IMG/VR virus record: IMGVR_UViG_3300037882_001611
Coordinates: 1-62,432 of that record
Direction: 5' to 3' (one strand)
Length of the DNA stretch: 62,432 nucleotides
DNA from: a virus
The position numbers and the translations under genes were made by a program. Under the pieces are notes generated by a model, which was not told the DNA's origin, made no database searches, and saw only the letters and a program-made list of their open reading frames with translations. Positions 1-62,432 of this stretch are shown piece after piece (the first letter of the stretch is position 1; each line of letters opens with the position of its first letter).

Positions 1-96
1 GGCGCGCTGGTGCTGGCTAAGGCCTTCACGGCGGCGGATACGCTGCTGCTGGTGCTGGACACGGGTGTTACCATCATTGTAAACGTGACAGCTTAA
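1..96 (+). CDS. C-terminal end of an unidentified late protein (partial)
   Basis: The frame is open from the left edge of the window to a TAA stop and encodes about 31 residues ending VIVNVTA-like (…GVTIIVNVTA). The peptide is small and hydrophobic, as in a beta-rich virion protein tail. Codons are clearly more GC-rich (GCG, CTG, GGC) than in the genes that follow, so this end may belong to a differently evolving gene such as a tail appendage or host-range protein. It lies directly upstream of the lysis cassette. The product cannot be named from this fragment. Confidence 0.6.
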   Translation, partial: GALVLAKAFTAADTLLLVLDTGVTIIVNVTA

Positions 97-108
97 GGGT
101 TTGTTTTG

Positions 109-444
109 ATGAGTAGTGGGGAACCTGTTGAAGTTCGAGTTGCTCGACTTGAAGAAAAAATGAATTTCTTAGTCGATGAGGCTAAGGAAGCAAAAGCTGC
201 ACGCAAAATACAATATGTTACAAATGAAGAAAACAAAACCAAGATGACCGAGATTGGTAATTCTCTCTCGGCTGTCGAAATTAAACTTGCTGGTCAAGCA
301 CCTACTATCGAAGAGTTCATTACGATCAAACATAAAGTCGTTGGAGCTGGAAAGATGGGTAAAGGTGTTTGGGCAGCAGGTGCTTTCATTATTGGAATAC
401 TTTATTCCAGTCGTGAAAGTGTTGTCGGATGGCTCGCTAAATAA
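109..444 (+). CDS. Small coiled-coil membrane protein, possible holin accessory (XhlA-like layout)
   Basis: The protein is 111 residues long. An N-terminal charged helical region (about residues 8-75, rich in E and K) is followed by one hydrophobic segment near the C-terminus (GVWAAGAFIIGILY) and a short tail. This is the layout of phage XhlA-like lysis helpers, but sequence identity to that family cannot be shown here. It sits immediately upstream of the endolysin. I chose ATG at 109 rather than the in-frame TTG at 106 because AAGGG lies about 9 nt upstream. A role in lysis is inferred from position and topology. Confidence 0.65.
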   Translation: MSSGEPVEVRVARLEEKMNFLVDEAKEAKAARKIQYVTNEENKTKMTEIGNSLSAVEIKLAGQAPTIEEFITIKHKVVGAGKMGKGVWAAGAFIIGILYSSRESVVGWLAK

Positions 445-456
445 GGAGTTAAACCT

Positions 457-1062
457 ATGAATACTAAGATTCTATTCGACGCTATTCGAAGCGTTAAAAA
501 CTCAGATCTAACTCAGGCTGATGTTGATCTTATCAACAAAGCTTTGGTGGCAGATATAGTCACTATCGAGAAGAAAGGCTTCACTCTTGGTGAAGCAGGA
601 CGAGATCTGATCCACAGTTTTGAAAGTTTGAAACTTACGGCATACAAAGATCCGGGAAGCAAAAATGGTCTCCCAATTACCAATGGTTGGGGTACCACAG
701 TTGGTGAAAATGGTCAGCCAATCAAGCTGGGAGAAGTTTGGACCAAGGAGATGGCAGATCGTCTCTGGCTCCGTGATGCAGCTTATATGGTTCGATGTGT
801 GAACATTCTGATTGGTAATACCCCAACGACACAGAACCAATTTGATGCATTGGTGTCCTTCGCTTACAATGTCGGTCCTGATATGGACAATGACGGTAAG
901 ACTGAAGGTTTGGGTGATAGCACTTTGATGAAGAAACATCGTGCTCGTGATTATGTAGGAGCACAAGCTGAATTTTCCAAGTGGAACAAGAATGACGGCG
1001 TAGTCATGAAAGGTCTTGTTCGTCGTCGAGCTGCTGAGGCTGAATTATATGGAAGAACTTAA
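457..1062 (+). CDS. Endolysin, GH24 lysozyme family
   Basis: The 201-residue protein is a T4-lysozyme-type muramidase that cleaves the N-acetylmuramic acid to N-acetylglucosamine bond of peptidoglycan at lysis. The catalytic Glu-8x-Asp-Thr signature is visible: E56 (SFESLKL), D65 (AYKDP) and T75 (TNGWGTT), followed by QFDALVSFAYNVG and the C-terminal GLVRRRAAEAELY helix typical of the family. About 45 N-terminal residues precede the lysozyme domain and show no clear signal peptide or cleavage site. AGGAG lies upstream of the ATG. The next gene overlaps its 3' end, placing it in a lysis operon with a holin candidate and spanins. Confidence 0.93.
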   Translation: MNTKILFDAIRSVKNSDLTQADVDLINKALVADIVTIEKKGFTLGEAGRDLIHSFESLKLTAYKDPGSKNGLPITNGWGTTVGENGQPIKLGEVWTKEMADRLWLRDAAYMVRCVNILIGNTPTTQNQFDALVSFAYNVGPDMDNDGKTEGLGDSTLMKKHRARDYVGAQAEFSKWNKNDGVVMKGLVRRRAAEAELYGRT

Positions 1063-1429
1063 TCGCGGAAAACTTCGGCATTTTATACACTGGTTAGGAC
1101 ATCCTTTTCGCAGTGTAGCAAGAGGCTGTATATTTCTGATCAATCTGAACCAAACACAGATCAGAGCTTTGTTTTCTCTTGGTATGTTAGGGGGAATCAT
1201 TGCTCTTTCATTTCAGAACATTGGTCTAATTATGATGGTCAGTCAGATTCTTGGCAAAGAATCTTCAAGAGCACTGTTTGGTCAAATGGCTATGGATCAG
1301 CAATGGTGGAACAATGCTATCATGGCTGGTTTTGGTGGAATTCTTGGTCTTGTCGTTTTTGGAGCTGACTATTTCAAATTCAAACATGGCGACACTGAAG
1401 GTGGTTTTGGAAAAGAAGACAACGAATGA
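1049..1429 (+). CDS. Two-TM membrane protein, holin candidate
   Basis: The protein has 126 residues if translation starts at the ATG at 1049, inside the end of the lysozyme gene. An upstream in-frame codon at 1016 would add 11 residues from within the lysozyme frame and is less likely. Two hydrophobic stretches are visible, around residues 38-68 (SLGMLGGIIALSFQNIGLIMMV) and 90-110 (AGFGGILGLVVFGA), with a charged C-terminal tail. Its position between endolysin and spanins and its topology fit a holin, but holins are too diverse to prove this from sequence. Its TGA overlaps the next ATG (ATGA), indicating translational coupling. Confidence 0.75.
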   Translation: MEELNRGKLRHFIHWLGHPFRSVARGCIFLINLNQTQIRALFSLGMLGGIIALSFQNIGLIMMVSQILGKESSRALFGQMAMDQQWWNNAIMAGFGGILGLVVFGADYFKFKHGDTEGGFGKEDNE

Positions 1430-1974
1430 TCTCGGCAGCACTTGTAGCGATGCGGCTTTGGCCTTGGGGTAAGATCCTTAAAATCGGTCTTCCTGTTCTC
1501 GCAATTGGTTTCTTGCTATGGCATGTTTATTCTCTTGGTTCAGATCATGGAAAATCTATGGTCCAACGAAAATGGGATGTCCAAAAACAAATAGACGCAA
1601 AAGCGTTGGCTGATGAAAAAAAGAAAATCGCCTTAGAAGAGGCGATCCATCGAGCAAACAATAAGGAAATTTCTGATGAACTCGCTTCAATCAAACAAAC
1701 TGCTATTGGCGATATTGCTCGTATCAGGGGTGAGTCTGCTCTCAGGCTGCAAGACAGCACCAAACGAGCGGATTTGTATCGGCGTCAGGCCGAAGCTGGA
1801 GCCGTTGAGCAAGCAAACCTTGCAAGCCATGCAGCCCAACTCGACCGATCTCTCTCAGAGGGCATCGAACTGGTCGAAGAATTCCAAGCAATTGTTGAAC
1901 TCCGTGATGGACAAATCCATGGATTAGCGGCACAGATCAACAACGACCGCCAACTTATCACTGGATCAGATTAG
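1426..1974 (+). CDS. Inner-membrane spanin (Rz-like)
   Basis: The 182-residue protein has one N-terminal membrane anchor (about residues 17-37, [19 protein letters not shown]) followed by a long, charged, alanine- and glutamate-rich helical region to the end. This is the layout of Rz-type i-spanins, which bridge the periplasm to fuse inner and outer membranes in the last step of lysis. The start overlaps the preceding stop (ATGA). A lipoprotein reading frame lies entirely inside this gene in another frame, which is the classic Rz/Rz1 arrangement and strongly supports the call. Confidence 0.88.
1676..1927 (+). CDS. Outer-membrane spanin lipoprotein (Rz1-like), nested in the Rz-like gene
   Basis: The 83-residue protein begins with a lysine-containing n-region and a hydrophobic core ([17 protein letters not shown]), giving a lipobox (LLSGC) with the lipidated cysteine at residue 25. 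The remaining 58 residues would lie in the periplasm and contact the i-spanin. It is embedded in the +1 frame of the i-spanin gene. AAGGA lies 8-9 nt upstream of its ATG. The nested position and lipobox together make the o-spanin call firm, although it is longer than the lambda Rz1 protein. Confidence 0.88.
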   Translation: MNSLQSNKLLLAILLVSGVSLLSGCKTAPNERICIGVRPKLEPLSKQTLQAMQPNSTDLSQRASNWSKNSKQLLNSVMDKSMD

Positions 1975-1978
1975 TCCG

Positions 1979-4204
1979 ATGCAAACAGTACAGCCCAGCA
2001 TTAGCCCTAATGAACTTCAACCACAGAAACTGACGGATTGGAGCAATGCACCTTCAGTTCGTCAGCTCAAGGAAGACCTTGAAACGGCGAAACAGGCTCA
2101 TGATAGCCAGATGATCCGTATCCAGCGATGGAACGATCTGACGGCTGTCAAAGGCAGTGCAAAACCACCGAAGATCAAAGGACGTTCATCGATTCAGCCA
2201 AAACTGATTCGGCGTCAGGCTGAGTGGCGATACTCAGCTTTGACAGAACCGTTTCTGTCATCAAAGAAGCTCTTCAGTGTAAAGCCGGTCACGTTTGAAG
2301 ATGCTGATGCTGCTCGACAAAATGAGCTGGTTTTGAATTGGCAATTTCGTACCAAACTCAATCGAGTGAAGTTTATTGACGATTTTGTTCGTTCAATAGT
2401 CGATGAGGGTACGGGCATTGTACAAGTGGGTTGGGTCCGTGATACGACCACAATCCAGCAGGAAGTTCCTGTCTTTTCTCATTATGAAATACAGAGTGAA
2501 GAACAACTCCAGCCTCTTCAACAGGCATTGGAGCTACGTGATACTGATCCTCGCATGTATGATGAGCAGATGGATCCTGCCATTAAAGCAGCAGTAGATT
2601 ATTATGATGAGAGCCAACAGCCTACGGTAGCTGTTCAAACTGGAACTGAGAAGGTTTCAGTTGAGAAGGTTCTCATCAATAAACCGACTGTTGAGGTGCT
2701 TAATCCTCAGAATTTTTATATTGATCCATCATGCGGTGGTGATGTTGAAAAAGCATTGTTTGCTGTCGTTTCATTTGAAACGAATAAAGCTGACTTGTCA
2801 AAAAACAAAAAACGATATAAGAATCTTGATCTGGTAAATTGGGAAGCAAATACTCCTATTACCAATCCAGACCATGAGAGTAGTAATCCAGATACGTTTC
2901 AGTTTCGAGATCAACTTCGAAAGCGTGTGGTAGCCTACGAATATTGGGGCTTCTACGATATCCATGGTAATGGCCGATTGGTACCGATTGTGTGTACTTG
3001 GATCGGTGATGTCATTATTCGTATGGAAGAAAATCCCTTTCCGGATCAAAAGCTCCCCTTCGTTTTGGTTCCTTATCTTCCTGTAAAGCGTGAGCTTTAT
3101 GGCGAGCCTGATGCTGAGCTTTTGGAAGATAACCAGAAGATCCTTGGTGCTGTATTCCGTGGCATGATCGATCTGCTCGGTCGATCCGCAAATGGTCAGC
3201 AAGGTTTTGCTAAGGGGATGCTCGATCCTCTCAATCGTCGTCGATATGAAAATGGTCAGGACTATGAGTTCAATCCAAACCTAACGCCTGCGGCTGGTTT
3301 GATTGAACATAGATATCCAGAATTCCCTCAGTCTGCATTGCAGATGGCTGGTCTCCAGAACCAAGAAGCAGAAGCTCTTACTGGGGTAAAAGCTTTTGCT
3401 AGTGGCTTGTCTGGTGAAAGTTACGGTGATGTAGCTGCTGGTATTCGTGGTGCTCTTGACGCAGCATCCAAGCGAGAGATGGCTATTCTTCGCCGTATAG
3501 CGAAGGGTATGATCGAAATCGGTCAGAAGATCGTCAGCATGAATGCTGTCTTCCTTTCGAAGGAAGAAGTGATCCGAGTCACGAACGAAGAATTTGTCAC
3601 TGTAAAACGTGAAGATCTTCAGGGTAATTTTGATCTAGACACTGATATTTCTACTGCTGAGGTGGATAATCAGAAAGCTCAAGATCTTGCTTTCATGCTT
3701 CAGACTATCGGCAACAATATGGATATGAGCATCACGCTCATGATCCTTGCTGAAATTGCTGAATTGAAGCGTATGCCTGAATTGGCTGAAAAACTCCGTC
3801 GCTTCAAACCGCAGGTTACTCCGGAACAACAGCAGATGCAGGCACTCCAGCTTGAAGAGATGAAGTTGAAAGTGGAAGAACTTCGTTCGAAGGTTGAGTT
3901 GAATCGTGCCAAAACTGCCGAAGCTCTAGCCTCAAAAGATCAAAAGAACCTCGATTATCTTGAGCAAGAGACAGGAACCAAACACACCCGAGATATGCAA
4001 AAGCAAGGCGCTCAGGCTCGTGGTAATCAGGATCTTCTGGTGACGAAAGCACTTACTACACCAACAAAGGAAGGTGAAAGTCGTCCTGATGTAGAGGCTG
4101 CCATTGGATTCAATGAGATCAGTGATCGTCTAAATGATGCTGGACAACCTGCTCAAGTTGATTATCCAGTTGACAATCCACCCCAAGTTGGAGGAATGCT
4201 CTAA
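1979..4204 (+). CDS. Portal protein, N4 gp59-like
   Basis: The 741-residue protein has the size and position of the N4 portal (gp59, about 760 residues), the dodecameric ring at the capsid vertex through which DNA is packaged and ejected. Visible features fit a podovirus portal: a helical N-terminal clip region, a central core with acidic stretches, and a C-terminal coiled-coil region (about 600-700, many E, K, Q and L), probably the barrel or crown. It lies upstream of the scaffold-like and major capsid genes in the order seen in N4 (59-58-57-56). The identification rests on size, order and composition rather than on a specific catalytic motif. Confidence 0.88.
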
Positions 4205-4242
4205 AACAGACCGAACACCAAACCCAGTAGAGGCCCAATCCC

Positions 4243-4587
4243 ATGAATCAAGTCGAAGCTCTTGAAGAACAACTGAAGACTGAAAAGCTTCGTGTCGAAC
4301 GACGCGATGCCATTCTTCGGCTCTCTAAGAATCCGGATTTCCGAAAACTCATCATTGAAGATTTCTGCCGTAATGAATGTGCTCGTTATGTGCATGAGTC
4401 TGGTGATCCATCGCTCACTGCTGAGCAACGTGCTGATGCACTGAATATTGCCCAAGCAGCCGGTCATCTGAAGCGGTTCCTCAATGTCAATATTACTATG
4501 GGTGATGTTGCTGAGCGAACTGTAATGGATCTTGATCAGGCAATCGAGGAAGCTCGTGCCAGTGAAGGTCAAGAGGAGATTGACTAA
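4243..4587 (+). CDS. Conserved N4-like virion-region protein (gp58 position)
   Basis: The 114-residue, mostly helical, acidic protein has no transmembrane segment or recognised catalytic motif. It lies between portal and the scaffold-like gene, where N4 has gene 58. Its TAA overlaps the ATG of the next gene (TAATG), so the two are translationally coupled. I do not recognise a function. A role in head assembly is only suggested by position. Confidence 0.75.
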   Translation: MNQVEALEEQLKTEKLRVERRDAILRLSKNPDFRKLIIEDFCRNECARYVHESGDPSLTAEQRADALNIAQAAGHLKRFLNVNITMGDVAERTVMDLDQAIEEARASEGQEEID

Positions 4588-5813
4588 TGGCTGATGAAGT
4601 TAAGCCTGATATGGCTACCAATCCTCTTGAACTTTCTGATGATGATTTTCTGAAGCTCAGTTCACCTGATGCTCTTGAAAATCACAATCCAGAAGAACCG
4701 ATTATCGATTTAACAGTAGATGAAGCTGTTGCGTCGGGTACGGAAGAAATTGATAATGAAGCAAAGCCGGAAGCTGAAAATTCAGAAGACGGAGATCTTG
4801 CTAAGCCGGTTGCTGAGGAAGAAGGTGCTGAAGATAATATTGTTCAGCCCGAAACCAAAGAAGGATCGGACAAGCAGGGGGTAGAAACTCCAAAGCCTGA
4901 AGATGACGTTCATGCTGTTGGTTCAATCGAAGAACCAAAGCCTGTAGATCACAAGGCTTTCTACGAGCAAATTATGACTCCATTCAAAGCGAATGGAAAG
5001 ACCATCGAGTTGAAGTCGCCCGAGGAAGCGATTCAACTCATGCAGATGGGAGCCAATTACACTCGTAAAATGCAGTCTATCCAACCGCATCGAAAGGTGC
5101 TAACAATGTTGGAGAACAATGGTCTTCTTGATGAGGACCGGCTTTCTTATCTGATCGATTTGGATAAGAAGAACCCGGAAGCCATCAAAAAGCTCATTAA
5201 AGATGCAGGTATTGATCCCCTAGAGATTGATACCGAAGTCGAACCAGTCTACCTTGGAGGTGGTCATAAAGTCAGTGATGCTGAAGTAAATTTCCGTTCT
5301 AACTTGGACGAGCTTAGCTCTACTCCAACTGGGAAGGAAACAATTCATACCATCAATTCGACTTGGGACGAGACCAGCAAGGAAGTTCTTTGGCAAGAAC
5401 CCAGTCTGATGACGATAATTCACGCTCAACGTGAAACGGGTGTATATGACCGTATCACTACTGAGATGGACCGGCAGAGGATGCTAGGCAAAATTACTCC
5501 CGATACTCCGTTCCTGAAAGCTTATAAGGAAATCGGTGATGCACTAACTGAAGTTGGTGGTTTCGACGATCTTCTGAAGCCAAAACAGACTACGAAAGAA
5601 GTGCTGATCAGCACCCCAGCAAATCCGTTGGAATCTGAGCCAGTAATTACTCGTGCTGCGTTGCCTAAGCCTTCAGTTGAAAATGGAGATAAGGCCAGTG
5701 CAGCGTCCCCCACACGAAGCACTCCAAAACCGGCAAAACCCTTCGTTAATCCGTTGGGTATGTCAGATGATCAATTTATGGCGGAATTCGCGAAATTCCA
5801 AGGCCGAGTTTGA
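4587..5813 (+). CDS. Acidic scaffold-like protein upstream of the capsid gene (gp57 position)
   Basis: The 408-residue protein is strongly acidic in its first 130 residues (repeated E, D and P, probably disordered) and then has a helical middle with charged segments. The C-terminus carries a proline- and lysine-rich linker (about 365-385) before a short conserved-looking tail, FVNPLGMSDDQFMAEFAKF. Position directly before the major capsid gene and composition fit a capsid scaffolding or assembly protein. Note the similar phrases near both ends, NPLELSDDDFLKLS and NPLGMSDDQFMAEF, which look like a duplicated short motif. The scaffold role is inferred. Confidence 0.8.
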   Translation: MADEVKPDMATNPLELSDDDFLKLSSPDALENHNPEEPIIDLTVDEAVASGTEEIDNEAKPEAENSEDGDLAKPVAEEEGAEDNIVQPETKEGSDKQGVETPKPEDDVHAVGSIEEPKPVDHKAFYEQIMTPFKANGKTIELKSPEEAIQLMQMGANYTRKMQSIQPHRKVLTMLENNGLLDEDRLSYLIDLDKKNPEAIKKLIKDAGIDPLEIDTEVEPVYLGGGHKVSDAEVNFRSNLDELSSTPTGKETIHTINSTWDETSKEVLWQEPSLMTIIHAQRETGVYDRITTEMDRQRMLGKITPDTPFLKAYKEIGDALTEVGGFDDLLKPKQTTKEVLISTPANPLESEPVITRAALPKPSVENGDKASAASPTRSTPKPAKPFVNPLGMSDDQFMAEFAKFQGRV

Positions 5814-5826
5814 GGAATAATCTCTA

Positions 5827-7050
5827 ATGCTTAACTATAATGCCCCTATCGATGGCCAGAAGTCGTCCATTGACGGTACTGGCTCCGATCAGATGGAAAC
5901 CTTTTTCTGGCTGAAGAAGGCAATCATCGACTCGCGGAAAGAGCAGTATTTCATGCCGCTCTCTTCAACCATCAATATGCCGAAGAACTTTGGTAAGACC
6001 ATCAAAGTTTTCCAGTATGTCCCACTGCTGGATGACCGCAACGTCAACGATCAGGGTATCGATGCAAACGGTGTAACCATTGCCAATGGCAATCTTTATG
6101 GTTCCAGCCGTGATGTCGGTGCCATTGCCAGCAAGCTGCCTGCTCTCACCGAGAATGGTGGACGTGTGAACCGTGTCGGCTTCACTCGTCTGAGTCGTGA
6201 AGGTTCGATTCACAAGTTCGGCTTTTTCACTGAGTTCACTCAGGAATCGATGGACTTTGACAGTGACTCGGATCTGATGTCCCATCTCAGCCGTGAGCTG
6301 ATGAATGGCGCTGTTCAGCTCACTGAAGCAGCTCTCCAGATGGACCTTCTCGCTGCTCCCGGTGTGGTGCTCTATGCTGGTGCAGCTACGGATGTGGATG
6401 AAATCACTGGTGAAGTGGATACGGTTCCCAATCCAGATACTCCGGCGTCCATTGTAGATTACGAAGATCTGATGCGTTTGGACCAGATTCTCACGGACAA
6501 TCGTACTCCAACGCAGACTACGATCATCAAGGGCAGCCGTTTGGTTGATACGGTTACGCTCGGTGCTACTCGTATTCTGTTTGTTGGTTCCGAACTGGTT
6601 CCACTTCTGAAGCGAATGAAGGATCTGTTCAACAACAAGGCGTTCATCGAAATTCAGCATTATGGTGATGCTGGTATGGTGATGAACGGTGAAGTCGGCT
6701 CTATCGACAAGTTCCGCATTATTCAGGTTCCTGAAATGCTGCACTGGGCTGGTGCTGGTGCTGAGGTTAATGACAACCCCGGTTATCGTTCGACCACTGT
6801 TGGCGGCACAGAACGCTATGACGTATATCCAATGCTCTGCATTGGTGAAGATAGCTTCGTTACCATTGGTTTCCAGACTGATGGTAAGACGGTCAAGTTT
6901 AACGCCATGACCAAGATGCCCGGTAAGGAAACGGCTGACCGTAACGATCCGTTTGGTGAAACTGGCTTCAGCTCGATCAAATGGTACTACGGTATCCTTA
7001 TCAAGCGTCCGGAACGGATTGGTGTTATCAAAACGGTTGCTCCGATCTAA
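5827..7050 (+). CDS. Major capsid protein, N4 gp56-like
   Basis: The 407-residue protein matches the N4 major capsid protein (gp56, about 400 residues) in size and position. It contains features of an HK97-fold shell protein: an N-terminal arm with glutamine and serine, an E-loop-like region (about 100-140, [14 protein letters not shown]), and a long spine helix region before a domain rich in beta strands. GAGGAATAA lies upstream of the ATG. A very strong intrinsic terminator follows directly, as expected for the most abundantly made late product. Codon use is richer in GC-ending codons than neighbouring genes, consistent with high expression. Confidence 0.93.
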
Positions 7051-7074
7051 CTCCAATGGCATAAGCCGAAATTG

Positions 7075-7110
7075 AGGGGTGGGTTTTGTAAAAGCCTACC
7101 CCTTTCTTTT
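7075..7110 (+). terminator. Strong intrinsic terminator after the capsid gene
   Basis: A 14-bp stem (AGGGGTGGGTTTT pairing with the matching half ending at 7103, with two wobble pairs) closes a two-base loop and is followed by TTTCTTTT. It lies 25 bases after the capsid stop and would limit read-through into the minor structural genes. Confidence 0.88.
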
Positions 7111-7147
7111 ATGACCGACCATTCAAAACCCGAAAGGTATTTTCCTG

Positions 7148-7948
7148 ATGACTGAGCAGACTGAAGGCAGCGGCCCGTCTGAACTTGAACTCCTCAAGAA
7201 TCGAGCACGCTTGCTCGGTATCGAGTTCTCCAATAATATTGGTCTTGAAACTCTCCGTGAACGTGTGAGTGAAAAGATCGCAGAAGTTGAAAATGATACT
7301 GGTGGAGACAACCTTCCAGCTCTTTCTTCTGGTTCTGAAAGCGATGCTGACATCGAAGAAGAAACGGTTACTGGAACCGCTGATCAACAGGAACCAAATG
7401 GTTTGACGGCTGCCGCTCAAATTGCTGCGGCAAAAGCGACAGCTCCTCCAGTAGCATTCATTCAACCGATTGCTCCGAAAATTGTTGAAACACCTGATCC
7501 CTCAATTTCAGCCAAGACTGGACAGGCAACAGAAGCAAAACCGGGCAAAACGCTTTCACTCCGACAGCGTTTGTATAATGAACAGATGAAACTGGTTCGT
7601 GTTCAGATTACCAATTTGGATCCGAAAAAGGCTGATCTACACGGCGAACTTTTGGCTGTAGGCAACAAGTTCATTGGTACGATCAAGATGTTCGTGCCGT
7701 ATGGTGAAGTGACGGATGATGGTTGGCATATCCCTTACATCATCTACAAGGAACTGGAACGTCGGAAATTTTTGGCTATTCGTACCACGAAAGACCGTCG
7801 TACTGGTCAGGTGAAGGTATCGAAGAGTTGGGCGAAGGAATTCTCTCTGACCATTCTTCCACCTTTGTCAGAAACAGAACTGAAGCGTCTGGCGATTGCT
7901 CAGGCCGCTGCCGGTTCAATTGATGCCCCGAGTGAAGTTCTCGGCTAA
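7148..7948 (+). CDS. Minor structural protein with SAP/LEM-like N-terminus (gp55 position)
   Basis: The protein has 266 residues. Residues 13-45 (ELELLKNRARLLGIEFSNNIGLETLRERV) resemble a short helix-extended-helix fold of the SAP/LEM kind. A disordered acidic and alanine-rich linker follows (about 50-140), then a C-terminal folded part (about 145-250) rich in beta strands. It occupies the position of N4 gene 55 next to the capsid gene. DNA or capsid contact is a guess. No enzyme motif is visible. Confidence 0.78.
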   Translation: MTEQTEGSGPSELELLKNRARLLGIEFSNNIGLETLRERVSEKIAEVENDTGGDNLPALSSGSESDADIEEETVTGTADQQEPNGLTAAAQIAAAKATAPPVAFIQPIAPKIVETPDPSISAKTGQATEAKPGKTLSLRQRLYNEQMKLVRVQITNLDPKKADLHGELLAVGNKFIGTIKMFVPYGEVTDDGWHIPYIIYKELERRKFLAIRTTKDRRTGQVKVSKSWAKEFSLTILPPLSETELKRLAIAQAAAGSIDAPSEVLG

Positions 7949-7981
7949 TATCTCGGCTTGAATCAAGAAAAGGAACCGCTG

Positions 7982-8902
7982 ATGAGTTGTGGTGCTGATA
8001 CCGAAGCGAATGAATTGATCGCCAGTTTGACGACCGATGCCTCTTTTGAGATCCCAGAGATCGATTTGGATGCAACGATTTTCAAGCTTCCGGGTGATCA
8101 AACCATTCCGATGTACGGTCAGGTTGTACCTCTGACTAATCTAGATCTTACCACTGGTGAGATCAGCGGTTCCGGTTCTTTTGATGCATTGATGCGGGGG
8201 TTTAAAGCTCATCTAGCTTTGGAATTCGAAAAAGGCCGGATCACTGGTGCCGAATATGCAAAGACATATACGACACTTACCCAGAATGCGATGGCTGCCG
8301 GTGTGCAGTTTCTTTTGGGTCGAGATCAAGCCTATTGGACTTCTCAGCTTGCTCAGCTTCAGGCAATCACTGCCCGTGTACAGCTTGAGACCATGAAAGT
8401 TCAGCTTGCTCAGGCCCAGTTCGAAGCCCAAAATGCAAAGGTAAATTATGCTCTTACGAAGATGCGTTTGGCGTCAGAGAGCGTAACTTATTGCACTGCA
8501 AAATATAATTTGGAAAACATACTTCCGAAACAACTTGCAAAGTTGGAAGCAGAAACGCTTAACGCAGAGCAACAAGTAGCTATTGGTGAGTATCAGCTTA
8601 CCTATATGCTACCAAAACAACTTGCTCTTGTGTCTGAACAAGTCGAAACACAGCGTTCACAGACGCTTGATACTCGAACAGACGGTGCTACCATTGTTGG
8701 TTCAGTAGGAAAACAGAAAGATCTGTATTCTCAGCAGATCATCTCGTATCAACGTGACGCTGAAGTGAAGGCTGCAAAAATATTTGCAGATGCTTGGATC
8801 ACGCAAAAGACTATCGATGAAGGTTTGCTGCCACCAACTGGCTTTACAAATGCAAGCCTCGATGATGTGCTGGATGTCGTTAAGACAAACAATGGGTTCT
8901 AA
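7982..8902 (+). CDS. Coiled-coil virion protein, N4 gp54-like
   Basis: The protein has 306 residues from the ATG at 7982, preceded by AAAAGGAAC. An upstream in-frame TTG at 7958 is less likely. Residues about 100-240 form a long alanine/glutamine/leucine-rich helical region with internally repeated phrases (PKQLAKLEAE, PKQLALVSEQ). Size and position match N4 gp54, a head-tail connection or ejected virion protein of about 30 kDa. The exact structural role is inferred from order. Confidence 0.8.
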   Translation: MSCGADTEANELIASLTTDASFEIPEIDLDATIFKLPGDQTIPMYGQVVPLTNLDLTTGEISGSGSFDALMRGFKAHLALEFEKGRITGAEYAKTYTTLTQNAMAAGVQFLLGRDQAYWTSQLAQLQAITARVQLETMKVQLAQAQFEAQNAKVNYALTKMRLASESVTYCTAKYNLENILPKQLAKLEAETLNAEQQVAIGEYQLTYMLPKQLALVSEQVETQRSQTLDTRTDGATIVGSVGKQKDLYSQQIISYQRDAEVKAAKIFADAWITQKTIDEGLLPPTGFTNASLDDVLDVVKTNNGF

Positions 8903-8904
8903 TT

Positions 8905-11607
8905 ATGGGTCTCTTTGGAAGTAAGAAGATTTATGTTGCTTCTACTGTCCGTAATATGGCCGGTGATGAACTCAAGCGTCCAAATTATCTAAAGACAACT
9001 ATCATTGGTAATATAATTGCTAACAACAAACAGGGTGCAGGAGATGTGATTCAACGGTCTTATATAAATGGACCGGGAATCAAACTTCGAAACTTTTTTC
9101 GTTGGGCGCAAAATAATTATGATTTGATCGGTTTACCGACTTCAACAATCAGTGCTGATATTGGTACCGATGCAAGTGTTGTTGATCCTGAAATTTCTTT
9201 AAGTCTCGGTGAAAATGCAGTCACCCAAGATATTCAGATCTCAGTAGCTGACTTCAGTTTCTGGGCCGAGCAGTGGATGATGGAAAATCATCCTGATCTA
9301 CTCGATACAGATTGGGAAGCTGACTATAATGAAGCTACCGATGAAATCATTATTCTTTTTGAAGACGCAACGACCGCATCTTTTACTCCAGTGGATTATG
9401 TGAAAGGTAGTTTATATCTTTTTGCAACCTATGTGAAATCTACTGATGGTTATGAAGAAGATGTAGTGCTTGGTGATGTTGTTGATTTGGATCTAAGTGA
9501 TCCATTTCCCAGTGTAACTGGGTGGACCAATGATAGCTCAACGTCATCTTTAATAGATGAAACATTGGATAATCTGACAACAACATTGATCACATATTCA
9601 GATGGGCGACCTGATGAATATTCAGAAACCAGTGGTTCTACTATTGGTTCCTATACGTATATCAACAACATTTATCACGTGGATGAATACAAAGGTTCAA
9701 CTCTAACTACTGGTGGTAGCGAAACCTATAAGACTCGAAAGTTTATGCTACAGTCTCAAACTGGAACTGTGGCTGACAAAGCACCTGAAATCACGACAAC
9801 TGTAACCACAGTGCCTGGTCTAAATCCCGGTGATCCTGATGTAACAAAGACCACCGTAGTTACGGTTTACGATCAAGAAGTCATAGTTGAGAAATCCTAT
9901 CGTATAGATGAACAACGGATCGTCATTAAGACGTGGGAAGGTCCGTTTATGTTCATCTATAAGATAGGTTCGGGTAATGCTAATCTTGATGTTCTTGTAA
10001 CGGAAACCTCTGATGATGGAGAATTCTTTCCGTTTATTCCTATTCGTTTAGATAATAAGTTTCTGTCCTCAACTTATCACAATCCAGAATATCTCATTGC
10101 TAAAAAGGCATTGAAAAAAGCTGTTGGTGGTAAGATGGATGATATTATAGAATCGTTGAACGATACAGAAAATCTTGATGATATCGATTATGCGTATGCG
10201 TTTTTCGGCGTATCAGCAAATGTGCTTGATAATTCAGCACGGAAATATATGTATTTGTTTTTTGATCGTTTAAAGAACACTTCAACAAATACGTCCGAAA
10301 CAGACTATGCTGTTTATCAGCTTTTGATTGATGCGTTTAATGATGCGAATGATGATTGGTTAGCTTGGCAGGCTGCACAAGCAGATTCTCTGGATCCTTT
10401 ATATGGAGCACCTGAACCAACGATCCCTCCATATCCTTCGTTGCCTTTGTCTGGTGTTCGCATTCAGGCAACCGGAACTGGTGGACTGAACAACAATCTC
10501 GACATGCAGCTTTCATGGCAATCGATGACTGGGGTCACTGGTTCTGGAGTTGGAAAGCCGGATGCTAAACGTGGAGACGTTTGGTTTGAACTCGGTGTGA
10601 CTGATGTTATTCCGGGGAAGTTGTGGAAAAAAGCAGGAGAAATGACAAAATCATCCAAGCTGATCGATAAAATTCGAATATATCATCAAGTGGAAACTGA
10701 TGAATGGGAAGCTATTGATATTGTCGGAATGATTCATCGAAACTATATCTATAAGGGTAAGTTCGTTGAGATCACTTTACGTGAAGGAATCGTGGATACC
10801 GAAGATTCAGGTTTTTTGGTTCCACTTCATTATCCAACTTTTCGAACGATGTCTTTGATCGATTCTACACAAATGAGTACAGCTTGCACGTTTCTCGTGT
10901 TTAACTCCTATGTTGTGAAGAAAACTGGTCTCCTTGGTTCTCTATTCTTCAAAATCTTACTAATCGTAATTATTATTGCTGTAGTCGTATTTGCACCTCA
11001 ACTTGCTCCAGCGACCGTAAAAGCGGCTGTAGCAACTGGTACTGCACTGGGTTTAAGTGGCACACTAGCATTGATTGTTGGTGCTGCTATTAACGCAGTT
11101 GCTGGTATGATTATCAGTTCACTCATAATGAAAGCATCTACTGCTGTTTTTGGTAAAAAACTTGGTCTTATTATTGGAACGATCATCAGTATTGCTGCGA
11201 TGAACGGTTTAGGTAATTTAGCTAATGGTCAAGGTTTCACCATAAATTTTGGTAATATATTAAGTGCCCAAAATTTAACGATGCTTACTTCGTCAATTGG
11301 TAATGTCTATGCTAAGCTTGTAGCAATGAATACTATGGACACTGTGCAAGACACACAGAAGCTGATCGAGCAATATGAGAAAGATTCAAAGAGAATTACA
11401 GAACTCTTTGCACAAAATTTTGGTTATGGTAATGGGGTCATAGATCCTCTCCAACTGCTCGACAGCAGTCAGGTTATGGTAGAGTACGCCGACACCTTTT
11501 TGAGTCGAACTCTTCTCACCGGCACTGACATTGCGGAGATGTCCATGGATATGCTGGGAGCTTTCTCTGACATCACATTGAGTAATGATTTGCCTTTGGG
11601 CAGTTAA
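8905..11607 (+). CDS. Large internal or tail virion protein with a membrane-active region (gp53 position)
   Basis: The 900-residue protein has a long beta-rich N-terminal part (about 1-670, many T, S, Y and D). A strongly hydrophobic, glycine- and alanine-rich region follows at about 675-780 (FFKILLIVIIIAVVVFA; TALIVGAAINAVAGMII; LGLIIGTIISIAAMNGLG), then a polar helical tail. Such a buried hydrophobic block is typical of podovirus proteins ejected with the genome or of tape-measure-like proteins that insert in the cell envelope. It lies between gp54- and gp52-like genes, as in N4. Function is inferred. Confidence 0.82.
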   Translation: MGLFGSKKIYVASTVRNMAGDELKRPNYLKTTIIGNIIANNKQGAGDVIQRSYINGPGIKLRNFFRWAQNNYDLIGLPTSTISADIGTDASVVDPEISLSLGENAVTQDIQISVADFSFWAEQWMMENHPDLLDTDWEADYNEATDEIIILFEDATTASFTPVDYVKGSLYLFATYVKSTDGYEEDVVLGDVVDLDLSDPFPSVTGWTNDSSTSSLIDETLDNLTTTLITYSDGRPDEYSETSGSTIGSYTYINNIYHVDEYKGSTLTTGGSETYKTRKFMLQSQTGTVADKAPEITTTVTTVPGLNPGDPDVTKTTVVTVYDQEVIVEKSYRIDEQRIVIKTWEGPFMFIYKIGSGNANLDVLVTETSDDGEFFPFIPIRLDNKFLSSTYHNPEYLIAKKALKKAVGGKMDDIIESLNDTENLDDIDYAYAFFGVSANVLDNSARKYMYLFFDRLKNTSTNTSETDYAVYQLLIDAFNDANDDWLAWQAAQADSLDPLYGAPEPTIPPYPSLPLSGVRIQATGTGGLNNNLDMQLSWQSMTGVTGSGVGKPDAKRGDVWFELGVTDVIPGKLWKKAGEMTKSSKLIDKIRIYHQVETDEWEAIDIVGMIHRNYIYKGKFVEITLREGIVDTEDSGFLVPLHYPTFRTMSLIDSTQMSTACTFLVFNSYVVKKTGLLGSLFFKILLIVIIIAVVVFAPQLAPATVKAAVATGTALGLSGTLALIVGAAINAVAGMIISSLIMKASTAVFGKKLGLIIGTIISIAAMNGLGNLANGQGFTINFGNILSAQNLTMLTSSIGNVYAKLVAMNTMDTVQDTQKLIEQYEKDSKRITELFAQNFGYGNGVIDPLQLLDSSQVMVEYADTFLSRTLLTGTDIAEMSMDMLGAFSDITLSNDLPLGS

Positions 11608-11626
11608 GATTGAAAGGTTAAATTAA

Positions 11627-12139
11627 ATGTCCAATCCTTTTTTCCTTCCAGCATCAACTTTTAGTGTTGGTCCCGGAAGCACGTCTACTGGGATTACTTC
11701 TGCTAAAGATTTGATGTTTGGTGTTCCCGGTTATAGTAACTCTGAATCCTTGGATAATATGAACCGTGGTGATATTGCTGCACAAATGGCTGATGTGATC
11801 GGTATCACCTCACGCAATATGCTGAAGCCAAGCGGAGGCATTGGCGGATCTGCGGCTGGTTCAAGTTCTGGCTTTGGTGCTAACCTCGACACAGCCAGAT
11901 TGGCTATGACTGGCTTGGGAACCATCGGTAACTTGTGGGCTGCATTTCAGGCTCAGAAGCTTGCCAAGAAGCAATTTGCTTTTACGAAACGGATTACTGA
12001 AGCAAACCTCGCCAACCAAGTTCAGTCATACAATACGACGCTTGAAGATCGTGGTCGTTCTCGTGCTTTTGCCGAAGGACAGAGTGCTTCTGATGCTCAG
12101 GCATATATCAACAAGAATCGTCTGACCACTGGAGGTTAA
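11627..12139 (+). CDS. Internal virion protein, N4 gp52-like
   Basis: The 170-residue protein has a glycine/serine-rich N-terminal half and an alanine/glutamine-rich helical C-terminal half (about 95-165, ending SASDAQAYINKNRLTTGG), with a hydrophobic stretch MTGLGTIGNLWAAFQA. This resembles T7 gp14-type ejection proteins in layout and matches the small gp52 of N4 in size and order. AAAGGTT precedes the ATG. The ejection role is an inference. Confidence 0.78.
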   Translation: MSNPFFLPASTFSVGPGSTSTGITSAKDLMFGVPGYSNSESLDNMNRGDIAAQMADVIGITSRNMLKPSGGIGGSAAGSSSGFGANLDTARLAMTGLGTIGNLWAAFQAQKLAKKQFAFTKRITEANLANQVQSYNTTLEDRGRSRAFAEGQSASDAQAYINKNRLTTGG

Positions 12140-12142
12140 TTT

Positions 12143-14176
12143 ATGGCTATGCTAAATTGGCATAATGTCGATGCGCCAGACTTTCGAACCAGTCTGGAAG
12201 GCTATCAGACTTTCAGTAAATTGCTGGATAACGCTTTTCGTGGTGCCAATGAAGGTATCAACACATTTGACGCTTCTCTCAATGAGAAGGCAAATACGGC
12301 TGTCATTGCTGCTGCGATGCGTGAACGTGATCCTGAAGCATATCAAGCTGCACTTGCTTCAGGTCAGTTTATTGAAGGTATCGATCCTAATCGAGTATCG
12401 GCACAGACCTACTCTGCTCTGAACACTCAAGCGAGTTCTCTTCTGAACCAAGCAACCCAGTCTCAGCAATTGGGTGATCTGAAGTATGCTTCAAACCAGA
12501 GTAAAGCATTCGATCAGTTTGGTGATGAATATCAACAGATTGAAGCTCTTCGTCGTACTGGCACTCCTGAAGCAAATGCTGAAGCAGACCAGCTTATGGC
12601 TTCGCTCCGTCCTCAGCTTAGTGCTGTTGGTACTCGGAATGTAATGACTCTTATCAAAGGGTTCAATGATTCCGAGTTGTTTGGTGTAGACATAAAGGGT
12701 CGTCGTGAAGAACAGAAGTGGGCTGCCAATCGTGATCAACGAGATGACACCCGCCTTGGTTATGAAAAAACCCGTCTCGGTTACGAAGGTGATCGTCTCG
12801 GAATGGAGAAAGGTCGGTATGACTGGGAAGTCAGTGATCGGAATGATGTAAAAGCTGGTCAAGCTGCATTCATGGCAATGCAGGGACGATCTATGGATCG
12901 TGAAACAGCACTATCAGCTTTTAATTCTCCGGAGTTTGCAAAACTCACTCCGGGAGCAAAAATGTATGCTCTTCAGCAACTTAATAATAGCTGGGGTAAT
13001 ATTTATACACCGGAACAGCTTGGAGATGCTGCCGGATTTACTCCATCAACAGGTGGATTGTCTGGTTTAGTCGGTGCTGAATCTGGGGGAAATTGGGGTG
13101 CGCTAAATAGTGAAGGTTATGGGGGTCGTCTCCAGTTTGGTGACACTCGTTTGGCTGATGCTGCAAAAGCAGGTGTAGTCCCGAAAGGAACTACCGGGGC
13201 ACTATTTTCTAAAATGTCATCTGCTCAACAAATGAAAGTTGAAAATTGGCATTTTCAAGATATTGATAAACAGGCAAATGCTCTTGGTATATCACGCTAT
13301 ATCGGTCAAGCTATTGCTGGAGTCCCTATTACTCGTGATAGTATCAGGGCGATGGCCCATCTTGGTGGAATAGGTGGGGTTAAAAAATTTATAGAATCAG
13401 GGGGTAAAATTGATCCCGCTGATTCTAATGGAACTAAACTCTCTGATTATGGTCGTCGTTTTGGAAGATCTTCAAGTGCTTCTCCTACTTCTATCATTAC
13501 AAGTGCTCAGCTTCGTTCTGGTCAGGAAAAGGTAAACAAAACTTCTGCTTCAAAACTTTTGGCATCGGCTGCAAGCGAAGCAGGTGTTCAGGATGTAGTT
13601 GCTGAACTCCGTAAGGGTAAATTTGCCGATACTTCACAGAAATTCCTAAAAGAACGTCTGGATGAAATTGTACGTAATGGTCGAACGGCTGACGGTCGAT
13701 ATACAATTACCTATGCACAGGCTGGTGACATCCTTAATTCTTCCCTTACTGAAAATAATAACAGTTGGGGAATTACTAACTGGTTGTCTGGTAATTCAGT
13801 ACGAGTTAGTAAGGATGGTTGGCGTTTGAACGACGATACTGTTAAAGCAGAAACTGATCGTGTTCGTAGTGGTGGCCTTATTCGTGATTTGAGTAATGAC
13901 CAAGGTCGTCAGGTTGATATGCAGGCATTAGGCGCAGCAAGTGCCCAACTATCTGCGGCTCGACAAGCATATCAAGCTGCACTGATGCGGATTCCTGTGC
14001 AGCCGGGTCTTCAAGCTGAACTGCCTCGTCTCCAAGCTCGTATGCAGGCAGCTCAAGCTGCTTTCGATCAACTTTCAAATACAGTGGAACCTCGTAATGC
14101 TCCGAACTTTGCACCACCTTCGGAGGTGCCGGGTAAAGCTCCAACTGCTAAGACGTTTTATCGCCGTGGTGGGTAA
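12143..14176 (+). CDS. Virion-associated murein-degrading internal protein (SLT-like domain; gp51 position)
   Basis: The 677-residue protein starts after a perfect GGAGG. Residues about 305-430 look like a lytic transglycosylase domain: SGLVGAESGGNWGA carries the probable catalytic E313, followed by GYGGRLQFGDTRL and an aromatic-lined region. Flanking parts are helical, Q- and A-rich (residues 1-280 and 570-640). Such proteins are packaged in podovirus heads and open the peptidoglycan locally during DNA entry. It lies directly upstream of the virion RNA polymerase gene, so both are probably ejected together. The enzyme class is inferred from motif order. Confidence 0.8.
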   Translation: MAMLNWHNVDAPDFRTSLEGYQTFSKLLDNAFRGANEGINTFDASLNEKANTAVIAAAMRERDPEAYQAALASGQFIEGIDPNRVSAQTYSALNTQASSLLNQATQSQQLGDLKYASNQSKAFDQFGDEYQQIEALRRTGTPEANAEADQLMASLRPQLSAVGTRNVMTLIKGFNDSELFGVDIKGRREEQKWAANRDQRDDTRLGYEKTRLGYEGDRLGMEKGRYDWEVSDRNDVKAGQAAFMAMQGRSMDRETALSAFNSPEFAKLTPGAKMYALQQLNNSWGNIYTPEQLGDAAGFTPSTGGLSGLVGAESGGNWGALNSEGYGGRLQFGDTRLADAAKAGVVPKGTTGALFSKMSSAQQMKVENWHFQDIDKQANALGISRYIGQAIAGVPITRDSIRAMAHLGGIGGVKKFIESGGKIDPADSNGTKLSDYGRRFGRSSSASPTSIITSAQLRSGQEKVNKTSASKLLASAASEAGVQDVVAELRKGKFADTSQKFLKERLDEIVRNGRTADGRYTITYAQAGDILNSSLTENNNSWGITNWLSGNSVRVSKDGWRLNDDTVKAETDRVRSGGLIRDLSNDQGRQVDMQALGAASAQLSAARQAYQAALMRIPVQPGLQAELPRLQARMQAAQAAFDQLSNTVEPRNAPNFAPPSEVPGKAPTAKTFYRRGG

Positions 14177-14206
14177 TCTCCACTACAACAGCATGTTGGA
14201 AAAAAG

Positions 14207-14238
14207 AAAACCCTCGGCCTTGATGACCGAGGGTTTTC
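14207..14238 (+). terminator. Intrinsic terminator upstream of the virion RNA polymerase gene
   Basis: AAAACCCTCGG pairs perfectly with CCGAGGGTTTT around a 9-base loop, giving an 11-bp stem with a T-tract. It separates the structural operon from the giant polymerase gene, whose ATG lies 40 bases further on. The polymerase therefore relies on read-through or a promoter in the short gap. Confidence 0.85.
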
Positions 14239-14277
14239 GATTTAATGATCTAAACATTCTTCAGATCAGGACGCGTC

Positions 14278-17200
14278 ATGGCTACCAATTATCAGGACAT
14301 TCTGAACCAATATCTTGCTGCTAACCCGATAACCAATCCTGATATTTTCGGAACGCCTGTTCCGAAAGTTCAACAGGTTGAAGAAGCAACAAATCAAAAA
14401 CGTCGAGAAGCCTACGCACTTTCAAGTATGGCGGCTGATGGATCTGGTTATAGATCAGCTTCTCAACGTGATCGTGATTACGTCATGATGACTCCATATC
14501 AGTTTCAAGCAAAATATGGTGAGGAAGTTGCAAGAAATCTTCAAGCAGACGTGTCCAATATGGATGCTGCTCGTCGTGGTGATATTCAAGGTCGTCGAGA
14601 TGGTATCACTACACTTGGCGATACTATCAACTCGGCTGGTATGGGCTTTGTAAACAGTTTGGGTGGTATTGCTGCTTTTGGCCTTGGTTTGGTTAATGAT
14701 GATGCTGGTGTTTGGACTTCTCGTAAGCTGGGCGATCTGAATGAATTTACACAGAGTTTTCAATCAGATCAGCTTAATGCTGCTCGTCGATCTTATGGTG
14801 TTCAGCAAGAACTTGATACCCGTGATAATGCAGCGAATTACGAACAGAACCGTAAAAGATTTGGTGATACTGTAGCTAATCTATGGCGTGTTGGTGCTGA
14901 TGTAGTCAACAGTGTTGGTAATTCTTTTGATACACCAATGCTTGCGCAAGACACCATTGCTTCCGGTGTTGGTTCACTCTTTGCAGGTGGACCTATTGCT
15001 AAGGGTTTGAAGGTTATTGGTTCGGCTGCGGTCAAGGGAGCTACGATAGCTCGCCCTTCGTTGTTGCTCAGTGAAACAGCGGGTAAAGCTGTGTCTATTG
15101 GTTCGAAGGCAGCAATGCCTGCTGCTATTGGTTTGATGGAAGGTGGTGGTGCATACCAGCAGACGGCTGAAGCTGCGTATGAACAGCTCCGAACTCGTGA
15201 AGACCTCACTGAAGATCAAAAGATTGAGATGGCAAACAATGCTGCTCTGAAGGCAGCAGCTATTCAGATACCCATAGGTGTCGCCACAGGCTCGTTGGTG
15301 AGTCGTTTTGAAGCATCCCCTCTCCGAGTACCTACAGTTCGTGGAGCAGCTTCAAACATGCTCAAAGAGACTGTGGAAGAAGGTGTTCAATCAGGATCAG
15401 GTCAGCTTGCTCAAAATGTAGCTCTATCTCAGGAAGTCAATCCTGAGCAGGATCTTTTGCAAGGTGTAGGTGAGCAGATCGGTCTTGGTGCTTTGGGTGG
15501 TGCTGGTTCAGCCGGTGTGGTGCAAGCTCCGGGTGTTGCTTTGCGTGCGTCTGTTGAGACAGCAAAGCTCCCATTTCGTGCAGCAGGTGCTGCCCTGTCC
15601 TATGCTGGTGATCGTATTAAGGCCCGGAACCAAAGGGTCCAAGACGATGTTTTGGTAGGTCTTCATGATGAAGCGACGATAGCGGCTCCGGATGCTCAAA
15701 TTGAAGCTGATCAAATCATCGGAGCATCAGATGCACCTGAAGAGGTGAAAGCGACTGCTCGGAATTTTGTTGCACAAACAATAGAACGTCTGTCAAATTC
15801 GACTGCTATTCAAGAAGTAGCAAAGCGTGTTACGAATGTTAAAACAGATATTCGTGAACGTCTGGGAGCTTTAAGTGAACTATCTCCAATGGTTCATGAA
15901 AGTGAAGCTACACAAAATCAGGAAACTCCTGAGGTTTTGCAAGGATCATTGATCCAGTCCATAAAAGATGTAGTAGCAAACACTGTGCAATCTGAAAGTG
16001 TTCAGAAAGCAAAAGAACAAGGAATAAAGCTTTACGAAAAGTATGCTCCAATCATCAATGATGAAATGAAAGCTGCTCTTAAAAAGTTCGATGCTCATTT
16101 GGCAAAGCATGGAAATGAGGTAGCATCTAATCTACCTTCTATTGAAGTTACAGTGAATGATGTTCAGAGTGAATTGAACAAGAGCACTCAGCTTATTGTT
16201 GGTATGGCTGAACAAACTCCGGAGCAAGTTGATCCTGATGTTGCAGATCGTATCCTGTACCATTCAGAAAATGGTGGGATCAATCTGACAGCTCCGCAGA
16301 AAGTAACTTTGCGTTCTGCTTCTGCTACAGCCCGTGCTGTTCAGAAGGGTAGTGAGCTGGCGTCAAAATACGGCTTAGTTAATGCTGCGGAAGTATCTCG
16401 TCAGGTATTGACGAGTGCGCCGAAGGAAGACAGTAACTTGTCGTTGTATGGCCATCTTGAAGAAATTCGGATGGCGTATAATTCGGGTGATCTCGATCTT
16501 GCTACCCAGCGTTTCGCTGATCTTCGCAGCTTTGCTCAAAGCCAGAGCAATAAGGTCGCTGCCTTTAATCAAGCTTTGATTGGTGGTAATACGAGCAGTC
16601 ATCGACCAGTCGTCTATGACGCCCATGTCGGTGAAGGGAAGTTTCGACCCACTTCCACAAGTAGGGTCAATCTCAGTCCTACCAGCGCCAACTCGATCAA
16701 AATTGCTCAACAAGTGGCCGTAGAAGCTGTCACCCTTGCTAATGCTGTGAACAACTTGAGTGACGCTTTCCCCGATCTCGGTATCGAGCACATCGCTGTT
16801 CCTTTGCTTGATGTCTCTTTGAATGGTGAAGCAACTACCGTCGCTCAGGAATATCGTACTGGGAAACGAAAGGTTTCTGTCAACACAACAGACAGTGTGC
16901 AGACTGGGTTGGAGCCGGTAATTGACGTAAACAACGTCGAAAACATCGGTGCTGAGGTCATGAAAGAGCAAGGGGGTCAATCCTCTGAGTTTGATGAAGC
17001 AGGGGCTTCGATTTCTGATCCGGGTCAGGTCGTCAGTGAACAAACGGAACAGACTGAAGTTGAACCTGATAGTGCAAAAATGCAACAGTCGGAAGAAATT
17101 TCAGAGCCTAAGCAGACTGAAGAAATTGCTTCTTCGGAGCAGAACCAAAAAGAGGGAGCTGATGCTCCCAAAGAGCAAGCTCCTGAAGTCGTTCAGGAAA

Positions 17201-20200
17201 AGCCTGCGATCAACACCGATGAGCAGGAAGCTCAGACGGTTGAGAAGATGTATCCGGCTCTCCTTGGTTCCAAGATGAACCGACTTTGGCGTTCGTTCAA
17301 AATTCCGAAGATCAAATCAACTCGGACGTTCGCTGTCGAAAGTCCGATTACGATTGTGCGTGATGGTCTAAAAAATGAAACGACTTTCCGTCAATTGATT
17401 GATGGAGATCTGAACCGTAAGTTCACATCTGAAATTGCTAAAGCATACGAACAATATCTCCAAATTGGAGATGCATTGTTGGAAACTTTGGATAATCGTC
17501 TTCAGGCATTTTTGAATAAATCCGCTACAAAAAAAGCTGGTATTGACAATGCTATAACTTGGCTAAATGGTCAGGCGGTAAATATTGTTGATCAAAATGA
17601 AGACGGATCATATTCGTATAATCAAAAGCTCATCGAGAATGCTGTGCTGGCCAGTCTTCAATGGTATCTGAAGATGAACCAGTATGGTGGTAATCTGGAT
17701 GAAAAGGATGTACGCAGTCTCCTTCGTCTTCCGATTGGTTCTGTATTGCCTGAAGGTCTTGTCGATGACATCAACAATGCTGGTATGGGGCCAGCCGAGA
17801 TGTCTCGTTCATTGTCTCGTGAGATCCAGCGTTTCTGGGGTTTGGAAACTGACAGCTCACAACCTCGGAATTTCTCAGAAGGTGTTCCTGAAGGTGTAGC
17901 CAAGGAAATCCTTGTTGCCATGCTCGATGTTGGTTTGTTGAAACTGAACGAAGTAGACATTTCGAGCGTCACAACAAACGAGAATATTGATCATCTTAAT
18001 CGCTATCAGATGAACACGGTAGATGCAGATGGAAAGACAAAAGTCATTCCTGCTGATCATCCTATTCGTCAATTTCCTACAGCTATTGAAAAAGCTGTTC
18101 TGACTGAAAGTGAAGAGATTCATTATCTCGGTCAACTCCCCCCTGCTCCATCGAAAACACAACTTCGAAACGACGCTGTGGAGAATACTCCTGAACAGCT
18201 TCGTTCGCTTGAAAAGCAGCAAGCAGTTGAGCATCGATTGAACATGCCATTTATTGAAATGATTCAACAGATGGGTGAGGTAATGGTACTTCGCTTATTT
18301 GGTGGTGGAGATATTGAAAACACTCCACTAAACCAAAATCATAAGAAGACTCTTGCTGGGCAGAATCTTACACTACAATCAGCCTATCTGTCGATCATGT
18401 CATTGGTTGCTGAAGCTCAGAATAAAGCTGATCTGGATGGTATCGATATAGGTGATCTGGCGATTCACTTTGCTTATAATGACACAGTGGTGAACCGTGC
18501 CCAGATGTTGGGTAAGGATAATCCTCAATCGAACAAGTTGATGCGTGAAGCAATTTTGCCGACTTGGAAAATTCTGGATTTAACAAATGGATCTGTTCGA
18601 GATCAGTTTTTCATGGGTCTGGCTCAGGCTTTAGGTGTGAAAGTTCATACGCAATCTCGTGAACAGACAATGAGTGATCTTCAGAAGAAGCTAGATGGTT
18701 TCACTGAAACACTCTCAATTATGACTGATACCAGTCAATTGAAGTTCACTCCGGAAATCATCGATACGATGAAGTCTGAAGGTGTAAATAGCGTTGCTGG
18801 TTTGCACGCTTTGATGGAATATGCTCGATATCAGGCTTCAGAAGATAAATCTGCTTTCCGTACTTCAATCTATTTTGAAGCAGATGGCGTTACCAATGGT
18901 GTTATCAATGCCATGGCTCTATTCTCATCTGGACCATTTACTTCTGAATGGTTGGAGAACATCGCTCGCGGTGGATATAATGTTGGAGAAGAACCACTTT
19001 CGTTGGCTCAAATTCGAACTCGTTTTTCGAAGGCTGCTGCTGACCTTTATGGTTTGGCCGGAACGAAAACGACTGAATATATAAAAATGCTTCGTGAGAA
19101 GTACCGAGATCAAAAAGAAATCACTGCTCAGTTTAATGCGATTCGTGATCTGCTAACTGAGTTTCTTAGTGATGGTATCGGAGTCAATGAGAACAACGAT
19201 TTGATCGTTGATCGTGGTGCTGTGAAAAATCCGCTTACTATAACAATTTATGGTGCGGGCGCTGAAGGCATTGCCGGTAACATTGTTGATGAATTGGTGT
19301 CGAGGATTTACGAACGTATGTCTTTGACAGCACAGCGTATTGCTGAAGATCCTGATCTAACTGAAGCTCAAGCATTTTACGGTGGTGATGTTCAGACTGC
19401 TGAAATCAAGTTCAAACAATTGATGTCGAATTTGAATGCTATTGTTGCTAATCGTCTTGTGATGAACGATGGTGAACTTGTAGTAGAAAACATTATCAAA
19501 GGTAGTGCAAAAACTTTTGGTGATCCAAAGGCTTTCACATTTCCGAAAGTCGGAATCGATACGATCCGACAAAATATGCTTCATGCTTTTGTCGAACCAA
19601 TGATTGATGGTATCACTGATACAGTTGGTGCTGATCTGATGAACAATCTGACGATCATCAAGACACAAATTCAATCATGGTCTCTGATCGGTAAATTTGC
19701 TTATCAAGCAGCGTATAACGAAGCTATTTTGGAGAAGCGAAAAGCTAATCCAGAAATGAGTAAGAATGAGTTGCTTAGCCGTCGTGAAGAACAGACGATC
19801 ATGAAAAAAGTTTGGAAACAACTTCCATTTTTTTCAACTGGTTCACAAAACTTCTTGTTTGGTATGAAGCAAGCAATGGATGTTCGTACCGAATTTGCTC
19901 GTGGTTTCAATGATGAATTGAATACTCCAGCATTTGGTTATACGCCTGATGATGCAGGTGTTGCTGGTATTCCGGGTATCACTATTGGTACTGGTGATGG
20001 TCAGACTGTGCTCAATGCTATCGCTGATTCTGATATGCCCGAAGGCTTTATTCAGATCTTTGATGGCATTCACTCGTCAGTGCTTGATATGGAGACTATG
20101 GGTCGTGTTGCCAACAAAGCGGTGTTTGATGCATGGCAGAACAATCCGCTCGATGATCTGTCGAAGGCGTTTGGTTCTTTCGTCGATCAGGTGGACCTGT

Positions 20201-23200
20201 CTGATCTGACCGAAGAACAACGAAAGGCTTTGACGAAGAGCCTGTTTCCTCCTCGGTTCTGGCGTACTGCTCAGCCTGCTGATGTGCTCAAAAAAGCTCT
20301 TGAGGATTGGTTAAAGCGTGGTGAGGAAGCTGCTCAAGGAATTGCTGAACGTCACGCCGTGATGGCACAAGTTCAGTCTTCTGTGGATCAGATGGCAGGT
20401 GCGTCAGCTCCACACCAAATCGAAGGCTTGATCCTTTCTGGTTCCCCGGAACAGAAAGCTGCTGCTATGGAACGTCTTCGCTATGGTGATCTTGAAGTTG
20501 AGCAGGGGGCCGAACAACGCGAGATTGATTTGCGACAAGCAAATCAATCGAGTCCGGCCCCAACTTTCAAGCAGGTAACTCCGAATTTGATGGCCGGTAT
20601 GCTGGATAAGGTTATCGGCAAGATCACGAGTGATCGTCTTACACGTGCTCTGGTGCGAGATGTTATTCGTTCAGGTCGAGTAGACGATTATCAAATCCAT
20701 ATTGGAAGTCGTGAAGAACTGCTGACCAAAGCCGTTGATCTTGGTATTCAGATCCCATCGAATCGTGCTGGGTTTGAAGGTTTCATACATCCACAATCAA
20801 AATCGATTTTTGTAGTTGATGGTAATTCTGAAACTATTCTGCACGAACTAATTCATGCAGCTACATACAGCATTCTTGAAGATTTTTATAACAAGGATGC
20901 TGTTAGTAATCTGACTCCTGATACTATGGATGCAATCCGGCGTATTGAAGGTTTGATGGATGAATTCAAAAATGCTGATCTTGAAGGAGAAGCATATCAG
21001 AATGCTTTGGACGAAATGGAACGTCAGGCTGCTTCTGGAAATCAAGCAGGTGAACTCAACGAGTTCATGGCATGGGCATTGTCGAATGCTGACCTGAGCA
21101 GCCAACTCAAGGAGACAAAGATCGATAAGGCACTTCGTATTGCCCGATCAGTGATCCAGTCTCTGAAGCATCTCCTATGGGGCCGGAAGCGTTCGGCTGC
21201 CGTCAAGGATGATATGTTCACGAACCTTCGATTCAACACGAACATCATCATGCGTAGTCAGCAAAAGGTTGCTGAGACGGCCTCGGATGGAGTGTTGTTC
21301 CATGATCCTAATTTTGGTCAGTCTTCTCGTTTGACTGATCTAATGAAGCGCTTGAAATCAAAAATCATCGATTATGTAGATACGGATCCTGTAACTCATG
21401 TGATCAATCGTCGTAAACTTACTCCCGCATTAACAAATGCTTCTCGGGTTGCTGTTGCTTTTCAGAATGCTGGTTTTAATATGACAAAACAGGAGCAGAT
21501 GGCTTTCATTCATATGATAGCCATTATGGGAACTGATGCTCAGTTAGATGCTAATAGTACTTTACGTATGCAAGAATTGTTTACGCATGTCGGAAAGCAT
21601 TTGTCTCTGGAAAGCTTTATGCGTAATCCAAATCAGAATGATCCGGCTGATATTGATCAAGCTACACAGAAATTCAATATTCTGATGGGTAAATTTGCTC
21701 CTCGAAAGGATGCTTTTGATCGCAGTGTAGTACTTCCAGCATTTATTGCTTTGGCAACGGTTAATGAAGATTTCCGAAAGATTTTATCAGAAATGGAAAT
21801 GCCGAAGACCAAGTATGCACAATGGGATTCTGTAAATAATATTCTGGATAATATTGGGGATACGTCAATAGACAATCTGTCTCGATGGGTTTCTGGTGAA
21901 GGTGTTCGTACTAAGGATGTTCAAGTTGCCCTTGATGGTTTGATGGGACAGATGCTTGATACTGCTCAGGAAAGTAGACTTTATATTGAAAAGTTTACCA
22001 ATCCTGCCGGTGATGGCATTGATCGAGTAAATCAAACAGTCATTGAAGCAATGGACTGGGTAGGTAAAAAAGCTTCTGAAAATGCTAAAAATATCCAAAC
22101 TAATAATCCAGATGCGAAGATCCGTATTGGAATAGCAAGAAGCCTTCAAACCATTACTGGATTACTGAATGAACAAAATGGTCATGCTTCAGCGGTAGAG
22201 TTGATGTCGGATGCTAATCGTACAAAAATTTGGCGTCCAATTTACGATCTATTGAAAGATTTGGTAGGACGTACTACTGAAAACGCACAAGTTTATGATC
22301 TGATTAAAATCGCTCGGACTTGGGTCAATGGCATTCGTCAGCAATACCGTGAGCAATTTCCTCGGATCGTAAACAGCAAATTCAGTCGTGAACTCACGGA
22401 TGATGAGCAGAGCCATTTATATCGTGGTTTGGGTGAAACTGATTTTGCTTCACTGATGCGAGGAAATAATATTGAGCGTGTGCTTGAATTGATAAGCGAC
22501 CAAGCTGCTCGTGATGTTGAGATTCGAAATCAAATCTCTAAGATTGAAGGACTGTCGCCAGAGAACGCAAAACGTATTGAAAGCAAAGCACGCCAGCTTG
22601 CAAAATATATGGTCTCGAAGAAGAATGATCACGGGAACCTGCTTCGTAATGCTGAAGCTATTGCTCATCTTCTAAATGAGAATGGTGTGAAAGGTACTGT
22701 GACCAGTCAGGCAATGATTGATGCGATTGATCATCTTGTATCAGTTCTAGCATTCAATGAATTGAGTGATGCCTCGAAGATTTCACTTTCTTCTTTGGTT
22801 CAAAGCGAAGCCAAGGGTCTGACGTTCATCATGTCCTATCTTCAGGGACAGGATGAAATCGACCGTGCCAAGGCAACAGGGAATGCTCGGTTCAATCACT
22901 TCAAGGGATACATGCCCTCTGAGGCTGCACAGGGCGTGAGCCTGTTGGTTTCGCATGAGAGTCGTGCTGCTGGATTGCTGGAGAAGAGTTACACCCGTCT
23001 GCGGGCTTTCAGCGGTTCATCAAAGGATCCTACGGCTGGAAAACGCGATTATTATTTTGCTCCTGTATCTGGTCGTGCTCGTTTCTCTCAAGGCATTATG
23101 CAAAATGTTCAGCAGACAGTTTCTGGTGTAGATAAAGCTACAGGGTTTTCTATTGGCTTAACAGGAGGTCTTATTACTGATCCATTGTTGGTGGCTAAGA

Positions 23201-24621
23201 TCACAGCAGATCGAACCAAGGAAACTGGATTAGCTTTGATGCCTCTCTTTGATGAAAACGGGAATCTATTTGCATATGAACGAAGCATTGACCCTGCGAT
23301 GTTGGATTGGCTCCAGCTCAAAACGAACATGTCTCAGGCTATGGGCATTCGTTCAGGTCGTCAGGTTGAAGAAGCTTTGTCGCATGAGTTGAACAAGACA
23401 CTCATCAACCGTCTCCGGGATATGTGGAATAAAGATAAGCTCATTCGTTCGAGTGAATATATCAATCTCTTCAAGAGCAATGATCCAATTCATAAAGATG
23501 CTGTGAAGATTTTCTCGAATGAGACAATGGAATATATCCGAGCACGGTTTCCTGAAGGTTTCTACGTGCGAAAAGATATGATTGATGATGCGATTGGTTA
23601 TCGGTCTGCGTCTATTGGTGATGTTTGGACTGGTAATTCACGTTGGTCTCCTGCCACTCAGGAGCAGGTGAAGAAAATTTTGATGGGAATGTTTGGAAAC
23701 AAAGCATATCAATATGCAGTGCGAGCCGAATCGCTTCTCCAAAATGTCATACAGGATCTTCGAGTTGCTATTGTCATCAAGAGCATTATAGTTCCAATGG
23801 CAAATGCTGCGAGCAACATATATCAGCTCATTGGACGTGGTGTGCCCGTTGTTCAGATCTTCCGAAGCATTCCAAAGAAGACTTCTGAAATTGAAGCATG
23901 GCATAAGAGCCGGATCCGTCAGATCGAAGCAGAAGCTGAATTGATGGCGACGACTGACATTTTGGAACGGCGTCGTCTTGAAGCTGAAATTCAGACGATC
24001 AAAGACAGCCACAAGCGTCTATCAATTTGGCCATTGCTTCAAGCTGGTGAGTTCAGTTCGATCTCTGATGCTGGTTCGCGAGACGATATCCTACTGTCAG
24101 AAGGAAAGCTCAGCGAATATCTGGAACGTGCGGTCAACAAGTTGCCGAAGTCAATCCAGACGGCTGGCAAATATGCCATCATCTCGAAGGATACGGCACT
24201 GTTTCGTGCTCTTCAAAAAAGTGTCGAGTATGGCGACTTTGTTGCCAAGAGCATCTTTTATGATGATCTCGTTAAACGTCAGGGAAAAACGAAGGAAGAA
24301 GCACTTGGTCGAGTGACTGAAGAATTTGTGAATTATGATCGTCTTCCGGGACGTGATAGAGCATATCTTGAAAGCATCGGTCTTCTTTGGTTCTACAACT
24401 TTAAGATTCGTTCATCAAAGGTTGCAGTAAGTATGATTCGGAACAATCCGGTTCATAGTCTTATTTCAATGAGTTTACCACTTCCCATCAATGGAATTGG
24501 TACATCTCTCGAAGATAATCTTTGGGTTTCATTGTTTGATGGTCGTGCGTCTAACTCTATGGGATTTGGAATGGCATTCCGAGCACCGGGTCTTCTGCCG
24601 CTTAATAATTTGCTTTGGTAA
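14278..24621 (+). CDS. Virion-encapsulated DNA-dependent RNA polymerase, N4 gp50-like
   Basis: The 3,447-residue protein (N4: about 3,500) is a T7-like single-subunit polymerase carried in the capsid, injected with the DNA and used to transcribe early genes. The active-site residues are visible with N4 spacing: R1407 (NDTVVNRAQ), motif A D1536 (EADGVTNG), motif B K1650 to Y1658-G1659 (VKNPLTITIYGAG) and motif C D1929 (IFDGIH). N4 mini-vRNAP has R424, D559, K670, Y678 and D951, so A-to-B and A-to-C distances differ by only a few residues. The N-terminal ~1,000 residues include glycine/alanine-rich helical segments (about 115-440). The C-terminal third carries an HELIH sequence at 2189-2193. 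AGGA precedes the ATG. Confidence 0.96.
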   Translation: MATNYQDILNQYLAANPITNPDIFGTPVPKVQQVEEATNQKRREAYALSSMAADGSGYRSASQRDRDYVMMTPYQFQAKYGEEVARNLQADVSNMDAARRGDIQGRRDGITTLGDTINSAGMGFVNSLGGIAAFGLGLVNDDAGVWTSRKLGDLNEFTQSFQSDQLNAARRSYGVQQELDTRDNAANYEQNRKRFGDTVANLWRVGADVVNSVGNSFDTPMLAQDTIASGVGSLFAGGPIAKGLKVIGSAAVKGATIARPSLLLSETAGKAVSIGSKAAMPAAIGLMEGGGAYQQTAEAAYEQLRTREDLTEDQKIEMANNAALKAAAIQIPIGVATGSLVSRFEASPLRVPTVRGAASNMLKETVEEGVQSGSGQLAQNVALSQEVNPEQDLLQGVGEQIGLGALGGAGSAGVVQAPGVALRASVETAKLPFRAAGAALSYAGDRIKARNQRVQDDVLVGLHDEATIAAPDAQIEADQIIGASDAPEEVKATARNFVAQTIERLSNSTAIQEVAKRVTNVKTDIRERLGALSELSPMVHESEATQNQETPEVLQGSLIQSIKDVVANTVQSESVQKAKEQGIKLYEKYAPIINDEMKAALKKFDAHLAKHGNEVASNLPSIEVTVNDVQSELNKSTQLIVGMAEQTPEQVDPDVADRILYHSENGGINLTAPQKVTLRSASATARAVQKGSELASKYGLVNAAEVSRQVLTSAPKEDSNLSLYGHLEEIRMAYNSGDLDLATQRFADLRSFAQSQSNKVAAFNQALIGGNTSSHRPVVYDAHVGEGKFRPTSTSRVNLSPTSANSIKIAQQVAVEAVTLANAVNNLSDAFPDLGIEHIAVPLLDVSLNGEATTVAQEYRTGKRKVSVNTTDSVQTGLEPVIDVNNVENIGAEVMKEQGGQSSEFDEAGASISDPGQVVSEQTEQTEVEPDSAKMQQSEEISEPKQTEEIASSEQNQKEGADAPKEQAPEVVQEKPAINTDEQEAQTVEKMYPALLGSKMNRLWRSFKIPKIKSTRTFAVESPITIVRDGLKNETTFRQLIDGDLNRKFTSEIAKAYEQYLQIGDALLETLDNRLQAFLNKSATKKAGIDNAITWLNGQAVNIVDQNEDGSYSYNQKLIENAVLASLQWYLKMNQYGGNLDEKDVRSLLRLPIGSVLPEGLVDDINNAGMGPAEMSRSLSREIQRFWGLETDSSQPRNFSEGVPEGVAKEILVAMLDVGLLKLNEVDISSVTTNENIDHLNRYQMNTVDADGKTKVIPADHPIRQFPTAIEKAVLTESEEIHYLGQLPPAPSKTQLRNDAVENTPEQLRSLEKQQAVEHRLNMPFIEMIQQMGEVMVLRLFGGGDIENTPLNQNHKKTLAGQNLTLQSAYLSIMSLVAEAQNKADLDGIDIGDLAIHFAYNDTVVNRAQMLGKDNPQSNKLMREAILPTWKILDLTNGSVRDQFFMGLAQALGVKVHTQSREQTMSDLQKKLDGFTETLSIMTDTSQLKFTPEIIDTMKSEGVNSVAGLHALMEYARYQASEDKSAFRTSIYFEADGVTNGVINAMALFSSGPFTSEWLENIARGGYNVGEEPLSLAQIRTRFSKAAADLYGLAGTKTTEYIKMLREKYRDQKEITAQFNAIRDLLTEFLSDGIGVNENNDLIVDRGAVKNPLTITIYGAGAEGIAGNIVDELVSRIYERMSLTAQRIAEDPDLTEAQAFYGGDVQTAEIKFKQLMSNLNAIVANRLVMNDGELVVENIIKGSAKTFGDPKAFTFPKVGIDTIRQNMLHAFVEPMIDGITDTVGADLMNNLTIIKTQIQSWSLIGKFAYQAAYNEAILEKRKANPEMSKNELLSRREEQTIMKKVWKQLPFFSTGSQNFLFGMKQAMDVRTEFARGFNDELNTPAFGYTPDDAGVAGIPGITIGTGDGQTVLNAIADSDMPEGFIQIFDGIHSSVLDMETMGRVANKAVFDAWQNNPLDDLSKAFGSFVDQVDLSDLTEEQRKALTKSLFPPRFWRTAQPADVLKKALEDWLKRGEEAAQGIAERHAVMAQVQSSVDQMAGASAPHQIEGLILSGSPEQKAAAMERLRYGDLEVEQGAEQREIDLRQANQSSPAPTFKQVTPNLMAGMLDKVIGKITSDRLTRALVRDVIRSGRVDDYQIHIGSREELLTKAVDLGIQIPSNRAGFEGFIHPQSKSIFVVDGNSETILHELIHAATYSILEDFYNKDAVSNLTPDTMDAIRRIEGLMDEFKNADLEGEAYQNALDEMERQAASGNQAGELNEFMAWALSNADLSSQLKETKIDKALRIARSVIQSLKHLLWGRKRSAAVKDDMFTNLRFNTNIIMRSQQKVAETASDGVLFHDPNFGQSSRLTDLMKRLKSKIIDYVDTDPVTHVINRRKLTPALTNASRVAVAFQNAGFNMTKQEQMAFIHMIAIMGTDAQLDANSTLRMQELFTHVGKHLSLESFMRNPNQNDPADIDQATQKFNILMGKFAPRKDAFDRSVVLPAFIALATVNEDFRKILSEMEMPKTKYAQWDSVNNILDNIGDTSIDNLSRWVSGEGVRTKDVQVALDGLMGQMLDTAQESRLYIEKFTNPAGDGIDRVNQTVIEAMDWVGKKASENAKNIQTNNPDAKIRIGIARSLQTITGLLNEQNGHASAVELMSDANRTKIWRPIYDLLKDLVGRTTENAQVYDLIKIARTWVNGIRQQYREQFPRIVNSKFSRELTDDEQSHLYRGLGETDFASLMRGNNIERVLELISDQAARDVEIRNQISKIEGLSPENAKRIESKARQLAKYMVSKKNDHGNLLRNAEAIAHLLNENGVKGTVTSQAMIDAIDHLVSVLAFNELSDASKISLSSLVQSEAKGLTFIMSYLQGQDEIDRAKATGNARFNHFKGYMPSEAAQGVSLLVSHESRAAGLLEKSYTRLRAFSGSSKDPTAGKRDYYFAPVSGRARFSQGIMQNVQQTVSGVDKATGFSIGLTGGLITDPLLVAKITADRTKETGLALMPLFDENGNLFAYERSIDPAMLDWLQLKTNMSQAMGIRSGRQVEEALSHELNKTLINRLRDMWNKDKLIRSSEYINLFKSNDPIHKDAVKIFSNETMEYIRARFPEGFYVRKDMIDDAIGYRSASIGDVWTGNSRWSPATQEQVKKILMGMFGNKAYQYAVRAESLLQNVIQDLRVAIVIKSIIVPMANAASNIYQLIGRGVPVVQIFRSIPKKTSEIEAWHKSRIRQIEAEAELMATTDILERRRLEAEIQTIKDSHKRLSIWPLLQAGEFSSISDAGSRDDILLSEGKLSEYLERAVNKLPKSIQTAGKYAIISKDTALFRALQKSVEYGDFVAKSIFYDDLVKRQGKTKEEALGRVTEEFVNYDRLPGRDRAYLESIGLLWFYNFKIRSSKVAVSMIRNNPVHSLISMSLPLPINGIGTSLEDNLWVSLFDGRASNSMGFGMAFRAPGLLPLNNLLW

Positions 24622-24628
24622 AAGAAAA

Positions 24629-24659
24629 ACCCCCCTGCTAGTTCCTTAGCAGAGGGGTT
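24629..24659 (-). terminator. Terminator between converging late and replication blocks
   Basis: An 11-bp stem (CCCCTCTGCTA with TAGCAGGGGGG, one wobble pair) around a 6-base loop is followed on the minus strand by TTTTTCTTTT. It stops minus-strand transcription from the SSB region just before the 3' end of the virion polymerase gene. On the plus strand the tract after the hairpin is weaker (TTCATTC), but it may work in both directions. Confidence 0.85.
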
Positions 24660-24688
24660 CATTCTATAGATCTGAGAATGTGAGCTGA

Positions 24689-24853
24689 TCAGGGTTCCTG
24701 ATTTGGCGGTTTACGTTTCCCCTTGGAGAGCAGGAGCGAAACACCTAAAATCATTATCCCAACTGCTATGTAGGGAGCTGCTGAAATGATGGTAAAGATC
24801 AAAACAAGATACAGTGCCAACATTAAGATCCCTACAACAAGGATCCGCAGCAC
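24689..24853 (-). CDS. Small two-TM membrane protein
   Basis: This frame encodes 54 residues from a GTG start, with GAGGT just upstream, only 5 bases after the preceding gene's stop. The peptide is almost entirely hydrophobic in two segments (LVVGILMLALYLVLIFTII and YIAVGIMILGVSLLL) and ends in a basic, proline-rich tail (KGKRKPPNQEP). This positive-inside layout argues for a real membrane protein. The function is unknown. It is the last gene of the minus-strand block before the terminator. Confidence 0.65.
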   Translation of the reverse strand: MLRILVVGILMLALYLVLIFTIISAAPYIAVGIMILGVSLLLSKGKRKPPNQEP

Positions 24854-24858
24854 TTACC

Positions 24859-25410
24859 TCAGTTCTTTGGTTTGGTCAAACTACCAAACAGTGAAGCGCG
24901 TGGTGCAGCTTCTCCGATTTGATCAGACTGTTCGTTTACTTCCTGATCAACAACTTCGACTTCAACTTCTTCAACTTCAACCACTTCTTCAACTTCTTCA
25001 ATTGAAGCAAGCGGCAATTCTACCTGAATTTCGTCAGACGTTTCCGTGACGACTTCGACAGGCAAATCAGCAAGATCACTGGTCTGCGTAATCGTTCCAG
25101 TCTTCTCGGTTGCCTTAGGCATATTTAAGCTTTTTGCAGCCTTGGTTCGTCCATCAATCTTGCCGTTGGCAGCAGTTTCAGCAACAGGTTCAAGTTGAGA
25201 AGTTGAACGATTTGCGATGATTGCGGTACCTTCACGAGCAACCTCATCTGCATTGCGGATGAGAATCGTTGCGGTGAAACCTGCACTCCCACGAGTAGCA
25301 GAGAGATCGATATCAAGCTGGGCATCTGGCTTGATTTCCATCATGGAACCAATGTGATCCTTGATGGCCTGTTCGATGTCGATCTGTTCGATGGTAATCT
25401 TAATCGCCAT
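24859..25410 (-). CDS. Unknown acidic protein with an SSB-like C-terminal tip
   Basis: The 183-residue protein has a folded N-terminal part (about 1-65) starting AIKITIEQIDIEQAIKDH, a linker, and a low-complexity glutamate/valine stretch (about 137-160, EEVEEVVEVEEVEVEVV). It ends RASLFGSLTKPKN. The tip SLFG also occurs at the end of the SSB encoded just upstream (RKSLFGK), suggesting that both may bind a common partner. It lies downstream of a RuvC-like gene in the replication block. I do not recognise the family. Confidence 0.8.
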   Translation of the reverse strand: MAIKITIEQIDIEQAIKDHIGSMMEIKPDAQLDIDLSATRGSAGFTATILIRNADEVAREGTAIIANRSTSQLEPVAETAANGKIDGRTKAAKSLNMPKATEKTGTITQTSDLADLPVEVVTETSDEIQVELPLASIEEVEEVVEVEEVEVEVVDQEVNEQSDQIGEAAPRASLFGSLTKPKN

Positions 25411-25422
25411 AATTATGGTACC

Positions 25423-25986
25423 TTATCTTTCAAATAGTCGCATGAGATTTTTGAACGTAGGAGTGAGCACTCCTGCGTGAATCGCACCAAATCCGTCTGC
25501 GACGTGTTCGGCTTTGGCGGCGATTAGTGTTTCACCCTTTCGAGTGTAAATTGGCCAATTAGCCTCGGGGTATAGATTGACTGCCCAATCAATCATTTGC
25601 TGTTTGGTGGCGTTTTTGTTGCCTGTGGCTGCCTGTTTGACTTCGAGAGCCGTTACTTCAATCAGCGGTATTTCGAGTGCTCGGACAGAAGCAAGGATGC
25701 CAACGCAGATCCCATAACTAGCCATTGCCCTTGCTGATTGTGATCCAACAGGAACTTCAACAAAAATAACTTTGCAGCGTTGGGCTACTTCGATAGCAGT
25801 TTTTGCTAACTGTTCTGATCTGAACAAGTCATTGGAATTGTTTCTGACTTGTTTACCTTTGAGTTCTTCTGGTTCTATGATTGTCAGATGAGGATTGTTG
25901 AGATACCCACCATTCAAATCGAGATCAGCTTCTGTGATGCCCCAGTGAGTGAGGCTTGGGTCAAACCCAGCTACACGGATTATCAT
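25423..25986 (-). CDS. RuvC-like Holliday-junction resolvase (RNase H fold)
   Basis: The 187-residue protein has the order of motifs of the RuvC/RNase H superfamily: an N-terminal strand with acidic residue AGFDPSLTHWGI (D9), a second acidic position in VIFVEVPVGSQSARA (E around 105), and a C-terminal AEHVADGFGAIHAG with the last acidic residues. It would cleave branched DNA before packaging or during recombination. It lies 80 bases downstream of SSB, separated by a terminator hairpin, in the replication block. The resolvase activity is inferred from the fold signature. Confidence 0.82.
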   Translation of the reverse strand: MIIRVAGFDPSLTHWGITEADLDLNGGYLNNPHLTIIEPEELKGKQVRNNSNDLFRSEQLAKTAIEVAQRCKVIFVEVPVGSQSARAMASYGICVGILASVRALEIPLIEVTALEVKQAATGNKNATKQQMIDWAVNLYPEANWPIYTRKGETLIAAKAEHVADGFGAIHAGVLTPTFKNLMRLFER

Positions 25987-26001
25987 GTTGACTCCAGAGA
26001 A

Positions 26002-26032
26002 AGACCCTCCTGAGTTGATTTCAGGAGGGTCT
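26002..26032 (-). terminator. Intrinsic terminator after the SSB gene
   Basis: AGACCCTCCTGA pairs perfectly with TCAGGAGGGTCT (12 bp) and is followed on the minus strand by TTCTC. It would make SSB transcripts more abundant than those of the RuvC-like gene downstream. A second small inverted repeat (AACTTGCCT / AGGTAAGTT) sits between it and the SSB stop. Confidence 0.75.
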
Positions 26033-26066
26033 CTCGTTACTCCAACTTACCTCGTGAGGCAAGTTG

Positions 26067-26837
26067 TTATTTGCCAAACAATGACTTCCGTTCGCCACCC
26101 GAGCTTCCACCGGAAGCCGGAGGAGCACCAGCAGAACGACCCGGACGACCGGCTTGACCAGCTTCACCATCCTTGATGGTTCGACGATCCATGACCTTAC
26201 CCTTGTGGGCTTCAACCCATGAATCAAAGAAAGTTGGAGCTTCAGCACCATCTGTGGCTTCTTTGACTGTCATTTTGGTGGGAGAATGAAACACCTTTTC
26301 CGTAGTGTTCACATCACGGGTTTCAGCAGTGGCGGCATAGTTACCGTTGTTGTCTTTCTGGTTCTTGTTTTCCAGCCGCTTATAGATAGCCAGATAGACT
26401 TTCTTGCCGAGGAGACCGACAAGAACTGGAACCGATTTCGGCAGTTCCTTCTTGGCATCGGCATCGTAGACCTTGACAGTCTTCTCTTCCGTTTCCTGTT
26501 CAGAAAGCGGCTTGTCGGTCGTAACCAGACAGATGTCATTGACATGATCAAAGCCAGCGAGTGCTCGTTTCTTGCCTGTTTCGTTGCCATCTTTATCTTT
26601 GGCCATATAATAATTTTGGCCATTTTTGCCGGTAACGTAGAACGTCTCGCGATATTCTTTGCCGTCAGCATCATTGAAAATTATGGCAACAAACTGAGCA
26701 TTACCACTGGACTTGCCAGCATAGGCAACTTTGATTTCAAGTTCGTACACATCAGTGTCACGGCTAAAAGAGCCACCACCAACACGATCCTCCTTCTGTT
26801 CCAGACCATCATCAGTCAGATTTCCAAATAAGCCCAT
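26067..26837 (-). CDS. Single-stranded DNA-binding protein, N4 gp45-like
   Basis: The 256-residue protein (N4 gp45: about 265) has a beta-rich core with many K, Y and D residues and an unstructured glycine/serine/proline-rich tail (about 220-250) ending RKSLFGK. In N4 this protein is essential for replication and recombination and also activates host sigma-70 RNA polymerase at late promoters through its C-terminus. The same dual role is expected for the + strand late block here. Identification is by size, composition, tail and position next to the Sak4-like and primase genes. Confidence 0.88.
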   Translation of the reverse strand: MGLFGNLTDDGLEQKEDRVGGGSFSRDTDVYELEIKVAYAGKSSGNAQFVAIIFNDADGKEYRETFYVTGKNGQNYYMAKDKDGNETGKKRALAGFDHVNDICLVTTDKPLSEQETEEKTVKVYDADAKKELPKSVPVLVGLLGKKVYLAIYKRLENKNQKDNNGNYAATAETRDVNTTEKVFHSPTKMTVKEATDGAEAPTFFDSWVEAHKGKVMDRRTIKDGEAGQAGRPGRSAGAPPASGGSSGGERKSLFGK

Positions 26838-26881
26838 GTGTTTTTCTTTCTGTATTGTTTCTCTACTTAGCTCTATGTTGA

Positions 26882-27652
26882 TTAGCTGTTGTAGAACTTA
26901 TGGAGGTGATCCAGTAGGATTTGGGCATCATTATCCATAAAGGTCTGATCCTTTCGAAACATTCCCATTGGAGAACGAATACGCTGGCCGGTTGTCTTAC
27001 TGGTCAAACGAGTTTGGAAGACATATTTGAAGCCGAGGTCTTCCTCTTCCTCGGTGACGGTCAACATTTTTCCATTACCTTCAATGAAAGGTTGGAGATC
27101 TTTGAGCGTCATTCGCTTCGTTGAAACCACGGTAGAGAAATAGGCTTCCACTCCGTTGTTCTTGAGCGAACCCTTGATCGGGACAGCCGTTTTGGTGTCC
27201 AGATTTTTTTCATCATATTCGTCCTTGGTGTGGGCGATGATGATGACCGGCTTGTTGAACTGCACCACGAGTCGTTGCATCAGATCCTTAAAGAACTGAG
27301 CATAGCTACCCCATGCAGCCATGGTGTTGGGTGAGTTCACAACATATTGAGTTTCGAACATGTCCATCAGGAACGTGATCGAATCGATGATGATTCCATC
27401 CAACATATCACGATTGGCGATGGCTTCATTGAAATATTCTACCACTTGATACGGATCACTGATCCGGACAGTGTTGAACTTATTTCTGAATGGAAGCTTT
27501 TTACCAGCTTCAGTGTTCATATATACCCAACGCTCTTGATTGCGAATATTACGCAAAGAAGCGGACTTACCAGTGGTTGACTCACCGGAAATCAAAATGA
27601 GCTGATCATTCGTTTCTGGGTAGTCATCACTGTCAGTGTGTTGTCCAGTCAT
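26882..27652 (-). CDS. RecA-fold ATPase, Sak4-like (AAA_24), N4 gp44 position
   Basis: The 256-residue protein has a Walker A motif ISGESTTGKSAS (about residues 22-32), a Walker B strand GIIIDSITFLMD, and a further conserved strand PVIIIAHTKDEYDE typical of small RecA-like phage ATPases that assist annealing and recombination. AAAGGA precedes the ATG. It lies between the primase-like gene and SSB, the usual partner of Sak4 proteins. The family call is firm at the level of a P-loop RecA-like ATPase, and the recombination role is inferred. Confidence 0.88.
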   Translation of the reverse strand: MTGQHTDSDDYPETNDQLILISGESTTGKSASLRNIRNQERWVYMNTEAGKKLPFRNKFNTVRISDPYQVVEYFNEAIANRDMLDGIIIDSITFLMDMFETQYVVNSPNTMAAWGSYAQFFKDLMQRLVVQFNKPVIIIAHTKDEYDEKNLDTKTAVPIKGSLKNNGVEAYFSTVVSTKRMTLKDLQPFIEGNGKMLTVTEEEEDLGFKYVFQTRLTSKTTGQRIRSPMGMFRKDQTFMDNDAQILLDHLHKFYNS

Positions 27653-27684
27653 GGTATTCCTTTCTTTGGTTCAAGTCTGAAGGA

Positions 27685-27812
27685 CCATCAGGTCTGAACC
27701 AAGAAAACAGACCTGATGGCATATTCTAGGTGAACGGCATACCGGCCCGCTTTATCGGCCTACCCGTTCTCCGACACCTAGTTGCCGATCCGTTTTATTG
27801 ATCCGAACGGAT
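27685..27812 (-). promoter_or_regulatory. Structured intergenic region before the Sak4-like gene
   Basis: This 166-nt gap holds three successive inverted repeats on the minus strand: ATCCGTT/AACGGAT (27788-27812); an extended hairpin closed by TAGGTG/CACCTA and AACGG/CCGTT with an inner GGCC/GGCC pair (27727-27780); and a perfect 12-bp stem CCATCAGGTCTG/CAGACCTGATGG (27685-27719). None is followed by a T-tract, so these are not ordinary terminators. They may be a 5' leader structure, a processing site or a small RNA. Confidence 0.6.
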
Positions 27813-27818
27813 AAACGA

Positions 27819-30005
27819 TTACTTACGCTCGAAGCGTTTTCCAACAGTGACCATAATGGTTGCATCGATCTCACTCTCTTTGAGCGGATTGTTGAGCTTC
27901 TTGTTAAAGTCATGCACTTGTTGCTGAACCGATATCAGATCCATACCGCTATCTACGAGAGCTAAAGCATATTTGATCATTTGATTGTTACGATTTCCTG
28001 AAGCGATGCGTTGAGCAAACCATCGTTCGAGGTTATCGAGACTTTCGAGGGATTGCATTCCCTTCTTGTATGCTTCGTTCTTCGAAGTCTTCGGAATAAA
28101 TGGAAGAGCATCGAGAAACTCACCATCCATGTTATAATGGTATTCGCCGTTATCAAAGCATTCCCATTTTTTTGATCTTTGGTTGGCTGATTCGTCTGTT
28201 TTGAACGGGAGCCAGTCCATGAAAGAATTCATGAACTCTTTATATTCCTCCGAGTCCAATTGAAGATTATAGTTGATGGGAATGATAAGACGGAAACGAT
28301 CTGGACCAATAATGTCATCTCCGTATTCATTGATACCTTCAAATATTTGATGACGTTTGGTGGTATAAGTCATGAACTTGAATTCTTTCATCAGTTCATG
28401 AACTGTTGCTATAGGAATAGCTCCATCAACATCAATAACAATCATGTTGAATCCAGCGATCACATTTTCTTCTGCACGATGGTTTTTCGTGAAGTGGTGA
28501 TTGGCCCAGTGATATCCGGAAGCTTGGGTCATGTAGTGAAGTTGATCAAATGGAGCACATTCTCCAGTATAGTTATAAGCCCAATGATCTGAATAAGAGA
28601 CAATCATTTCATTGAGATCAGTCTCCTTGAGCTTCTCACCCTTGAAGAATTCAATACCGTCAATGAAACTTTTCTTGATAATGATATGCTTTTTATAGCC
28701 CCATGCCATAGCAAGGGTCATCATTTCATTACGAGCAGCATTACCAGATTTATAGAATGGTAGTGCTTCGTGGAGATCGGCATGAGTTACTTCTACGTCT
28801 ACGTCAGCAATATAGCGAGCCAACTTCACATAGGCTTTTTCACGATTTAGAATATCCTGAAATGCTCGACCAGACTCTTCAACGAGCAAAATGGCCGACA
28901 TGAGATGACTCATTTCGATTTCATTGCTTTCGTCTACGAACGCTAAAGCACCGGCCAGCTTGAGAGCTTTGAAATAGCGATGGCTTAGTTCAGCCTTCTT
29001 GATGTCTTCGTGTTCAGCCAGCTTATCAGAGGCGTGCTCACAGGCGATTTTATAAGTTAAAAGTTGAATGCCAACGTCATCTTCAACAATCATTTTCCAG
29101 CCATACATGGCTGGATCAGCCAGTTTATGGAATTGAGCTGCCCATTTGTTGACAAGAGCATTATTGTTGGGTTCGACGAGACGCTGATAAATCTCTTCAG
29201 GTGTCATAGAATTCAGAGCCTTACGGTTCTGTTGACCCCAGCCAAAGATGCAACGTCGAGCATAGCCTGTATCGAGGAACGAGTAGAACTGATCCTCAGT
29301 CTGTCCACCATCAAGCAATTTTGAAGGAGTACCAAATAACAGCATATTGGTAGGTGTTTTCCCATCGAGTTCTTCACCTCGTTGGTTGTCCGCTGTGTTT
29401 TTGATGAGCTTTTGTTTAACGATCCCCTGATCGTAAAGTTCAAGAAACAAGGTCAAGACATCGACGTTACCAATAAGGTTAGAGCCGATTTCATCAATTT
29501 GTAGATTGATCGAGCCACAGGCAGATAGAAGTAGCTTATGGCGAAGTTGCTTTACCGCAGGAGGTGTTCCAGAGTCGAATGTGAACGGATAAGCACCAGC
29601 AGATTTGAATTCCCGTTCAGCTTTCTCAAATTCCTCTTGTGGATCTGTCCCGTTTCGAGCGGCACGTCCATTGGCGATGACCCAGAGATTTTGTTCAGCA
29701 ATGGTTGGAAAAGTGTCTTCCATGAAACGCTTTTTGAATGGGCGTAGAAGTTCGTTTTCGAACACATTAACGCTGTGCCCTTTACCATAGCCAGAAGTAG
29801 CTAGAGCAAGGGCATATATATTGACAGGGATCTCACCACGATCTTTAGTGCTAATGGTAGCACGTTGAGAGCTTGCCATTTTTCCAAGAAAATATGCAGC
29901 TTCAACACGGAAGAAACCCTTGTCAGTGTTTTGAGTCTTGTTGCAGAGCACTTCGACGATTTCTTCAATCGCCGGATGGTGTTGCACTCCAGTTAAGTCA
30001 ATCAT
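27819..30005 (-). CDS. Primase-like replication protein, N4 gp43-like (DUF3987-type)
   Basis: The 728-residue protein has an N-terminal part like phage DUF3987 proteins (ALATSGYGKGHS, DEIGSNLIGN and LLFGTPSKLLDGG). Its C-terminal part resembles an archaeo-eukaryotic-type primase: FNMIVIDVDGAIPI carries a DxD metal pair and GPDRFRLIIPINYN a basic strand further on. In N4, gp43 is needed for replication and is a proposed primase. Its start overlaps the stop of the nuclease gene (ATGA). The polymerising role is inferred from the DxD context. Confidence 0.85.
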   Translation of the reverse strand: MIDLTGVQHHPAIEEIVEVLCNKTQNTDKGFFRVEAAYFLGKMASSQRATISTKDRGEIPVNIYALALATSGYGKGHSVNVFENELLRPFKKRFMEDTFPTIAEQNLWVIANGRAARNGTDPQEEFEKAEREFKSAGAYPFTFDSGTPPAVKQLRHKLLLSACGSINLQIDEIGSNLIGNVDVLTLFLELYDQGIVKQKLIKNTADNQRGEELDGKTPTNMLLFGTPSKLLDGGQTEDQFYSFLDTGYARRCIFGWGQQNRKALNSMTPEEIYQRLVEPNNNALVNKWAAQFHKLADPAMYGWKMIVEDDVGIQLLTYKIACEHASDKLAEHEDIKKAELSHRYFKALKLAGALAFVDESNEIEMSHLMSAILLVEESGRAFQDILNREKAYVKLARYIADVDVEVTHADLHEALPFYKSGNAARNEMMTLAMAWGYKKHIIIKKSFIDGIEFFKGEKLKETDLNEMIVSYSDHWAYNYTGECAPFDQLHYMTQASGYHWANHHFTKNHRAEENVIAGFNMIVIDVDGAIPIATVHELMKEFKFMTYTTKRHQIFEGINEYGDDIIGPDRFRLIIPINYNLQLDSEEYKEFMNSFMDWLPFKTDESANQRSKKWECFDNGEYHYNMDGEFLDALPFIPKTSKNEAYKKGMQSLESLDNLERWFAQRIASGNRNNQMIKYALALVDSGMDLISVQQQVHDFNKKLNNPLKESEIDATIMVTVGKRFERK

Positions 30006-30991
30006 GCGAAATACCTGTCCTTTTGTTTACAGATGGAGAAAGCAGCACAATATTTTTCACATCGCTTTGGTTCACCAAGCTTAGTGATGACTATACCTTT
30101 ACCCTTTTCAGCACGGTATGCATCAGCTTCAGCTTTGGTATCGAAGTTTTTAGTCGAACGACCATCAGTCTTCGAGGGATCAGCAAAGTATTTGAATTGA
30201 GGATCCGAACGCCAGATGTCAGCATCAGAACATTCGATCATAGCTTCTTCAGGAAGAGTCATGTTCTTCTTGATGTCATGGAGCTTTGCCTTGACGTACA
30301 GTTCTGTGTCTTCAAGACTGAGGAGCGGAAGATCTTTATGCTTCACTCGGCTTTGTGGGTATTTTGGATTGGTTCGAGCCTGCATTTTCTGCCAATCAGT
30401 GAAAATATAATTGACTCGCATAAAATCTTCAGTGATCCGAGGCATTTCCCGAGCAGCATCAATCCAGCGATATAAGCTCCCCTGAAGACGATTGTCTTCG
30501 TCTCTGGTTCCGAATACCCAACCAAAAGCAGAAGTGCTCTTGTTGTCTTCTACGTGGCCTTCTGCGACCAAATCGAACTTACCTCCGATGGTCACACCGT
30601 TGATCTCTCGGAAGCCACGTTGCTCCAGATAAATTGGAATTATATCAGGATTGGCGAGACGTTCTTCGTCAGTAGGATTGATTGCCACAAGGTTAATGAC
30701 GTGCTCAGGAATACCGAGTTTGGTTAAATTGGTGCGATAATTTTTGACCCACGCTTTTTCGATGGAGTCATGAATTGAATGGCCGAGACCACGTGAGATG
30801 TAATCTTCAACGTCTTCCACCTGTTGCTCAATGGGCACACGTCGAGCAAGTACAATTTGCTTGGTAGGACGCATTAAGGTGGTGACGGAGATATACTCCT
30901 TAAAACCTTGACTGGCTTGATAATCATACTCATCATTGATGAGCCAAACTGCAAGTGAAAGGGAAATGTCGGTATTGTTCGTGATCTTCAC
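30002..30991 (-). CDS. PD-(D/E)xK nuclease with C-terminal cysteine cluster, N4 gp42 position
   Basis: The 329-residue protein has a RecB/Cas4-type nuclease core: GVTIGGKFDLVAEG gives the first aspartate and VEDNKST the D-x-K pair (about residues 150-175). The C-terminus has four closely spaced cysteines (RCEKYCAAFSICKQ) with an upstream acidic region, recalling the iron-sulphur clasp of Cas4- and AddB-like exonucleases. It is coupled to the primase-like gene and lies in the replication block, so DNA end processing is likely. Metal-cluster binding is inferred. Confidence 0.82.
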   Translation of the reverse strand: MKITNNTDISLSLAVWLINDEYDYQASQGFKEYISVTTLMRPTKQIVLARRVPIEQQVEDVEDYISRGLGHSIHDSIEKAWVKNYRTNLTKLGIPEHVINLVAINPTDEERLANPDIIPIYLEQRGFREINGVTIGGKFDLVAEGHVEDNKSTSAFGWVFGTRDEDNRLQGSLYRWIDAAREMPRITEDFMRVNYIFTDWQKMQARTNPKYPQSRVKHKDLPLLSLEDTELYVKAKLHDIKKNMTLPEEAMIECSDADIWRSDPQFKYFADPSKTDGRSTKNFDTKAEADAYRAEKGKGIVITKLGEPKRCEKYCAAFSICKQKDRYFA

Positions 30992-31019
30992 GATCTTTCT
31001 CCAGATCTAAAGGGGAATA

Positions 31020-31048
31020 AAGCGGCAGCCCTAAAAGAGCTGCCGCTT
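31020..31048 (-). terminator. Hairpin after the 111-residue protein gene
   Basis: AAGCGGCAGC pairs with GCTGCCGCTT around a 9-base loop (10 bp), followed on the minus strand by TATTCCCC. The U-tract is poor, so it may be a weak terminator or mRNA-end stabiliser ahead of the nuclease gene. Confidence 0.6.
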
Positions 31049-31100
31049 CGAAAATCAATTTAAGGGTACTTACTCGAATGGGAGTTCGAGTTGTTTTTCC

Positions 31101-31436
31101 TCAGACCGATTCACTTGTGGGTTGGTGTTCATCTTCAGCGCCCTTTCGCTTCAGATAACGCAGGATCCGACCAGCATAATGAACGATTTTCTCAGCACCA
31201 TAAATGGCATCATGACCCGGTTTACCATTGGCTTTCCGGGCATTAGCTGATCGCCAAATTTCCTTGAAAATATTGGCTTCGTTCGGAGTTAGTTCGAGTG
31301 CTTCGATGACATCTTCACACTCGGCCCGATATGCAGGCTGATCCTCTCGCTGGGGATGCGTCACATGAACGAGGTAATAATTTACCCGTCCCCCAGTGAG
31401 CTTTGTTTCGGCGGTGATGACAGGAATGTTACCCAT
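31101..31436 (-). CDS. Conserved small protein of the replication block
   Basis: The 111-residue protein begins MGNIPVITAETKLTGGRVNYYLVHVTHP and has a mixed sheet/helix N-terminal half and a basic helical C-terminal half (residues 60-100, RSANARKANGKPGHDAIYGAEKIVHYAGRILRYLKRK). It lies between the DNA polymerase/116-residue gene and the nuclease gene, with a four-base gap to the gene upstream. I recognise it as a gene type common in N4-like phages but cannot assign a function. Confidence 0.8.
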   Translation of the reverse strand: MGNIPVITAETKLTGGRVNYYLVHVTHPQREDQPAYRAECEDVIEALELTPNEANIFKEIWRSANARKANGKPGHDAIYGAEKIVHYAGRILRYLKRKGAEDEHQPTSESV

Positions 31437-31439
31437 TGA

Positions 31440-31790
31440 TCAAACTTCCAAAGCAGGACTGTTGTTAGAAGTTTTTTCTTCAGTGGGTAATTTTGGCTCT
31501 TCGAGTGCAGCCTGAAATTCTTCCTCAGCCATCTCACCGAGATACGAGACACTCAGAATAACGATGTCATGAATGTTGGCAAGTTCAGGTTCCGGGAGCT
31601 TCATAATGAAACTCTTATGGAGATTCTGTTGTGCCTTGGCTAATTTTTGAGCAGGAAAACGTGTATCGTCGTGACGAACGATAGCATTGACGAAGATGTT
31701 ACTGGGTTGGATGTTTTCCAAATTGTTGATGTCACCAACAGTGAACATGATTGAACCAGAGATCAAGAAGTAATGCTTTTTTTGGGACAT
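31440..31790 (-). CDS. Conserved small protein downstream of DNA polymerase
   Basis: The 116-residue protein starts after a good ribosome-binding site (AGGAG 9 nt upstream). It has a beta-rich core (HYFLISGSIMFTVGD… IHDIVILSVSYLGEM) and an acidic, disordered C-terminus (EEPKLPTEEKTSNNSPALEV). No motif identifies it. Co-transcription with the 111-residue gene and DNA polymerase suggests a replication role. Confidence 0.78.
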   Translation of the reverse strand: MSQKKHYFLISGSIMFTVGDINNLENIQPSNIFVNAIVRHDDTRFPAQKLAKAQQNLHKSFIMKLPEPELANIHDIVILSVSYLGEMAEEEFQAALEEPKLPTEEKTSNNSPALEV

Positions 31791-31813
31791 GGGTTTCTCC
31801 TGTGGAAAATGTG

Positions 31814-31869
31814 AGGGGCAATCGACCCCTTAGTGGTCAAACGGATGACTGGCATATCAGCCAATCATC
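31814..31869 (-). terminator. Tandem hairpins after the DNA polymerase gene
   Basis: Two stems follow the polymerase stop on the minus strand: GATGATTGGC/GCCAGTCATC (10 bp, one wobble) and AGGGG/CCCCT. Neither has a strong U-tract, so they may attenuate or stabilise rather than fully stop transcription. Confidence 0.5.
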
Positions 31870-31876
31870 AACAAAA

Positions 31877-34534
31877 CTAGGTGTTTTCTCGAAGATGTTC
31901 ATCGATGATCGAGAAAATTTCCTCTTCTGTGGCACCGTTGGATAAGGTGATTTCGGTATTCCAATTTGGATAGAATATGCCAAATTGTCCACCAATGTTC
32001 ACCTCATCATGTGCAATGGCAGGGTCTTCCTGCCACTGAACAGCTTTGACCAAATGGTCATTTGTATATTTGATAGTCTTGATATCGTCTCGAATGATAA
32101 AATATTGAGCATCGTGGATCTGGGCACTAGGCTTGATATCCATACAATGTTCACCCTTACGGACTTTATCATTGAATTCGACACCAGCTCTTGAATTGAG
32201 TAGGCAATAACTCTGACCAAGAGCATTGCCCGCTGTTCGCCCTTCAGCTTGAGCTTGATATGGAGTCTTACTGGTTCCACGAATAACTTGATGTAGTAGT
32301 GGTGTTCGCAATCGTAAACCGAATGCGATAGTCACATATCCATCTTTGGATGCTTGTTCCAATTTATCCTCAACCCATTGGTCGCTGACCTTATAGAGTT
32401 CGTGATATTTAGCCTCAACATCCTTGGCTTGTTCTTCACTGAAACCGTATTTCTTGACGAGAGCCACCCATGTTCCCTGATAGGTCAGGGTAAAAGTAGG
32501 GTTCTTGGATCGATCACGAAGGGGTTTATATTTCTTCTGGATCGAGTTGATGCTGGCTACTTCATTTGAATCAATGTCCAACATTTGGTTTCCAAAATAT
32601 GCATAGGCACGTAGAGAATGCCCATCATATCCGTCAGTGTAAACCTTGAGTTTGTTTGGATCCTTGGTGGTCAGAGCAGAGATGCGGTCTTCAAGCGAGT
32701 TGAAGTCAATACCGCAGAACAACCAGCCCGGAGGTGCTTCGAAGCAGCTCTTAATGAGCTTGGCATAACGAAGTTTCATAGGATGACCCTTACCTGTAGA
32801 AGGTAGGTTTTGGAGATTAGGGCCAGAACTGCTCAAACGACCTGAAAGTGTGCCTCCAAGATTGAAATAACCAAATAGATAATGCCATCCATCCGGACCT
32901 TGGACGGAACCAAGAATGGATGGCATAAAATTGGTGGTGAGCACATCAATGATGTTATAAAGTTGGAAGCCTTCCAACAAATTTTTGATCTCAGGATCAT
33001 CAACACGATTGACGAGAGCTTCGATAGTTTCTCCATCAGTGGATGGCATCTTACTATCGGTATAATTGATCTCAGGAAGTCCGAGATAAGTGAAAAACAA
33101 TGCTCGTTTTTGTGGATCAGAATTTGGATTGAATTGTTGTGGTTCATCACCCAATTCGATACGTTTGGTTATAAGCTTTGTATTTCGTTTTTTCATATGC
33201 TCTACATCGAGGTATTCTCTAGTAAAGCGTTGAATAATCGGACTGTTCATAATTTGCTGACGAGCACCATCCAATTCACTTTCGAGAATTGTATTAACTT
33301 CGCGTGCTCGATGGATGTTTACTGGCATACCAGTAAGCTGCATCTGAACGATATCTACTGTGGTTGGTTGAAACAATTCTCGATAAATCGGAAGCTGTTG
33401 ATCCGTAACCAGTGTCTTCCAATGTTTTTTATAGGTGTACCAAGTGCTGAGTCCGTCTACCAAGTTATATTGGAGAAGATCTGGAAGTGGAATTTTTCGG
33501 ATGTCAGAGATTTCATCTTGTGCATAATTACCAGCAAATTCCTGAGCCTGATCTTTTAGACCTAGTTTGTTACCAGCACAGGAATTGGTGGCGAGATAGG
33601 TAATGAGCTTAGTGCAGTCCCATCCACCATGATCTCCAAGCATGATGCTCAATCCATATAGCAAGCCTTTTTGATCGAGGATGTGCTCCATGAAGAGTTG
33701 ATAGACCAATACGTAAACATCATAACCAATGCTATGCCACATGATCGTGACATTCATTTCTCGGGCAAGTTCAAAGAATCGCTTGAGTAGAGCACGTCGA
33801 TGAGGATTGATTCGTTGAAAACCGTAAGTGCCATCAATTTCAGCAGCACGCGGATTGATTTTATTATGAGGTACATAATCTACAGGGAAGGCTATTCCTT
33901 CTCCTTGGTTCCAACAGAATGTAATTGTACCGATGCCAGTACTATAGTGTTTAAGACTAAACCCTTCAATATCAGATGAAAGCGTTTTGTGATTTTCGAG
34001 TAGTTTAATTAACCACTCTTCGATTTCCTGATCAGTATCAGGATAAGCAGCAAACTTGATGATACTATCACCGGGTGGAGTATAATTACCATTTTTATGG
34101 TCAACCAGTGCTCGCATTGCCTGAGTGATTTTAGATTTGGTTTTCTCAGGATCATAAAAGATCTGAGCAAAGTTGGGAATATAAATGACTTTGAAGTCAC
34201 CGAAAGGACTGTCCATCACATAGCCGAGATTGGCTTCAATTTTTGTTGCTTTAGTAAGTGCCTTGAAATATTCTCCATCTGCACAGAGAACATATTTGAC
34301 TTTCATATCAGCAAAAATCGGAGCGAGTTCTTCAGTGATATATAACCGCATTTCGGCCATGCTGGTTTTTTTCTTGTCCATTGAATAATGCAGATCGATT
34401 ATCAACATATCATTTGGATCAAGACTCGATGTATCAAGATATGCCTTTTTGATTTCATCCTTACGGATGACTGGAACCAAGAGACAAACAGGATAGACCG
34501 ATTGTTCTGTTTCGGAAAAGAAGGCGTAATTCAT
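31877..34534 (-). CDS. Family A DNA polymerase with 3'-5' exonuclease, N4 gp39-like
   Basis: The 885-residue replicative polymerase resembles N4 gp39 in size. The exonuclease domain has the DxE motif at D188-E190 (SSDIEGFSL). The polymerase domain has motif A at D610 (IDFNSLEDR), motif B in RDRSKNPTFTLTYQGT, and motif C H807-D808 (QIHDAQYF). GAGGT lies just before the ATG, inside the short gap after the preceding gene. No 5'-3' exonuclease domain is present, as in other N4-like enzymes. Confidence 0.95.
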   Translation of the reverse strand: MNYAFFSETEQSVYPVCLLVPVIRKDEIKKAYLDTSSLDPNDMLIIDLHYSMDKKKTSMAEMRLYITEELAPIFADMKVKYVLCADGEYFKALTKATKIEANLGYVMDSPFGDFKVIYIPNFAQIFYDPEKTKSKITQAMRALVDHKNGNYTPPGDSIIKFAAYPDTDQEIEEWLIKLLENHKTLSSDIEGFSLKHYSTGIGTITFCWNQGEGIAFPVDYVPHNKINPRAAEIDGTYGFQRINPHRRALLKRFFELAREMNVTIMWHSIGYDVYVLVYQLFMEHILDQKGLLYGLSIMLGDHGGWDCTKLITYLATNSCAGNKLGLKDQAQEFAGNYAQDEISDIRKIPLPDLLQYNLVDGLSTWYTYKKHWKTLVTDQQLPIYRELFQPTTVDIVQMQLTGMPVNIHRAREVNTILESELDGARQQIMNSPIIQRFTREYLDVEHMKKRNTKLITKRIELGDEPQQFNPNSDPQKRALFFTYLGLPEINYTDSKMPSTDGETIEALVNRVDDPEIKNLLEGFQLYNIIDVLTTNFMPSILGSVQGPDGWHYLFGYFNLGGTLSGRLSSSGPNLQNLPSTGKGHPMKLRYAKLIKSCFEAPPGWLFCGIDFNSLEDRISALTTKDPNKLKVYTDGYDGHSLRAYAYFGNQMLDIDSNEVASINSIQKKYKPLRDRSKNPTFTLTYQGTWVALVKKYGFSEEQAKDVEAKYHELYKVSDQWVEDKLEQASKDGYVTIAFGLRLRTPLLHQVIRGTSKTPYQAQAEGRTAGNALGQSYCLLNSRAGVEFNDKVRKGEHCMDIKPSAQIHDAQYFIIRDDIKTIKYTNDHLVKAVQWQEDPAIAHDEVNIGGQFGIFYPNWNTEITLSNGATEEEIFSIIDEHLRENT

Positions 34535-34549
34535 GAAGCGACCTCAGCT

Positions 34550-35092
34550 TTAGTACAACAGACGAGCTGCACTATACATTTCGATTTTGGGTAGCAGTTT
34601 TTCAAATTGTCTGCTTGCTCGTACATCCTGACGCAGTGACCACCCTTGTTCATTATGACGGGGTAGATTTGCCAAAGCAGGGAGCATGGATGCGAGACAA
34701 TCTGGAAGGCTGTCTCGCATATCCTGAAGAGTTTCGCAGGGGTCTGCAAGCTTGAATATGATCTGCCCGATGAAGCGTTCATCGTCAGCTACAATTTTGG
34801 CATCCTTGAGATGCCATTCAATTTTGTCGGTGAGATCATCATGGAGTGTATATTTACCTCCGGGCGCTACTGTTTGAAAGCCTTGAGCTGTATAATATTC
34901 TCCATAATAGAGAAAGCCAGCAGCCTGAACGCCTAATAGTTCGTTATTCTTTCGAATAAGATCAGCAACTGCTTTGTCGAGTCGTCGCTTTTCGGCGACG
35001 AATAACTCTGAAAGCAAATGTTTTATTAGTTTGAACATTGAACTACCGGGATTTGGTAGTTGAGAATTTATATCTGAATTTTTGTTGGCCAT
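34550..35092 (-). CDS. Conserved protein between helicase and DNA polymerase (gp38 position)
   Basis: The protein has 180 residues from the ATG at 35092, which follows AGGAC and lies 10 bases after the helicase stop; a longer frame upstream would run through helicase sequence. It contains a basic helical N-terminal region (LLSELFVAEKRRLDKAVADLIRKNNELLG) and an aspartate-rich middle (DDLTDKIEWHLKDAKIVADDERFIGQII). Its position corresponds to N4 gene 38. No function can be read from the sequence. Confidence 0.8.
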   Translation of the reverse strand: MANKNSDINSQLPNPGSSMFKLIKHLLSELFVAEKRRLDKAVADLIRKNNELLGVQAAGFLYYGEYYTAQGFQTVAPGGKYTLHDDLTDKIEWHLKDAKIVADDERFIGQIIFKLADPCETLQDMRDSLPDCLASMLPALANLPRHNEQGWSLRQDVRASRQFEKLLPKIEMYSAARLLY

Positions 35093-35102
35093 AGTGTTTG
35101 TC

Positions 35103-36422
35103 CTATACGATAAGGCCACCATACTTCTGGGCCAGTTCTCCATAAAAGATAATGCGTTTTCGGGCACGAGAACCCGCCACATAAAGCATACGGGCAACCT
35201 GTGATGGATTATGACAGGTGCTGATGTTTGCTACATCAATGAACACTGTATCAAGTGAAGATCCTTGAGCCTTATAGATAGTAGATCCGTCACGTTGACG
35301 TAAATCGAGAACGTGTTTTTTCAGATTGTAATAAGCAGGCCAATTTTTCCGACTAGATAACCATTTGAGAATAGCTGCAAAATGTGTTCGATCTTTAGGT
35401 AGTTTCACATCAGTGAAAGTCATACCCAAACGATTACGAATATCACATTCGTAGACTTCGATCTCAACATCTTGTCCTTCGAAATTATCAATCCAAAGAA
35501 CAATTGTTTTTGGTTTAATCGAAAGGATTTCAACCTCTTCTTCGACTGATAACATATATCGATTAAGTGGGATTGCAGTGTTGTTGATGAGTTGTTCACC
35601 TACGGTGAATTCATCTGGTAGATTGCGGAGAAAACGAACATGATCATTGTATTCAACAACTCGCTTATTGGTATATGCAAGAATACGTGAATCCAAAGTC
35701 TGCTGTGAAAAATGAGACTGGATAGCCAGTTCCATCTGCTGGTCTGTGTACCAATCAATGATACCGGGAATGATTTGAATAGGTTTGAACTCACCAGTCT
35801 CGACTGTGGTACGAAGTTGCAGGTTCAGTGCATGTAATTCAGGAATGTTGGTCCGCATTGGCTGAGTGAGATGATAAATAGTCATCGGCACACGATAAAT
35901 TGGACTGATGGGTTCCATGATTGGAGTCATTTGACAATGATCACCAACCCACACAATTTTACACCCTTGGGTGCCCTCATGAGTTATATTGTAAAGCGGT
36001 GTGTCTACCATAGACCCTTCGTCCACAAACAATATTTTTCGTTCATGCACTGACCAATTTCTGGTTTTGGTAAGTTTGCTTTGTCCAGTATTGTAATCTT
36101 CTTGTACTTTGAGATTGAGAAAACTTTGAACGGTGCTGGTAGGCTTTCCAGCAGCAAGACTGAGAACTTCAGCAGCTTTATTGGTGGTAGCTGTCATTTC
36201 CACTGAATCAAACAATGGTGGTATTCCGATCAGCTTACAGCTTTGGAAATATTCAGGAATGATCTTATCGATCATAACGCCCATAAGATGTGTCTTTCCA
36301 GTACCACCGGGACCAGTGATACCCATTTCCTTCTCATCATTAAAAAGGAAATCGAAGAAGCCATCGGCAGCGATTTGTTGTTCTTGGTTCAGGTCCATGG
36401 TTGGGACATTATTCTGATCCAT
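35103..36422 (-). CDS. SF1 DNA helicase (Dda/RecD-like), N4 gp37-like
   Basis: The 439-residue protein starts at the ATG preceded by AGGAGAAT. It has the Q-motif-like LNQEQQIAADG, Walker A GPGGTGKTHL (about residue 38-45), Walker B ILFVDEGSM, a GDHCQM motif III, and a C-terminal UvrD-like domain with YKAQGSSLDTVFIDV. These are the SF1B helicase motifs of Dda/RecD type. It would unwind DNA at the replication fork with the polymerase encoded downstream. Confidence 0.93.
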   Translation of the reverse strand: MDQNNVPTMDLNQEQQIAADGFFDFLFNDEKEMGITGPGGTGKTHLMGVMIDKIIPEYFQSCKLIGIPPLFDSVEMTATTNKAAEVLSLAAGKPTSTVQSFLNLKVQEDYNTGQSKLTKTRNWSVHERKILFVDEGSMVDTPLYNITHEGTQGCKIVWVGDHCQMTPIMEPISPIYRVPMTIYHLTQPMRTNIPELHALNLQLRTTVETGEFKPIQIIPGIIDWYTDQQMELAIQSHFSQQTLDSRILAYTNKRVVEYNDHVRFLRNLPDEFTVGEQLINNTAIPLNRYMLSVEEEVEILSIKPKTIVLWIDNFEGQDVEIEVYECDIRNRLGMTFTDVKLPKDRTHFAAILKWLSSRKNWPAYYNLKKHVLDLRQRDGSTIYKAQGSSLDTVFIDVANISTCHNPSQVARMLYVAGSRARKRIIFYGELAQKYGGLIV

Positions 36423-36443
36423 TTTATTCTCCTGAAACATAAA

Positions 36444-36476
36444 GGGGAGAACCTCATATAAAATGAGATCCTCCCC
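36444..36476 (-). terminator. Terminator between MazG-like gene and helicase gene
   Basis: GGGGAG/CTCCCC and an inner CTCAT/ATGAG stem form one long hairpin with a 3-base bulge on each side, followed on the minus strand by TTTATGTTT. It lies just upstream of the helicase ribosome-binding site. Confidence 0.75.
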
Positions 36477-36499
36477 GAGCAGCTTTCGCTGTAGATTGA

Positions 36500-36946
36500 T
36501 TAGATGTACTTACGAAGATCAGCTTTGAAATAGTCTAGACCTTTGGCGATCTTTCCATTTCCATCGAAGATAGCTTCGCCATTGACAAACTTGGAATAGT
36601 TTGAACGATCAACTTCGTCAAGAGCACCTGAAATATCCATCTTCTGATCATGAGCACATCCAACAGCAGTTACGATCTGATCACAAAGTGCATCAAGATA
36701 ATTTTTGCGATCTTCGAGATTGATGCGAACAACAGAATCGTTGGCTTTGAGGTGTTCAGCCAATTTATGACAGGCGAGACTTGCTTCAGCAATTAGAGAA
36801 CTGGTTTCATCATTTAAGCCAGTGATCTCAGCGAGCATTTCACTGACTTCTTCAAAATGAACACCCATCTGTGTATGCAGATGTTTGGCATTGACGTTAG
36901 GACGAGCTATTTTGAACCAGTCGAGAATGGATTTGATCGTATTCAT
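36500..36946 (-). CDS. MazG-like nucleotide pyrophosphohydrolase
   Basis: The 148-residue all-helical protein has the E-x-x-E metal pair in HFEEVSEMLAE (about residues 30-37) and the second acidic motif in DALCDQIVTAVGCAHDQ (about 87-103). This is the arrangement of MazG/PRA-PH-type enzymes that hydrolyse nucleoside triphosphates to monophosphates. The C-terminal SKFVNGEAIFDGNGKIAKGLDYFKADLRKY is typical of phage versions. The start overlaps the preceding stop (ATGA). It probably tunes nucleotide pools, with dCTP deaminase and ThyX. Confidence 0.83.
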   Translation of the reverse strand: MNTIKSILDWFKIARPNVNAKHLHTQMGVHFEEVSEMLAEITGLNDETSSLIAEASLACHKLAEHLKANDSVVRINLEDRKNYLDALCDQIVTAVGCAHDQKMDISGALDEVDRSNYSKFVNGEAIFDGNGKIAKGLDYFKADLRKYI

Positions 36947-37266
36947 GGTTTTTCATTGTTCCGTGATTGACTGGCCAGATATTCCTTGGCTAGAAGATTG
37001 GTGATATAGTCCTTGATGGGCAAGTGCGGTCCCAATTGATCAGCGAGCCAATCAATCTGTACGGTTGTTAAGTGCCCGACTACATCTTCCATGAAGGTTC
37101 GACGAGTGTCAGCCGGTGGAATACCGAGTGATTTGAGTCGTTGAGTGATGGTTGTGTGGTGACAGCCAAGAAGATTGGCGATGGTAGCGAGAGAAAGTCC
37201 AACGCTGTTAAGCCGAATGATATCGGCATCACTGGCTTTTCGATTGGCTCGAAAGACTGAGGACAT
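36943..37266 (-). CDS. Small helix-turn-helix DNA-binding protein
   Basis: The protein has 107 residues from the ATG at 37266. Residues about 20-45 (GLSLATIANLLGCHHTTITQRLKSLGI) form a clear helix-turn-helix of the resolvase or sigma-region-4 type. The C-terminal half (WLADQLGPHLPIKDYITNLLAKEYL) is helical. An upstream ATG at 37296 would fall in a terminator hairpin and is less likely. It may regulate middle genes. The target is unknown. Confidence 0.8.
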   Translation of the reverse strand: MSSVFRANRKASDADIIRLNSVGLSLATIANLLGCHHTTITQRLKSLGIPPADTRRTFMEDVVGHLTTVQIDWLADQLGPHLPIKDYITNLLAKEYLASQSRNNEKP

Positions 37267-37279
37267 GGTTGTTTCCCAA

Positions 37280-37319
37280 AAAAATATCCTCACCACATTA
37301 CAGTGATGAGGATATTTTT
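37280..37319 (-). terminator. Terminator after the rIIB-like gene
   Basis: AAAAATATCCTCA pairs with TGAGGATATTTTT (13 bp) around a 14-base loop, with runs of T on both strands. It ends the rIIA/rIIB-like transcript directly before the HTH gene. Confidence 0.85.
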
Positions 37320-37345
37320 CAAGGTATCTTGGTGGAGATTTCTGA

Positions 37346-39163
37346 TCAGATATAATCAGGCTTATTCACCTTGATACGTTCGATTTCTCGAGCATTGAAG
37401 CCAAGGATGGTCCACGACTTTTTGCAGTCCTTCTGGTGCCGCCAGAGCGTGCCCCAGCGAGATTTGTCACCAGCCACGGCCTGTTCAAACAGGGTCCGGG
37501 CAACTTCAGCACGAGTGCCAGTTAGAGTAGCGGTTGGTGTAGCCACAGGCTTTGTTTCCTTCTTCTTCTTCGGCGTTGGTTCTTTGGCTTCAGAGATGGC
37601 TTCAACCACCGGAGTTATAGCCGAGACTGCTTTTTCCTGCTTTATGATTTCAGCTTCACTCATTTTACCGACAGCAGGCTGTCCATTGGTAATAGGACTT
37701 TCAACCAATTCACCCTTTGAACCAGCGAAGAGAGCAATCTCTTCATGCGAAAAGCCAAGAGCTTCCCAACTCTTTTTGGCTTTCTTTTTGAAAGCGTTGA
37801 GTTCAGTGATCTTTCCGTTAGTATAAAGTTCACGGGCTTCCTGAACCTTAGTCTTGGGAGTTTCAGCCTTTTTGGCTTCGACTTCCTTGGCGACTGTCTT
37901 TGGATCGACCTTTGGTGCATCAAGCACTGGTTCAGGCTTCTTCACTGGTGCAGGAATAGGAGCTGTCTTGGGTGTACCCTTCTTGACCTGTGGAACATAA
38001 TTCTTCGAAGTCTCGACAGGAATTCGTTTGAATGAACCACCACTGGGTGATGTGATTTCGATGATTTCAATCACGTCAATGTGATTACCAGCAACTGCCA
38101 TAGTCAGAAGTTTCAGAGCGTTGGTGCCCGTCATTTCCTGATTGGAACGAAGTTTGTTGTGTTCATTCTTCGGGATCTTGGCGAGGATATGGTAGCCTTT
38201 CACTCGCATCTTGTCTGGTTCACCATTAGGAACGATGATCACATCTTCAGGCTCGATTTTCACCATAACGATGATGTTACCACCAAAGTTACGAAGATAA
38301 GCACGCCGAGCAATGTGTAGACCAGTGCCGCATTGAGCTTTGTCTTGATTGATCAAATCGATGGACTGAGTAACAAACGAACCAACACGTTGTTCGACTT
38401 TGCTGGTATGGCAATCGACGAAAACATTGGCAGTTTCATCATTACCAAATGTCTTCAATACCTTATAGGCAATGATGCAACCATCGTCTGTCAATGGCAG
38501 ATCACCACGTTCCATAAATCTCAGAACGTCCTGCACACTGTGCCCACGTTGACCAATGGCGGCTCCCAGACGCTTCAGGAAGGCTTCCATGCCCTTGGTG
38601 TTATCAAACTTGACTGCATGGGTAATATGATCCTTCAGTGCCTCGACACCGGGCACAGCAACAGCTTTGCCATTACCGTTGTCAGTGACAGCAACAATAG
38701 TGTGGTTTTCAGTCGTGTCATGGTCATCAAAATGGTCTGAAGATACAGGTTCAGCATGAGCCATGATGTCAGCAATAGCTGCATCCATTATTGGCAGTTC
38801 TCCGAGCTGAGTCGGAGCTACATGAGCAACGGGTGTTTCATCAACCTGACCATCTCCGAAGAGATGGTTGATCTTAGTTTTGATAACACGGAAGAATTTG
38901 GTGAAGCCACCAGTTTTCTTTTCGTAATCACCGAAAGCATTTTCACGTATCTTTTCAGGCACGTCGAATTGAACTTCAACGTAAGCCTGTCCGCTTTCAT
39001 TGACAGGGAGACGATAAGCTTTGGGGTTTGACAGTGGTTTACACTGTTCGAGAAGTTGGGCAAGTCGAGGATCCCCTTGTGGAATATCCACAGTGGCACC
39101 ATTTTCCTTGTACAATTGAAGCTGCTTCGTATCCACGACAGCAGCAATAATACGAATAGTCAT
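37346..39163 (-). CDS. rIIB-like protein with two C-terminal repeats
   Basis: The 605-residue protein contains the rIIB core (about 205-345: FLKRLGAAIGQRGHSVQDVLRFMERGDLPLTDDGCIIAYK…GTGLHIARRAYLRNFGGNIIVMVKIEPEDV). A lysine/proline-rich linker region follows. Two copies of a ~45-residue motif lie at about 450-490 (ARELYTNG…KKSWEALGFSHEEIALF) and 560-605 (ARTLFEQA…KKSWTILGFNAREIERI). T4 rIIB is membrane-associated and works with rIIA in phage exclusion phenotypes. The molecular role is not known. It lies directly downstream of the rIIA-like gene. Confidence 0.87.
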   Translation of the reverse strand: MTIRIIAAVVDTKQLQLYKENGATVDIPQGDPRLAQLLEQCKPLSNPKAYRLPVNESGQAYVEVQFDVPEKIRENAFGDYEKKTGGFTKFFRVIKTKINHLFGDGQVDETPVAHVAPTQLGELPIMDAAIADIMAHAEPVSSDHFDDHDTTENHTIVAVTDNGNGKAVAVPGVEALKDHITHAVKFDNTKGMEAFLKRLGAAIGQRGHSVQDVLRFMERGDLPLTDDGCIIAYKVLKTFGNDETANVFVDCHTSKVEQRVGSFVTQSIDLINQDKAQCGTGLHIARRAYLRNFGGNIIVMVKIEPEDVIIVPNGEPDKMRVKGYHILAKIPKNEHNKLRSNQEMTGTNALKLLTMAVAGNHIDVIEIIEITSPSGGSFKRIPVETSKNYVPQVKKGTPKTAPIPAPVKKPEPVLDAPKVDPKTVAKEVEAKKAETPKTKVQEARELYTNGKITELNAFKKKAKKSWEALGFSHEEIALFAGSKGELVESPITNGQPAVGKMSEAEIIKQEKAVSAITPVVEAISEAKEPTPKKKKETKPVATPTATLTGTRAEVARTLFEQAVAGDKSRWGTLWRHQKDCKKSWTILGFNAREIERIKVNKPDYI

Positions 39164-39166
39164 ATC

Positions 39167-41665
39167 TTATCCTTCTATTACTTCGAGCAGCATGTCTCTT
39201 AGCATTAGACGTTGCTTCGAGGATACTGGGTTTATATTATTGATCGCTGGTTTGATCATGTATTCTGCGACTTGTTCTGGATTAAAAGCATTCAGCAACT
39301 TCGATTTACGAATGAGATCAAACAAATCAATAACTCGTTGATTAACTTCAATGGTTTCCAGTAGATCAATAATCTTTTTGAAAAACCCTTTGGTACCATA
39401 ACGATATTCGGATTTGAATTCGTTCCACATAGCCCAAAAAAGTTGATCATCTTCATTCATGGTTTGAACCAAACCAAAATAATCAACGAGGTCTGGATCA
39501 GCATATACGGCATTCATGAAACATATTTCACGTTGAAAGGTACGAACAGATCCCCATCGCCTTTCATCGATGAGTTTACTACGTTCGAACATAAATGGAA
39601 GAGATTCGATGATACGGGGGTTGTTCGAAAATTCTTCAAAGATTTTTTCAAGGATGAAATCCTCATAGAGAGTTGCACCCATAGCAATATATTTTGCCTC
39701 TTGATTAGAATTAACAACGAAGCCACCGAGTTTGCCCCATTTGTTAATAATGAATTTACTCACTTTAACACTATGATGAGGTAAGTGATGAGCATCACTT
39801 TTATAATTGGCTTTGAGAATGAACTCTGGTGTATCAATCAATAGTTCTTCTTCTTGGTTTGGCCGCATCATGTTGATGTTTTGGGTAGCAGGGACTAAGC
39901 AGCTTTCTAAAGTTGGAATACCTTTTCGCTTAGGTCGGCTGGTATATTCCTTTAGAATAGGAGCAGCCGCATCTTTGGCTTCCCATGGTTGAGCTATGGT
40001 TAGATCAAGAATGATATAGCCCTGTTTTTTGAAGAATTCTCGTGCAGCTTCTACCTTTTTAGGTGATCGCGGAACTGTATAGAGGAAAACATCTTCCACC
40101 TTACCTAACCAGTGACCCATGATAGGAAAGTCAGTTGCTCGATCCACAAAATCAATGCGATTATGCGCAAGTACGACGATCTTTCGAAGCCATGAGAAAT
40201 ATTTGAACAATGATCGAGAAACCATGTTTTTTGGGATAATAAGTTTAACTCCTATATCCCAAGAATGTTTTTGTTCCGAACAAAAGAGAAATAATTTGTC
40301 ATGATTAAGACTAGGATCGAGTGTAAGTGCTGATACCAATGGATCCAAGATATGCTCTTTGAACCAATCTTCAGTTGGTTGAGTTTCTTTACTCTTCTTA
40401 GGTTCAAATTCAGCTTGGAGACGTTTTTGGAATTGTTTTAATAGTTCACGATCCCCAAAACCAGCGTCAATCAAAGCTTGAACTCGTGCCATTTGATCCT
40501 TTTGCTTGAAAGCAGGATATTCAGGATATGAATAAGAAGCATATCGAACAATAAATTGATCAAAATCAGTTATAACATCTTCAATATTTTTTTGACGACG
40601 AAGATTTGGAATACGGTTTTTTGTTTCAAAAAGCACTTTTGGTGCAGCATTGAGCCATGTTTGATCAATGGATGTTTGGAGTAAATCAAAGCATCCTTTT
40701 TCAAGACGAGCTTCTGCAATAGACAGGAAGTCCTTTAAGAGTTTGGTAATCGTATTGATCGTTCCTTCTTGCATTGACAAAGCTTCACGGCTGGGTGTGA
40801 TGCTAATGCTATTTGGTGGTGCCTGAAATACGATCTTGTAATTAAAATTACAATAACGATTTCCATCATGAGTTGGGATCTTTTCAAGGATCTGAATGAT
40901 TTGTTGATATTGATCAGCAAAAGCAGCATCATTTTCAATTGGATAAATCACATGACCATAACGTAATAGAATAGGTTGCTTTGTTTCGATCAGTTGTTTT
41001 TCGGTTATGAGGAAGTTATGAACTACTCGATCAAAAGGAAGTTTTTCAAGAACAGCACCATTGAAAGTGCAATTCATCTCTCCGTTCTGGGCGATACGAC
41101 GAATGAGTTTTTCAAAACGTGCACGATCATTTTGATGATTAAGCTTGATTCGGACTTGAAGACCAGTTTCAGTTGTTGGTACACTGACAATGGGAATGAT
41201 ACCGGGCTTGCCTTTTACTTCAGCTGAGGACTTAGACATGTTATAAACTGTCATTGTTCCTTGGTTCCAGCTCGTCACTTCAAAGTGATCGGTGAATGCA
41301 AAAGGTGCTTTGCAGCCGAGACCAAAGCCACCAGTGACATTGCCATTCATCTTCTTTGTTGAGCCGCCATAGGTACCATAAACAGGTCCAATCATATCCA
41401 AAGGAATGCCATGACCAAAGTCACGAATGATCAATTCATCATTATCCAGAGTGATCCAAAAAGGTTTGTCGGTAATACCTGCTTCAATATGAGCATCCCA
41501 TGCATTACATAGGGTTTCGCGGATCACAGCAAGCTGTTGATCGGTATAAAGTGCTTTAGATAGCACGTTCATGAGTTCAGCATCATCGCTGATGGTAAAA
41601 TTGATGGCTTTATGCCCGCCAATAACGGCATGTGTTACATGATCGCTAATTTGATTAACTTGCAT
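39167..41665 (-). CDS. rIIA-like protein with GHKL ATPase domain
   Basis: The protein has 832 residues from the ATG at 41665 (AAAGGAC upstream); an upstream in-frame ATG lies before a terminator and is rejected. The N-terminal domain has the GHKL ATP-binding motifs: ETLCNAWDAHIEAG (N box), IIRDFGHGIP (G1), GSTKKMNG, and GGFGLGCKAPFA (G2). This matches T4 rIIA-type proteins, which pair with rIIB. The long C-terminal part is helical with no recognised motif. Rapid-lysis or exclusion-related function is inferred from the family. Confidence 0.9.
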   Translation of the reverse strand: MQVNQISDHVTHAVIGGHKAINFTISDDAELMNVLSKALYTDQQLAVIRETLCNAWDAHIEAGITDKPFWITLDNDELIIRDFGHGIPLDMIGPVYGTYGGSTKKMNGNVTGGFGLGCKAPFAFTDHFEVTSWNQGTMTVYNMSKSSAEVKGKPGIIPIVSVPTTETGLQVRIKLNHQNDRARFEKLIRRIAQNGEMNCTFNGAVLEKLPFDRVVHNFLITEKQLIETKQPILLRYGHVIYPIENDAAFADQYQQIIQILEKIPTHDGNRYCNFNYKIVFQAPPNSISITPSREALSMQEGTINTITKLLKDFLSIAEARLEKGCFDLLQTSIDQTWLNAAPKVLFETKNRIPNLRRQKNIEDVITDFDQFIVRYASYSYPEYPAFKQKDQMARVQALIDAGFGDRELLKQFQKRLQAEFEPKKSKETQPTEDWFKEHILDPLVSALTLDPSLNHDKLFLFCSEQKHSWDIGVKLIIPKNMVSRSLFKYFSWLRKIVVLAHNRIDFVDRATDFPIMGHWLGKVEDVFLYTVPRSPKKVEAAREFFKKQGYIILDLTIAQPWEAKDAAAPILKEYTSRPKRKGIPTLESCLVPATQNINMMRPNQEEELLIDTPEFILKANYKSDAHHLPHHSVKVSKFIINKWGKLGGFVVNSNQEAKYIAMGATLYEDFILEKIFEEFSNNPRIIESLPFMFERSKLIDERRWGSVRTFQREICFMNAVYADPDLVDYFGLVQTMNEDDQLFWAMWNEFKSEYRYGTKGFFKKIIDLLETIEVNQRVIDLFDLIRKSKLLNAFNPEQVAEYMIKPAINNINPVSSKQRLMLRDMLLEVIEG

Positions 41666-41704
41666 TGGTTCGTCCTTTAGGATTGGTTCCAGTTGAAAGA
41701 TAAA

Positions 41705-41730
41705 GGGGTCGCCTATATTTAGACGACCCC
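41705..41730 (-). terminator. Terminator upstream of the rIIA-like gene
   Basis: GGGGTCGTC pairs with GGCGACCCC (9 bp, one wobble) around an 8-base loop, followed on the minus strand by TTTATCTTT. It ends transcripts entering from the small genes to the right. Confidence 0.82.
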
Positions 41731-41738
41731 TGCTGGGT

Positions 41739-41822
41739 TTAGTTCTCAGCGGAACGGATGACGTTTCTGATGGTGTCCCAATTCCAATGCAGAGGAATTC
41801 CGACAAAACGTCCATACTGCAT
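41739..41822 (-). CDS. Possible 27-residue protein
   Basis: A short frame encodes MQYGRFVGIPLHWNWDTIRN-like sequence ending VIRSAEN and stops 8 bases before a terminator hairpin. The composition is protein-like (aromatic and basic residues), and the stop-terminator spacing is that of a real gene end. The ribosome-binding site (AGGTGA about 15 nt upstream) is poorly spaced. Nothing else of note occupies this gap of about 300 bases except the following small frame. Confidence 0.4.
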   Translation of the reverse strand: MQYGRFVGIPLHWNWDTIRNVIRSAEN

Positions 41823-41882
41823 CGAGCCGTTTTGAAGTCACCTGATCTCGCTCAGAATGCAATATGAGTCATAGTTTATTCC

Positions 41883-41978
41883 TTAATCATCGTTGATGGT
41901 TATATCAATTTCACCGACCAATACTCCGATTAAAAAGGATAAGACCAACCAAGTAAAAATTTCAGATATACACTGCAT
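41883..41978 (-). CDS. Possible 31-residue membrane peptide
   Basis: The frame encodes a short N-terminus, one hydrophobic segment (IFTWLVLSFLIGVLVG) and an acidic tail (EIDITINDD). It starts 2 bases after the stop of the 98-residue gene, with GGAAG upstream. Small one-segment membrane proteins of this kind are common in the middle region of this genome. Function is unknown. Confidence 0.5.
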   Translation of the reverse strand: MQCISEIFTWLVLSFLIGVLVGEIDITINDD

Positions 41979-41980
41979 AA

Positions 41981-42277
41981 CTAATTTTCTTCCATTTCTC
42001 TTGCTACTCGTTGTACTTGAAGCCCAAGTGGTGTAAGTCGATAAGCGTTTATCCATCCAATTTTCTTGGCGTATTTACTGCCTTGTTGCTTTTCACAGAG
42101 CATTGGTTGACCTTGAGAGTTTTTGTATTGCCAATGCAGAAATTCAGCTCCACTAGAAGTGAAGCGTCCTTCAGATGCTGTCTGCCATTCACCCGTAATT
42201 TTACGAATAGCTTTAAGAGCACCGCAAGTTAGGATTTTAGTCAGATCAGTGACTGTCATTGACTCATAATAACTCAT
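41981..42277 (-). CDS. Conserved hypothetical protein
   Basis: The 98-residue protein has a helical N-terminus (VTDLTKILTCGALKAIRKI) followed by a strand-rich, basic middle (GRFTSSGAEFLHWQYKNSQGQPMLCEKQQGSKYAKKIGWINAYRLTPLGLQVQRV). The layout hints at a winged-helix DNA-binding fold, but no signature is decisive. It overlaps the gene upstream by 4 bases (ATGA), so the two are co-translated. Confidence 0.7.
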   Translation of the reverse strand: MSYYESMTVTDLTKILTCGALKAIRKITGEWQTASEGRFTSSGAEFLHWQYKNSQGQPMLCEKQQGSKYAKKIGWINAYRLTPLGLQVQRVAREMEEN

Positions 42278-42576
42278 CGGCGTCGTGGCTTTCTGTGTTG
42301 CTTGGTTGGATCAAAATTCAAATAGGATGCGTCTTTGCCGTTTTGTTTGACTGGTTTTTCAAAAAGGATTTTCTCAATCGGTTCGAATTCTGCGAGTTCA
42401 TCGATGATAGCAAAATCAACAGTTTTTCCTAAATAGAATTCTTCAGCATCAATATATTTGATATGAATGCTTCCATCACTATTACGGCTGATTAAAGCGC
42501 CTATAATTCGATTTTCGATTGGACTAAAATCAGTGTCTATCCACGGAAGTTTTTGCTTTTTTGGAAATGGATCCAT
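42274..42576 (-). CDS. Conserved hypothetical protein
   Basis: The 100-residue protein has a beta-rich core (IENRIIGALISRNSDGSIHIKYIDAEEFYLGKTVDFAIIDEL) and a strongly basic C-terminal tail (KQHRKPRRR) that could bind nucleic acid. AAGGAG lies 10 bases before the ATG. It is coupled to the next gene by an ATGA overlap. The family is not recognised. Confidence 0.72.
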   Translation of the reverse strand: MDPFPKKQKLPWIDTDFSPIENRIIGALISRNSDGSIHIKYIDAEEFYLGKTVDFAIIDELAEFEPIEKILFEKPVKQNGKDASYLNFDPTKQHRKPRRR

Positions 42577-42606
42577 GATTGATATGCTCCTTGATAGGAA
42601 GTTGGG

Positions 42607-42744
42607 TTATCCAGCTATCAAGTGGAAAAGTTTCACTCCTATTCCAAGTGCTATAGAGAGCACGAGAATGAAAGCGATGATGATGCCAAGGCACCCAAAA
42701 CACGAGATTTTGATCTGTGTCTGTGAATCGAGTTGCTGTTTCAT
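42607..42744 (-). CDS. Small one-TM membrane protein downstream of thyX
   Basis: The frame encodes 45 residues: a polar N-terminus (MKQQLDSQTQIKIS), a CxxC pair (CFGC) and one hydrophobic segment (LGIIIAFILVLSIALGIGV), ending KLFHLIAG. Its ATG overlaps the thyX stop (ATGA), which supports translation. Function is unknown. Confidence 0.6.
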   Translation of the reverse strand: MKQQLDSQTQIKISCFGCLGIIIAFILVLSIALGIGVKLFHLIAG

Positions 42745-43769
42745 CCTGCGATAAACTCATTGGGTAGCATCTTACGGTGCTGTTTCCAGCCCTTCAGATT
42801 GCCATGAAGTTGAGGATTTTCCCATTCAAAATGAGATTCTGTAAGAGTTTTATTAACATCCCATTCTGGTCGGCTTGTGGTATCAGGCATAGCTTGATGC
42901 TCGGCAGGACTAGCATGAAGTGGTGTTGCGACTACCAACTTATTTGCGAGTTCTATGTCTTCTTCGACAGTAGTTTCTCGGCCATCATGAGTTTTGTAGG
43001 AGACACGGGCGCATCGAGCGACAGAAACCATGAGAGCAAGTTCAGACAGCTCTTCATATTGAGGTTCGTCACGAGTAACCCGATTCTTCTTGGCAAAAGC
43101 TCGAATAGCTTCCCAGTCGGAACCAAGGACATAAGGCAGATGCCATTGCCCATTTTCGATCAAACTGGGTGTAGAGCAGTGCATAGCTGACTGCATTTGA
43201 TCCGAGAGAAGCTTGATCTCAGGTTGAGCGTCAGGATGGCTTCGTAGGGCAAAGAAATTGCCCCATTGAACAGCAGTGACCACGACATTGATATGTGCCC
43301 ATGGTTCGAGCAATCGATTGACGATTTGTTTATGATATTCGCTTGCATCAAATGCTTCAGCATATTCAATGGAAACTTCCATCAGATCAAGCCATGCTTG
43401 TTCGCGAGTTCGATCCCAAATACCTCCAGAGGTTGTGGGAACAGATACGAGAGCGTTCCAGTCTTCGCCTGCTTGCATACCGGGTTTGTTACGACCCCAG
43501 TAAATTGGCATAGCCGGATCACGACGAAGATCTTCGATCAGACGCTTGACTGGAATAGCACGACTGGAGCTGGCATTTCGACTCAGATTCTGATCGTACA
43601 TGAGACCATCTGGAATGGCTTCATAGAACAACAATTCAGGCTGAGTATCGAGAATACGATGAGTCAGTTCCTCAGCATGAATGAAGCGAGGATAGCGAAG
43701 TTGGAATGTGGTTAGTCGAACACCCAATGGGCTGATACTATCCAGAATGATTTTAGCACTGATTGTCAT
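42741..43769 (-). CDS. thyX: Flavin-dependent thymidylate synthase family protein (ThyX-like)
   Basis: The 342-residue protein resembles ThyX, which makes dTMP from dUMP using FAD and methylene-tetrahydrofolate. Visible parts include LSRNASSSRAIPVKRLI, in place of the usual RHRxxS-type motif region, and NRLLEPWAHINVVVTAVQWGNFFALRSHPDAQPEIKLLSDQM, the classic ThyX active-site helix region. Phage proteins of this length carry a longer C-terminal part than bacterial ThyX. It acts with dCTP deaminase in thymidine nucleotide supply. Confidence 0.82.
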   Translation of the reverse strand: MTISAKIILDSISPLGVRLTTFQLRYPRFIHAEELTHRILDTQPELLFYEAIPDGLMYDQNLSRNASSSRAIPVKRLIEDLRRDPAMPIYWGRNKPGMQAGEDWNALVSVPTTSGGIWDRTREQAWLDLMEVSIEYAEAFDASEYHKQIVNRLLEPWAHINVVVTAVQWGNFFALRSHPDAQPEIKLLSDQMQSAMHCSTPSLIENGQWHLPYVLGSDWEAIRAFAKKNRVTRDEPQYEELSELALMVSVARCARVSYKTHDGRETTVEEDIELANKLVVATPLHASPAEHQAMPDTTSRPEWDVNKTLTESHFEWENPQLHGNLKGWKQHRKMLPNEFIAG

Positions 43770-43866
43770 TTAAGTTTTCCTTTTCTTTTTCGATAAGATT
43801 CGGTTGTTTTCGAAGTTCATCTCGATTTGCTCGCCATTCCTTGTAGTCTTGCCATCCAACTACGGT

Positions 43867-44058
43867 CTACATTGTTTTAATTTCAGACCAAGATAATGTC
43901 ATATGATTACCAAAGTCTGATTCAACGTAGAATACTTCGGATTGAGTATCGATTTCACCTTCAGCAAAGCCATGATAAAACTTGGTACTACCACCATAAA
44001 TGATGGCGTTTCCAATTTGATATTGACTAGGATTACGAGGTCTAAGTCGAATGCCCAT
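43867..44058 (-). CDS. Small hypothetical protein ending at an amber codon, with open frame beyond
   Basis: The 63-residue protein starts after AAGGAGAAAATC. It is beta-rich (GNAIIYGGSTKFYHGFAEGEIDTQSEVFYVESDFGNH). The stop is TAG at 43867-43869. The same frame continues for 36 codons of protein-like sequence (TVVGWQDYKEWRANRDELRK…) to a TAA inside the thyX start, with no ATG or GTG of its own. It may be read-through, a split gene or a recent amber mutation. Confidence 0.65.
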   Translation of the reverse strand: MGIRLRPRNPSQYQIGNAIIYGGSTKFYHGFAEGEIDTQSEVFYVESDFGNHMTLSWSEIKTM

Positions 44059-44087
44059 GATTTTCTCCTTGGTTCAAAAATAAAAAA

Positions 44088-44112
44088 CCCAGAAAACACA
44101 AGATTTTCTGGG
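44088..44112 (-). terminator. Terminator after the 122-residue protein gene
   Basis: CCCAGAAAA pairs with TTTTCTGGG (9 bp) and is followed on the minus strand by TTTTTTATTTTT. A T-run is also present on the plus strand. Confidence 0.87.
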
Positions 44113-44137
44113 CATTTTTTATATCGATCAAAATCGA

Positions 44138-44506
44138 TTAGTGAACAACAGGCTTGTTCAGCTCACCACGGATTTCATCGATCTTTTCGATGCCTGCTGA
44201 AGCTTGATGCATGATTGTCGTCTGCACATCTTCAGGAAGCGTTTCAAACGGCTTGCCGGGATAAATGCCAGCCGCCATAGCTTCAGCATAACCCTGAATG
44301 CGAACTTGATGAATGATTTCGTCGAAACCTTCATGACACTGGACGTGAGCACGGCGCTCTATTTCAAGTAGTTCACGAGCTTCATCACGTTGATCCATTA
44401 GCATAGCGATTTGATCAAGACTGAAAGCAACAGCAGCATCATGTCGATCATCATCGTTATCTTCAGGAATACCGACTTCAGTAAAAACTATTTCTTCAAT
44501 TTTCAT
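44138..44506 (-). CDS. Hypothetical protein
   Basis: The 122-residue protein is acidic and largely helical, with a histidine/cysteine-bearing helix in the middle (EIERRAHVQCHEGFDEIIHQVRIQG). It stands alone between two strong terminators, so it has its own transcription unit or depends on read-through from HU. No family is recognised. Confidence 0.75.
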   Translation of the reverse strand: MKIEEIVFTEVGIPEDNDDDRHDAAVAFSLDQIAMLMDQRDEARELLEIERRAHVQCHEGFDEIIHQVRIQGYAEAMAAGIYPGKPFETLPEDVQTTIMHQASAGIEKIDEIRGELNKPVVH

Positions 44507-44540
44507 TGTTTTGTTGTCTTTCTATCATTGGAAAGTTAAA

Positions 44541-44575
44541 AAGTGAGAGACGGCAATGTGATCCGTCTCTCACTT
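44541..44575 (-). terminator. Terminator after the HU gene
   Basis: AAGTGAGAGACGG pairs perfectly with CCGTCTCTCACTT (13 bp) around a 9-base loop, then TTTAAC on the minus strand. Confidence 0.85.
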
Positions 44576-44599
44576 ATCCTTGGGTGCGACCCAGAAGGA

Positions 44600-44875
44600 T
44601 TAGTTATTCAAACTGTCTCGCAATGCTTTAGCAGGCGAGAAGACTGCTTTCGTTGAAGCAGCGATCTGGATTGTTTCACCAGAAGCTGGATTGCGACCCT
44701 GACGGGCAGGTAGATGCTTGACCTTGAATTTACCGAAGCCAGCAAGGTTCACTTCATCGCTACGTTTCAGAGCTTCACTGATGTTTTGAACAACAGTGTC
44801 CACAAAGGTTTTGGCATCTTTTTGGCTCATACCGTGAGCGGCTGCGATGGTGGCAGCGAGATCTGCATTATTCAT
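44600..44875 (-). CDS. HU/IHF-family DNA-binding protein
   Basis: The protein has 91 residues from the ATG at 44875 (AAAGGAC upstream), the standard HU length. Features include the helical N-terminus (DLAATIAAAHGMSQKDAKTFVDTVVQNISEAL), the conserved VNLAGFGKFKVKHLPAR strand pair, and the DNA-binding arm GRNPASGETIQI with the intercalating proline (NP). It would bend DNA for replication, transcription or packaging. Confidence 0.94.
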   Translation of the reverse strand: MNNADLAATIAAAHGMSQKDAKTFVDTVVQNISEALKRSDEVNLAGFGKFKVKHLPARQGRNPASGETIQIAASTKAVFSPAKALRDSLNN

Positions 44876-45002
44876 TGATAGTCCTTTCTTTGGTTCCACA
44901 TGTGTATTGAACCGAGAAAGAAACTATCAGATTTATTGGAGGTCGAAAAGCCTTATTTTTGGGGCTAATTTCGATTTCGACAGAACGGTCCGCAATCTTC
45001 AT
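44868..45002 (-). CDS. Possible 44-residue protein between dcd and HU
   Basis: The ATG overlaps the dCTP deaminase stop (ATGA) and the frame runs 44 codons to end just inside the HU start. The peptide is mixed and basic (IEISPKNKAFRPPINLIVSF). No well-spaced ribosome-binding site is seen, and the HU leader occupies the same stretch, so it may be non-coding. Confidence 0.35.
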   Translation of the reverse strand: MKIADRSVEIEISPKNKAFRPPINLIVSFSVQYTCGTKERTINE

Positions 45003-45610
45003 TTGTCTTTGGGACCATCTCCTTTTTGATAATAGATGTTCTGTTCTTCAATAGCTTGGTCTAAATTAGAGGGATGAACACCATTAGCATCGATAATACA
45101 TACTGGGCCTTGGTGTTCGAAAACAGCAGGTACAGGCTTATCTTCTTGGTTTTGATACTTGCCATTATATTCAATAGGGCAGGTTACATGGTGAAATATC
45201 ACCTGAGCAATGCCAGCACCGGCTGGAAGATATAGGCGTTTTCGACCATGATAAACGAGTTCGAGAGTGAGATATCCATGCCAACCGGGTTCAATGACCG
45301 TATTGAAAACAGATAGACCATGACGTGCCCATGTAGATTTGTCATGAACGATGCCGGTGAGAGTATGCGGCATTTGGAAATGCTCAATAGCAGATCCAAG
45401 GACGAAACGTCCTATGCCGCTATCACCATTACAAGCCCATGACATCTCGGGTTGACCTTCGAAACCGGGTTCAAAAATGATCTCCTGTTTGAGTCGAATG
45501 TCATAGCCAGCTTCTCCGAGACCATAGCTAACGCCGTGTTCTCGATGTTTCTCAGTGGCCATACAGCTAATTGGAGCCATCTCCAAAAGGGTTTTACCGT
45601 TGATGATCAT
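44999..45610 (-). CDS. dcd: dCTP deaminase
   Basis: The 203-residue protein has the dCTP deaminase/dUTPase signatures: EAGYDIRL near the N-terminus, HDKSTWARHGLSVFNTVIEPGWHGYLTLEL (catalytic glutamate in the EPGW/LTLEL region) and AGAGIAQVIF. It converts dCTP to dUTP, feeding dUMP to ThyX for dTMP. The start (TGATG) is coupled to the gene upstream. Confidence 0.92.
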   Translation of the reverse strand: MIINGKTLLEMAPISCMATEKHREHGVSYGLGEAGYDIRLKQEIIFEPGFEGQPEMSWACNGDSGIGRFVLGSAIEHFQMPHTLTGIVHDKSTWARHGLSVFNTVIEPGWHGYLTLELVYHGRKRLYLPAGAGIAQVIFHHVTCPIEYNGKYQNQEDKPVPAVFEHQGPVCIIDANGVHPSNLDQAIEEQNIYYQKGDGPKDK

Positions 45611-45807
45611 CAGTATAATATCATTTTTGTACCATTAGCAAAAGTGCCAGTGGTACGAGTGCCTTCATTACCAAATGCTCGAACAGCATTACGGTTAATT
45701 TGGCAATATTCATTATAGTTGATGCCACGAGGGGCGGAAATGCTGTGTGTGATCGGACAGCCACGAAGGACAGCATGGACTTCTACTTTGATAAATTTAT
45801 GCTCCAT
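45610..45807 (-). CDS. Small conserved hypothetical protein upstream of dcd
   Basis: The protein has 65 residues from the ATG at 45807, where GAGGT is well spaced; a longer frame would overlap the preceding gene by more than 100 bases. The protein is beta-rich and basic (KFIKVEVHAVLRGCPITHSISAPRGINYNEYCQINRN, ending GTKMILY). Function is unknown. Confidence 0.68.
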   Translation of the reverse strand: MEHKFIKVEVHAVLRGCPITHSISAPRGINYNEYCQINRNAVRAFGNEGTRTTGTFANGTKMILY

Positions 45808-46300
45808 TTTCAAGTACCTCAATAAGTGCGAGTATTGGTGGGCGTTTGTCAAGCTTACCAGAATAGATGTCATCCTTGAGCTTTTTATCGTCAGTATAAC
45901 GAGCAAAAATTTCACGAGCTTTGTAGACCAAAGGATCTACATTTAGCTCAGGATGAGCGATTAGTGCTCGACGTTTCCATTCACGAAGTTTTTCAAATTC
46001 GATCTGAAGTTGAGTTTGTGTTTGAACATTATCAGCGATGGTTTTGATTGGTTTGGTTACAGGAGTAACATTGGGTTTACGTCCTCTTTTAAGTGGAGGA
46101 TTACCAGTAGCAGTATATGCCCAAACATTTCGACCATCTTTTTCGATTTTTTTACGAGTTATACTGCCACTACGTACCAGATCTATAAGTCGAGAAGAAA
46201 GGTTAATACTTAAAGAATTATCAAGCAATGCGATTATTTCTTTGGACGTTATATCTTCAAATTGAGATATAATATTTAAAATTTGTTGTGCTTGGGTCAT
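45797..46300 (-). CDS. Winged-helix/AT-hook-like DNA-binding protein
   Basis: The 167-residue protein has an N-terminal winged helix (residues about 1-62: QAQQILNIISQFEDITSKEIIALLDNSLSINLSSRLIDLVRSGSITRKKI…VWAYTAT), then a basic NPPLKRGRKPN segment resembling an AT-hook, then a helical C-terminus. It is a probable transcription regulator or DNA organiser. It starts just after the VWA-protein gene upstream, with GGGGATAATAA before the ATG. Confidence 0.8.
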   Translation of the reverse strand: MTQAQQILNIISQFEDITSKEIIALLDNSLSINLSSRLIDLVRSGSITRKKIEKDGRNVWAYTATGNPPLKRGRKPNVTPVTKPIKTIADNVQTQTQLQIEFEKLREWKRRALIAHPELNVDPLVYKAREIFARYTDDKKLKDDIYSGKLDKRPPILALIEVLENGA

Positions 46301-46303
46301 TTA

Positions 46304-47536
46304 TTATCCCCTGATATGAATGAGTTCGCCAAAATTAACGGTTGCACTTTTGTTGTCAATGGCTACCCAGATGGTTGGTAGATCAGTTAATGGTGGAGGA
46401 AGTTTCTCCATCACACCACAATAGAGATCAGAAAAAATCACTGCTGCGGTAGGATTATTTTCGATTATGTGTTCTCTGACAGGAGTCAAATCAGTACCAC
46501 CTCGACCTACAACCACAAGCTCAACGAAATCATCTTCTTCAAGAAATGTCTTTTCTTGGGTGATACGAGTATCAAACTGCACAAGAGTGAGCTTGCGGGG
46601 CTTAAACATGTCCTTGATGAACTTCACCTCAGAATTGAAGCGAATAACCTGTGAGTCAGTTACAGATCCAGATACATCGAGATAGTAAATGAGGTGATCA
46701 AGTTTACCATCATCTTCTACTCGTGATGGAAGATAGATATCATGGAAACGTCGATTAGGGCGACGCCATGAATAATCTGTATCACAGAGATCATGAAAAA
46801 ATTTGTGAAGCAAGGTTTCCCATGGAACCACAGGAGAGAGAAACTGCTTCAACAGAGTTTCAACTTCACCGGGGATATCTCCAGCTTGACCGGAGAGACG
46901 TGCTTGATGAGCAGCCTGAACAACGTTGCCAATTGCTTTGGCGATGTCTTCCTTGTCGTCACTGGGAATCAGATCACCGAGATTATCCTCAGGGTTTCCT
47001 TCTTGGTTCCCATCAGAAATGCCTTTCCAAGCGTCTCCCATCATTTTTTTGAGAGCAACAATAAAGTCCCAACCTTTACTCATTAGAGCATCATAGATGT
47101 CTTCTTCAGTAGCACGAGTAGGTGAATCAAAGCTATGATCGAGCCACGGCTTAATACCATGAAAAGAATATCCTGCTTTGTCGAGATCATTGTTAATCCG
47201 AATGTCACAAGCGTAGTTCCAAACCTGAGGATCACGATCACCGCGACGAACCATATGTAGTCTTGCAGGGTGCCAGAGTTCATGGACATTGACAGTCTTT
47301 CGAACTTCGGGATCCAAGGAGAGGAACCAGTGAGGATTCCACCAGAATTGATGGCCGTTGGTGGCAGCGGTAGGCACTTCCTCGGACCAAACAAAGTTCA
47401 TCATGGACATGAGAGGGCCGAGAAAGGCGGCATTATGGCCCATAAAGACTTTGGATTTGGTGATATCAAGTTGACGATTGAGTTCATAGAGATCAAATTC
47501 TCCACTCATTTTTTCGTTCTCTATGGGTTTGAACAT
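46304..47536 (-). CDS. Metallopeptidase-VWA protein, N4 gp25-like
   Basis: The protein has 410 residues from the ATG at 47536, which has AAGGTG 8 bases upstream; a second in-frame ATG at 47509 is possible. The N-terminal half has a zincin motif VHELWHPARLHM (HExxH, about residue 84-88) and the C-terminal half a VWA-like domain with MIDAS sequence YYLDVSGSV (DxSxS). Such proteins pair with MoxR-type AAA+ ATPases, here encoded upstream, in chaperone-like complexes. N4 genes 24/25 have the same pairing, with unknown purpose. Confidence 0.88.
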   Translation of the reverse strand: MFKPIENEKMSGEFDLYELNRQLDITKSKVFMGHNAAFLGPLMSMMNFVWSEEVPTAATNGHQFWWNPHWFLSLDPEVRKTVNVHELWHPARLHMVRRGDRDPQVWNYACDIRINNDLDKAGYSFHGIKPWLDHSFDSPTRATEEDIYDALMSKGWDFIVALKKMMGDAWKGISDGNQEGNPEDNLGDLIPSDDKEDIAKAIGNVVQAAHQARLSGQAGDIPGEVETLLKQFLSPVVPWETLLHKFFHDLCDTDYSWRRPNRRFHDIYLPSRVEDDGKLDHLIYYLDVSGSVTDSQVIRFNSEVKFIKDMFKPRKLTLVQFDTRITQEKTFLEEDDFVELVVVGRGGTDLTPVREHIIENNPTAAVIFSDLYCGVMEKLPPPLTDLPTIWVAIDNKSATVNFGELIHIRG

Positions 47537-47765
47537 TCTTTTTCACCTTGTTTGTGAGAGTTTCTGTGAACATACAACGAGTACAGGTAAGATAGATAAT
47601 ACCGTCTTCTTGCTCCAAGTTATAATGGTGTTGGACACAGGATCTACGTCCGAGAGGATCACCATTGGTTTCAATGCTGCGTCTGGTGAGGAGACCGGCT
47701 TTTTTGAAGTCGGCCTCCGTCCAGTCGATGATGCTTTTGCCTTTGAGTATATCCCATATATCCAT
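47493..47765 (-). CDS. Small zinc-ribbon-like protein between the MoxR and VWA genes
   Basis: The 90-residue protein begins MDIWDILKGKSIIDWTEADFKKAGLL and has a cysteine cluster (RRSCVQHHYNLEQEDGIIYLTCTRCMF, a C…C-x-x-C arrangement) that could bind a metal. It starts 5 bases after the MoxR gene and its end overlaps the VWA gene start in another frame, so it belongs to the same operon. It may be a small partner of the MoxR/VWA pair. Confidence 0.7.
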   Translation of the reverse strand: MDIWDILKGKSIIDWTEADFKKAGLLTRRSIETNGDPLGRRSCVQHHYNLEQEDGIIYLTCTRCMFTETLTNKVKKNVQTHRERKNEWRI

Positions 47766-47769
47766 ATCT

Positions 47770-48828
47770 TTAACTCAGATAGCGGTTGAGGTCTCTTAGT
47801 GCGGTTGCGAATGCGGGATGGATGCGAAGTTGAGGCTTCTGAACCATTACGGATCGGAAAAAGAGCACTTTGAAATCAAGGCTGAAACGGCCAGCATAGG
47901 TAGACAGATCACCGAAGTTCTTTTCGTCAACCATTTCACACATATGTGTGATGTTCGCCCATGATTCTGCTGGATCGTTAGGAATCCGACAGCTAATAGG
48001 ATCATCAGTAATTTCCTTAATGGAAATCAAGTTTTCGAAAACACGAGTAAACTGAATGAAATCTACAGCAACACCAGAAGTGATTTTGCCAGCATATTTA
48101 TGTGTTTGTCGAGGGTCGATACCCTTACTGCTTGGTTCCCGTGTTTTGAGGAGTTTGTTGACAAATTCCCATGTACGAGGACAGCAGAAAGTTTTCTCAT
48201 TGTGATCTGGACGGAAATCCATCAGTTTGCTTGGATAGCGGCTGAGATACGCAATGATACGTCGATCCCAGTTATTTTTCAAAGCAACATCTTCCATCCA
48301 TTCTTTGAAGTTGACCTCCAAGACATAGTGGGAAAGACGACTTTGCATAGCAGTGCCAATAGGATTGGTAATTGCTCGGTCAGTGGCTAGATTACCTGCA
48401 CCACCAATGACCACATTAGGATGAAGGTTTCGTTGACCAGTTTTTCGATCCAGAACGAGTTTATAAGCGGATGCTTGTACTGCTTTGAGAGCTGCATTGA
48501 ATTCATCTAAGAAAAGCAACCAACCTTGTTTACCCTTAGGTAGTTCATCTCCCTCCAAAGGGAAGAGATCGCCAAATGGTACGAACATTGCCCGTTTGGT
48601 AACAGGATCAATCATTGGGAGACCTGACAGATCTTCGGGAGCTGAAGTACTAAGACGATGGTCAATCAATTCAAGATTTAATTTTTCAGCAACCTGAGCA
48701 AAAATGCTCGATTTACCAATACCGGGGGATCCTTCTACGTAAGGAACAACACCGGAATAGAAATCATCTTCGATTGCTTCTGCGAGTTGCCGAGGTGTTA
48801 CACGGTAGATGTTGTTGATGTCGTCCAT
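47770..48828 (-). CDS. MoxR-family AAA+ ATPase, N4 gp24-like
   Basis: The protein has 352 residues from the ATG at 48828, which overlaps the preceding stop (TAATG). Walker A VEGSPGIGKSSI (about residue 30-37) and Walker B LLFLDEFNAA are clear, followed by the MoxR-type region GGAGNLATDRAITNPIGTAMQSRLSHY (sensor 1/arginine finger). MoxR ATPases remodel proteins together with VWA-domain partners, encoded immediately downstream. The phage function is unknown. Confidence 0.92.
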   Translation of the reverse strand: MDDINNIYRVTPRQLAEAIEDDFYSGVVPYVEGSPGIGKSSIFAQVAEKLNLELIDHRLSTSAPEDLSGLPMIDPVTKRAMFVPFGDLFPLEGDELPKGKQGWLLFLDEFNAALKAVQASAYKLVLDRKTGQRNLHPNVVIGGAGNLATDRAITNPIGTAMQSRLSHYVLEVNFKEWMEDVALKNNWDRRIIAYLSRYPSKLMDFRPDHNEKTFCCPRTWEFVNKLLKTREPSSKGIDPRQTHKYAGKITSGVAVDFIQFTRVFENLISIKEITDDPISCRIPNDPAESWANITHMCEMVDEKNFGDLSTYAGRFSLDFKVLFFRSVMVQKPQLRIHPAFATALRDLNRYLS

Positions 48829-49256
48829 TATCTTTCGATATCCTGTTCTGTACGAGGCGGAATATACGCTTCGTAGGGGTTGTTTTCGGTACAAAGGTGG
48901 CCGATTGGTGTCATTATGAAATCACCATCTTCGTGACCCACCAAAGCAAGTACGGAACGGGGTTCCATTGTCTTGGCATCAAGACATGCCATAAGAGCTA
49001 GATCGCCTGCACCGGCGGCTTTCTGCAATTGATGAAACCACTGCTTATGGTGATCAGGAAGTTTACCGTGTTGGTCGGGAAGACCAATGGTTTCAATGGG
49101 CTTATTCAAAACTTCATTGAGACGACACCAAAGACCATTACTGAGTTCGATGATTGTGTTTCCATTTTTATCCTTGGTTCCTCGCATGATGAGATCGTTG
49201 CTAATTGCAGTTAGGAGATCCAGAAGATCTCGATTTTCTTTTCGAAGATTACTCAT
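48828..49256 (-). CDS. Conserved hypothetical protein upstream of moxR-like gene
   Basis: The 142-residue protein has a helical N-terminus and a mixed middle (SNGLWCRLNEVLNKP) with ALMACLDAKTMEPRSVLALVGHEDGDFIMTPIGHL near the C-terminus, which looks like a small alpha/beta phage protein. It is coupled to both neighbours by 4-base or shorter overlaps (ATGA upstream, TAATG downstream), so it is probably part of the MoxR/VWA operon. Confidence 0.78.
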   Translation of the reverse strand: MSNLRKENRDLLDLLTAISNDLIMRGTKDKNGNTIIELSNGLWCRLNEVLNKPIETIGLPDQHGKLPDHHKQWFHQLQKAAGAGDLALMACLDAKTMEPRSVLALVGHEDGDFIMTPIGHLCTENNPYEAYIPPRTEQDIER

Positions 49257-49495
49257 AATGAGGTTCCTTGATAGATAACATCGAATTTACCATCATTCCA
49301 AAAGCAAAGGATGACTTGACCACGTTTTTTTGTGACAGGATTATAACTGGTCGTAAATGGACGAATATTTTTATAATCTTCGTCTTTACGGAGTTCTTTG
49401 AGAGCTGCATTTAGTTCATCAACAGCTTGTGTGGTCCGTTCATATGGAGTGAGTTTAGGTTTCGGTTTCTTAAAGAAACGTGAGAAAATAGACAT
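49253..49495 (-). CDS. Small hypothetical protein
   Basis: The 80-residue protein has GAGGAG well spaced before the ATG. It has a basic N-terminus (MSIFSRFFKKPKPKLTPYERT), a helix (VDELNAALKELRKDEDYKN) and a beta-rich C-terminus. It starts the operon that runs into the MoxR/VWA genes, immediately after a terminator. Confidence 0.75.
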   Translation of the reverse strand: MSIFSRFFKKPKPKLTPYERTTQAVDELNAALKELRKDEDYKNIRPFTTSYNPVTKKRGQVILCFWNDGKFDVIYQGTSL

Positions 49496-49524
49496 TATTG
49501 AACTCCTCGATTAAAATAAAAAAC

Positions 49525-49548
49525 CCGGAGAACCTAAGTCCTCCGGGC
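49525..49548 (-). terminator. Terminator after the 135-residue protein gene
   Basis: CCCGGAG pairs with CTCCGGG around a 10-base loop and is followed on the minus strand by TTTTTTATTTT. Confidence 0.88.
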
Positions 49549-49575
49549 ATTTTTGATTTGAAAGATAGACTGATT

Positions 49576-49983
49576 TTAGTCCAGCTCTTCGAGTTGCTTG
49601 AGAATGTCTTCCTTGGACATCGAAGCGAGTTCAGTGTTTTCACGGTTTTCCAAAGCTTCAAGCAGTTTGGCACGACGAGCACGCTTCTCACGCTTGGCGA
49701 GAGCAACAGCGTTCTGTTCCTGACGGAAGTCGATTACCAACTTCACCACGTTAAGCATTTCGTTCAAGCCGTTTTGCTGAGCAGTGTCACCACGATTGAC
49801 GAAGCTTTCTTCTCCCAGAGACTTGAGAGCACTGTTGACCGATTTGGCCACAGCATCAAGGCTGAAGCCGTTTGTTGCCGTCAAAGGCATTCCAAACAGA
49901 TCCTCAGTGGTGATGAGACCACGAGCAGAGGGGAATCGCATTGCCGTGGACAAAGCGATAAGCAGAAGGTTTTTTTCAGACAT
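49576..49983 (-). CDS. Conserved hypothetical helical protein
   Basis: The protein has 135 residues from the ATG at 49983; another ATG 6 bases upstream directly abuts the AAGGA Shine-Dalgarno and is less likely. The N-terminal part (MSEKNLLLIALSTAMRFPSARGLITTEDLFGMPLT) looks folded. The rest is a long charged helix, probably a coiled coil (about 85-130, REQNAVALAKREKRARRAKLLEALENRE). It is followed by a strong terminator. The name is not recognised. Confidence 0.78.
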   Translation of the reverse strand: MSEKNLLLIALSTAMRFPSARGLITTEDLFGMPLTATNGFSLDAVAKSVNSALKSLGEESFVNRGDTAQQNGLNEMLNVVKLVIDFRQEQNAVALAKREKRARRAKLLEALENRENTELASMSKEDILKQLEELD

Positions 49984-49992
49984 GTTCATTCC

Positions 49993-51978
49993 TTAGAACT
50001 GAAGGTTATAGGCACGGCGATCACCGGACCCGGAAGTGACAATGACAACACAAGTATCGTCACGAGTCGAAGAGAAGCCCAGACCAGACAGACTGTCTGG
50101 GATAGGTTCACACTTGGTTTTGGAACCAAGCACCTCAAACACCTTGCGATGTTCGTTGAGGTCCGAACGGAGAAATTCGTTATAAATTCCCCGAGTTGGT
50201 TCTGGGTTATTACACCCAGAAAGTATAAAGAACCAGTGTTTATTGCCCTTACCAATCTGTCCATCCCAATGATTTGGAGACAACATGAGCGTATCGACCG
50301 GAACGAAAGTTTCTGTCTTGATGCCCCATTTATCTTTTGAACCAGTGGAAGAAACCAGTTTCTTGTTGACCACCAAATTCTTGAGTTGGCCAGCGAACAT
50401 TTCGAATTGAAAGACTTCATGTTGTTCTTTGGATTTCATTTCGAAAGCATAAGTATAGATCTTGCTTTCACCATTAGCCCAAAGTTCGAGAGTGAAACCC
50501 GGATCACGGGTATGACGCTTCGAGAACTGATGGATTGAAACAGCATACTTACCGTCACGAGGACGTTTCCAGCTCAGATTTTCGACGGGATCGACTTTGT
50601 TATGGTGATTAAGGCTGTTTGTATCAACATCGAGAATGCTCTTCGTATTATGATAATAAATATGTCCTTCGGGGCATTGAGCGTGCATGTCAAGGTCATC
50701 ACCATTGTACCATGCAAGTGAAACTCGCAACGGCACTTCGGTGTTACCACCTGCACGCTTGACCTTTTCCTTGATGGAGTCGGTGACTTCACCATCATAG
50801 GACCATGCAAATTGGTTATCCCATTGGAACAACCGAGCAGGATCATCTGAACCAGTGAGACTGACAAAGTTGTTGAGATGGCGATTTTGGACCATGAGAT
50901 CCATTGCTGTAGCAGTCGGCAGCACATCCTTGAGGAAGTCTTCGATTTTGATGGTTTGAGCGTCTTTGTATGACGGTAAGGGTTTGGTGGCCATGGCTGG
51001 AGCCAGAATCTCCATCAAACCACTGTCTTTCATCTGTGATTTTTTGGTTCGATTGGCCCAGAGAACATTATTGATGCTGACATCAGAGATTCGAGCAAAC
51101 CGACGATGTACAGCAGCTTCGAGACCAAGGCTCTTCAACTTATCGACAGCTTGTTCAGCCATTTTGGGCGTGATGAGAGCAGAGGTTCGCTTGTAGTTTT
51201 CGGGGGCTACCTTTGATTCGAACATTTTGACGGCATCTTCCAGATCTACACCTGTAGACAGGTCAGTTAGAAGAGTACCAATAACAGTATTGCGGAAACG
51301 AGCTTTCGGATCACTGACGTTAGCCCAGATGAAAGCATCACGATCTGAAGCTTCATTATACTGCTTCTGGATCTTTTGGAATGCCTTGACTGAGGCAAGA
51401 TGTTCTTTACCACGATAGATAGATTTGCTCTCAATGAGATCAATCACCGTTTCGAAGGATGCGGGAGTCAGTTCTTCCAGACCACGTTTGAAAACATGAA
51501 CGGTAGTGTTCAGATCACCACGATCCTTATCGGGAGTTGTACTGAAATGCTTGTCAGCAACTCGACCGTAGAAGTGATGCCACATGATAATTTCATGGTT
51601 GTCGGCATTGCTTTCGTGGCTGTATTGGCGTTCCTTGGTTCGGAATACACTGATAATGGGAGCCTGACGAACCAATGCCTGCATTGTACGTGCAACAGTA
51701 GCATAGGGTTCAGGTAGGTCAACCAAGTTATCCCAGACGGTGAGGCGAAGATGGGTGATCGGATCAATGCCCACGAGCAAACCGAGGCGTCGGATAAACG
51801 ACTTACAGCAGTTGCAGTCATGGACCGTTCGTTCACGAAAAATAGGATCAGTGCCTTCAGGGAAAGCAGCTAGATAACTGGCGAAGATGTCTTCGACATC
51901 AACGACGAACAGTTCATGCTTCTGCATGGCTGCATATTGGGCATGAACTGCCTTTGAAAAGATTTGAAATTCACTCAT
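49993..51978 (-). CDS. Large conserved protein with a YfaP/DUF2135-like domain
   Basis: The protein has 661 residues from the ATG at 51978 (GGAG 11 nt upstream); earlier in-frame ATGs lie in the tmRNA terminator. Two regions stand out: a cysteine-containing patch (TVHDCNCCKSFIRRLG, about 50-65), and a middle domain at about 430-540 (LRVSLAWYNGDDLDMHAQCPEGHIYYHN… LDVDTN…PRDGKYAVSIHQF) resembling YfaP/DUF2135 beta-sandwich proteins. The rest is helical. The function is unknown. It is the first protein gene downstream of the tmRNA terminator. Confidence 0.82.
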   Translation of the reverse strand: MSEFQIFSKAVHAQYAAMQKHELFVVDVEDIFASYLAAFPEGTDPIFRERTVHDCNCCKSFIRRLGLLVGIDPITHLRLTVWDNLVDLPEPYATVARTMQALVRQAPIISVFRTKERQYSHESNADNHEIIMWHHFYGRVADKHFSTTPDKDRGDLNTTVHVFKRGLEELTPASFETVIDLIESKSIYRGKEHLASVKAFQKIQKQYNEASDRDAFIWANVSDPKARFRNTVIGTLLTDLSTGVDLEDAVKMFESKVAPENYKRTSALITPKMAEQAVDKLKSLGLEAAVHRRFARISDVSINNVLWANRTKKSQMKDSGLMEILAPAMATKPLPSYKDAQTIKIEDFLKDVLPTATAMDLMVQNRHLNNFVSLTGSDDPARLFQWDNQFAWSYDGEVTDSIKEKVKRAGGNTEVPLRVSLAWYNGDDLDMHAQCPEGHIYYHNTKSILDVDTNSLNHHNKVDPVENLSWKRPRDGKYAVSIHQFSKRHTRDPGFTLELWANGESKIYTYAFEMKSKEQHEVFQFEMFAGQLKNLVVNKKLVSSTGSKDKWGIKTETFVPVDTLMLSPNHWDGQIGKGNKHWFFILSGCNNPEPTRGIYNEFLRSDLNEHRKVFEVLGSKTKCEPIPDSLSGLGFSSTRDDTCVVIVTSGSGDRRAYNLQF

Positions 51979-52033
51979 TGTTGTTCTCCGGGTTTGGACC
52001 GATAATGGTTTGAAAAAACAAACCAAATAAAAA

Positions 52034-52061
52034 ATCCCACGCCAAATGAATGACGTGGGAT
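52034..52061 (-). terminator. Terminator after the tmRNA gene
   Basis: ATCCCACG pairs with CGTGGGAT around a 12-base loop and is followed on the minus strand by TTTTTTATTT. It closes the RNA locus and separates it from the YfaP-like gene. Confidence 0.9.
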
Positions 52062-52400
52062 TTCTTCTAACAATTCTGTTGCAAGGCTGTTAGAAGCCCC
52101 TATCTGCTACCTATTAGGCAGCAAGACGAAGTGCCATTACTGGCGAATTGTCGTTGGCATTTGTTGCTAACTATCCCGTCACGGTGGGCCATTCCGGATC
52201 GCGTTCAATTTCAGTCTTTCGGATCGAGACTATTTCACCCCCATCAACTGCCCTGTGGGCTCGCCCGTCGAGCCCGGACATGCACTCAGAGAGGCACTTC
52301 CTGCTTTGGCGATCATTCCCACAGGACAGATGGTGGAGGTGGCGGGTACCGCCCCCGCGTCTCCGATTGTCTTACGTTGATCGAATTACGATCATATCCT
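52062..52400 (-). ncRNA. ssrA: Transfer-messenger RNA, circularly permuted (two-piece) type
   Basis: Reading the minus strand, an acceptor piece comes first and ends CACCTCC-A-CCA at 52331, preceded by a T-arm-like hairpin (GCGGG/CCCGC). An 88-base intervening segment follows (52243-52330), closed by a perfect 8-bp stem CCTGTGGG/CCCACAGG (52318-52325 and 52252-52259). The coding piece then starts at 52242 with GGGGGTG, which pairs with CACCTCC and places a G-U wobble at the third pair, the alanine identity element of tmRNAs. The tag frame ends in double stop codons within a GCTGCC/GGTAGC hairpin. A TTCTAACA/TGTTAGAA stem follows, then a terminator. This acceptor-first order is that of alphaproteobacterial ssrA. 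tmRNA rescues stalled ribosomes and tags their products for proteolysis. Exact 5' and 3' ends are not determined. Confidence 0.93.
52111..52158 (-). other. tmRNA tag-peptide reading frame
   Basis: The frame reads ANDNSPVMALRLAA followed by TAA TAG. It begins AND and ends LAA, as tags in alphaproteobacteria do (AND… …LAA). The last residues are the expected ClpXP/ClpAP recognition signal. The central SPVMALR part is unlike host tags I can recall. The first alanine of the full tag would come from the charged tmRNA itself. Confidence 0.88.
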
Positions 52401-52459
52401 GAAGAATAATGCCCCCTAGAGCTTTAGGCAAGAGGGGTGATAACGGTGCATCATTCTTC
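52401..52459 (-). ncRNA. 12-bp stem-loop immediately upstream of the tmRNA acceptor piece
   Basis: GAAGAATGATGC pairs with GCATTATTCTTC (12 bp, one wobble) around an inner hairpin CCCCT/AGGGG. It may be the first helix of the tmRNA precursor or a processing signal between the large structured RNA and the tmRNA. Confidence 0.7.
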
Positions 52460-52961
52460 TGAATTTGCAAACTCGGATGGCCTGCTGGTATATTGCTACA
52501 TTGAAAGCACAGGGACCAGCAGGGCGCACCAAAGATGAACCCGCAAGCATTGGAGTGTTTCAGATCCCATAAATGGGGTACGTTTCTCTTCCAATGCAGG
52601 CTTCGTCATTCCTAAATATCGTTGTATTCAGTAACTAATTTAACGAGTTGAGTCTGATAACTCAATACAGCTAGTCAATGCTGTATCCCCTGTTCGGATG
52701 CCTATTCAGGCAAATTTCGTGCTTTAGAGTTTATTATATTGGACTATCCAAAGCTGACCAATGTGCTTGCTTCGATGTCTCTAGCCACAATGTAGCTTCG
52801 TTTCTTTCGATGCCACGGAGATACGTGGGTTGTTTGGATCCGAGGGAACCAACCTCGCTAAGCCACCCTTAGGGCCGATCTACGTCTTAGGCCGCTCTCG
52901 TTAGTAATGATAGCTCCCCTGTGACCGAGCCGTCCTCAATTGCAGAACTTAATCTACGGAG

Positions 52962-52985
52962 AGGATGCATTGGGATCGAACCAAT
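52962..52985 (-). other. Canonical tRNA-like T-arm inside the structured RNA
   Basis: ATTGG-TTCGATC-CCAAT has a perfect 5-bp stem, the G53-C61 closing pair and a consensus T-loop. The upstream sequence offers only an imperfect anticodon-like arm (CACC/GGTG with loop containing TTTGAAT) and no normal D-arm, so this is not a standard tRNA gene. It may be a T-loop module of the large RNA. Confidence 0.45.
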
Positions 52986-53765
52986 ACCATCACCAATTCA
53001 AAAGGTGTTCGGGTACATGGACTCTAGGTTACACCCGTATGACCGTCAATTCTCGTTCCACTTGAGGTTTTGTCAGTGCCCGCCTGACTACACAATGCCG
53101 CTTAACGTCCATCTATTCACAGAATAGTGTTAGGACGACGGGAGCATGAATAACTCTGGTTCACGGAGCTTCTAATTGAGAGCACAACTTTCAATTTCGA
53201 TGCTAATTTCCTAACCAGTCTCCGTGTTCCCCAATCGGTACACTATGAGCAGTTTCCAACCGTTTCGATCTTCCTTGTCCTCCGGTCATGACTCCGGACG
53301 ATTAGAAGACACTGGTTGAACTCTTATTTCCGTTTCCACCCACGGTGCTGAGAGCGTATCATCAGACCCGGTGGATCTAGGCTTATCCAAAGTACCAGAG
53401 CCATGGTGGCGCCTATCTGGTTCATCCCAGCAACGGTCTGAATGGTCCTAACAATCATTCAGACTTTTTCTTGGTTTTAGAACATCGCAAAAAACCAATA
53501 TTCTCATCTTAGAAGGCCGGACCACCGCTTCGTTGCGACTTCTCGTGTTCGGCATGATCAAGAACCAAATTTCGACCTGCTACTATTAGGTGTTTAGGTC
53601 TATCAGCCTTCAAAAATGAGAGTGACCGTCATCGTTGGGAGCTACCCAATCACATCTGCCCAGTCAAGCCACCTGAATGTTTAATAAGATCTTTGAGGCC
53701 CATTCAGACTGAAGGTTTGAAGCCTCAAGAAATCACGCTATTCCTGCTGTGTACTTTAGCAGTTT

Positions 53766-53787
53766 TTTATCTATTGCAATAGATAAA
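53766..53787 (-). repeat. Perfect 22-bp palindrome
   Basis: TTTATCTATTGCAATAGATAAA is fully self-complementary. It begins 17 bases downstream of the hammerhead cleavage site on the minus strand, so it would form the first hairpin of the released RNA, or serve as a protein-binding site in DNA. Confidence 0.75.
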
Positions 53788-53798
53788 CATCTAAGCGT

Positions 53799-53844
53799 GG
53801 GTATGACCATTTGGTTTCGTCTCATAAAGACTCATCAGATACCC
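53799..53844 (-). ncRNA. Type I hammerhead ribozyme
   Basis: Reading the minus strand: stem I strand GGGTAT, core CTGATGA, stem II GTCT-TTATG-AGAC, core GAA, stem III ACC-AAAT-GGT, C17, then ATACCC, which pairs perfectly with GGGTAT. Every conserved core nucleotide is present (CUGANGA, GAA, the A15.1-U16.1 pair and the cleavage-site C). Cleavage is predicted between 53805 and 53804. It would leave the ribozyme on the 3' end of the upstream MucR-like mRNA and give the large RNA a 5'-hydroxyl start. Confidence 0.95.
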
Positions 53845-53855
53845 TGTATTTTTAG

Positions 53856-53898
53856 TTTGCCGCCCTGACTCTGGGGGATTGAGCCAGAGCGACAAACC
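53856..53898 (-). other. Long hairpin between the MucR-like gene and the hammerhead
   Basis: GTTTGTCGCTC pairs with GGGCGGCAAAC (11 bp, two wobbles), with an alternative inner CTCTGG/CCAGAG stem. It starts 13 bases after the MucR-like stop. There is no U-tract, so it more likely protects the mRNA 3' end created by ribozyme cleavage than terminates transcription. Confidence 0.65.
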
Positions 53899-53910
53899 AA
53901 AAAACCAGAC

Positions 53911-54417
53911 TTATTCAGTCACTGCCAGTTCAGCGGTTGGTACAGCGGTTGGTTCAACCAATGGTGCTGCTTGGGTCTGAACTCCAGATTCTGTAATCGT
54001 GGAAGCATTGGAAACAGTGTCCTTGGCTTTGACGCCAAGACCGATCTGTTTTGCCAATGCAGCACGAGTGCTAGAATAGTTGGGAGCCGTCATCGGATAA
54101 TCAGCGGGAAGATTCCACTTGGTGCGATACTGATCCGGCGTCATGCCATAATGCGTCATCAGATGGCGCTTGAGCATCTTCAGTTTCTTGCCGTCTTCAA
54201 GGCAGACAATATAGTCAGGCTTGACCGAGGAACGGATCGAAACTGCTGGTTCCTGAGCAACGACTTCAGGTTCGGGAGCCTTCTGCGTGTTGTTCAAGGC
54301 ATCATAAGTGCTCTGGATGAGGCTTGACAGTTCATCGGCACGGATGGTGGTGTTCGATACAAAAGCCGAGACGATACCTGTGGTCATTTGCAGAATTTTG
54401 AGTTCAATGTCATTCAT
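53911..54417 (-). CDS. MucR/Ros-family zinc-finger transcriptional regulator
   Basis: The protein has 168 residues from the ATG at 54417 (AGGAG upstream). The central region is plainly MucR/Ros: SVKPDYIVCLEDGKKLKMLKRHL, MTHYGMTPDQYRTKWNLP, DYPMTAPNYSSTRAALAKQIGLG. Zinc ligands C72, D75, H85 and H89 have the C-x2-D-x9-H-x3-H spacing of MucR proteins. The C-terminus is a disordered alanine/threonine/proline tail. MucR proteins are global regulators largely confined to Alphaproteobacteria, so this gene points to the host class. It may control host or phage genes in the infected cell. Confidence 0.94.
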   Translation of the reverse strand: MNDIELKILQMTTGIVSAFVSNTTIRADELSSLIQSTYDALNNTQKAPEPEVVAQEPAVSIRSSVKPDYIVCLEDGKKLKMLKRHLMTHYGMTPDQYRTKWNLPADYPMTAPNYSSTRAALAKQIGLGVKAKDTVSNASTITESGVQTQAAPLVEPTAVPTAELAVTE

Positions 54418-54453
54418 TTCATTTCTCCTGTGTGAGCAAATACTCACAAAAAA

Positions 54454-54479
54454 ATGGCTACCCCGAGAAGGGTAGCCAT
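54454..54479 (-). terminator. Terminator after the 108-residue protein gene
   Basis: ATGGCTACCC pairs with GGGTAGCCAT (10 bp) around a 6-base loop, then TTTTTTT on the minus strand. It lies directly upstream of the MucR-like gene, which therefore needs its own promoter or read-through. Confidence 0.9.
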
Positions 54480-54553
54480 GTCAAGATATATTGGAAGAAA
54501 AAATTGCTTATGCGGTACAGGTGATTGCTACCGTATCCGTTTTGGCACCTTCT

Positions 54554-54880
54554 TCAGATGCTGACATTGTTTTTCACCATATCCCAAGTGATCGTAACAC
54601 GATCAATGTCAGTGATGTTGTTCGGGAACATAGCGGTCAATGCTGGATTAGCAGCAGACCGTTTGTAAAGAATGTCACGAACATGGTGAAAAAGAGCATG
54701 ATTTTCACCGAAAGAAGTTTCGGTGGAATTGTCACCAAGATCATCCTGTGAAACATCGTGATAGAAATCACCGATATTCACGTATGCCTGACCACCTTCA
54801 TTGGCGGGCAGAACATCGCCGTAAGGTTGTACTTGAGCGTGTTTGGTATTCTTATGATATGCGACTTGATAACGAGCCAT
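54554..54880 (-). CDS. Conserved hypothetical protein
   Basis: The 108-residue protein begins MARYQVAYHKNTKHAQVQPYGDVLPANEGGQAYVNIGDFYHDV, with strand-rich, histidine-bearing segments (GENHALFHHVRDILYKR) and a C-terminal beta part. It is bounded by hairpins on both sides. I do not recognise the family. Confidence 0.78.
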   Translation of the reverse strand: MARYQVAYHKNTKHAQVQPYGDVLPANEGGQAYVNIGDFYHDVSQDDLGDNSTETSFGENHALFHHVRDILYKRSAANPALTAMFPNNITDIDRVTITWDMVKNNVSI

Positions 54881-54909
54881 AGCTTTTACCTATCTATTCT
54901 TGCAAGGAA

Positions 54910-54956
54910 AGGTGCCCTTTCCTTTGTTGGTTCGGGAACCAAGGAAAAAGACACCT
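54910..54956 (-). terminator. Long imperfect hairpin upstream of the 108-residue gene
   Basis: AGGTG/CACCT, TTTCC/GGAAA and GGTTC/GAACC stack into one long hairpin with small bulges, lying between two genes. It lacks a clear U-tract on the minus strand. Terminator or processing role uncertain. Confidence 0.5.
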
Positions 54957-54965
54957 CTTCTTACA

Positions 54966-55322
54966 TCAACAGATCGGGTCTGACCAGAGTGGCATGAAGC
55001 CTTGTTGTTTGAGCCAAGATCCTACAGGACCAAAGCCGAAATGAGCCAGTCCAAGCTCTACCAAACGCCAAAGAGGTCGATTACGCGGCATTTGACGATA
55101 GCTCATGAGATGGACTTGATAGCCCTTTTCAAATAGCAGCAGAGCTTCTCGAATTTGAGCTTTGGTAAGCTTTTCTTCAGATTTTATTATAGTGTCTGTT
55201 GATCTCCATCCACGAGTATACGCCCGGAATAATACAATGCCCCAATGATTGGGGCACTGCATATCCCAGTCAAATTCTCGGTGTTTTTTACCTAAACGAA
55301 ACGCTGCTTTAGGAGAGGGCAT
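54966..55322 (-). CDS. Conserved hypothetical protein downstream of RNAP2
   Basis: The protein has 118 residues from the ATG at 55322, which overlaps the last 14 bases of the RNAP2 gene and is preceded by GGAG. It is basic and tryptophan-rich (FDWDMQCPNHWGIVLFRAYTRGWRST; MPRNRPLWRLVELGLAHFGFGPVGSWLKQQG). Translational coupling to RNAP2 suggests a middle-transcription or early-replication role. No motif is recognised. Confidence 0.72.
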   Translation of the reverse strand: MPSPKAAFRLGKKHREFDWDMQCPNHWGIVLFRAYTRGWRSTDTIIKSEEKLTKAQIREALLLFEKGYQVHLMSYRQMPRNRPLWRLVELGLAHFGFGPVGSWLKQQGFMPLWSDPIC

Positions 55323-56514
55323 AGTCTGCGCTCCCGATGCTTTGCCATAGGTATGGGTCAAGTTTACCAACTGTCACAGTTCGCCCAACGAGTTGGGAGA
55401 TCAAATGGCTCAGCATTTCGCTTTTAGCAATAAGCATGAGTTGACGGGTGTACTGTTCCCTGAGATCATTGCCGTAGTTAGGATGGCAACGGAAGCAATC
55501 ATGAATACTGATCACCTTGAATGGCTTCTCGGGGAGACTCTCAAGCAACTCCCAGATGGTGGAGACATCGACATGTCCCAAATTATCCGTGTTGAGATGC
55601 TGAAGGATACGGGCAGAGAGATACCCGCTGTTTTGGTAGTGGTTCCAGAGAGTAACAACGAGCTTATCGTCGTTGCTTTTGGTTTCGTGTCCGTACAGAC
55701 TGTTGTCTCCAGAAAATAGGTCATAAAGATAGTTGACCTTTTGTACGTCATAGTCGCAGCGGCGAGTCATTTCTCTAACGATCATCCCATCGATGCTGTG
55801 AATAGTATTTGCACCGAGTGAACGGCCTTGCTTCATTGGTTGATTGATCCGATGATAGTAGTCGAAAGGCTGATTGAGAAAGTTCACAGTTTCTTTTATG
55901 GAGTCCATGACTTTAATTTTAACATGGAAATTGTCGGGCAATATCCAGTCATGGGAATCTGTATTAGGATCCCAGAGAAGCAGCATAGTTTCGTTGAGTT
56001 CCCATGCTCCGGGAGCATTAGTGATCATTGTGTTGTAGAACAGATCCAAGAGAGCACCTTCACCGAAGATGCGTTTGGGTTGAGCCTTGCTGCTATAGAG
56101 AGCTGTCATGATCGCGTCTTTGCAATCATCACGGCTGATTTTGGCAGTTTCTCCCAGTTGGTTCAACATGATCTGATAGATCTTGGTATAGGCATCTTCA
56201 CGTTTGCCTGTGGAGACCACATTGCAAAGTTCGGCTGCCAGACGATCTCCCGTCAGAGCAGCCAAGAGCTGCAAGCCACTGGAGGTGGCATCGAGTGAGA
56301 TCATATAACCAGTGGGTTGTCCTGCTACAGCAGCATTGTAAGCTATACAGCCTGCATAGAAGAGAGCAGGTTCTTTAGCTTGGTGGATTAGTTCAGCGAT
56401 GCTGTTCTGATGTTGATCGAACCATTGGATGCGTTCATCCCAGTTCAGTTTGTCAAGGCCGAAGCTATTAGCGATATCGATCTTGATATATTCGAGTGAA
56501 GTGAATTTCTGCAT
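55309..56514 (-). CDS. Middle RNA polymerase, large (catalytic) subunit RNAP2, N4 gp16-like
   Basis: The protein has 401 residues from the ATG at 56514 (AGGAG upstream); N4 gp16 has about 404. It carries the palm and fingers of a T7-like polymerase: motif A D75 (ISLDATSSGLQLLAAL), motif B R128-K132-Y140 (RDDCKDAIMTALYSS, the T7 R627/K631/Y639 spacing) and motif C H338-D339 (SIHDCF). With RNAP1 it forms the heterodimer that transcribes middle genes in N4. The N-terminal DxxGR region is missing, as expected, because it lies in RNAP1. Confidence 0.95.
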   Translation of the reverse strand: MQKFTSLEYIKIDIANSFGLDKLNWDERIQWFDQHQNSIAELIHQAKEPALFYAGCIAYNAAVAGQPTGYMISLDATSSGLQLLAALTGDRLAAELCNVVSTGKREDAYTKIYQIMLNQLGETAKISRDDCKDAIMTALYSSKAQPKRIFGEGALLDLFYNTMITNAPGAWELNETMLLLWDPNTDSHDWILPDNFHVKIKVMDSIKETVNFLNQPFDYYHRINQPMKQGRSLGANTIHSIDGMIVREMTRRCDYDVQKVNYLYDLFSGDNSLYGHETKSNDDKLVVTLWNHYQNSGYLSARILQHLNTDNLGHVDVSTIWELLESLPEKPFKVISIHDCFRCHPNYGNDLREQYTRQLMLIAKSEMLSHLISQLVGRTVTVGKLDPYLWQSIGSADYALS

Positions 56515-56557
56515 TTCTAATCTCCTGCATATGGCATGATTGCCGCGTCTTGGGGAT

Positions 56558-56710
56558 TTATTCTGGATCACCTTCTTCAAGAGTTTTGAGAATATTTTCC
56601 GCTTCAGTACGAATATCGTGCATAATCGGAACAACATCTCTTGATTGATCTTCAGATAAAAAGATGATTCTATTCGCAATTTCAGCGATTATCTCTTCCA
56701 TTGTAGTCAT
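56558..56710 (-). CDS. Small acidic helical protein between HNH and RNAP2 genes
   Basis: The frame encodes 50 residues (MTTMEEIIAEIANRIIFLSE…RTEAENILKTLEEGDPE). AAGGA is well spaced, and the start overlaps the preceding stop (ATGA). The composition is that of a short coiled coil. Function unknown. Confidence 0.62.
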   Translation of the reverse strand: MTTMEEIIAEIANRIIFLSEDQSRDVVPIMHDIRTEAENILKTLEEGDPE

Positions 56711-56826
56711 TCTTGATCCTTCCAGAGGTTGATGTGGTCACCATACACTTTGTGCCAGTAACGCCACTTGAGCATAGTGATCCAAGCCCAAGAGAGTTTC
56801 CCTTGGGCTTGGTTCTGCTTCCGCAT
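56707..56826 (-). CDS. Possible small aromatic-rich protein
   Basis: A frame of 39 residues from the ATG at 56826 encodes MRKQNQAQGKLSWAWITMLK followed by WRYWHKVYGDHINLWKDQE, unusually rich in tryptophan and tyrosine. It starts 23 bases after the HNH stop and couples to the next gene by ATGA. A longer frame would overlap the HNH gene. The ribosome-binding site is weak, so the start is uncertain. Confidence 0.5.
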   Translation of the reverse strand: MRKQNQAQGKLSWAWITMLKWRYWHKVYGDHINLWKDQE

Positions 56827-56848
56827 ATACTTGCGAAGTCTATGTTGA

Positions 56849-57367
56849 TTAGACGACAAGTTCAGGTTCAGCCAACTTACGCTTCTCGTTCCACCGAGGG
56901 CGACGATTGTTGGCTTGTTCTTTGCGGGTAGCCCAGCGACAGTTTCCGGGTTCATAATTCCCGTCATTGTCGATACGTTCGATGGTCAACTTGTCTGTCC
57001 AGCCATTAGCAAGAGACCAGTCCTTGAAGGTCTGAAAGTCGTGCCATTCAGGGCAGACCTTAATGCCTCGATCAACGTAGGCATCTCGATCTTTACGAGT
57101 CGTATTAGGATTGCACCTTGCCATCATGTTTGACCATGAATTGAAGATGGGTGTTCTTGATGCACCATGAGTAGTGTTCACTTCAATGGCGTAACAGCCA
57201 CATGAAGTGGACTTTCCTTGCTTGAGGTTTTGCCAGAGAACGAGGGTCTCCTTGCCGCAGTCACAACGGCATTTTACACGCCGTTTGGCTCCTAGCTTGG
57301 AGACCTCTTCGATCAGGGTGAGTCGGCTCATTTTCGATCCGAGCGAGATCACATCAGCTTTCGGCAT
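56849..57367 (-). CDS. HNH homing-type endonuclease between RNAP1 and RNAP2 genes
   Basis: The 172-residue protein has an N-terminal CxC…CGC zinc-ribbon region ([14 protein letters not shown]…STSCGC, about 33-57), a middle [34 protein letters not shown] typical of phage HNH proteins, and the HNH core [21 protein letters not shown]…EQANNRR (about 130-160). Such free-standing endonucleases cut alleles lacking them and spread by repair. It splits two genes that are normally adjacent in N4-like phages without disrupting either frame. Confidence 0.92.
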
Positions 57368-57370
57368 GGG

Positions 57371-58210
57371 TTATTCCATAGAGACTATTTCTTCATCCGC
57401 AAGCTGTATCACTGCCTTGTTCCAAGGAGCACCTTGATAGTTGACGTGATAACCTTGGCAGTACACACGTCCACGCTTGTCGTATTTGTGGGTGAGATGG
57501 AACTCATTTCCATGATCGACGAGCTTCGCTATCACTTCGTGACAACTACGATCATATTTTTCAAATGCACGTTTCCGGCGTTCGAAATCGTCTTTGGTTT
57601 CACCTTCTTTCGGTTTGTCCAAATTACGCCAAGAGTTGGCGATCATATTGGCCGTATCGATATTGATGGTGAAACGAACATTGTTCATATGATTGATGTG
57701 GTCTAGACATACATCATCATCATGATGGTTCTTTTTGAGAATGATTGATCCTCGGTTGAGCACATATCCAGTATCTCGGTTGCACTTTACCTTTCTGGGT
57801 CGGACAACCATAGGGAGAGGGAATTGGTAAAGATCCAATTCACGTTGGATATCTTCTGGAATCGTGAGAACAGGTTCTACAATGAGCTGTGAATAGGCAG
57901 GGTGCCAATGGAGCAAGTCCACTTCACAGCATTTCAGAATGGCATCTGCTACGTCCTGAACGTCATTATAATGATGACGTAGGATACCTACCATAGTTGG
58001 TAGAGTAGTTCGTTTATGGAGAGCCATTTGAACCAGAAGGGAGAAACCGAACGCGGGATCAATGCTGTTTAGTTTCATGAACTTGGTTAGGTCAAGTCCA
58101 GTGCGTTCTTTGAGTTCTACCTCGAAGTAGTTGTACAAACGAGGAAGAAGTTGGTTTTTGGAATAAAGCTTTTCAAGCTGAATCTGTGTCTGCATGTTGG
58201 CGTCTTGCAC
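57371..58210 (-). CDS. Middle RNA polymerase, small subunit RNAP1, N4 gp15-like
   Basis: The protein has 279 residues from a GTG at 58210, chosen because AAGGAG lies 7 bases upstream; an in-frame ATG follows five codons later (N4 gp15: about 269). It corresponds to the N-terminal part of T7-like polymerases and ends with the DxxGR motif at 244-248 (HKYDKRGRVYCQGYHVNYQG), which in single-chain enzymes precedes motif A. RNAP2 supplies the remainder. It would transcribe middle genes from the N4-type promoters as a heterodimer. Confidence 0.93.
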   Translation of the reverse strand: MQDANMQTQIQLEKLYSKNQLLPRLYNYFEVELKERTGLDLTKFMKLNSIDPAFGFSLLVQMALHKRTTLPTMVGILRHHYNDVQDVADAILKCCEVDLLHWHPAYSQLIVEPVLTIPEDIQRELDLYQFPLPMVVRPRKVKCNRDTGYVLNRGSIILKKNHHDDDVCLDHINHMNNVRFTINIDTANMIANSWRNLDKPKEGETKDDFERRKRAFEKYDRSCHEVIAKLVDHGNEFHLTHKYDKRGRVYCQGYHVNYQGAPWNKAVIQLADEEIVSME

Positions 58211-58221
58211 AGTAGTTCTCC

Positions 58222-58422
58222 TTAGAGTTGTTCGGTGATATGAGTTACACGGAAGCATGTCAGATTGCGTTCAATCGATTCTTTCCGTGCCTTTTCTTCG
58301 TCGTCATAAGATATGACTGCACGACCGGATTTAGCTCGAAGCTGAAATTCAATCTTGTAATCATCTGCGGACTTAAGCGGCAAACCTTCGGCCTGACGTT
58401 GTATTAAGCAATGTTGTTGCAT
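58222..58422 (-). CDS. Small hypothetical protein upstream of RNAP1
   Basis: The 66-residue protein starts after AAAGGAC. It has a beta-hairpin-like core (YKIEFQLRAKSGRAVISYDDEEKARKESIERNLTCFRVTHIT), resembling small phage proteins with a repeated strand-helix pattern. It is closely spaced to RNAP1, so it is co-transcribed. No function is known. Confidence 0.72.
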   Translation of the reverse strand: MQQHCLIQRQAEGLPLKSADDYKIEFQLRAKSGRAVISYDDEEKARKESIERNLTCFRVTHITEQL

Positions 58423-58439
58423 TTCATGTCCTTTCTAAT

Positions 58440-58784
58440 TTAGATGGGTAGTATGATGACGATCTCAACGATCTCCATATCTTCAGCATGACGATGAGGT
58501 TTAGGAATGAGGTAATTTTCCTCATAATAATCTTCATAATCATATCCACGATCACAGCCAACGGCTCCTTTAAGCCATGCTGTTAGTAGATTTTTAGCAG
58601 CTCTCTTTTCGGGATAGCTGCGAATCTGCATGTATTTGTCATAATTTTTCGGCCATGAACTTCGATCAGCAAAGTCTACTGGTTCGAGGTGTGAACCACC
58701 TCTTCCATCACGTCTTTGTGGACGTGGTAGATATCTTTGTGTGCCTTTGATTCGAACGGCATATTCGGTGATTATTATTGTCAT
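58440..58784 (-). CDS. Conserved hypothetical protein (early region)
   Basis: The protein has 114 residues from the ATG at 58784, which overlaps the preceding stop (ATGA). It is basic and aromatic in the first half (RIKGTQRYLPRPQRRDGRGGSHLEPVDFADRSSWPKNYDKYMQIRSYPEKRAAKNLL) and acidic with a YEDYYEENY stretch later. A DNA- or RNA-binding role would fit the basic part but is not shown. Confidence 0.75.
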   Translation of the reverse strand: MTIIITEYAVRIKGTQRYLPRPQRRDGRGGSHLEPVDFADRSSWPKNYDKYMQIRSYPEKRAAKNLLTAWLKGAVGCDRGYDYEDYYEENYLIPKPHRHAEDMEIVEIVIILPI

Positions 58785-59167
58785 GGGAATGTTCCCCAAT
58801 AAGAGAAGTCTTCTCCGAGCCATGGTTTCCATGCCTCGTCGAATTTGCAGTTCTTGGGTGCCAGCTTGAACATCGGAGCGATGTTAGTAGGTTTGAGACC
58901 AGCGAGACCACATCCGATTTGTGTCACCTTGAAGGTGAGCTTTGGATGTCCTCGTGCAAAGGCAAGGAAGCCTTTCACATAATCTTCGATACGTGAGAGC
59001 GGCATCGTTTGGATCTGGTCATCTTTGGTAGGGATAGCCCAGCTATCCCCATGGTGTCCGTAGGATTTGCCCCAACGAGCACCGAACTTTTCATATGCGA
59101 GTTTGGCGGCTCCGGCTCCATGAATACCAGCTTCATTGCTGCCGAAGCAAAAGATCATTTTAGACAT
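58781..59167 (-). CDS. A1S_2505-like phage protein (macro-domain-like fold)
   Basis: The 128-residue protein begins IFCFGSNEAGIHGAGAAKLAYEKFGARWG and continues with GDSWAIPTKDDQIQTMPLSRIEDYVKGFLAFAR and VTQIGCGLAGLK. This is the motif set of the A1S_2505 phage non-structural family, whose glycine-rich loops (GSNEAG…GAGAA, GCGLAG) recall macro-domain nucleotide pockets. It may bind or remove ADP-ribose, but that is an inference from the fold resemblance. Confidence 0.82.
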   Translation of the reverse strand: MSKMIFCFGSNEAGIHGAGAAKLAYEKFGARWGKSYGHHGDSWAIPTKDDQIQTMPLSRIEDYVKGFLAFARGHPKLTFKVTQIGCGLAGLKPTNIAPMFKLAPKNCKFDEAWKPWLGEDFSYWGTFP

Positions 59168-59327
59168 GACCTTTTTCCTTTCTTTTGTTGGATTTATTTA
59201 GAACTTGTTCGAGACGAGTTGCCCATTTGCAATTTGATGGTTCATAATCACCATCATTATCTATACGTTCAAGTGTCAGTCCTTCAGATGGTTTATCCTG
59301 TGAAGGACATGTTTCATCGCAAGATCT
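59160..59327 (-). pseudogene. 5'-truncated HNH endonuclease remnant
   Basis: The frame has no start codon but reads …CPSQDKPSEGLTLERIDNDG, then DYEPSNCKWATRLEQVLNKS, to a TAA inside the next gene start. This is the C-terminal half of an HNH endonuclease, close to the intact HNH at 56.8 kb ([21 protein letters not shown]). Upstream of it only a 22-codon frame of another kind remains. The catalytic N-terminal histidine region is gone, so it is a decayed homing gene. Confidence 0.82.
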
Positions 59328-59340
59328 TCAAGAGACATTT

Positions 59341-59865
59341 TCATGAGATAAACTCCTGAAGTTTTTGGCGATCATATTCCAGTTCGATATTGAACATTGG
59401 AATTTTATATGCGGCTGCGATCCTGAGTGAATGGTTTGTGCCACCAAAGGTGTACATGTCATTGTCAGCTTCGTGCCAATAGACAACCATGGATACTGGA
59501 TCAGCAGCTTCATCGCCAAGGATGATGTTGACGTTTCGATCAAATAGACTCTGAATATAGTCTGGGCATGTTGAATAGTGCGAGTGATATTCAGCAGCTA
59601 TTTGTCGAATGAGAGGTGAGCGTGACGAAACCCTGAAAGTATCATCAGCAAAATATTGCCCATTGAAGGGCAGGCACGGGAGCCAGATTTCCTTGTTATT
59701 GGTTCCAGCTTCGAAGGCTTGGTCAGCGCCTCTGCCTTTTCCGCTTCGCAGCTTCCAGTTCAGCAACGATAAATCGTGCGAGAGGGTGGTCAGCAGGTCT
59801 AAGACCTTCGTAGGCGTCTTTCGTGGCCCAATGCCAGCATAGAGTTTCTGTTTCTGTTTCTGCAT
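59341..59865 (-). CDS. DprA/LOG-like Rossmann-fold protein
   Basis: The 174-residue protein starts after AAAGGATTATC. It begins KLYAGIGPRKTPTKVLDLLTTLSHDLSLLNWKLRSGKGRGADQAFEAG…EIWLPCLPF, the pattern of DprA/SLOG-type nucleotide- or DNA-binding Rossmann domains (GIGxR, SGxxxGAD). The C-terminal part (SMVVYWHEADNDMYTFGGTNHSLRIAAAYKIPMFNI) fits the second half of the same fold. The phage role is not known. Confidence 0.85.
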   Translation of the reverse strand: MQKQKQKLYAGIGPRKTPTKVLDLLTTLSHDLSLLNWKLRSGKGRGADQAFEAGTNNKEIWLPCLPFNGQYFADDTFRVSSRSPLIRQIAAEYHSHYSTCPDYIQSLFDRNVNIILGDEAADPVSMVVYWHEADNDMYTFGGTNHSLRIAAAYKIPMFNIELEYDRQKLQEFIS

Positions 59866-60145
59866 CTGATAATCCTTTCATTGAGAGGTTGTTATCGCGT
59901 CTGAAATAATAGAATAGTTCATCAATCTGCATCGAGTTAGAGGTCCGTAGGATTTGACCATTCACTCGATGCCCTTTGACGTGTGCTTCATGTGCAATGA
60001 TTCTGATGTAATCCATTCTTCCAAAATGGGTTACTACCCATGCATCAGTTTGATCCATTCTTACGAGATAAAAAAAGAATGGATCCATTTCGTCGATATG
60101 CCTACGACCAGCTTCATAACTTTCAGCTATAAGCACATGATTCAT
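59723..60145 (-). CDS. Hypothetical protein overlapping the DprA-like gene
   Basis: The 140-residue protein starts after a perfect AGGAGGTTAAT. The N-terminal 92 residues are unique to it (FFFYLVRMDQTDAWVVTHFGRMDYIRIIAHEAHVKG). The last 47 share DNA with the DprA-like gene in another frame but remain protein-like (CWHWATKDAYEGLRPADHPLARFIVAELEAAKRKRQRR). A long two-frame overlap is unusual. The start is secure because of the ribosome-binding site. Confidence 0.78.
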   Translation of the reverse strand: MNHVLIAESYEAGRRHIDEMDPFFFYLVRMDQTDAWVVTHFGRMDYIRIIAHEAHVKGHRVNGQILRTSNSMQIDELFYYFRRDNNLSMKGLSDAETETETLCWHWATKDAYEGLRPADHPLARFIVAELEAAKRKRQRR

Positions 60146-60146
60146 A

Positions 60147-60515
60147 TTAACCTCCTGCGAGGTTCATAATGACTCGTTTTACGATATGGGCATGAGTGAC
60201 GTTAGAAGCAGGACAGCACCGGGTTGTGAGGATGATACCAGCTCCGAGAGCTTTATTGTAGATGTCATCCAAAGTGGTGAGTACAGCAGAGTTTTGAGCC
60301 TTGATCTGGTCTTCGAGCCAGATCTCGTATTCATCGATCTGATCATTGTAGTTTTTAATGATGTCGCCATCCCAACTTTTGGATCCGATTTTGATATGTT
60401 CTGGGATCCAGAGTGGACCTTTGTCCACATTATATGTGTGTGCAACTGCCTGTGCCCCTTGGTTATTGTCGCTATGATCGACTTCAATATGAAGTTCTTT
60501 TGTATCTGATCGCAT
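60147..60515 (-). CDS. Hypothetical protein downstream of an HNH gene
   Basis: The protein has 122 residues from the ATG at 60515, which follows AGAGGATC at good spacing; in-frame codons further upstream overlap the HNH gene and lack a ribosome-binding site. Features include a beta-rich N-terminus (KELHIEVDHSDN), a helical middle (YNDQIDEYEIWLEDQIKAQNSAVLTTLDDIYNKA) and a C-terminus with a CC pair (ILTTRCCPASNVTHAHIVKRVIMNLAGG). Not recognised. Confidence 0.7.
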   Translation of the reverse strand: MRSDTKELHIEVDHSDNNQGAQAVAHTYNVDKGPLWIPEHIKIGSKSWDGDIIKNYNDQIDEYEIWLEDQIKAQNSAVLTTLDDIYNKALGAGIILTTRCCPASNVTHAHIVKRVIMNLAGG

Positions 60516-60546
60516 CTTGAATGATCCTCTTGATGATGTGTCCATA

Positions 60547-61026
60547 TTAACTGTGCCTAGCAAACTGACCGTGTAATTGGTTTCGTTTTGCAATAAGCCA
60601 GTTTTCAATTTTTGAACGATCTTTGCTTGTTTTACTGTGCGATTTTCCATTGCACATTATTTGTCCACGCCATGCTTGGGTTTTTGCGTTAAAGCTAAGA
60701 CCTTTTATTTCTGTCGTGTTGTGACTGTATATTCCAGCGTTTGCTGAATTTTGTGCTTGAGTCGCTAGTCTGAGGTTACTCAGTACATTGTATCCACGAT
60801 TAGTATTTTCGTGGTCTACCTGTAAGCCTGTTGGTACAGGACCATTGTGCATTTCCCATATGAGAACATGCACACTGAAAAGCCATTTCTTACTGGCTAT
60901 AAGCCAGTAGCCATCGTGATTGAGTGTACCGACCGGTAAACCGTTGAGATCAGTCAATCCTGACGGCGAAATTGGATCATATTTGATTTGCTGCATTAGC
61001 AAGATTTTTGCCTGATTTTTGGTCAT
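60547..61026 (-). CDS. HNH homing-type endonuclease with AP2-like C-terminus
   Basis: The 159-residue protein has an HNH_3-type core: GYWLIASKKWLFSVHVLIWEMHNGPVPTGLQVDHENTNRGYNVLSNLRLATQAQNSANAG (histidines and asparagines of the H-N-H fold at about 55-90). An AP2-like DNA-binding end (IKGLSFNAKTQAWRGQIMCNGKSHSKTSKDRSKIENWLIAKR) follows. It lies in the early region next to a 195-base regulatory gap. It is a different subfamily from the HNH at 56.8 kb. Confidence 0.9.
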   Translation of the reverse strand: MTKNQAKILLMQQIKYDPISPSGLTDLNGLPVGTLNHDGYWLIASKKWLFSVHVLIWEMHNGPVPTGLQVDHENTNRGYNVLSNLRLATQAQNSANAGIYSHNTTEIKGLSFNAKTQAWRGQIMCNGKSHSKTSKDRSKIENWLIAKRNQLHGQFARHS

Positions 61027-61060
61027 AGGTTTACTCGGTGCTGTTAGCCAAAAGTCGGAA

Positions 61061-61095
61061 AAAGTTGAATTTTGTTTAATAGAAAGTTGAATTTT
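61061..61095 (-). repeat. Two direct repeats spaced 22 bp
   Basis: AAAGTTGAATTTT occurs at 61061-61073 and 61083-61095, exactly two helical turns apart, upstream of the HNH gene on the minus strand. This is the layout of an operator or activator site pair. On the plus strand the same sequence also contains TTGAAT-like promoter elements. Confidence 0.7.
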
Positions 61096-61123
61096 CCAAC
61101 ACTACAAAGTAGCAGTATGTTGG
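61096..61123 (-). promoter_or_regulatory. Short hairpin with triloop in the early intergenic region
   Basis: CCAACA/TGTTGG flanks an inner CTAC-AAA-GTAG stem (plus-strand reading). N4 virion polymerase promoters are small hairpins with a 3-base loop, so this is a candidate, but its loop is not the A(A/G)G seen in N4. Confidence 0.35.
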
Positions 61124-61130
61124 AGGTAAC

Positions 61131-61158
61131 TTGTCTATAATTTGTCTCTCATTTGTCT
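61131..61158 (-). repeat. Three TTGTCT repeats in exact 11-bp phase
   Basis: TTGTCT lies at 61131, 61142 and 61153, one every helical turn, between a hairpin and a terminator. Such phased repeats usually bind a regulator or initiator protein along one face of DNA. Confidence 0.65.
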
Positions 61159-61176
61159 ATCGTTGAAGGGTTCGAA

Positions 61177-61200
61177 GGGCTGTCCAGTTAAGGACAGCCC
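61177..61200 (-). terminator. Hairpin after the 154-residue protein gene
   Basis: GGGCTGTCC pairs perfectly with GGACAGCCC around a 6-base loop, 23 bases after the stop. The minus-strand tract after it (TTCGAACCC) is poor in T, so termination may be weak. Confidence 0.65.
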
Positions 61201-61222
61201 CTGAGTTGAGATTGAGTTGAAA

Positions 61223-61687
61223 TCAGTTCTTGATTTCGATTGGCCGGAACGCGATGGGCTTGGTCAGCGAGTTCTCCTGCGGTGTTTCCATAGCACCACG
61301 AACTCGCTTGAGCTGAACAGCCAAACCAATAGTTTCGTCCATGATGACAATGGCCGAAGCACCGGGTTCGAGCTGAGCAGCAACAGACATGAAGTTTTCA
61401 TGCAGCTTGTTCTGGGCGTCCCGAAGAGCAGCCATGTTCTGTGTGCGAGCCTTACTCACGTCGAATGGCTTGATCTGGTCGAGCGGGATGCCCCGTGCCA
61501 GACTGACGAAGATTTCTTCTTCGTTGCCATCATTCACAACAGTGGTTGAGTAGCCGATGTTCAGCCAGAACTCAGCGTCTTCCTGCGTGTTCTCGGTAGC
61601 ATTGCCCGAGGCAGAGTTGCGGCCAAGGCCAGCGAATGCTGACAGGTTGAGGCCGTTGTTGGTGATAGTATTTGCTTTGGTAGTCAT
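61223..61687 (-). CDS. Conserved hypothetical early protein
   Basis: The 154-residue protein has GGAG well placed before the ATG. It has a disordered N-terminus (NGLNLSAFAGLGRNSASGNATENTQ) and a beta-rich core (EFWLNIGYSTTVVNDGNEEEIFVSLARGIPLDQIKPFDV… ASAIVIMDETIGLAVQLKRVRG). It is relatively GC-rich. The layout recalls small phage proteins encoded near SSB or RNAP genes, but I cannot name it. Confidence 0.8.
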   Translation of the reverse strand: MTTKANTITNNGLNLSAFAGLGRNSASGNATENTQEDAEFWLNIGYSTTVVNDGNEEEIFVSLARGIPLDQIKPFDVSKARTQNMAALRDAQNKLHENFMSVAAQLEPGASAIVIMDETIGLAVQLKRVRGAMETPQENSLTKPIAFRPIEIKN

Positions 61688-61706
61688 TGTATTTCTCCAA
61701 GTTAGA

Positions 61707-61741
61707 TTTGGGTTAGGAACAACCCAAAAACGGCGTAGCCG
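61707..61741 (-). promoter_or_regulatory. Tandem hairpins upstream of the 154-residue gene
   Basis: CGGC-TAC-GCCG followed by TTTTT (minus strand, 61731-61741) looks like a minimal terminator after the 37-residue gene. TTTGGGTT/AACCCAAA (61707-61728) follows just before the ribosome-binding site. The first also fits a virion-polymerase-type triloop hairpin. Confidence 0.45.
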
Positions 61742-61757
61742 AAAATTGAGGTTATCG

Positions 61758-61871
61758 TTAAGAAGACTTAACGAGTTTAGTTTTGATACGTTTCAGACGA
61801 TTATATTCTTGCCAAGCAACAATATGCTGAAAGTGATAGCCGCTGAAGTATGATGCTTCAGCATAGATCAT
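61758..61871 (-). CDS. Small 37-residue protein
   Basis: The start overlaps the preceding stop (ATGA), in an operon where each gene is coupled in this way. The peptide (MIYAEASYFSGYHFQHIVAW…EYNRLKRIKTKLVKSS) is aromatic at the start and basic at the end. No hydrophobic segment is long enough to span a membrane. Function unknown. Confidence 0.62.
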   Translation of the reverse strand: MIYAEASYFSGYHFQHIVAWQEYNRLKRIKTKLVKSS

Positions 61872-62059
61872 AGGATATGTCCTCGTCTTTCAAAGTGCTT
61901 ACGCACAATGTGAACATTGCGAAAATGGCTAATTGTTCCCCAGCTCAGATAGATGCCACCGAGTATTTTCAACTCGATGGCTGCGAAATGATATCCTGCA
62001 AGGATCAGCACAAGTGCGATTAAGCAGGGTATGAGTGGTAGTCTGCTGGTCATATTCAT
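61868..62059 (-). CDS. Small two-TM membrane protein
   Basis: The 63-residue protein has two hydrophobic segments (LPLIPCLIALVLILAGYHFAA and LKILGGIYLSWGTISHF) and a basic tail (RNVHIVRKHFERRGHIL), with AAAAGGAA upstream. Its start overlaps the preceding stop. Early phage membrane peptides of this kind often act on host envelope functions; the target is unknown. Confidence 0.75.
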   Translation of the reverse strand: MNMTSRLPLIPCLIALVLILAGYHFAAIELKILGGIYLSWGTISHFRNVHIVRKHFERRGHIL

Positions 62060-62241
62060 GACTTTTCCTTTTCAGTAAATTTGTTGAATTTGTTGAAAAC
62101 AGAAGCCACCCACAGCCAGATGATAGATCCGGCTATGAGTAGCATTCCGTATTCGATGATTTCGGTTTTTGAGCTTGTGACCATGACCACACCAAGGATG
62201 ATGTAAGGCATGGTCTTCACGATCCTAATAAATGTAGCCAT
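62056..62241 (-). CDS. Small two-TM membrane protein
   Basis: The 61-residue protein follows a strong AAGGAG. Hydrophobic segments MPYIILGVVMVTS and YGMLLIAGSIIWLWVASVF are separated by a short polar turn, and a basic tail follows (NKFNKFTEKEKS). It couples to the next membrane-protein gene by ATGA, so the two may form a complex. Confidence 0.78.
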   Translation of the reverse strand: MATFIRIVKTMPYIILGVVMVTSSKTEIIEYGMLLIAGSIIWLWVASVFNKFNKFTEKEKS

Positions 62242-62253
62242 GGAGTGTGCTCC

Positions 62254-62432
62254 TTATTTGGGAGAGGCTGTAAATTCGGGCATTACGCCGAATGAGCATT
62301 TCCAACGACGCAGGAGTTTGAGCCTGCGTTCGAGTTCATTGATGGTTTTGGCTTTCGCCAAAAAGTCATCCATGTTGATCAGGACGTTGAATGCTCCGTT
62401 GCGTTTGACGCCACCGGGCAAGCCCTGATTAC
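62254..62432 (-). CDS. Basic early protein, start not certain (runs to window edge)
   Basis: The frame is open to the right edge and ends …FGVMPEFTASPK. From the in-frame ATG at about 62,371 it would be 39 residues (MDDFLAKAKTINELERRLKL…), but the sequence upstream (GLPGGVKRNGAFNVLIN) is also protein-like, so the gene probably begins outside the window. The helical, arginine-rich middle could bind nucleic acid. It starts the operon of small early genes. Confidence 0.65.
   Translation of the reverse strand, partial: NQGLPGGVKRNGAFNVLINMDDFLAKAKTINELERRLKLLRRWKCSFGVMPEFTASPK

Follow-up and report, generated by a model that had tools for sequence, protein, structure and literature searches.

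A noncoding segment of 1,357 bases between a hammerhead ribozyme and a permuted tmRNA in an N4-like phage: a candidate for a class of large phage RNAs

The window analysed here is a stretch of viral DNA of 62,432 bases (IMG/VR record IMGVR_UViG_3300037882_001611). It encodes a virion RNA polymerase of 3,447 amino acids with N4 domains (E 2.5e-53), the two-part RNAP1/RNAP2 genes are present in the same record, and the major capsid protein is 80% identical to its counterparts in N4-like Erwinia and Achromobacter phages. Judged by its genes, the window is an N4-like phage, a relative of the Schitoviridae; the phage origin proposed in the initial annotation of this locus holds on the evidence of the polymerase domains. 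Since no viral contig found has an RNAP2 more than 70% identical, and the best isolate, Sinorhizobium phage ort11 (Schitoviridae), reaches 59%, we regard the phage as an isolated lineage. The host is probably a member of the Sphingomonadales, because mucR is nearest to Sphingomonadales genes (the closest cellular relatives of MucR, about 63% identical) and the tmRNA is nearest to those of Erythrobacter phages.

The locus of interest and its flanking genes all lie on the minus strand. In the order of transcription, mucR is followed by an inverted repeat, a hammerhead, the 1,357-base segment, a permuted tmRNA, a terminator and the gene for a 662-aa protein that is widespread in phages. The features are:

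53911 to 54447, minus strand: mucR/ros-type regulator gene (Pfam ROS_MUCR, E 6.5e-49), 5' of the noncoding unit
53850 to 53902, minus strand: long inverted repeat, 3' of mucR and 5' of the hammerhead (folding energy as RNA -32.8 kcal/mol, z -7.2)
53799 to 53844, minus strand: type I hammerhead, GGGUAU-CUGAUGA-GUCU..AGAC-GAA-ACC.AAAU.GGU-C/AUACCC, the slash marking the cut (RF00008 and core finder)
52448 to 53804, minus strand: noncoding segment of 1,357 nt, candidate large RNA or pre-tmRNA leader (no coding signal, Rfam or BLAST match)
52733 to 52760, minus strand: sigma-70-like promoter TGGTCA-16-TATAAT (10 of 12 matches), inside the segment and 5' of the tmRNA
52401 to 52459, minus strand: 12-bp hairpin GAAGAAUGAUGC/GCAUUAUUCUUC, directly before the tmRNA core (from the sequence)
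52065 to 52447, minus strand: permuted two-piece tmRNA of the alphaproteobacterial type, tag ..ANDNSPVMALRLAA (RF01849, RF04321)
52029 to 52066, minus strand: intrinsic terminator that closes the unit (16-pair hairpin and T-run, z -8.9)

The phage-borne mucR/ros regulator adjoins the RNA block, and related Schitoviridae lack it at the corresponding position. The genes that flank the block are RNAP2 and the MoxR/VWA pair. In ort11 and other relatives they lie far closer together, with neither a tmRNA nor mucR between them, and we therefore take the tmRNA/mucR block to be cargo of the present phage. None of 200 shuffles was as stable as the inverted repeat at 53850-53902, which lacks a T-run and so is not a clear terminator; it may be bound by a protein, be cut by RNase III or be what is left of a terminator. 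No terminator-like site was found on the minus strand in the interval from the hammerhead to the tmRNA.

Read on the minus strand, the hammerhead is GGGUAU CUGAUGA GUCUUUAUGAGAC GAA ACC AAAU GGU C / AUACCC, with the predicted cut between 53805 and 53804. It has what defines a hammerhead, namely the CUGANGA and GAA core with all core residues, three stems and a UH cleavage site. Its RF00008 score of 22.6 bits (E 6.7e-4 for the record) is under the gathering score, with the core intact, and an independent core-and-stems finder returns it as the single site in the window. Among comparison phage loci the same finder gave three matches in 1.87 Mb, of which only those in a near-identical pair of loci, L199 and L245, look real. 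On its sequence we consider the hammerhead a real ribozyme, for which self-cleavage is predicted. In L199 and L245 the hammerhead lies just 3' of a permuted tmRNA, about 440 nt past the acceptor, within the following gene's 5' leader. The nearest similar hammerheads are those of the Agrobacterium Schitoviridae OLIVR1-3 (GUGUAU...AUACAC). The one in OLIVR1 (NC_055840, locus L310, 3835-4125) is very like that of the window and lies between two RNAs, one of them unannotated and similar to a tRNA that carries a long insertion (GCCGGGG...CCCCGGC-ACCA), the other folded and about 115 nt in length.

Hammerheads of phages are found beside genes in prophages and may take part in the processing of long transcripts (PMC3088659). 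The complete core is common to these and to the hammerhead of the window. Many of them precede an ORF, whereas the present one precedes the noncoding segment and the tmRNA, without a plausible ORF after the cut.

The tmRNA is matched by RF01849 with 106.2 bits (E 5e-28) and by RF04321 with 99.8 bits. Its acceptor domain comes before the tag domain, it has a CCA, the tag ends in AA, and it can be aligned with tmRNAs of Erythrobacter, Mesorhizobium and Rhodobacter phages; by this evidence it is a real permuted tmRNA. The setting initially described for the segment, next to a ribozyme and a tmRNA, is thus confirmed for both neighbours by the Rfam and core evidence. Permuted tmRNAs are known from phage Melnitz and others (PMC9004378), and the two-piece alphaproteobacterial form is common to these and to the window. 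The neighbour of the Melnitz-type tmRNA is a glutamine riboswitch, whereas here it is the hammerhead with 1.36 kb.

That the segment has no credible protein frame, as had been claimed, was borne out: the longest start-to-stop ORF has 68 aa, and there is no PHROG, period-3 or codon signal. None of the ten stop-to-stop peptides of the segment matched a PHROG family, the period-3 signal is 0.5 as compared to 12-36 in coding windows, and the codon scores are at the level of shuffled sequence, with no frame resembling the phage's own genes. The segment is firmly noncoding over 1,357 bases. Decayed protein-coding sequence, which could also leave an ORF-free stretch within a gene-dense genome, is very improbable in view of the period-3 signal, the codon scores and the lack of a family match.

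We compared the region with all 4227 Rfam families using cmscan. Down to E 10 there were only the tmRNA, the hammerhead and chance-level matches; the two tmRNA models alone were above the Rfam cut-off and the hammerhead was below it. No family matches the segment to E 10, including GOLLD, ROOL and OLE, which had been suggested as the ones to check. We rejected the identity with GOLLD, since RF02032, a model of the conserved 3' domain, has no match here to E 10, and that with ROOL, since RF03087 has no match to E 10 in a search that had no positive control match. ROOL is a large phage noncoding RNA that is often found near tRNA islands (PMC12286853); its model has 574 positions, and the segment is about twice as long.

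GOLLD (RF02032) is a large phage noncoding RNA that in Erythrobacter phages shares its strand with tRNAs and a permuted tmRNA and lies 5' of both. The silence of its model in the window is meaningful, because the same model detects GOLLD in tmRNA-related phages (E 1e-34 to 1e-56). It finds GOLLD with 193 bits in Mesorhizobium phage Cp1R7A-A1 and with 142 and 120 bits in Erythrobacter phages L02 and XM05; of the four phages whose permuted tmRNAs most resemble that of the window, these are three. The GOLLDs of L02 and XM05 are under the Rfam cut-off, yet have E values of 1e-34 or better. The three sites are found at 1501-1963 of locus L329 in Cp1R7A-A1 (MT188704, 38209-38671), at 1501-1991 of locus L330 in L02 (OL955261, 69523-70013) and at 2781-3265 on the minus strand in XM05 (PV416404); in the record tables examined, they carry no GOLLD annotation.

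In Cp1R7A-A1 and L02 there are tRNAs embedded in the GOLLD. The order in L02, on one strand, is GOLLD, about 30-31 tRNAs and the permuted tmRNA, and XM05 agrees with this order (GOLLD 5' of the tRNA array and permuted tmRNA) if its ends join. As for the GOLLD context, the window is from a phage and the tmRNA is adjacent, and there is no tRNA in the record. The segment has no embedded tRNA and has a hammerhead at its 5' side, whereas no hammerhead was found near the three GOLLDs. What remains of the resemblance to GOLLD and ROOL that had been noted is the GOLLD-like setting in two Erythrobacter phages; neither RNA is found as a match. That the segment occupies the relative place of GOLLD 5' of the tmRNA is the best comparative hint of a large RNA, an analogy of position only. 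The same type of neighbourhood could be expected of a GOLLD or ROOL that is too diverged for the Rfam models. However, there is no match to E 10, the GOLLDs of alphaproteobacterial phages are detected by the model with E values no worse than 1e-34, including those under the cut-off, and the segment has no DNA similarity to these GOLLDs, and we find such a diverged relative quite unlikely. A different case is phage ICP1, in which an ORF-free segment of about 1 kb, not assigned to a class, is highly transcribed (PMC7567579). Both stretches are long and ORF-free; transcription is known for ICP1, while the segment of the window is known from its sequence. We found no hammerhead near the ICP1 noncoding RNA.

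A search of related phages, as proposed in the initial annotation, turned up no homologue of the segment, whether by BLAST, with covariance models or through neighbouring proteins. At the DNA level, BLAST against phages and plasmids found no relative. Following three neighbouring proteins led to 64 viral loci (7, 27 and 30) with no match to the segment, and the same is true for 34 whole records that were screened. Screens of 119 hammerhead loci and 119 permuted-tmRNA loci gave no like segment. Of permuted-tmRNA loci about 124 were covered, with no relative; recognised tRNA arrays apart, the upstream ORF-free stretch that comes next in length there has 737 nt. Patterns specific for close relatives of the hammerhead and the tmRNA had 0 matches. 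Single-sequence covariance models, which have little reach, were built for two sub-domains and in 43 records and 80 loci gave only self-matches above noise. Two candidates were rejected. In L236, an apparent extension 5' of the tmRNA is coding sequence. Positions 500-2032 of L173 (IMGVR_UViG_3300035498_000621, 161 kb) have a similar look, with a hammerhead, a 25-aa ORF and about 1.1 kb that is rich in hairpins, free of ORFs and ends at a tRNA-Glu; there is no common sequence, and the hammerhead precedes the 25-aa ORF. At L173 no further Rfam family was recognised, and BLAST gave no match of good quality.

Within the segment we see the following structural elements:

53734 to 53799, minus strand: predicted three-way junction, CACGCU/AGCGUG closing two hairpins (z -3.1; 1 of 200 shuffles equally stable)
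53673 to 53728, minus strand: candidate H-type pseudoknot, UUGAGGC/GCCUCAA with CUGAAUG/CAUUCAG (two perfect 7-bp stems)
53436 to 53464, minus strand: 9-bp perfect hairpin; read on the plus strand, a terminator-like hairpin with TTTTCTT
53156 to 53226, minus strand: candidate pseudoknot, CACGGAG/CUCCGUG with CUGGUU/AACCAG
52969 to 52985, minus strand: T-arm-like hairpin ATTGG-TTCGATC-CCAAT (from the sequence)
52481 to 52597, minus strand: hairpins GCAUUGGA/UCCAAUGC and CCUGCUGGU/ACCAGCAGG (stem search, fold prediction)

The helices of the three-way junction have probabilities of 0.93-0.97, and the junction begins five bases past the predicted cut. The loops of the candidate pseudoknot at 53673-53728 are 14 (L1), 1 (L2) and 13 (L3), and similar pairs are present in controls; the pseudoknot counts in the segment show no excess over chance.

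The structural tests were picked in the course of the analysis, and their p-values are nominal. Counting perfect local stems with loops of at most 60 nt, we find 19 of at least 6 bp, 9 of at least 7 bp, 5 of at least 8 bp and 3 of 9 bp. For stems of at least 7 bp, the 9 observed compare with 3.8 +/- 1.9 in shuffles and a mean of 7.6 in 43 other windows of the phage; for stems of at least 8 bp, the 5 observed compare with 0.8 and 2.6, respectively. The more than fifteen perfect stems reported initially are there, as the 19 of at least 6 bp, and are above the shuffles; an excess over the phage's coding windows was not confirmed. The MFE of the whole segment has a z of -3.2 on the minus and -8.6 on the plus strand, as compared to -2.0 to -6.0 in ten coding windows, and sliding windows of 120 nt have a mean z of -0.89 inside the segment and -1.14 outside. 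A folding that is ornate beyond chance, the central idea at the outset, was not confirmed, as stem counts and folding energies are no better than in the phage's coding sequence.

Applied to known RNAs as a calibration, the energy test gave a z of -0.3 for the GOLLD of the Mesorhizobium phage, -4.8 for an Erythrobacter phage GOLLD and -2.3 for the ICP1 noncoding RNA. Since a genuine GOLLD reaches -0.3 while coding windows range from -1.6 to -4.2, the test cannot separate ornate RNA from coding sequence, and the poor score of the segment is therefore no refutation of an ornate RNA. More generally, the z from dinucleotide-shuffle folding is unfit as the sole criterion to accept or reject ornate RNAs.

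The z of -8.6 on the plus strand, together with a match to an extended -10 promoter and two hairpins that carry T-runs, could speak for a structured RNA made from that strand, with a promoter near 52465-52494 and an end at the hairpins at 53435-53470 or 53744-53770. On the other hand, the hammerhead, the tmRNA, the T-arm and the flanking genes are all on the minus strand, and the two halves of the segment have ordinary plus-strand z values (-3.1 and -3.8). Helices of at least 9 bp with G.U pairs number 16 on the minus strand, as compared to 9.4 in shuffles (3% of which reach 16), and 8 as compared to 8.2 on the plus strand, which is a weak sign for the minus strand. A plus-strand RNA thus seems unlikely.

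The tRNA-like T-arm that had been described is real as a hairpin (52985-52969), but there is no tRNA around it; neither ARAGORN nor RF00005 finds a tRNA in the record, to E 10, and the surroundings of the T-arm fold no better than shuffles (z 0.15). Potentially, the hairpin is a relic, and the segment a non-functional leader or spacer of the tmRNA unit, maybe a decayed tRNA island, with stems that arose by chance. The approximately 30 tRNAs directly 5' of the permuted tmRNA in Erythrobacter phage L02, the T-arm-like hairpin itself and structure statistics no higher than in coding windows would fit this. Nevertheless, no tRNA is left even to E 10, the hammerhead is intact, and several perfect stems of 8-9 bp persist, which decay would break; moreover, phages seldom keep 1.3 kb of junk. 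We consider the spacer possible, though somewhat improbable.

The best reading, in our opinion, is a hammerhead-trimmed precursor of a large noncoding RNA and the tmRNA, which makes the segment a class candidate; we put its chances at about even. Read-through from mucR, or another promoter, would give an RNA that ends at the terminator at 52029 and spans all three elements, hammerhead, 1.36-kb segment and permuted tmRNA. Self-cleavage between 53805 and 53804 would separate the mucR message from the noncoding part, whose 5' end would then be fixed at AUACCC, beside the compact three-way junction. Processing of the tmRNA would then release the 1.36-kb RNA, which we take to be large, structured and made by the phage during infection, at the place that GOLLD has in Erythrobacter phages. 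The hammerhead core, the tmRNA, the terminator, the lack of coding and the common strand and order can be read directly from the sequence; cotranscription, cleavage, folding as one molecule and a function of the segment's own are what we infer.

For a large RNA we counted the 1.36 kb without an ORF in a gene-dense phage and the intact hammerhead core, which is rare by chance. Against it we counted the missing homologue in everything searched, and the promoter-like site at 52760-52733, from which the tmRNA could be made without most of the segment. Judged by its sequence, this site, in a region with 8 promoter-like sites where 3.3 are expected, could allow separate transcription of the tmRNA with only the last 280 bases as its leader. 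Balancing these points, the segment has perhaps one chance in two of being a functional large phage RNA, the body of a minus-strand noncoding transcription unit. The stronger claim, a new class of giant phage RNA that is unrelated to GOLLD and ROOL, is cut at its 5' end by its own hammerhead and shares one precursor with a permuted tmRNA, we regard as doubtful, and a new RNA class remains a candidate.

GOLLD and ROOL assemble into nanocages that consist of RNA alone and have no known purpose (PMC12286853). If the large-RNA reading is true, an unrelated large RNA in GOLLD's slot, by a ribosome-rescue RNA, would suggest that the evolution of such RNAs around translation genes is a recurrent event in phages, and its own ribozyme would define the exact RNA molecule. 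If the segment is a leader only, the pairing of hammerhead and tmRNA would still amount to an unusual mode of processing for a phage tmRNA.

Finally, at the level of DNA, the segment contains a perfect palindrome of 22 bp, TTTATCTATTGCAATAGATAAA, at 53766-53787 of the window, which could be a protein operator.
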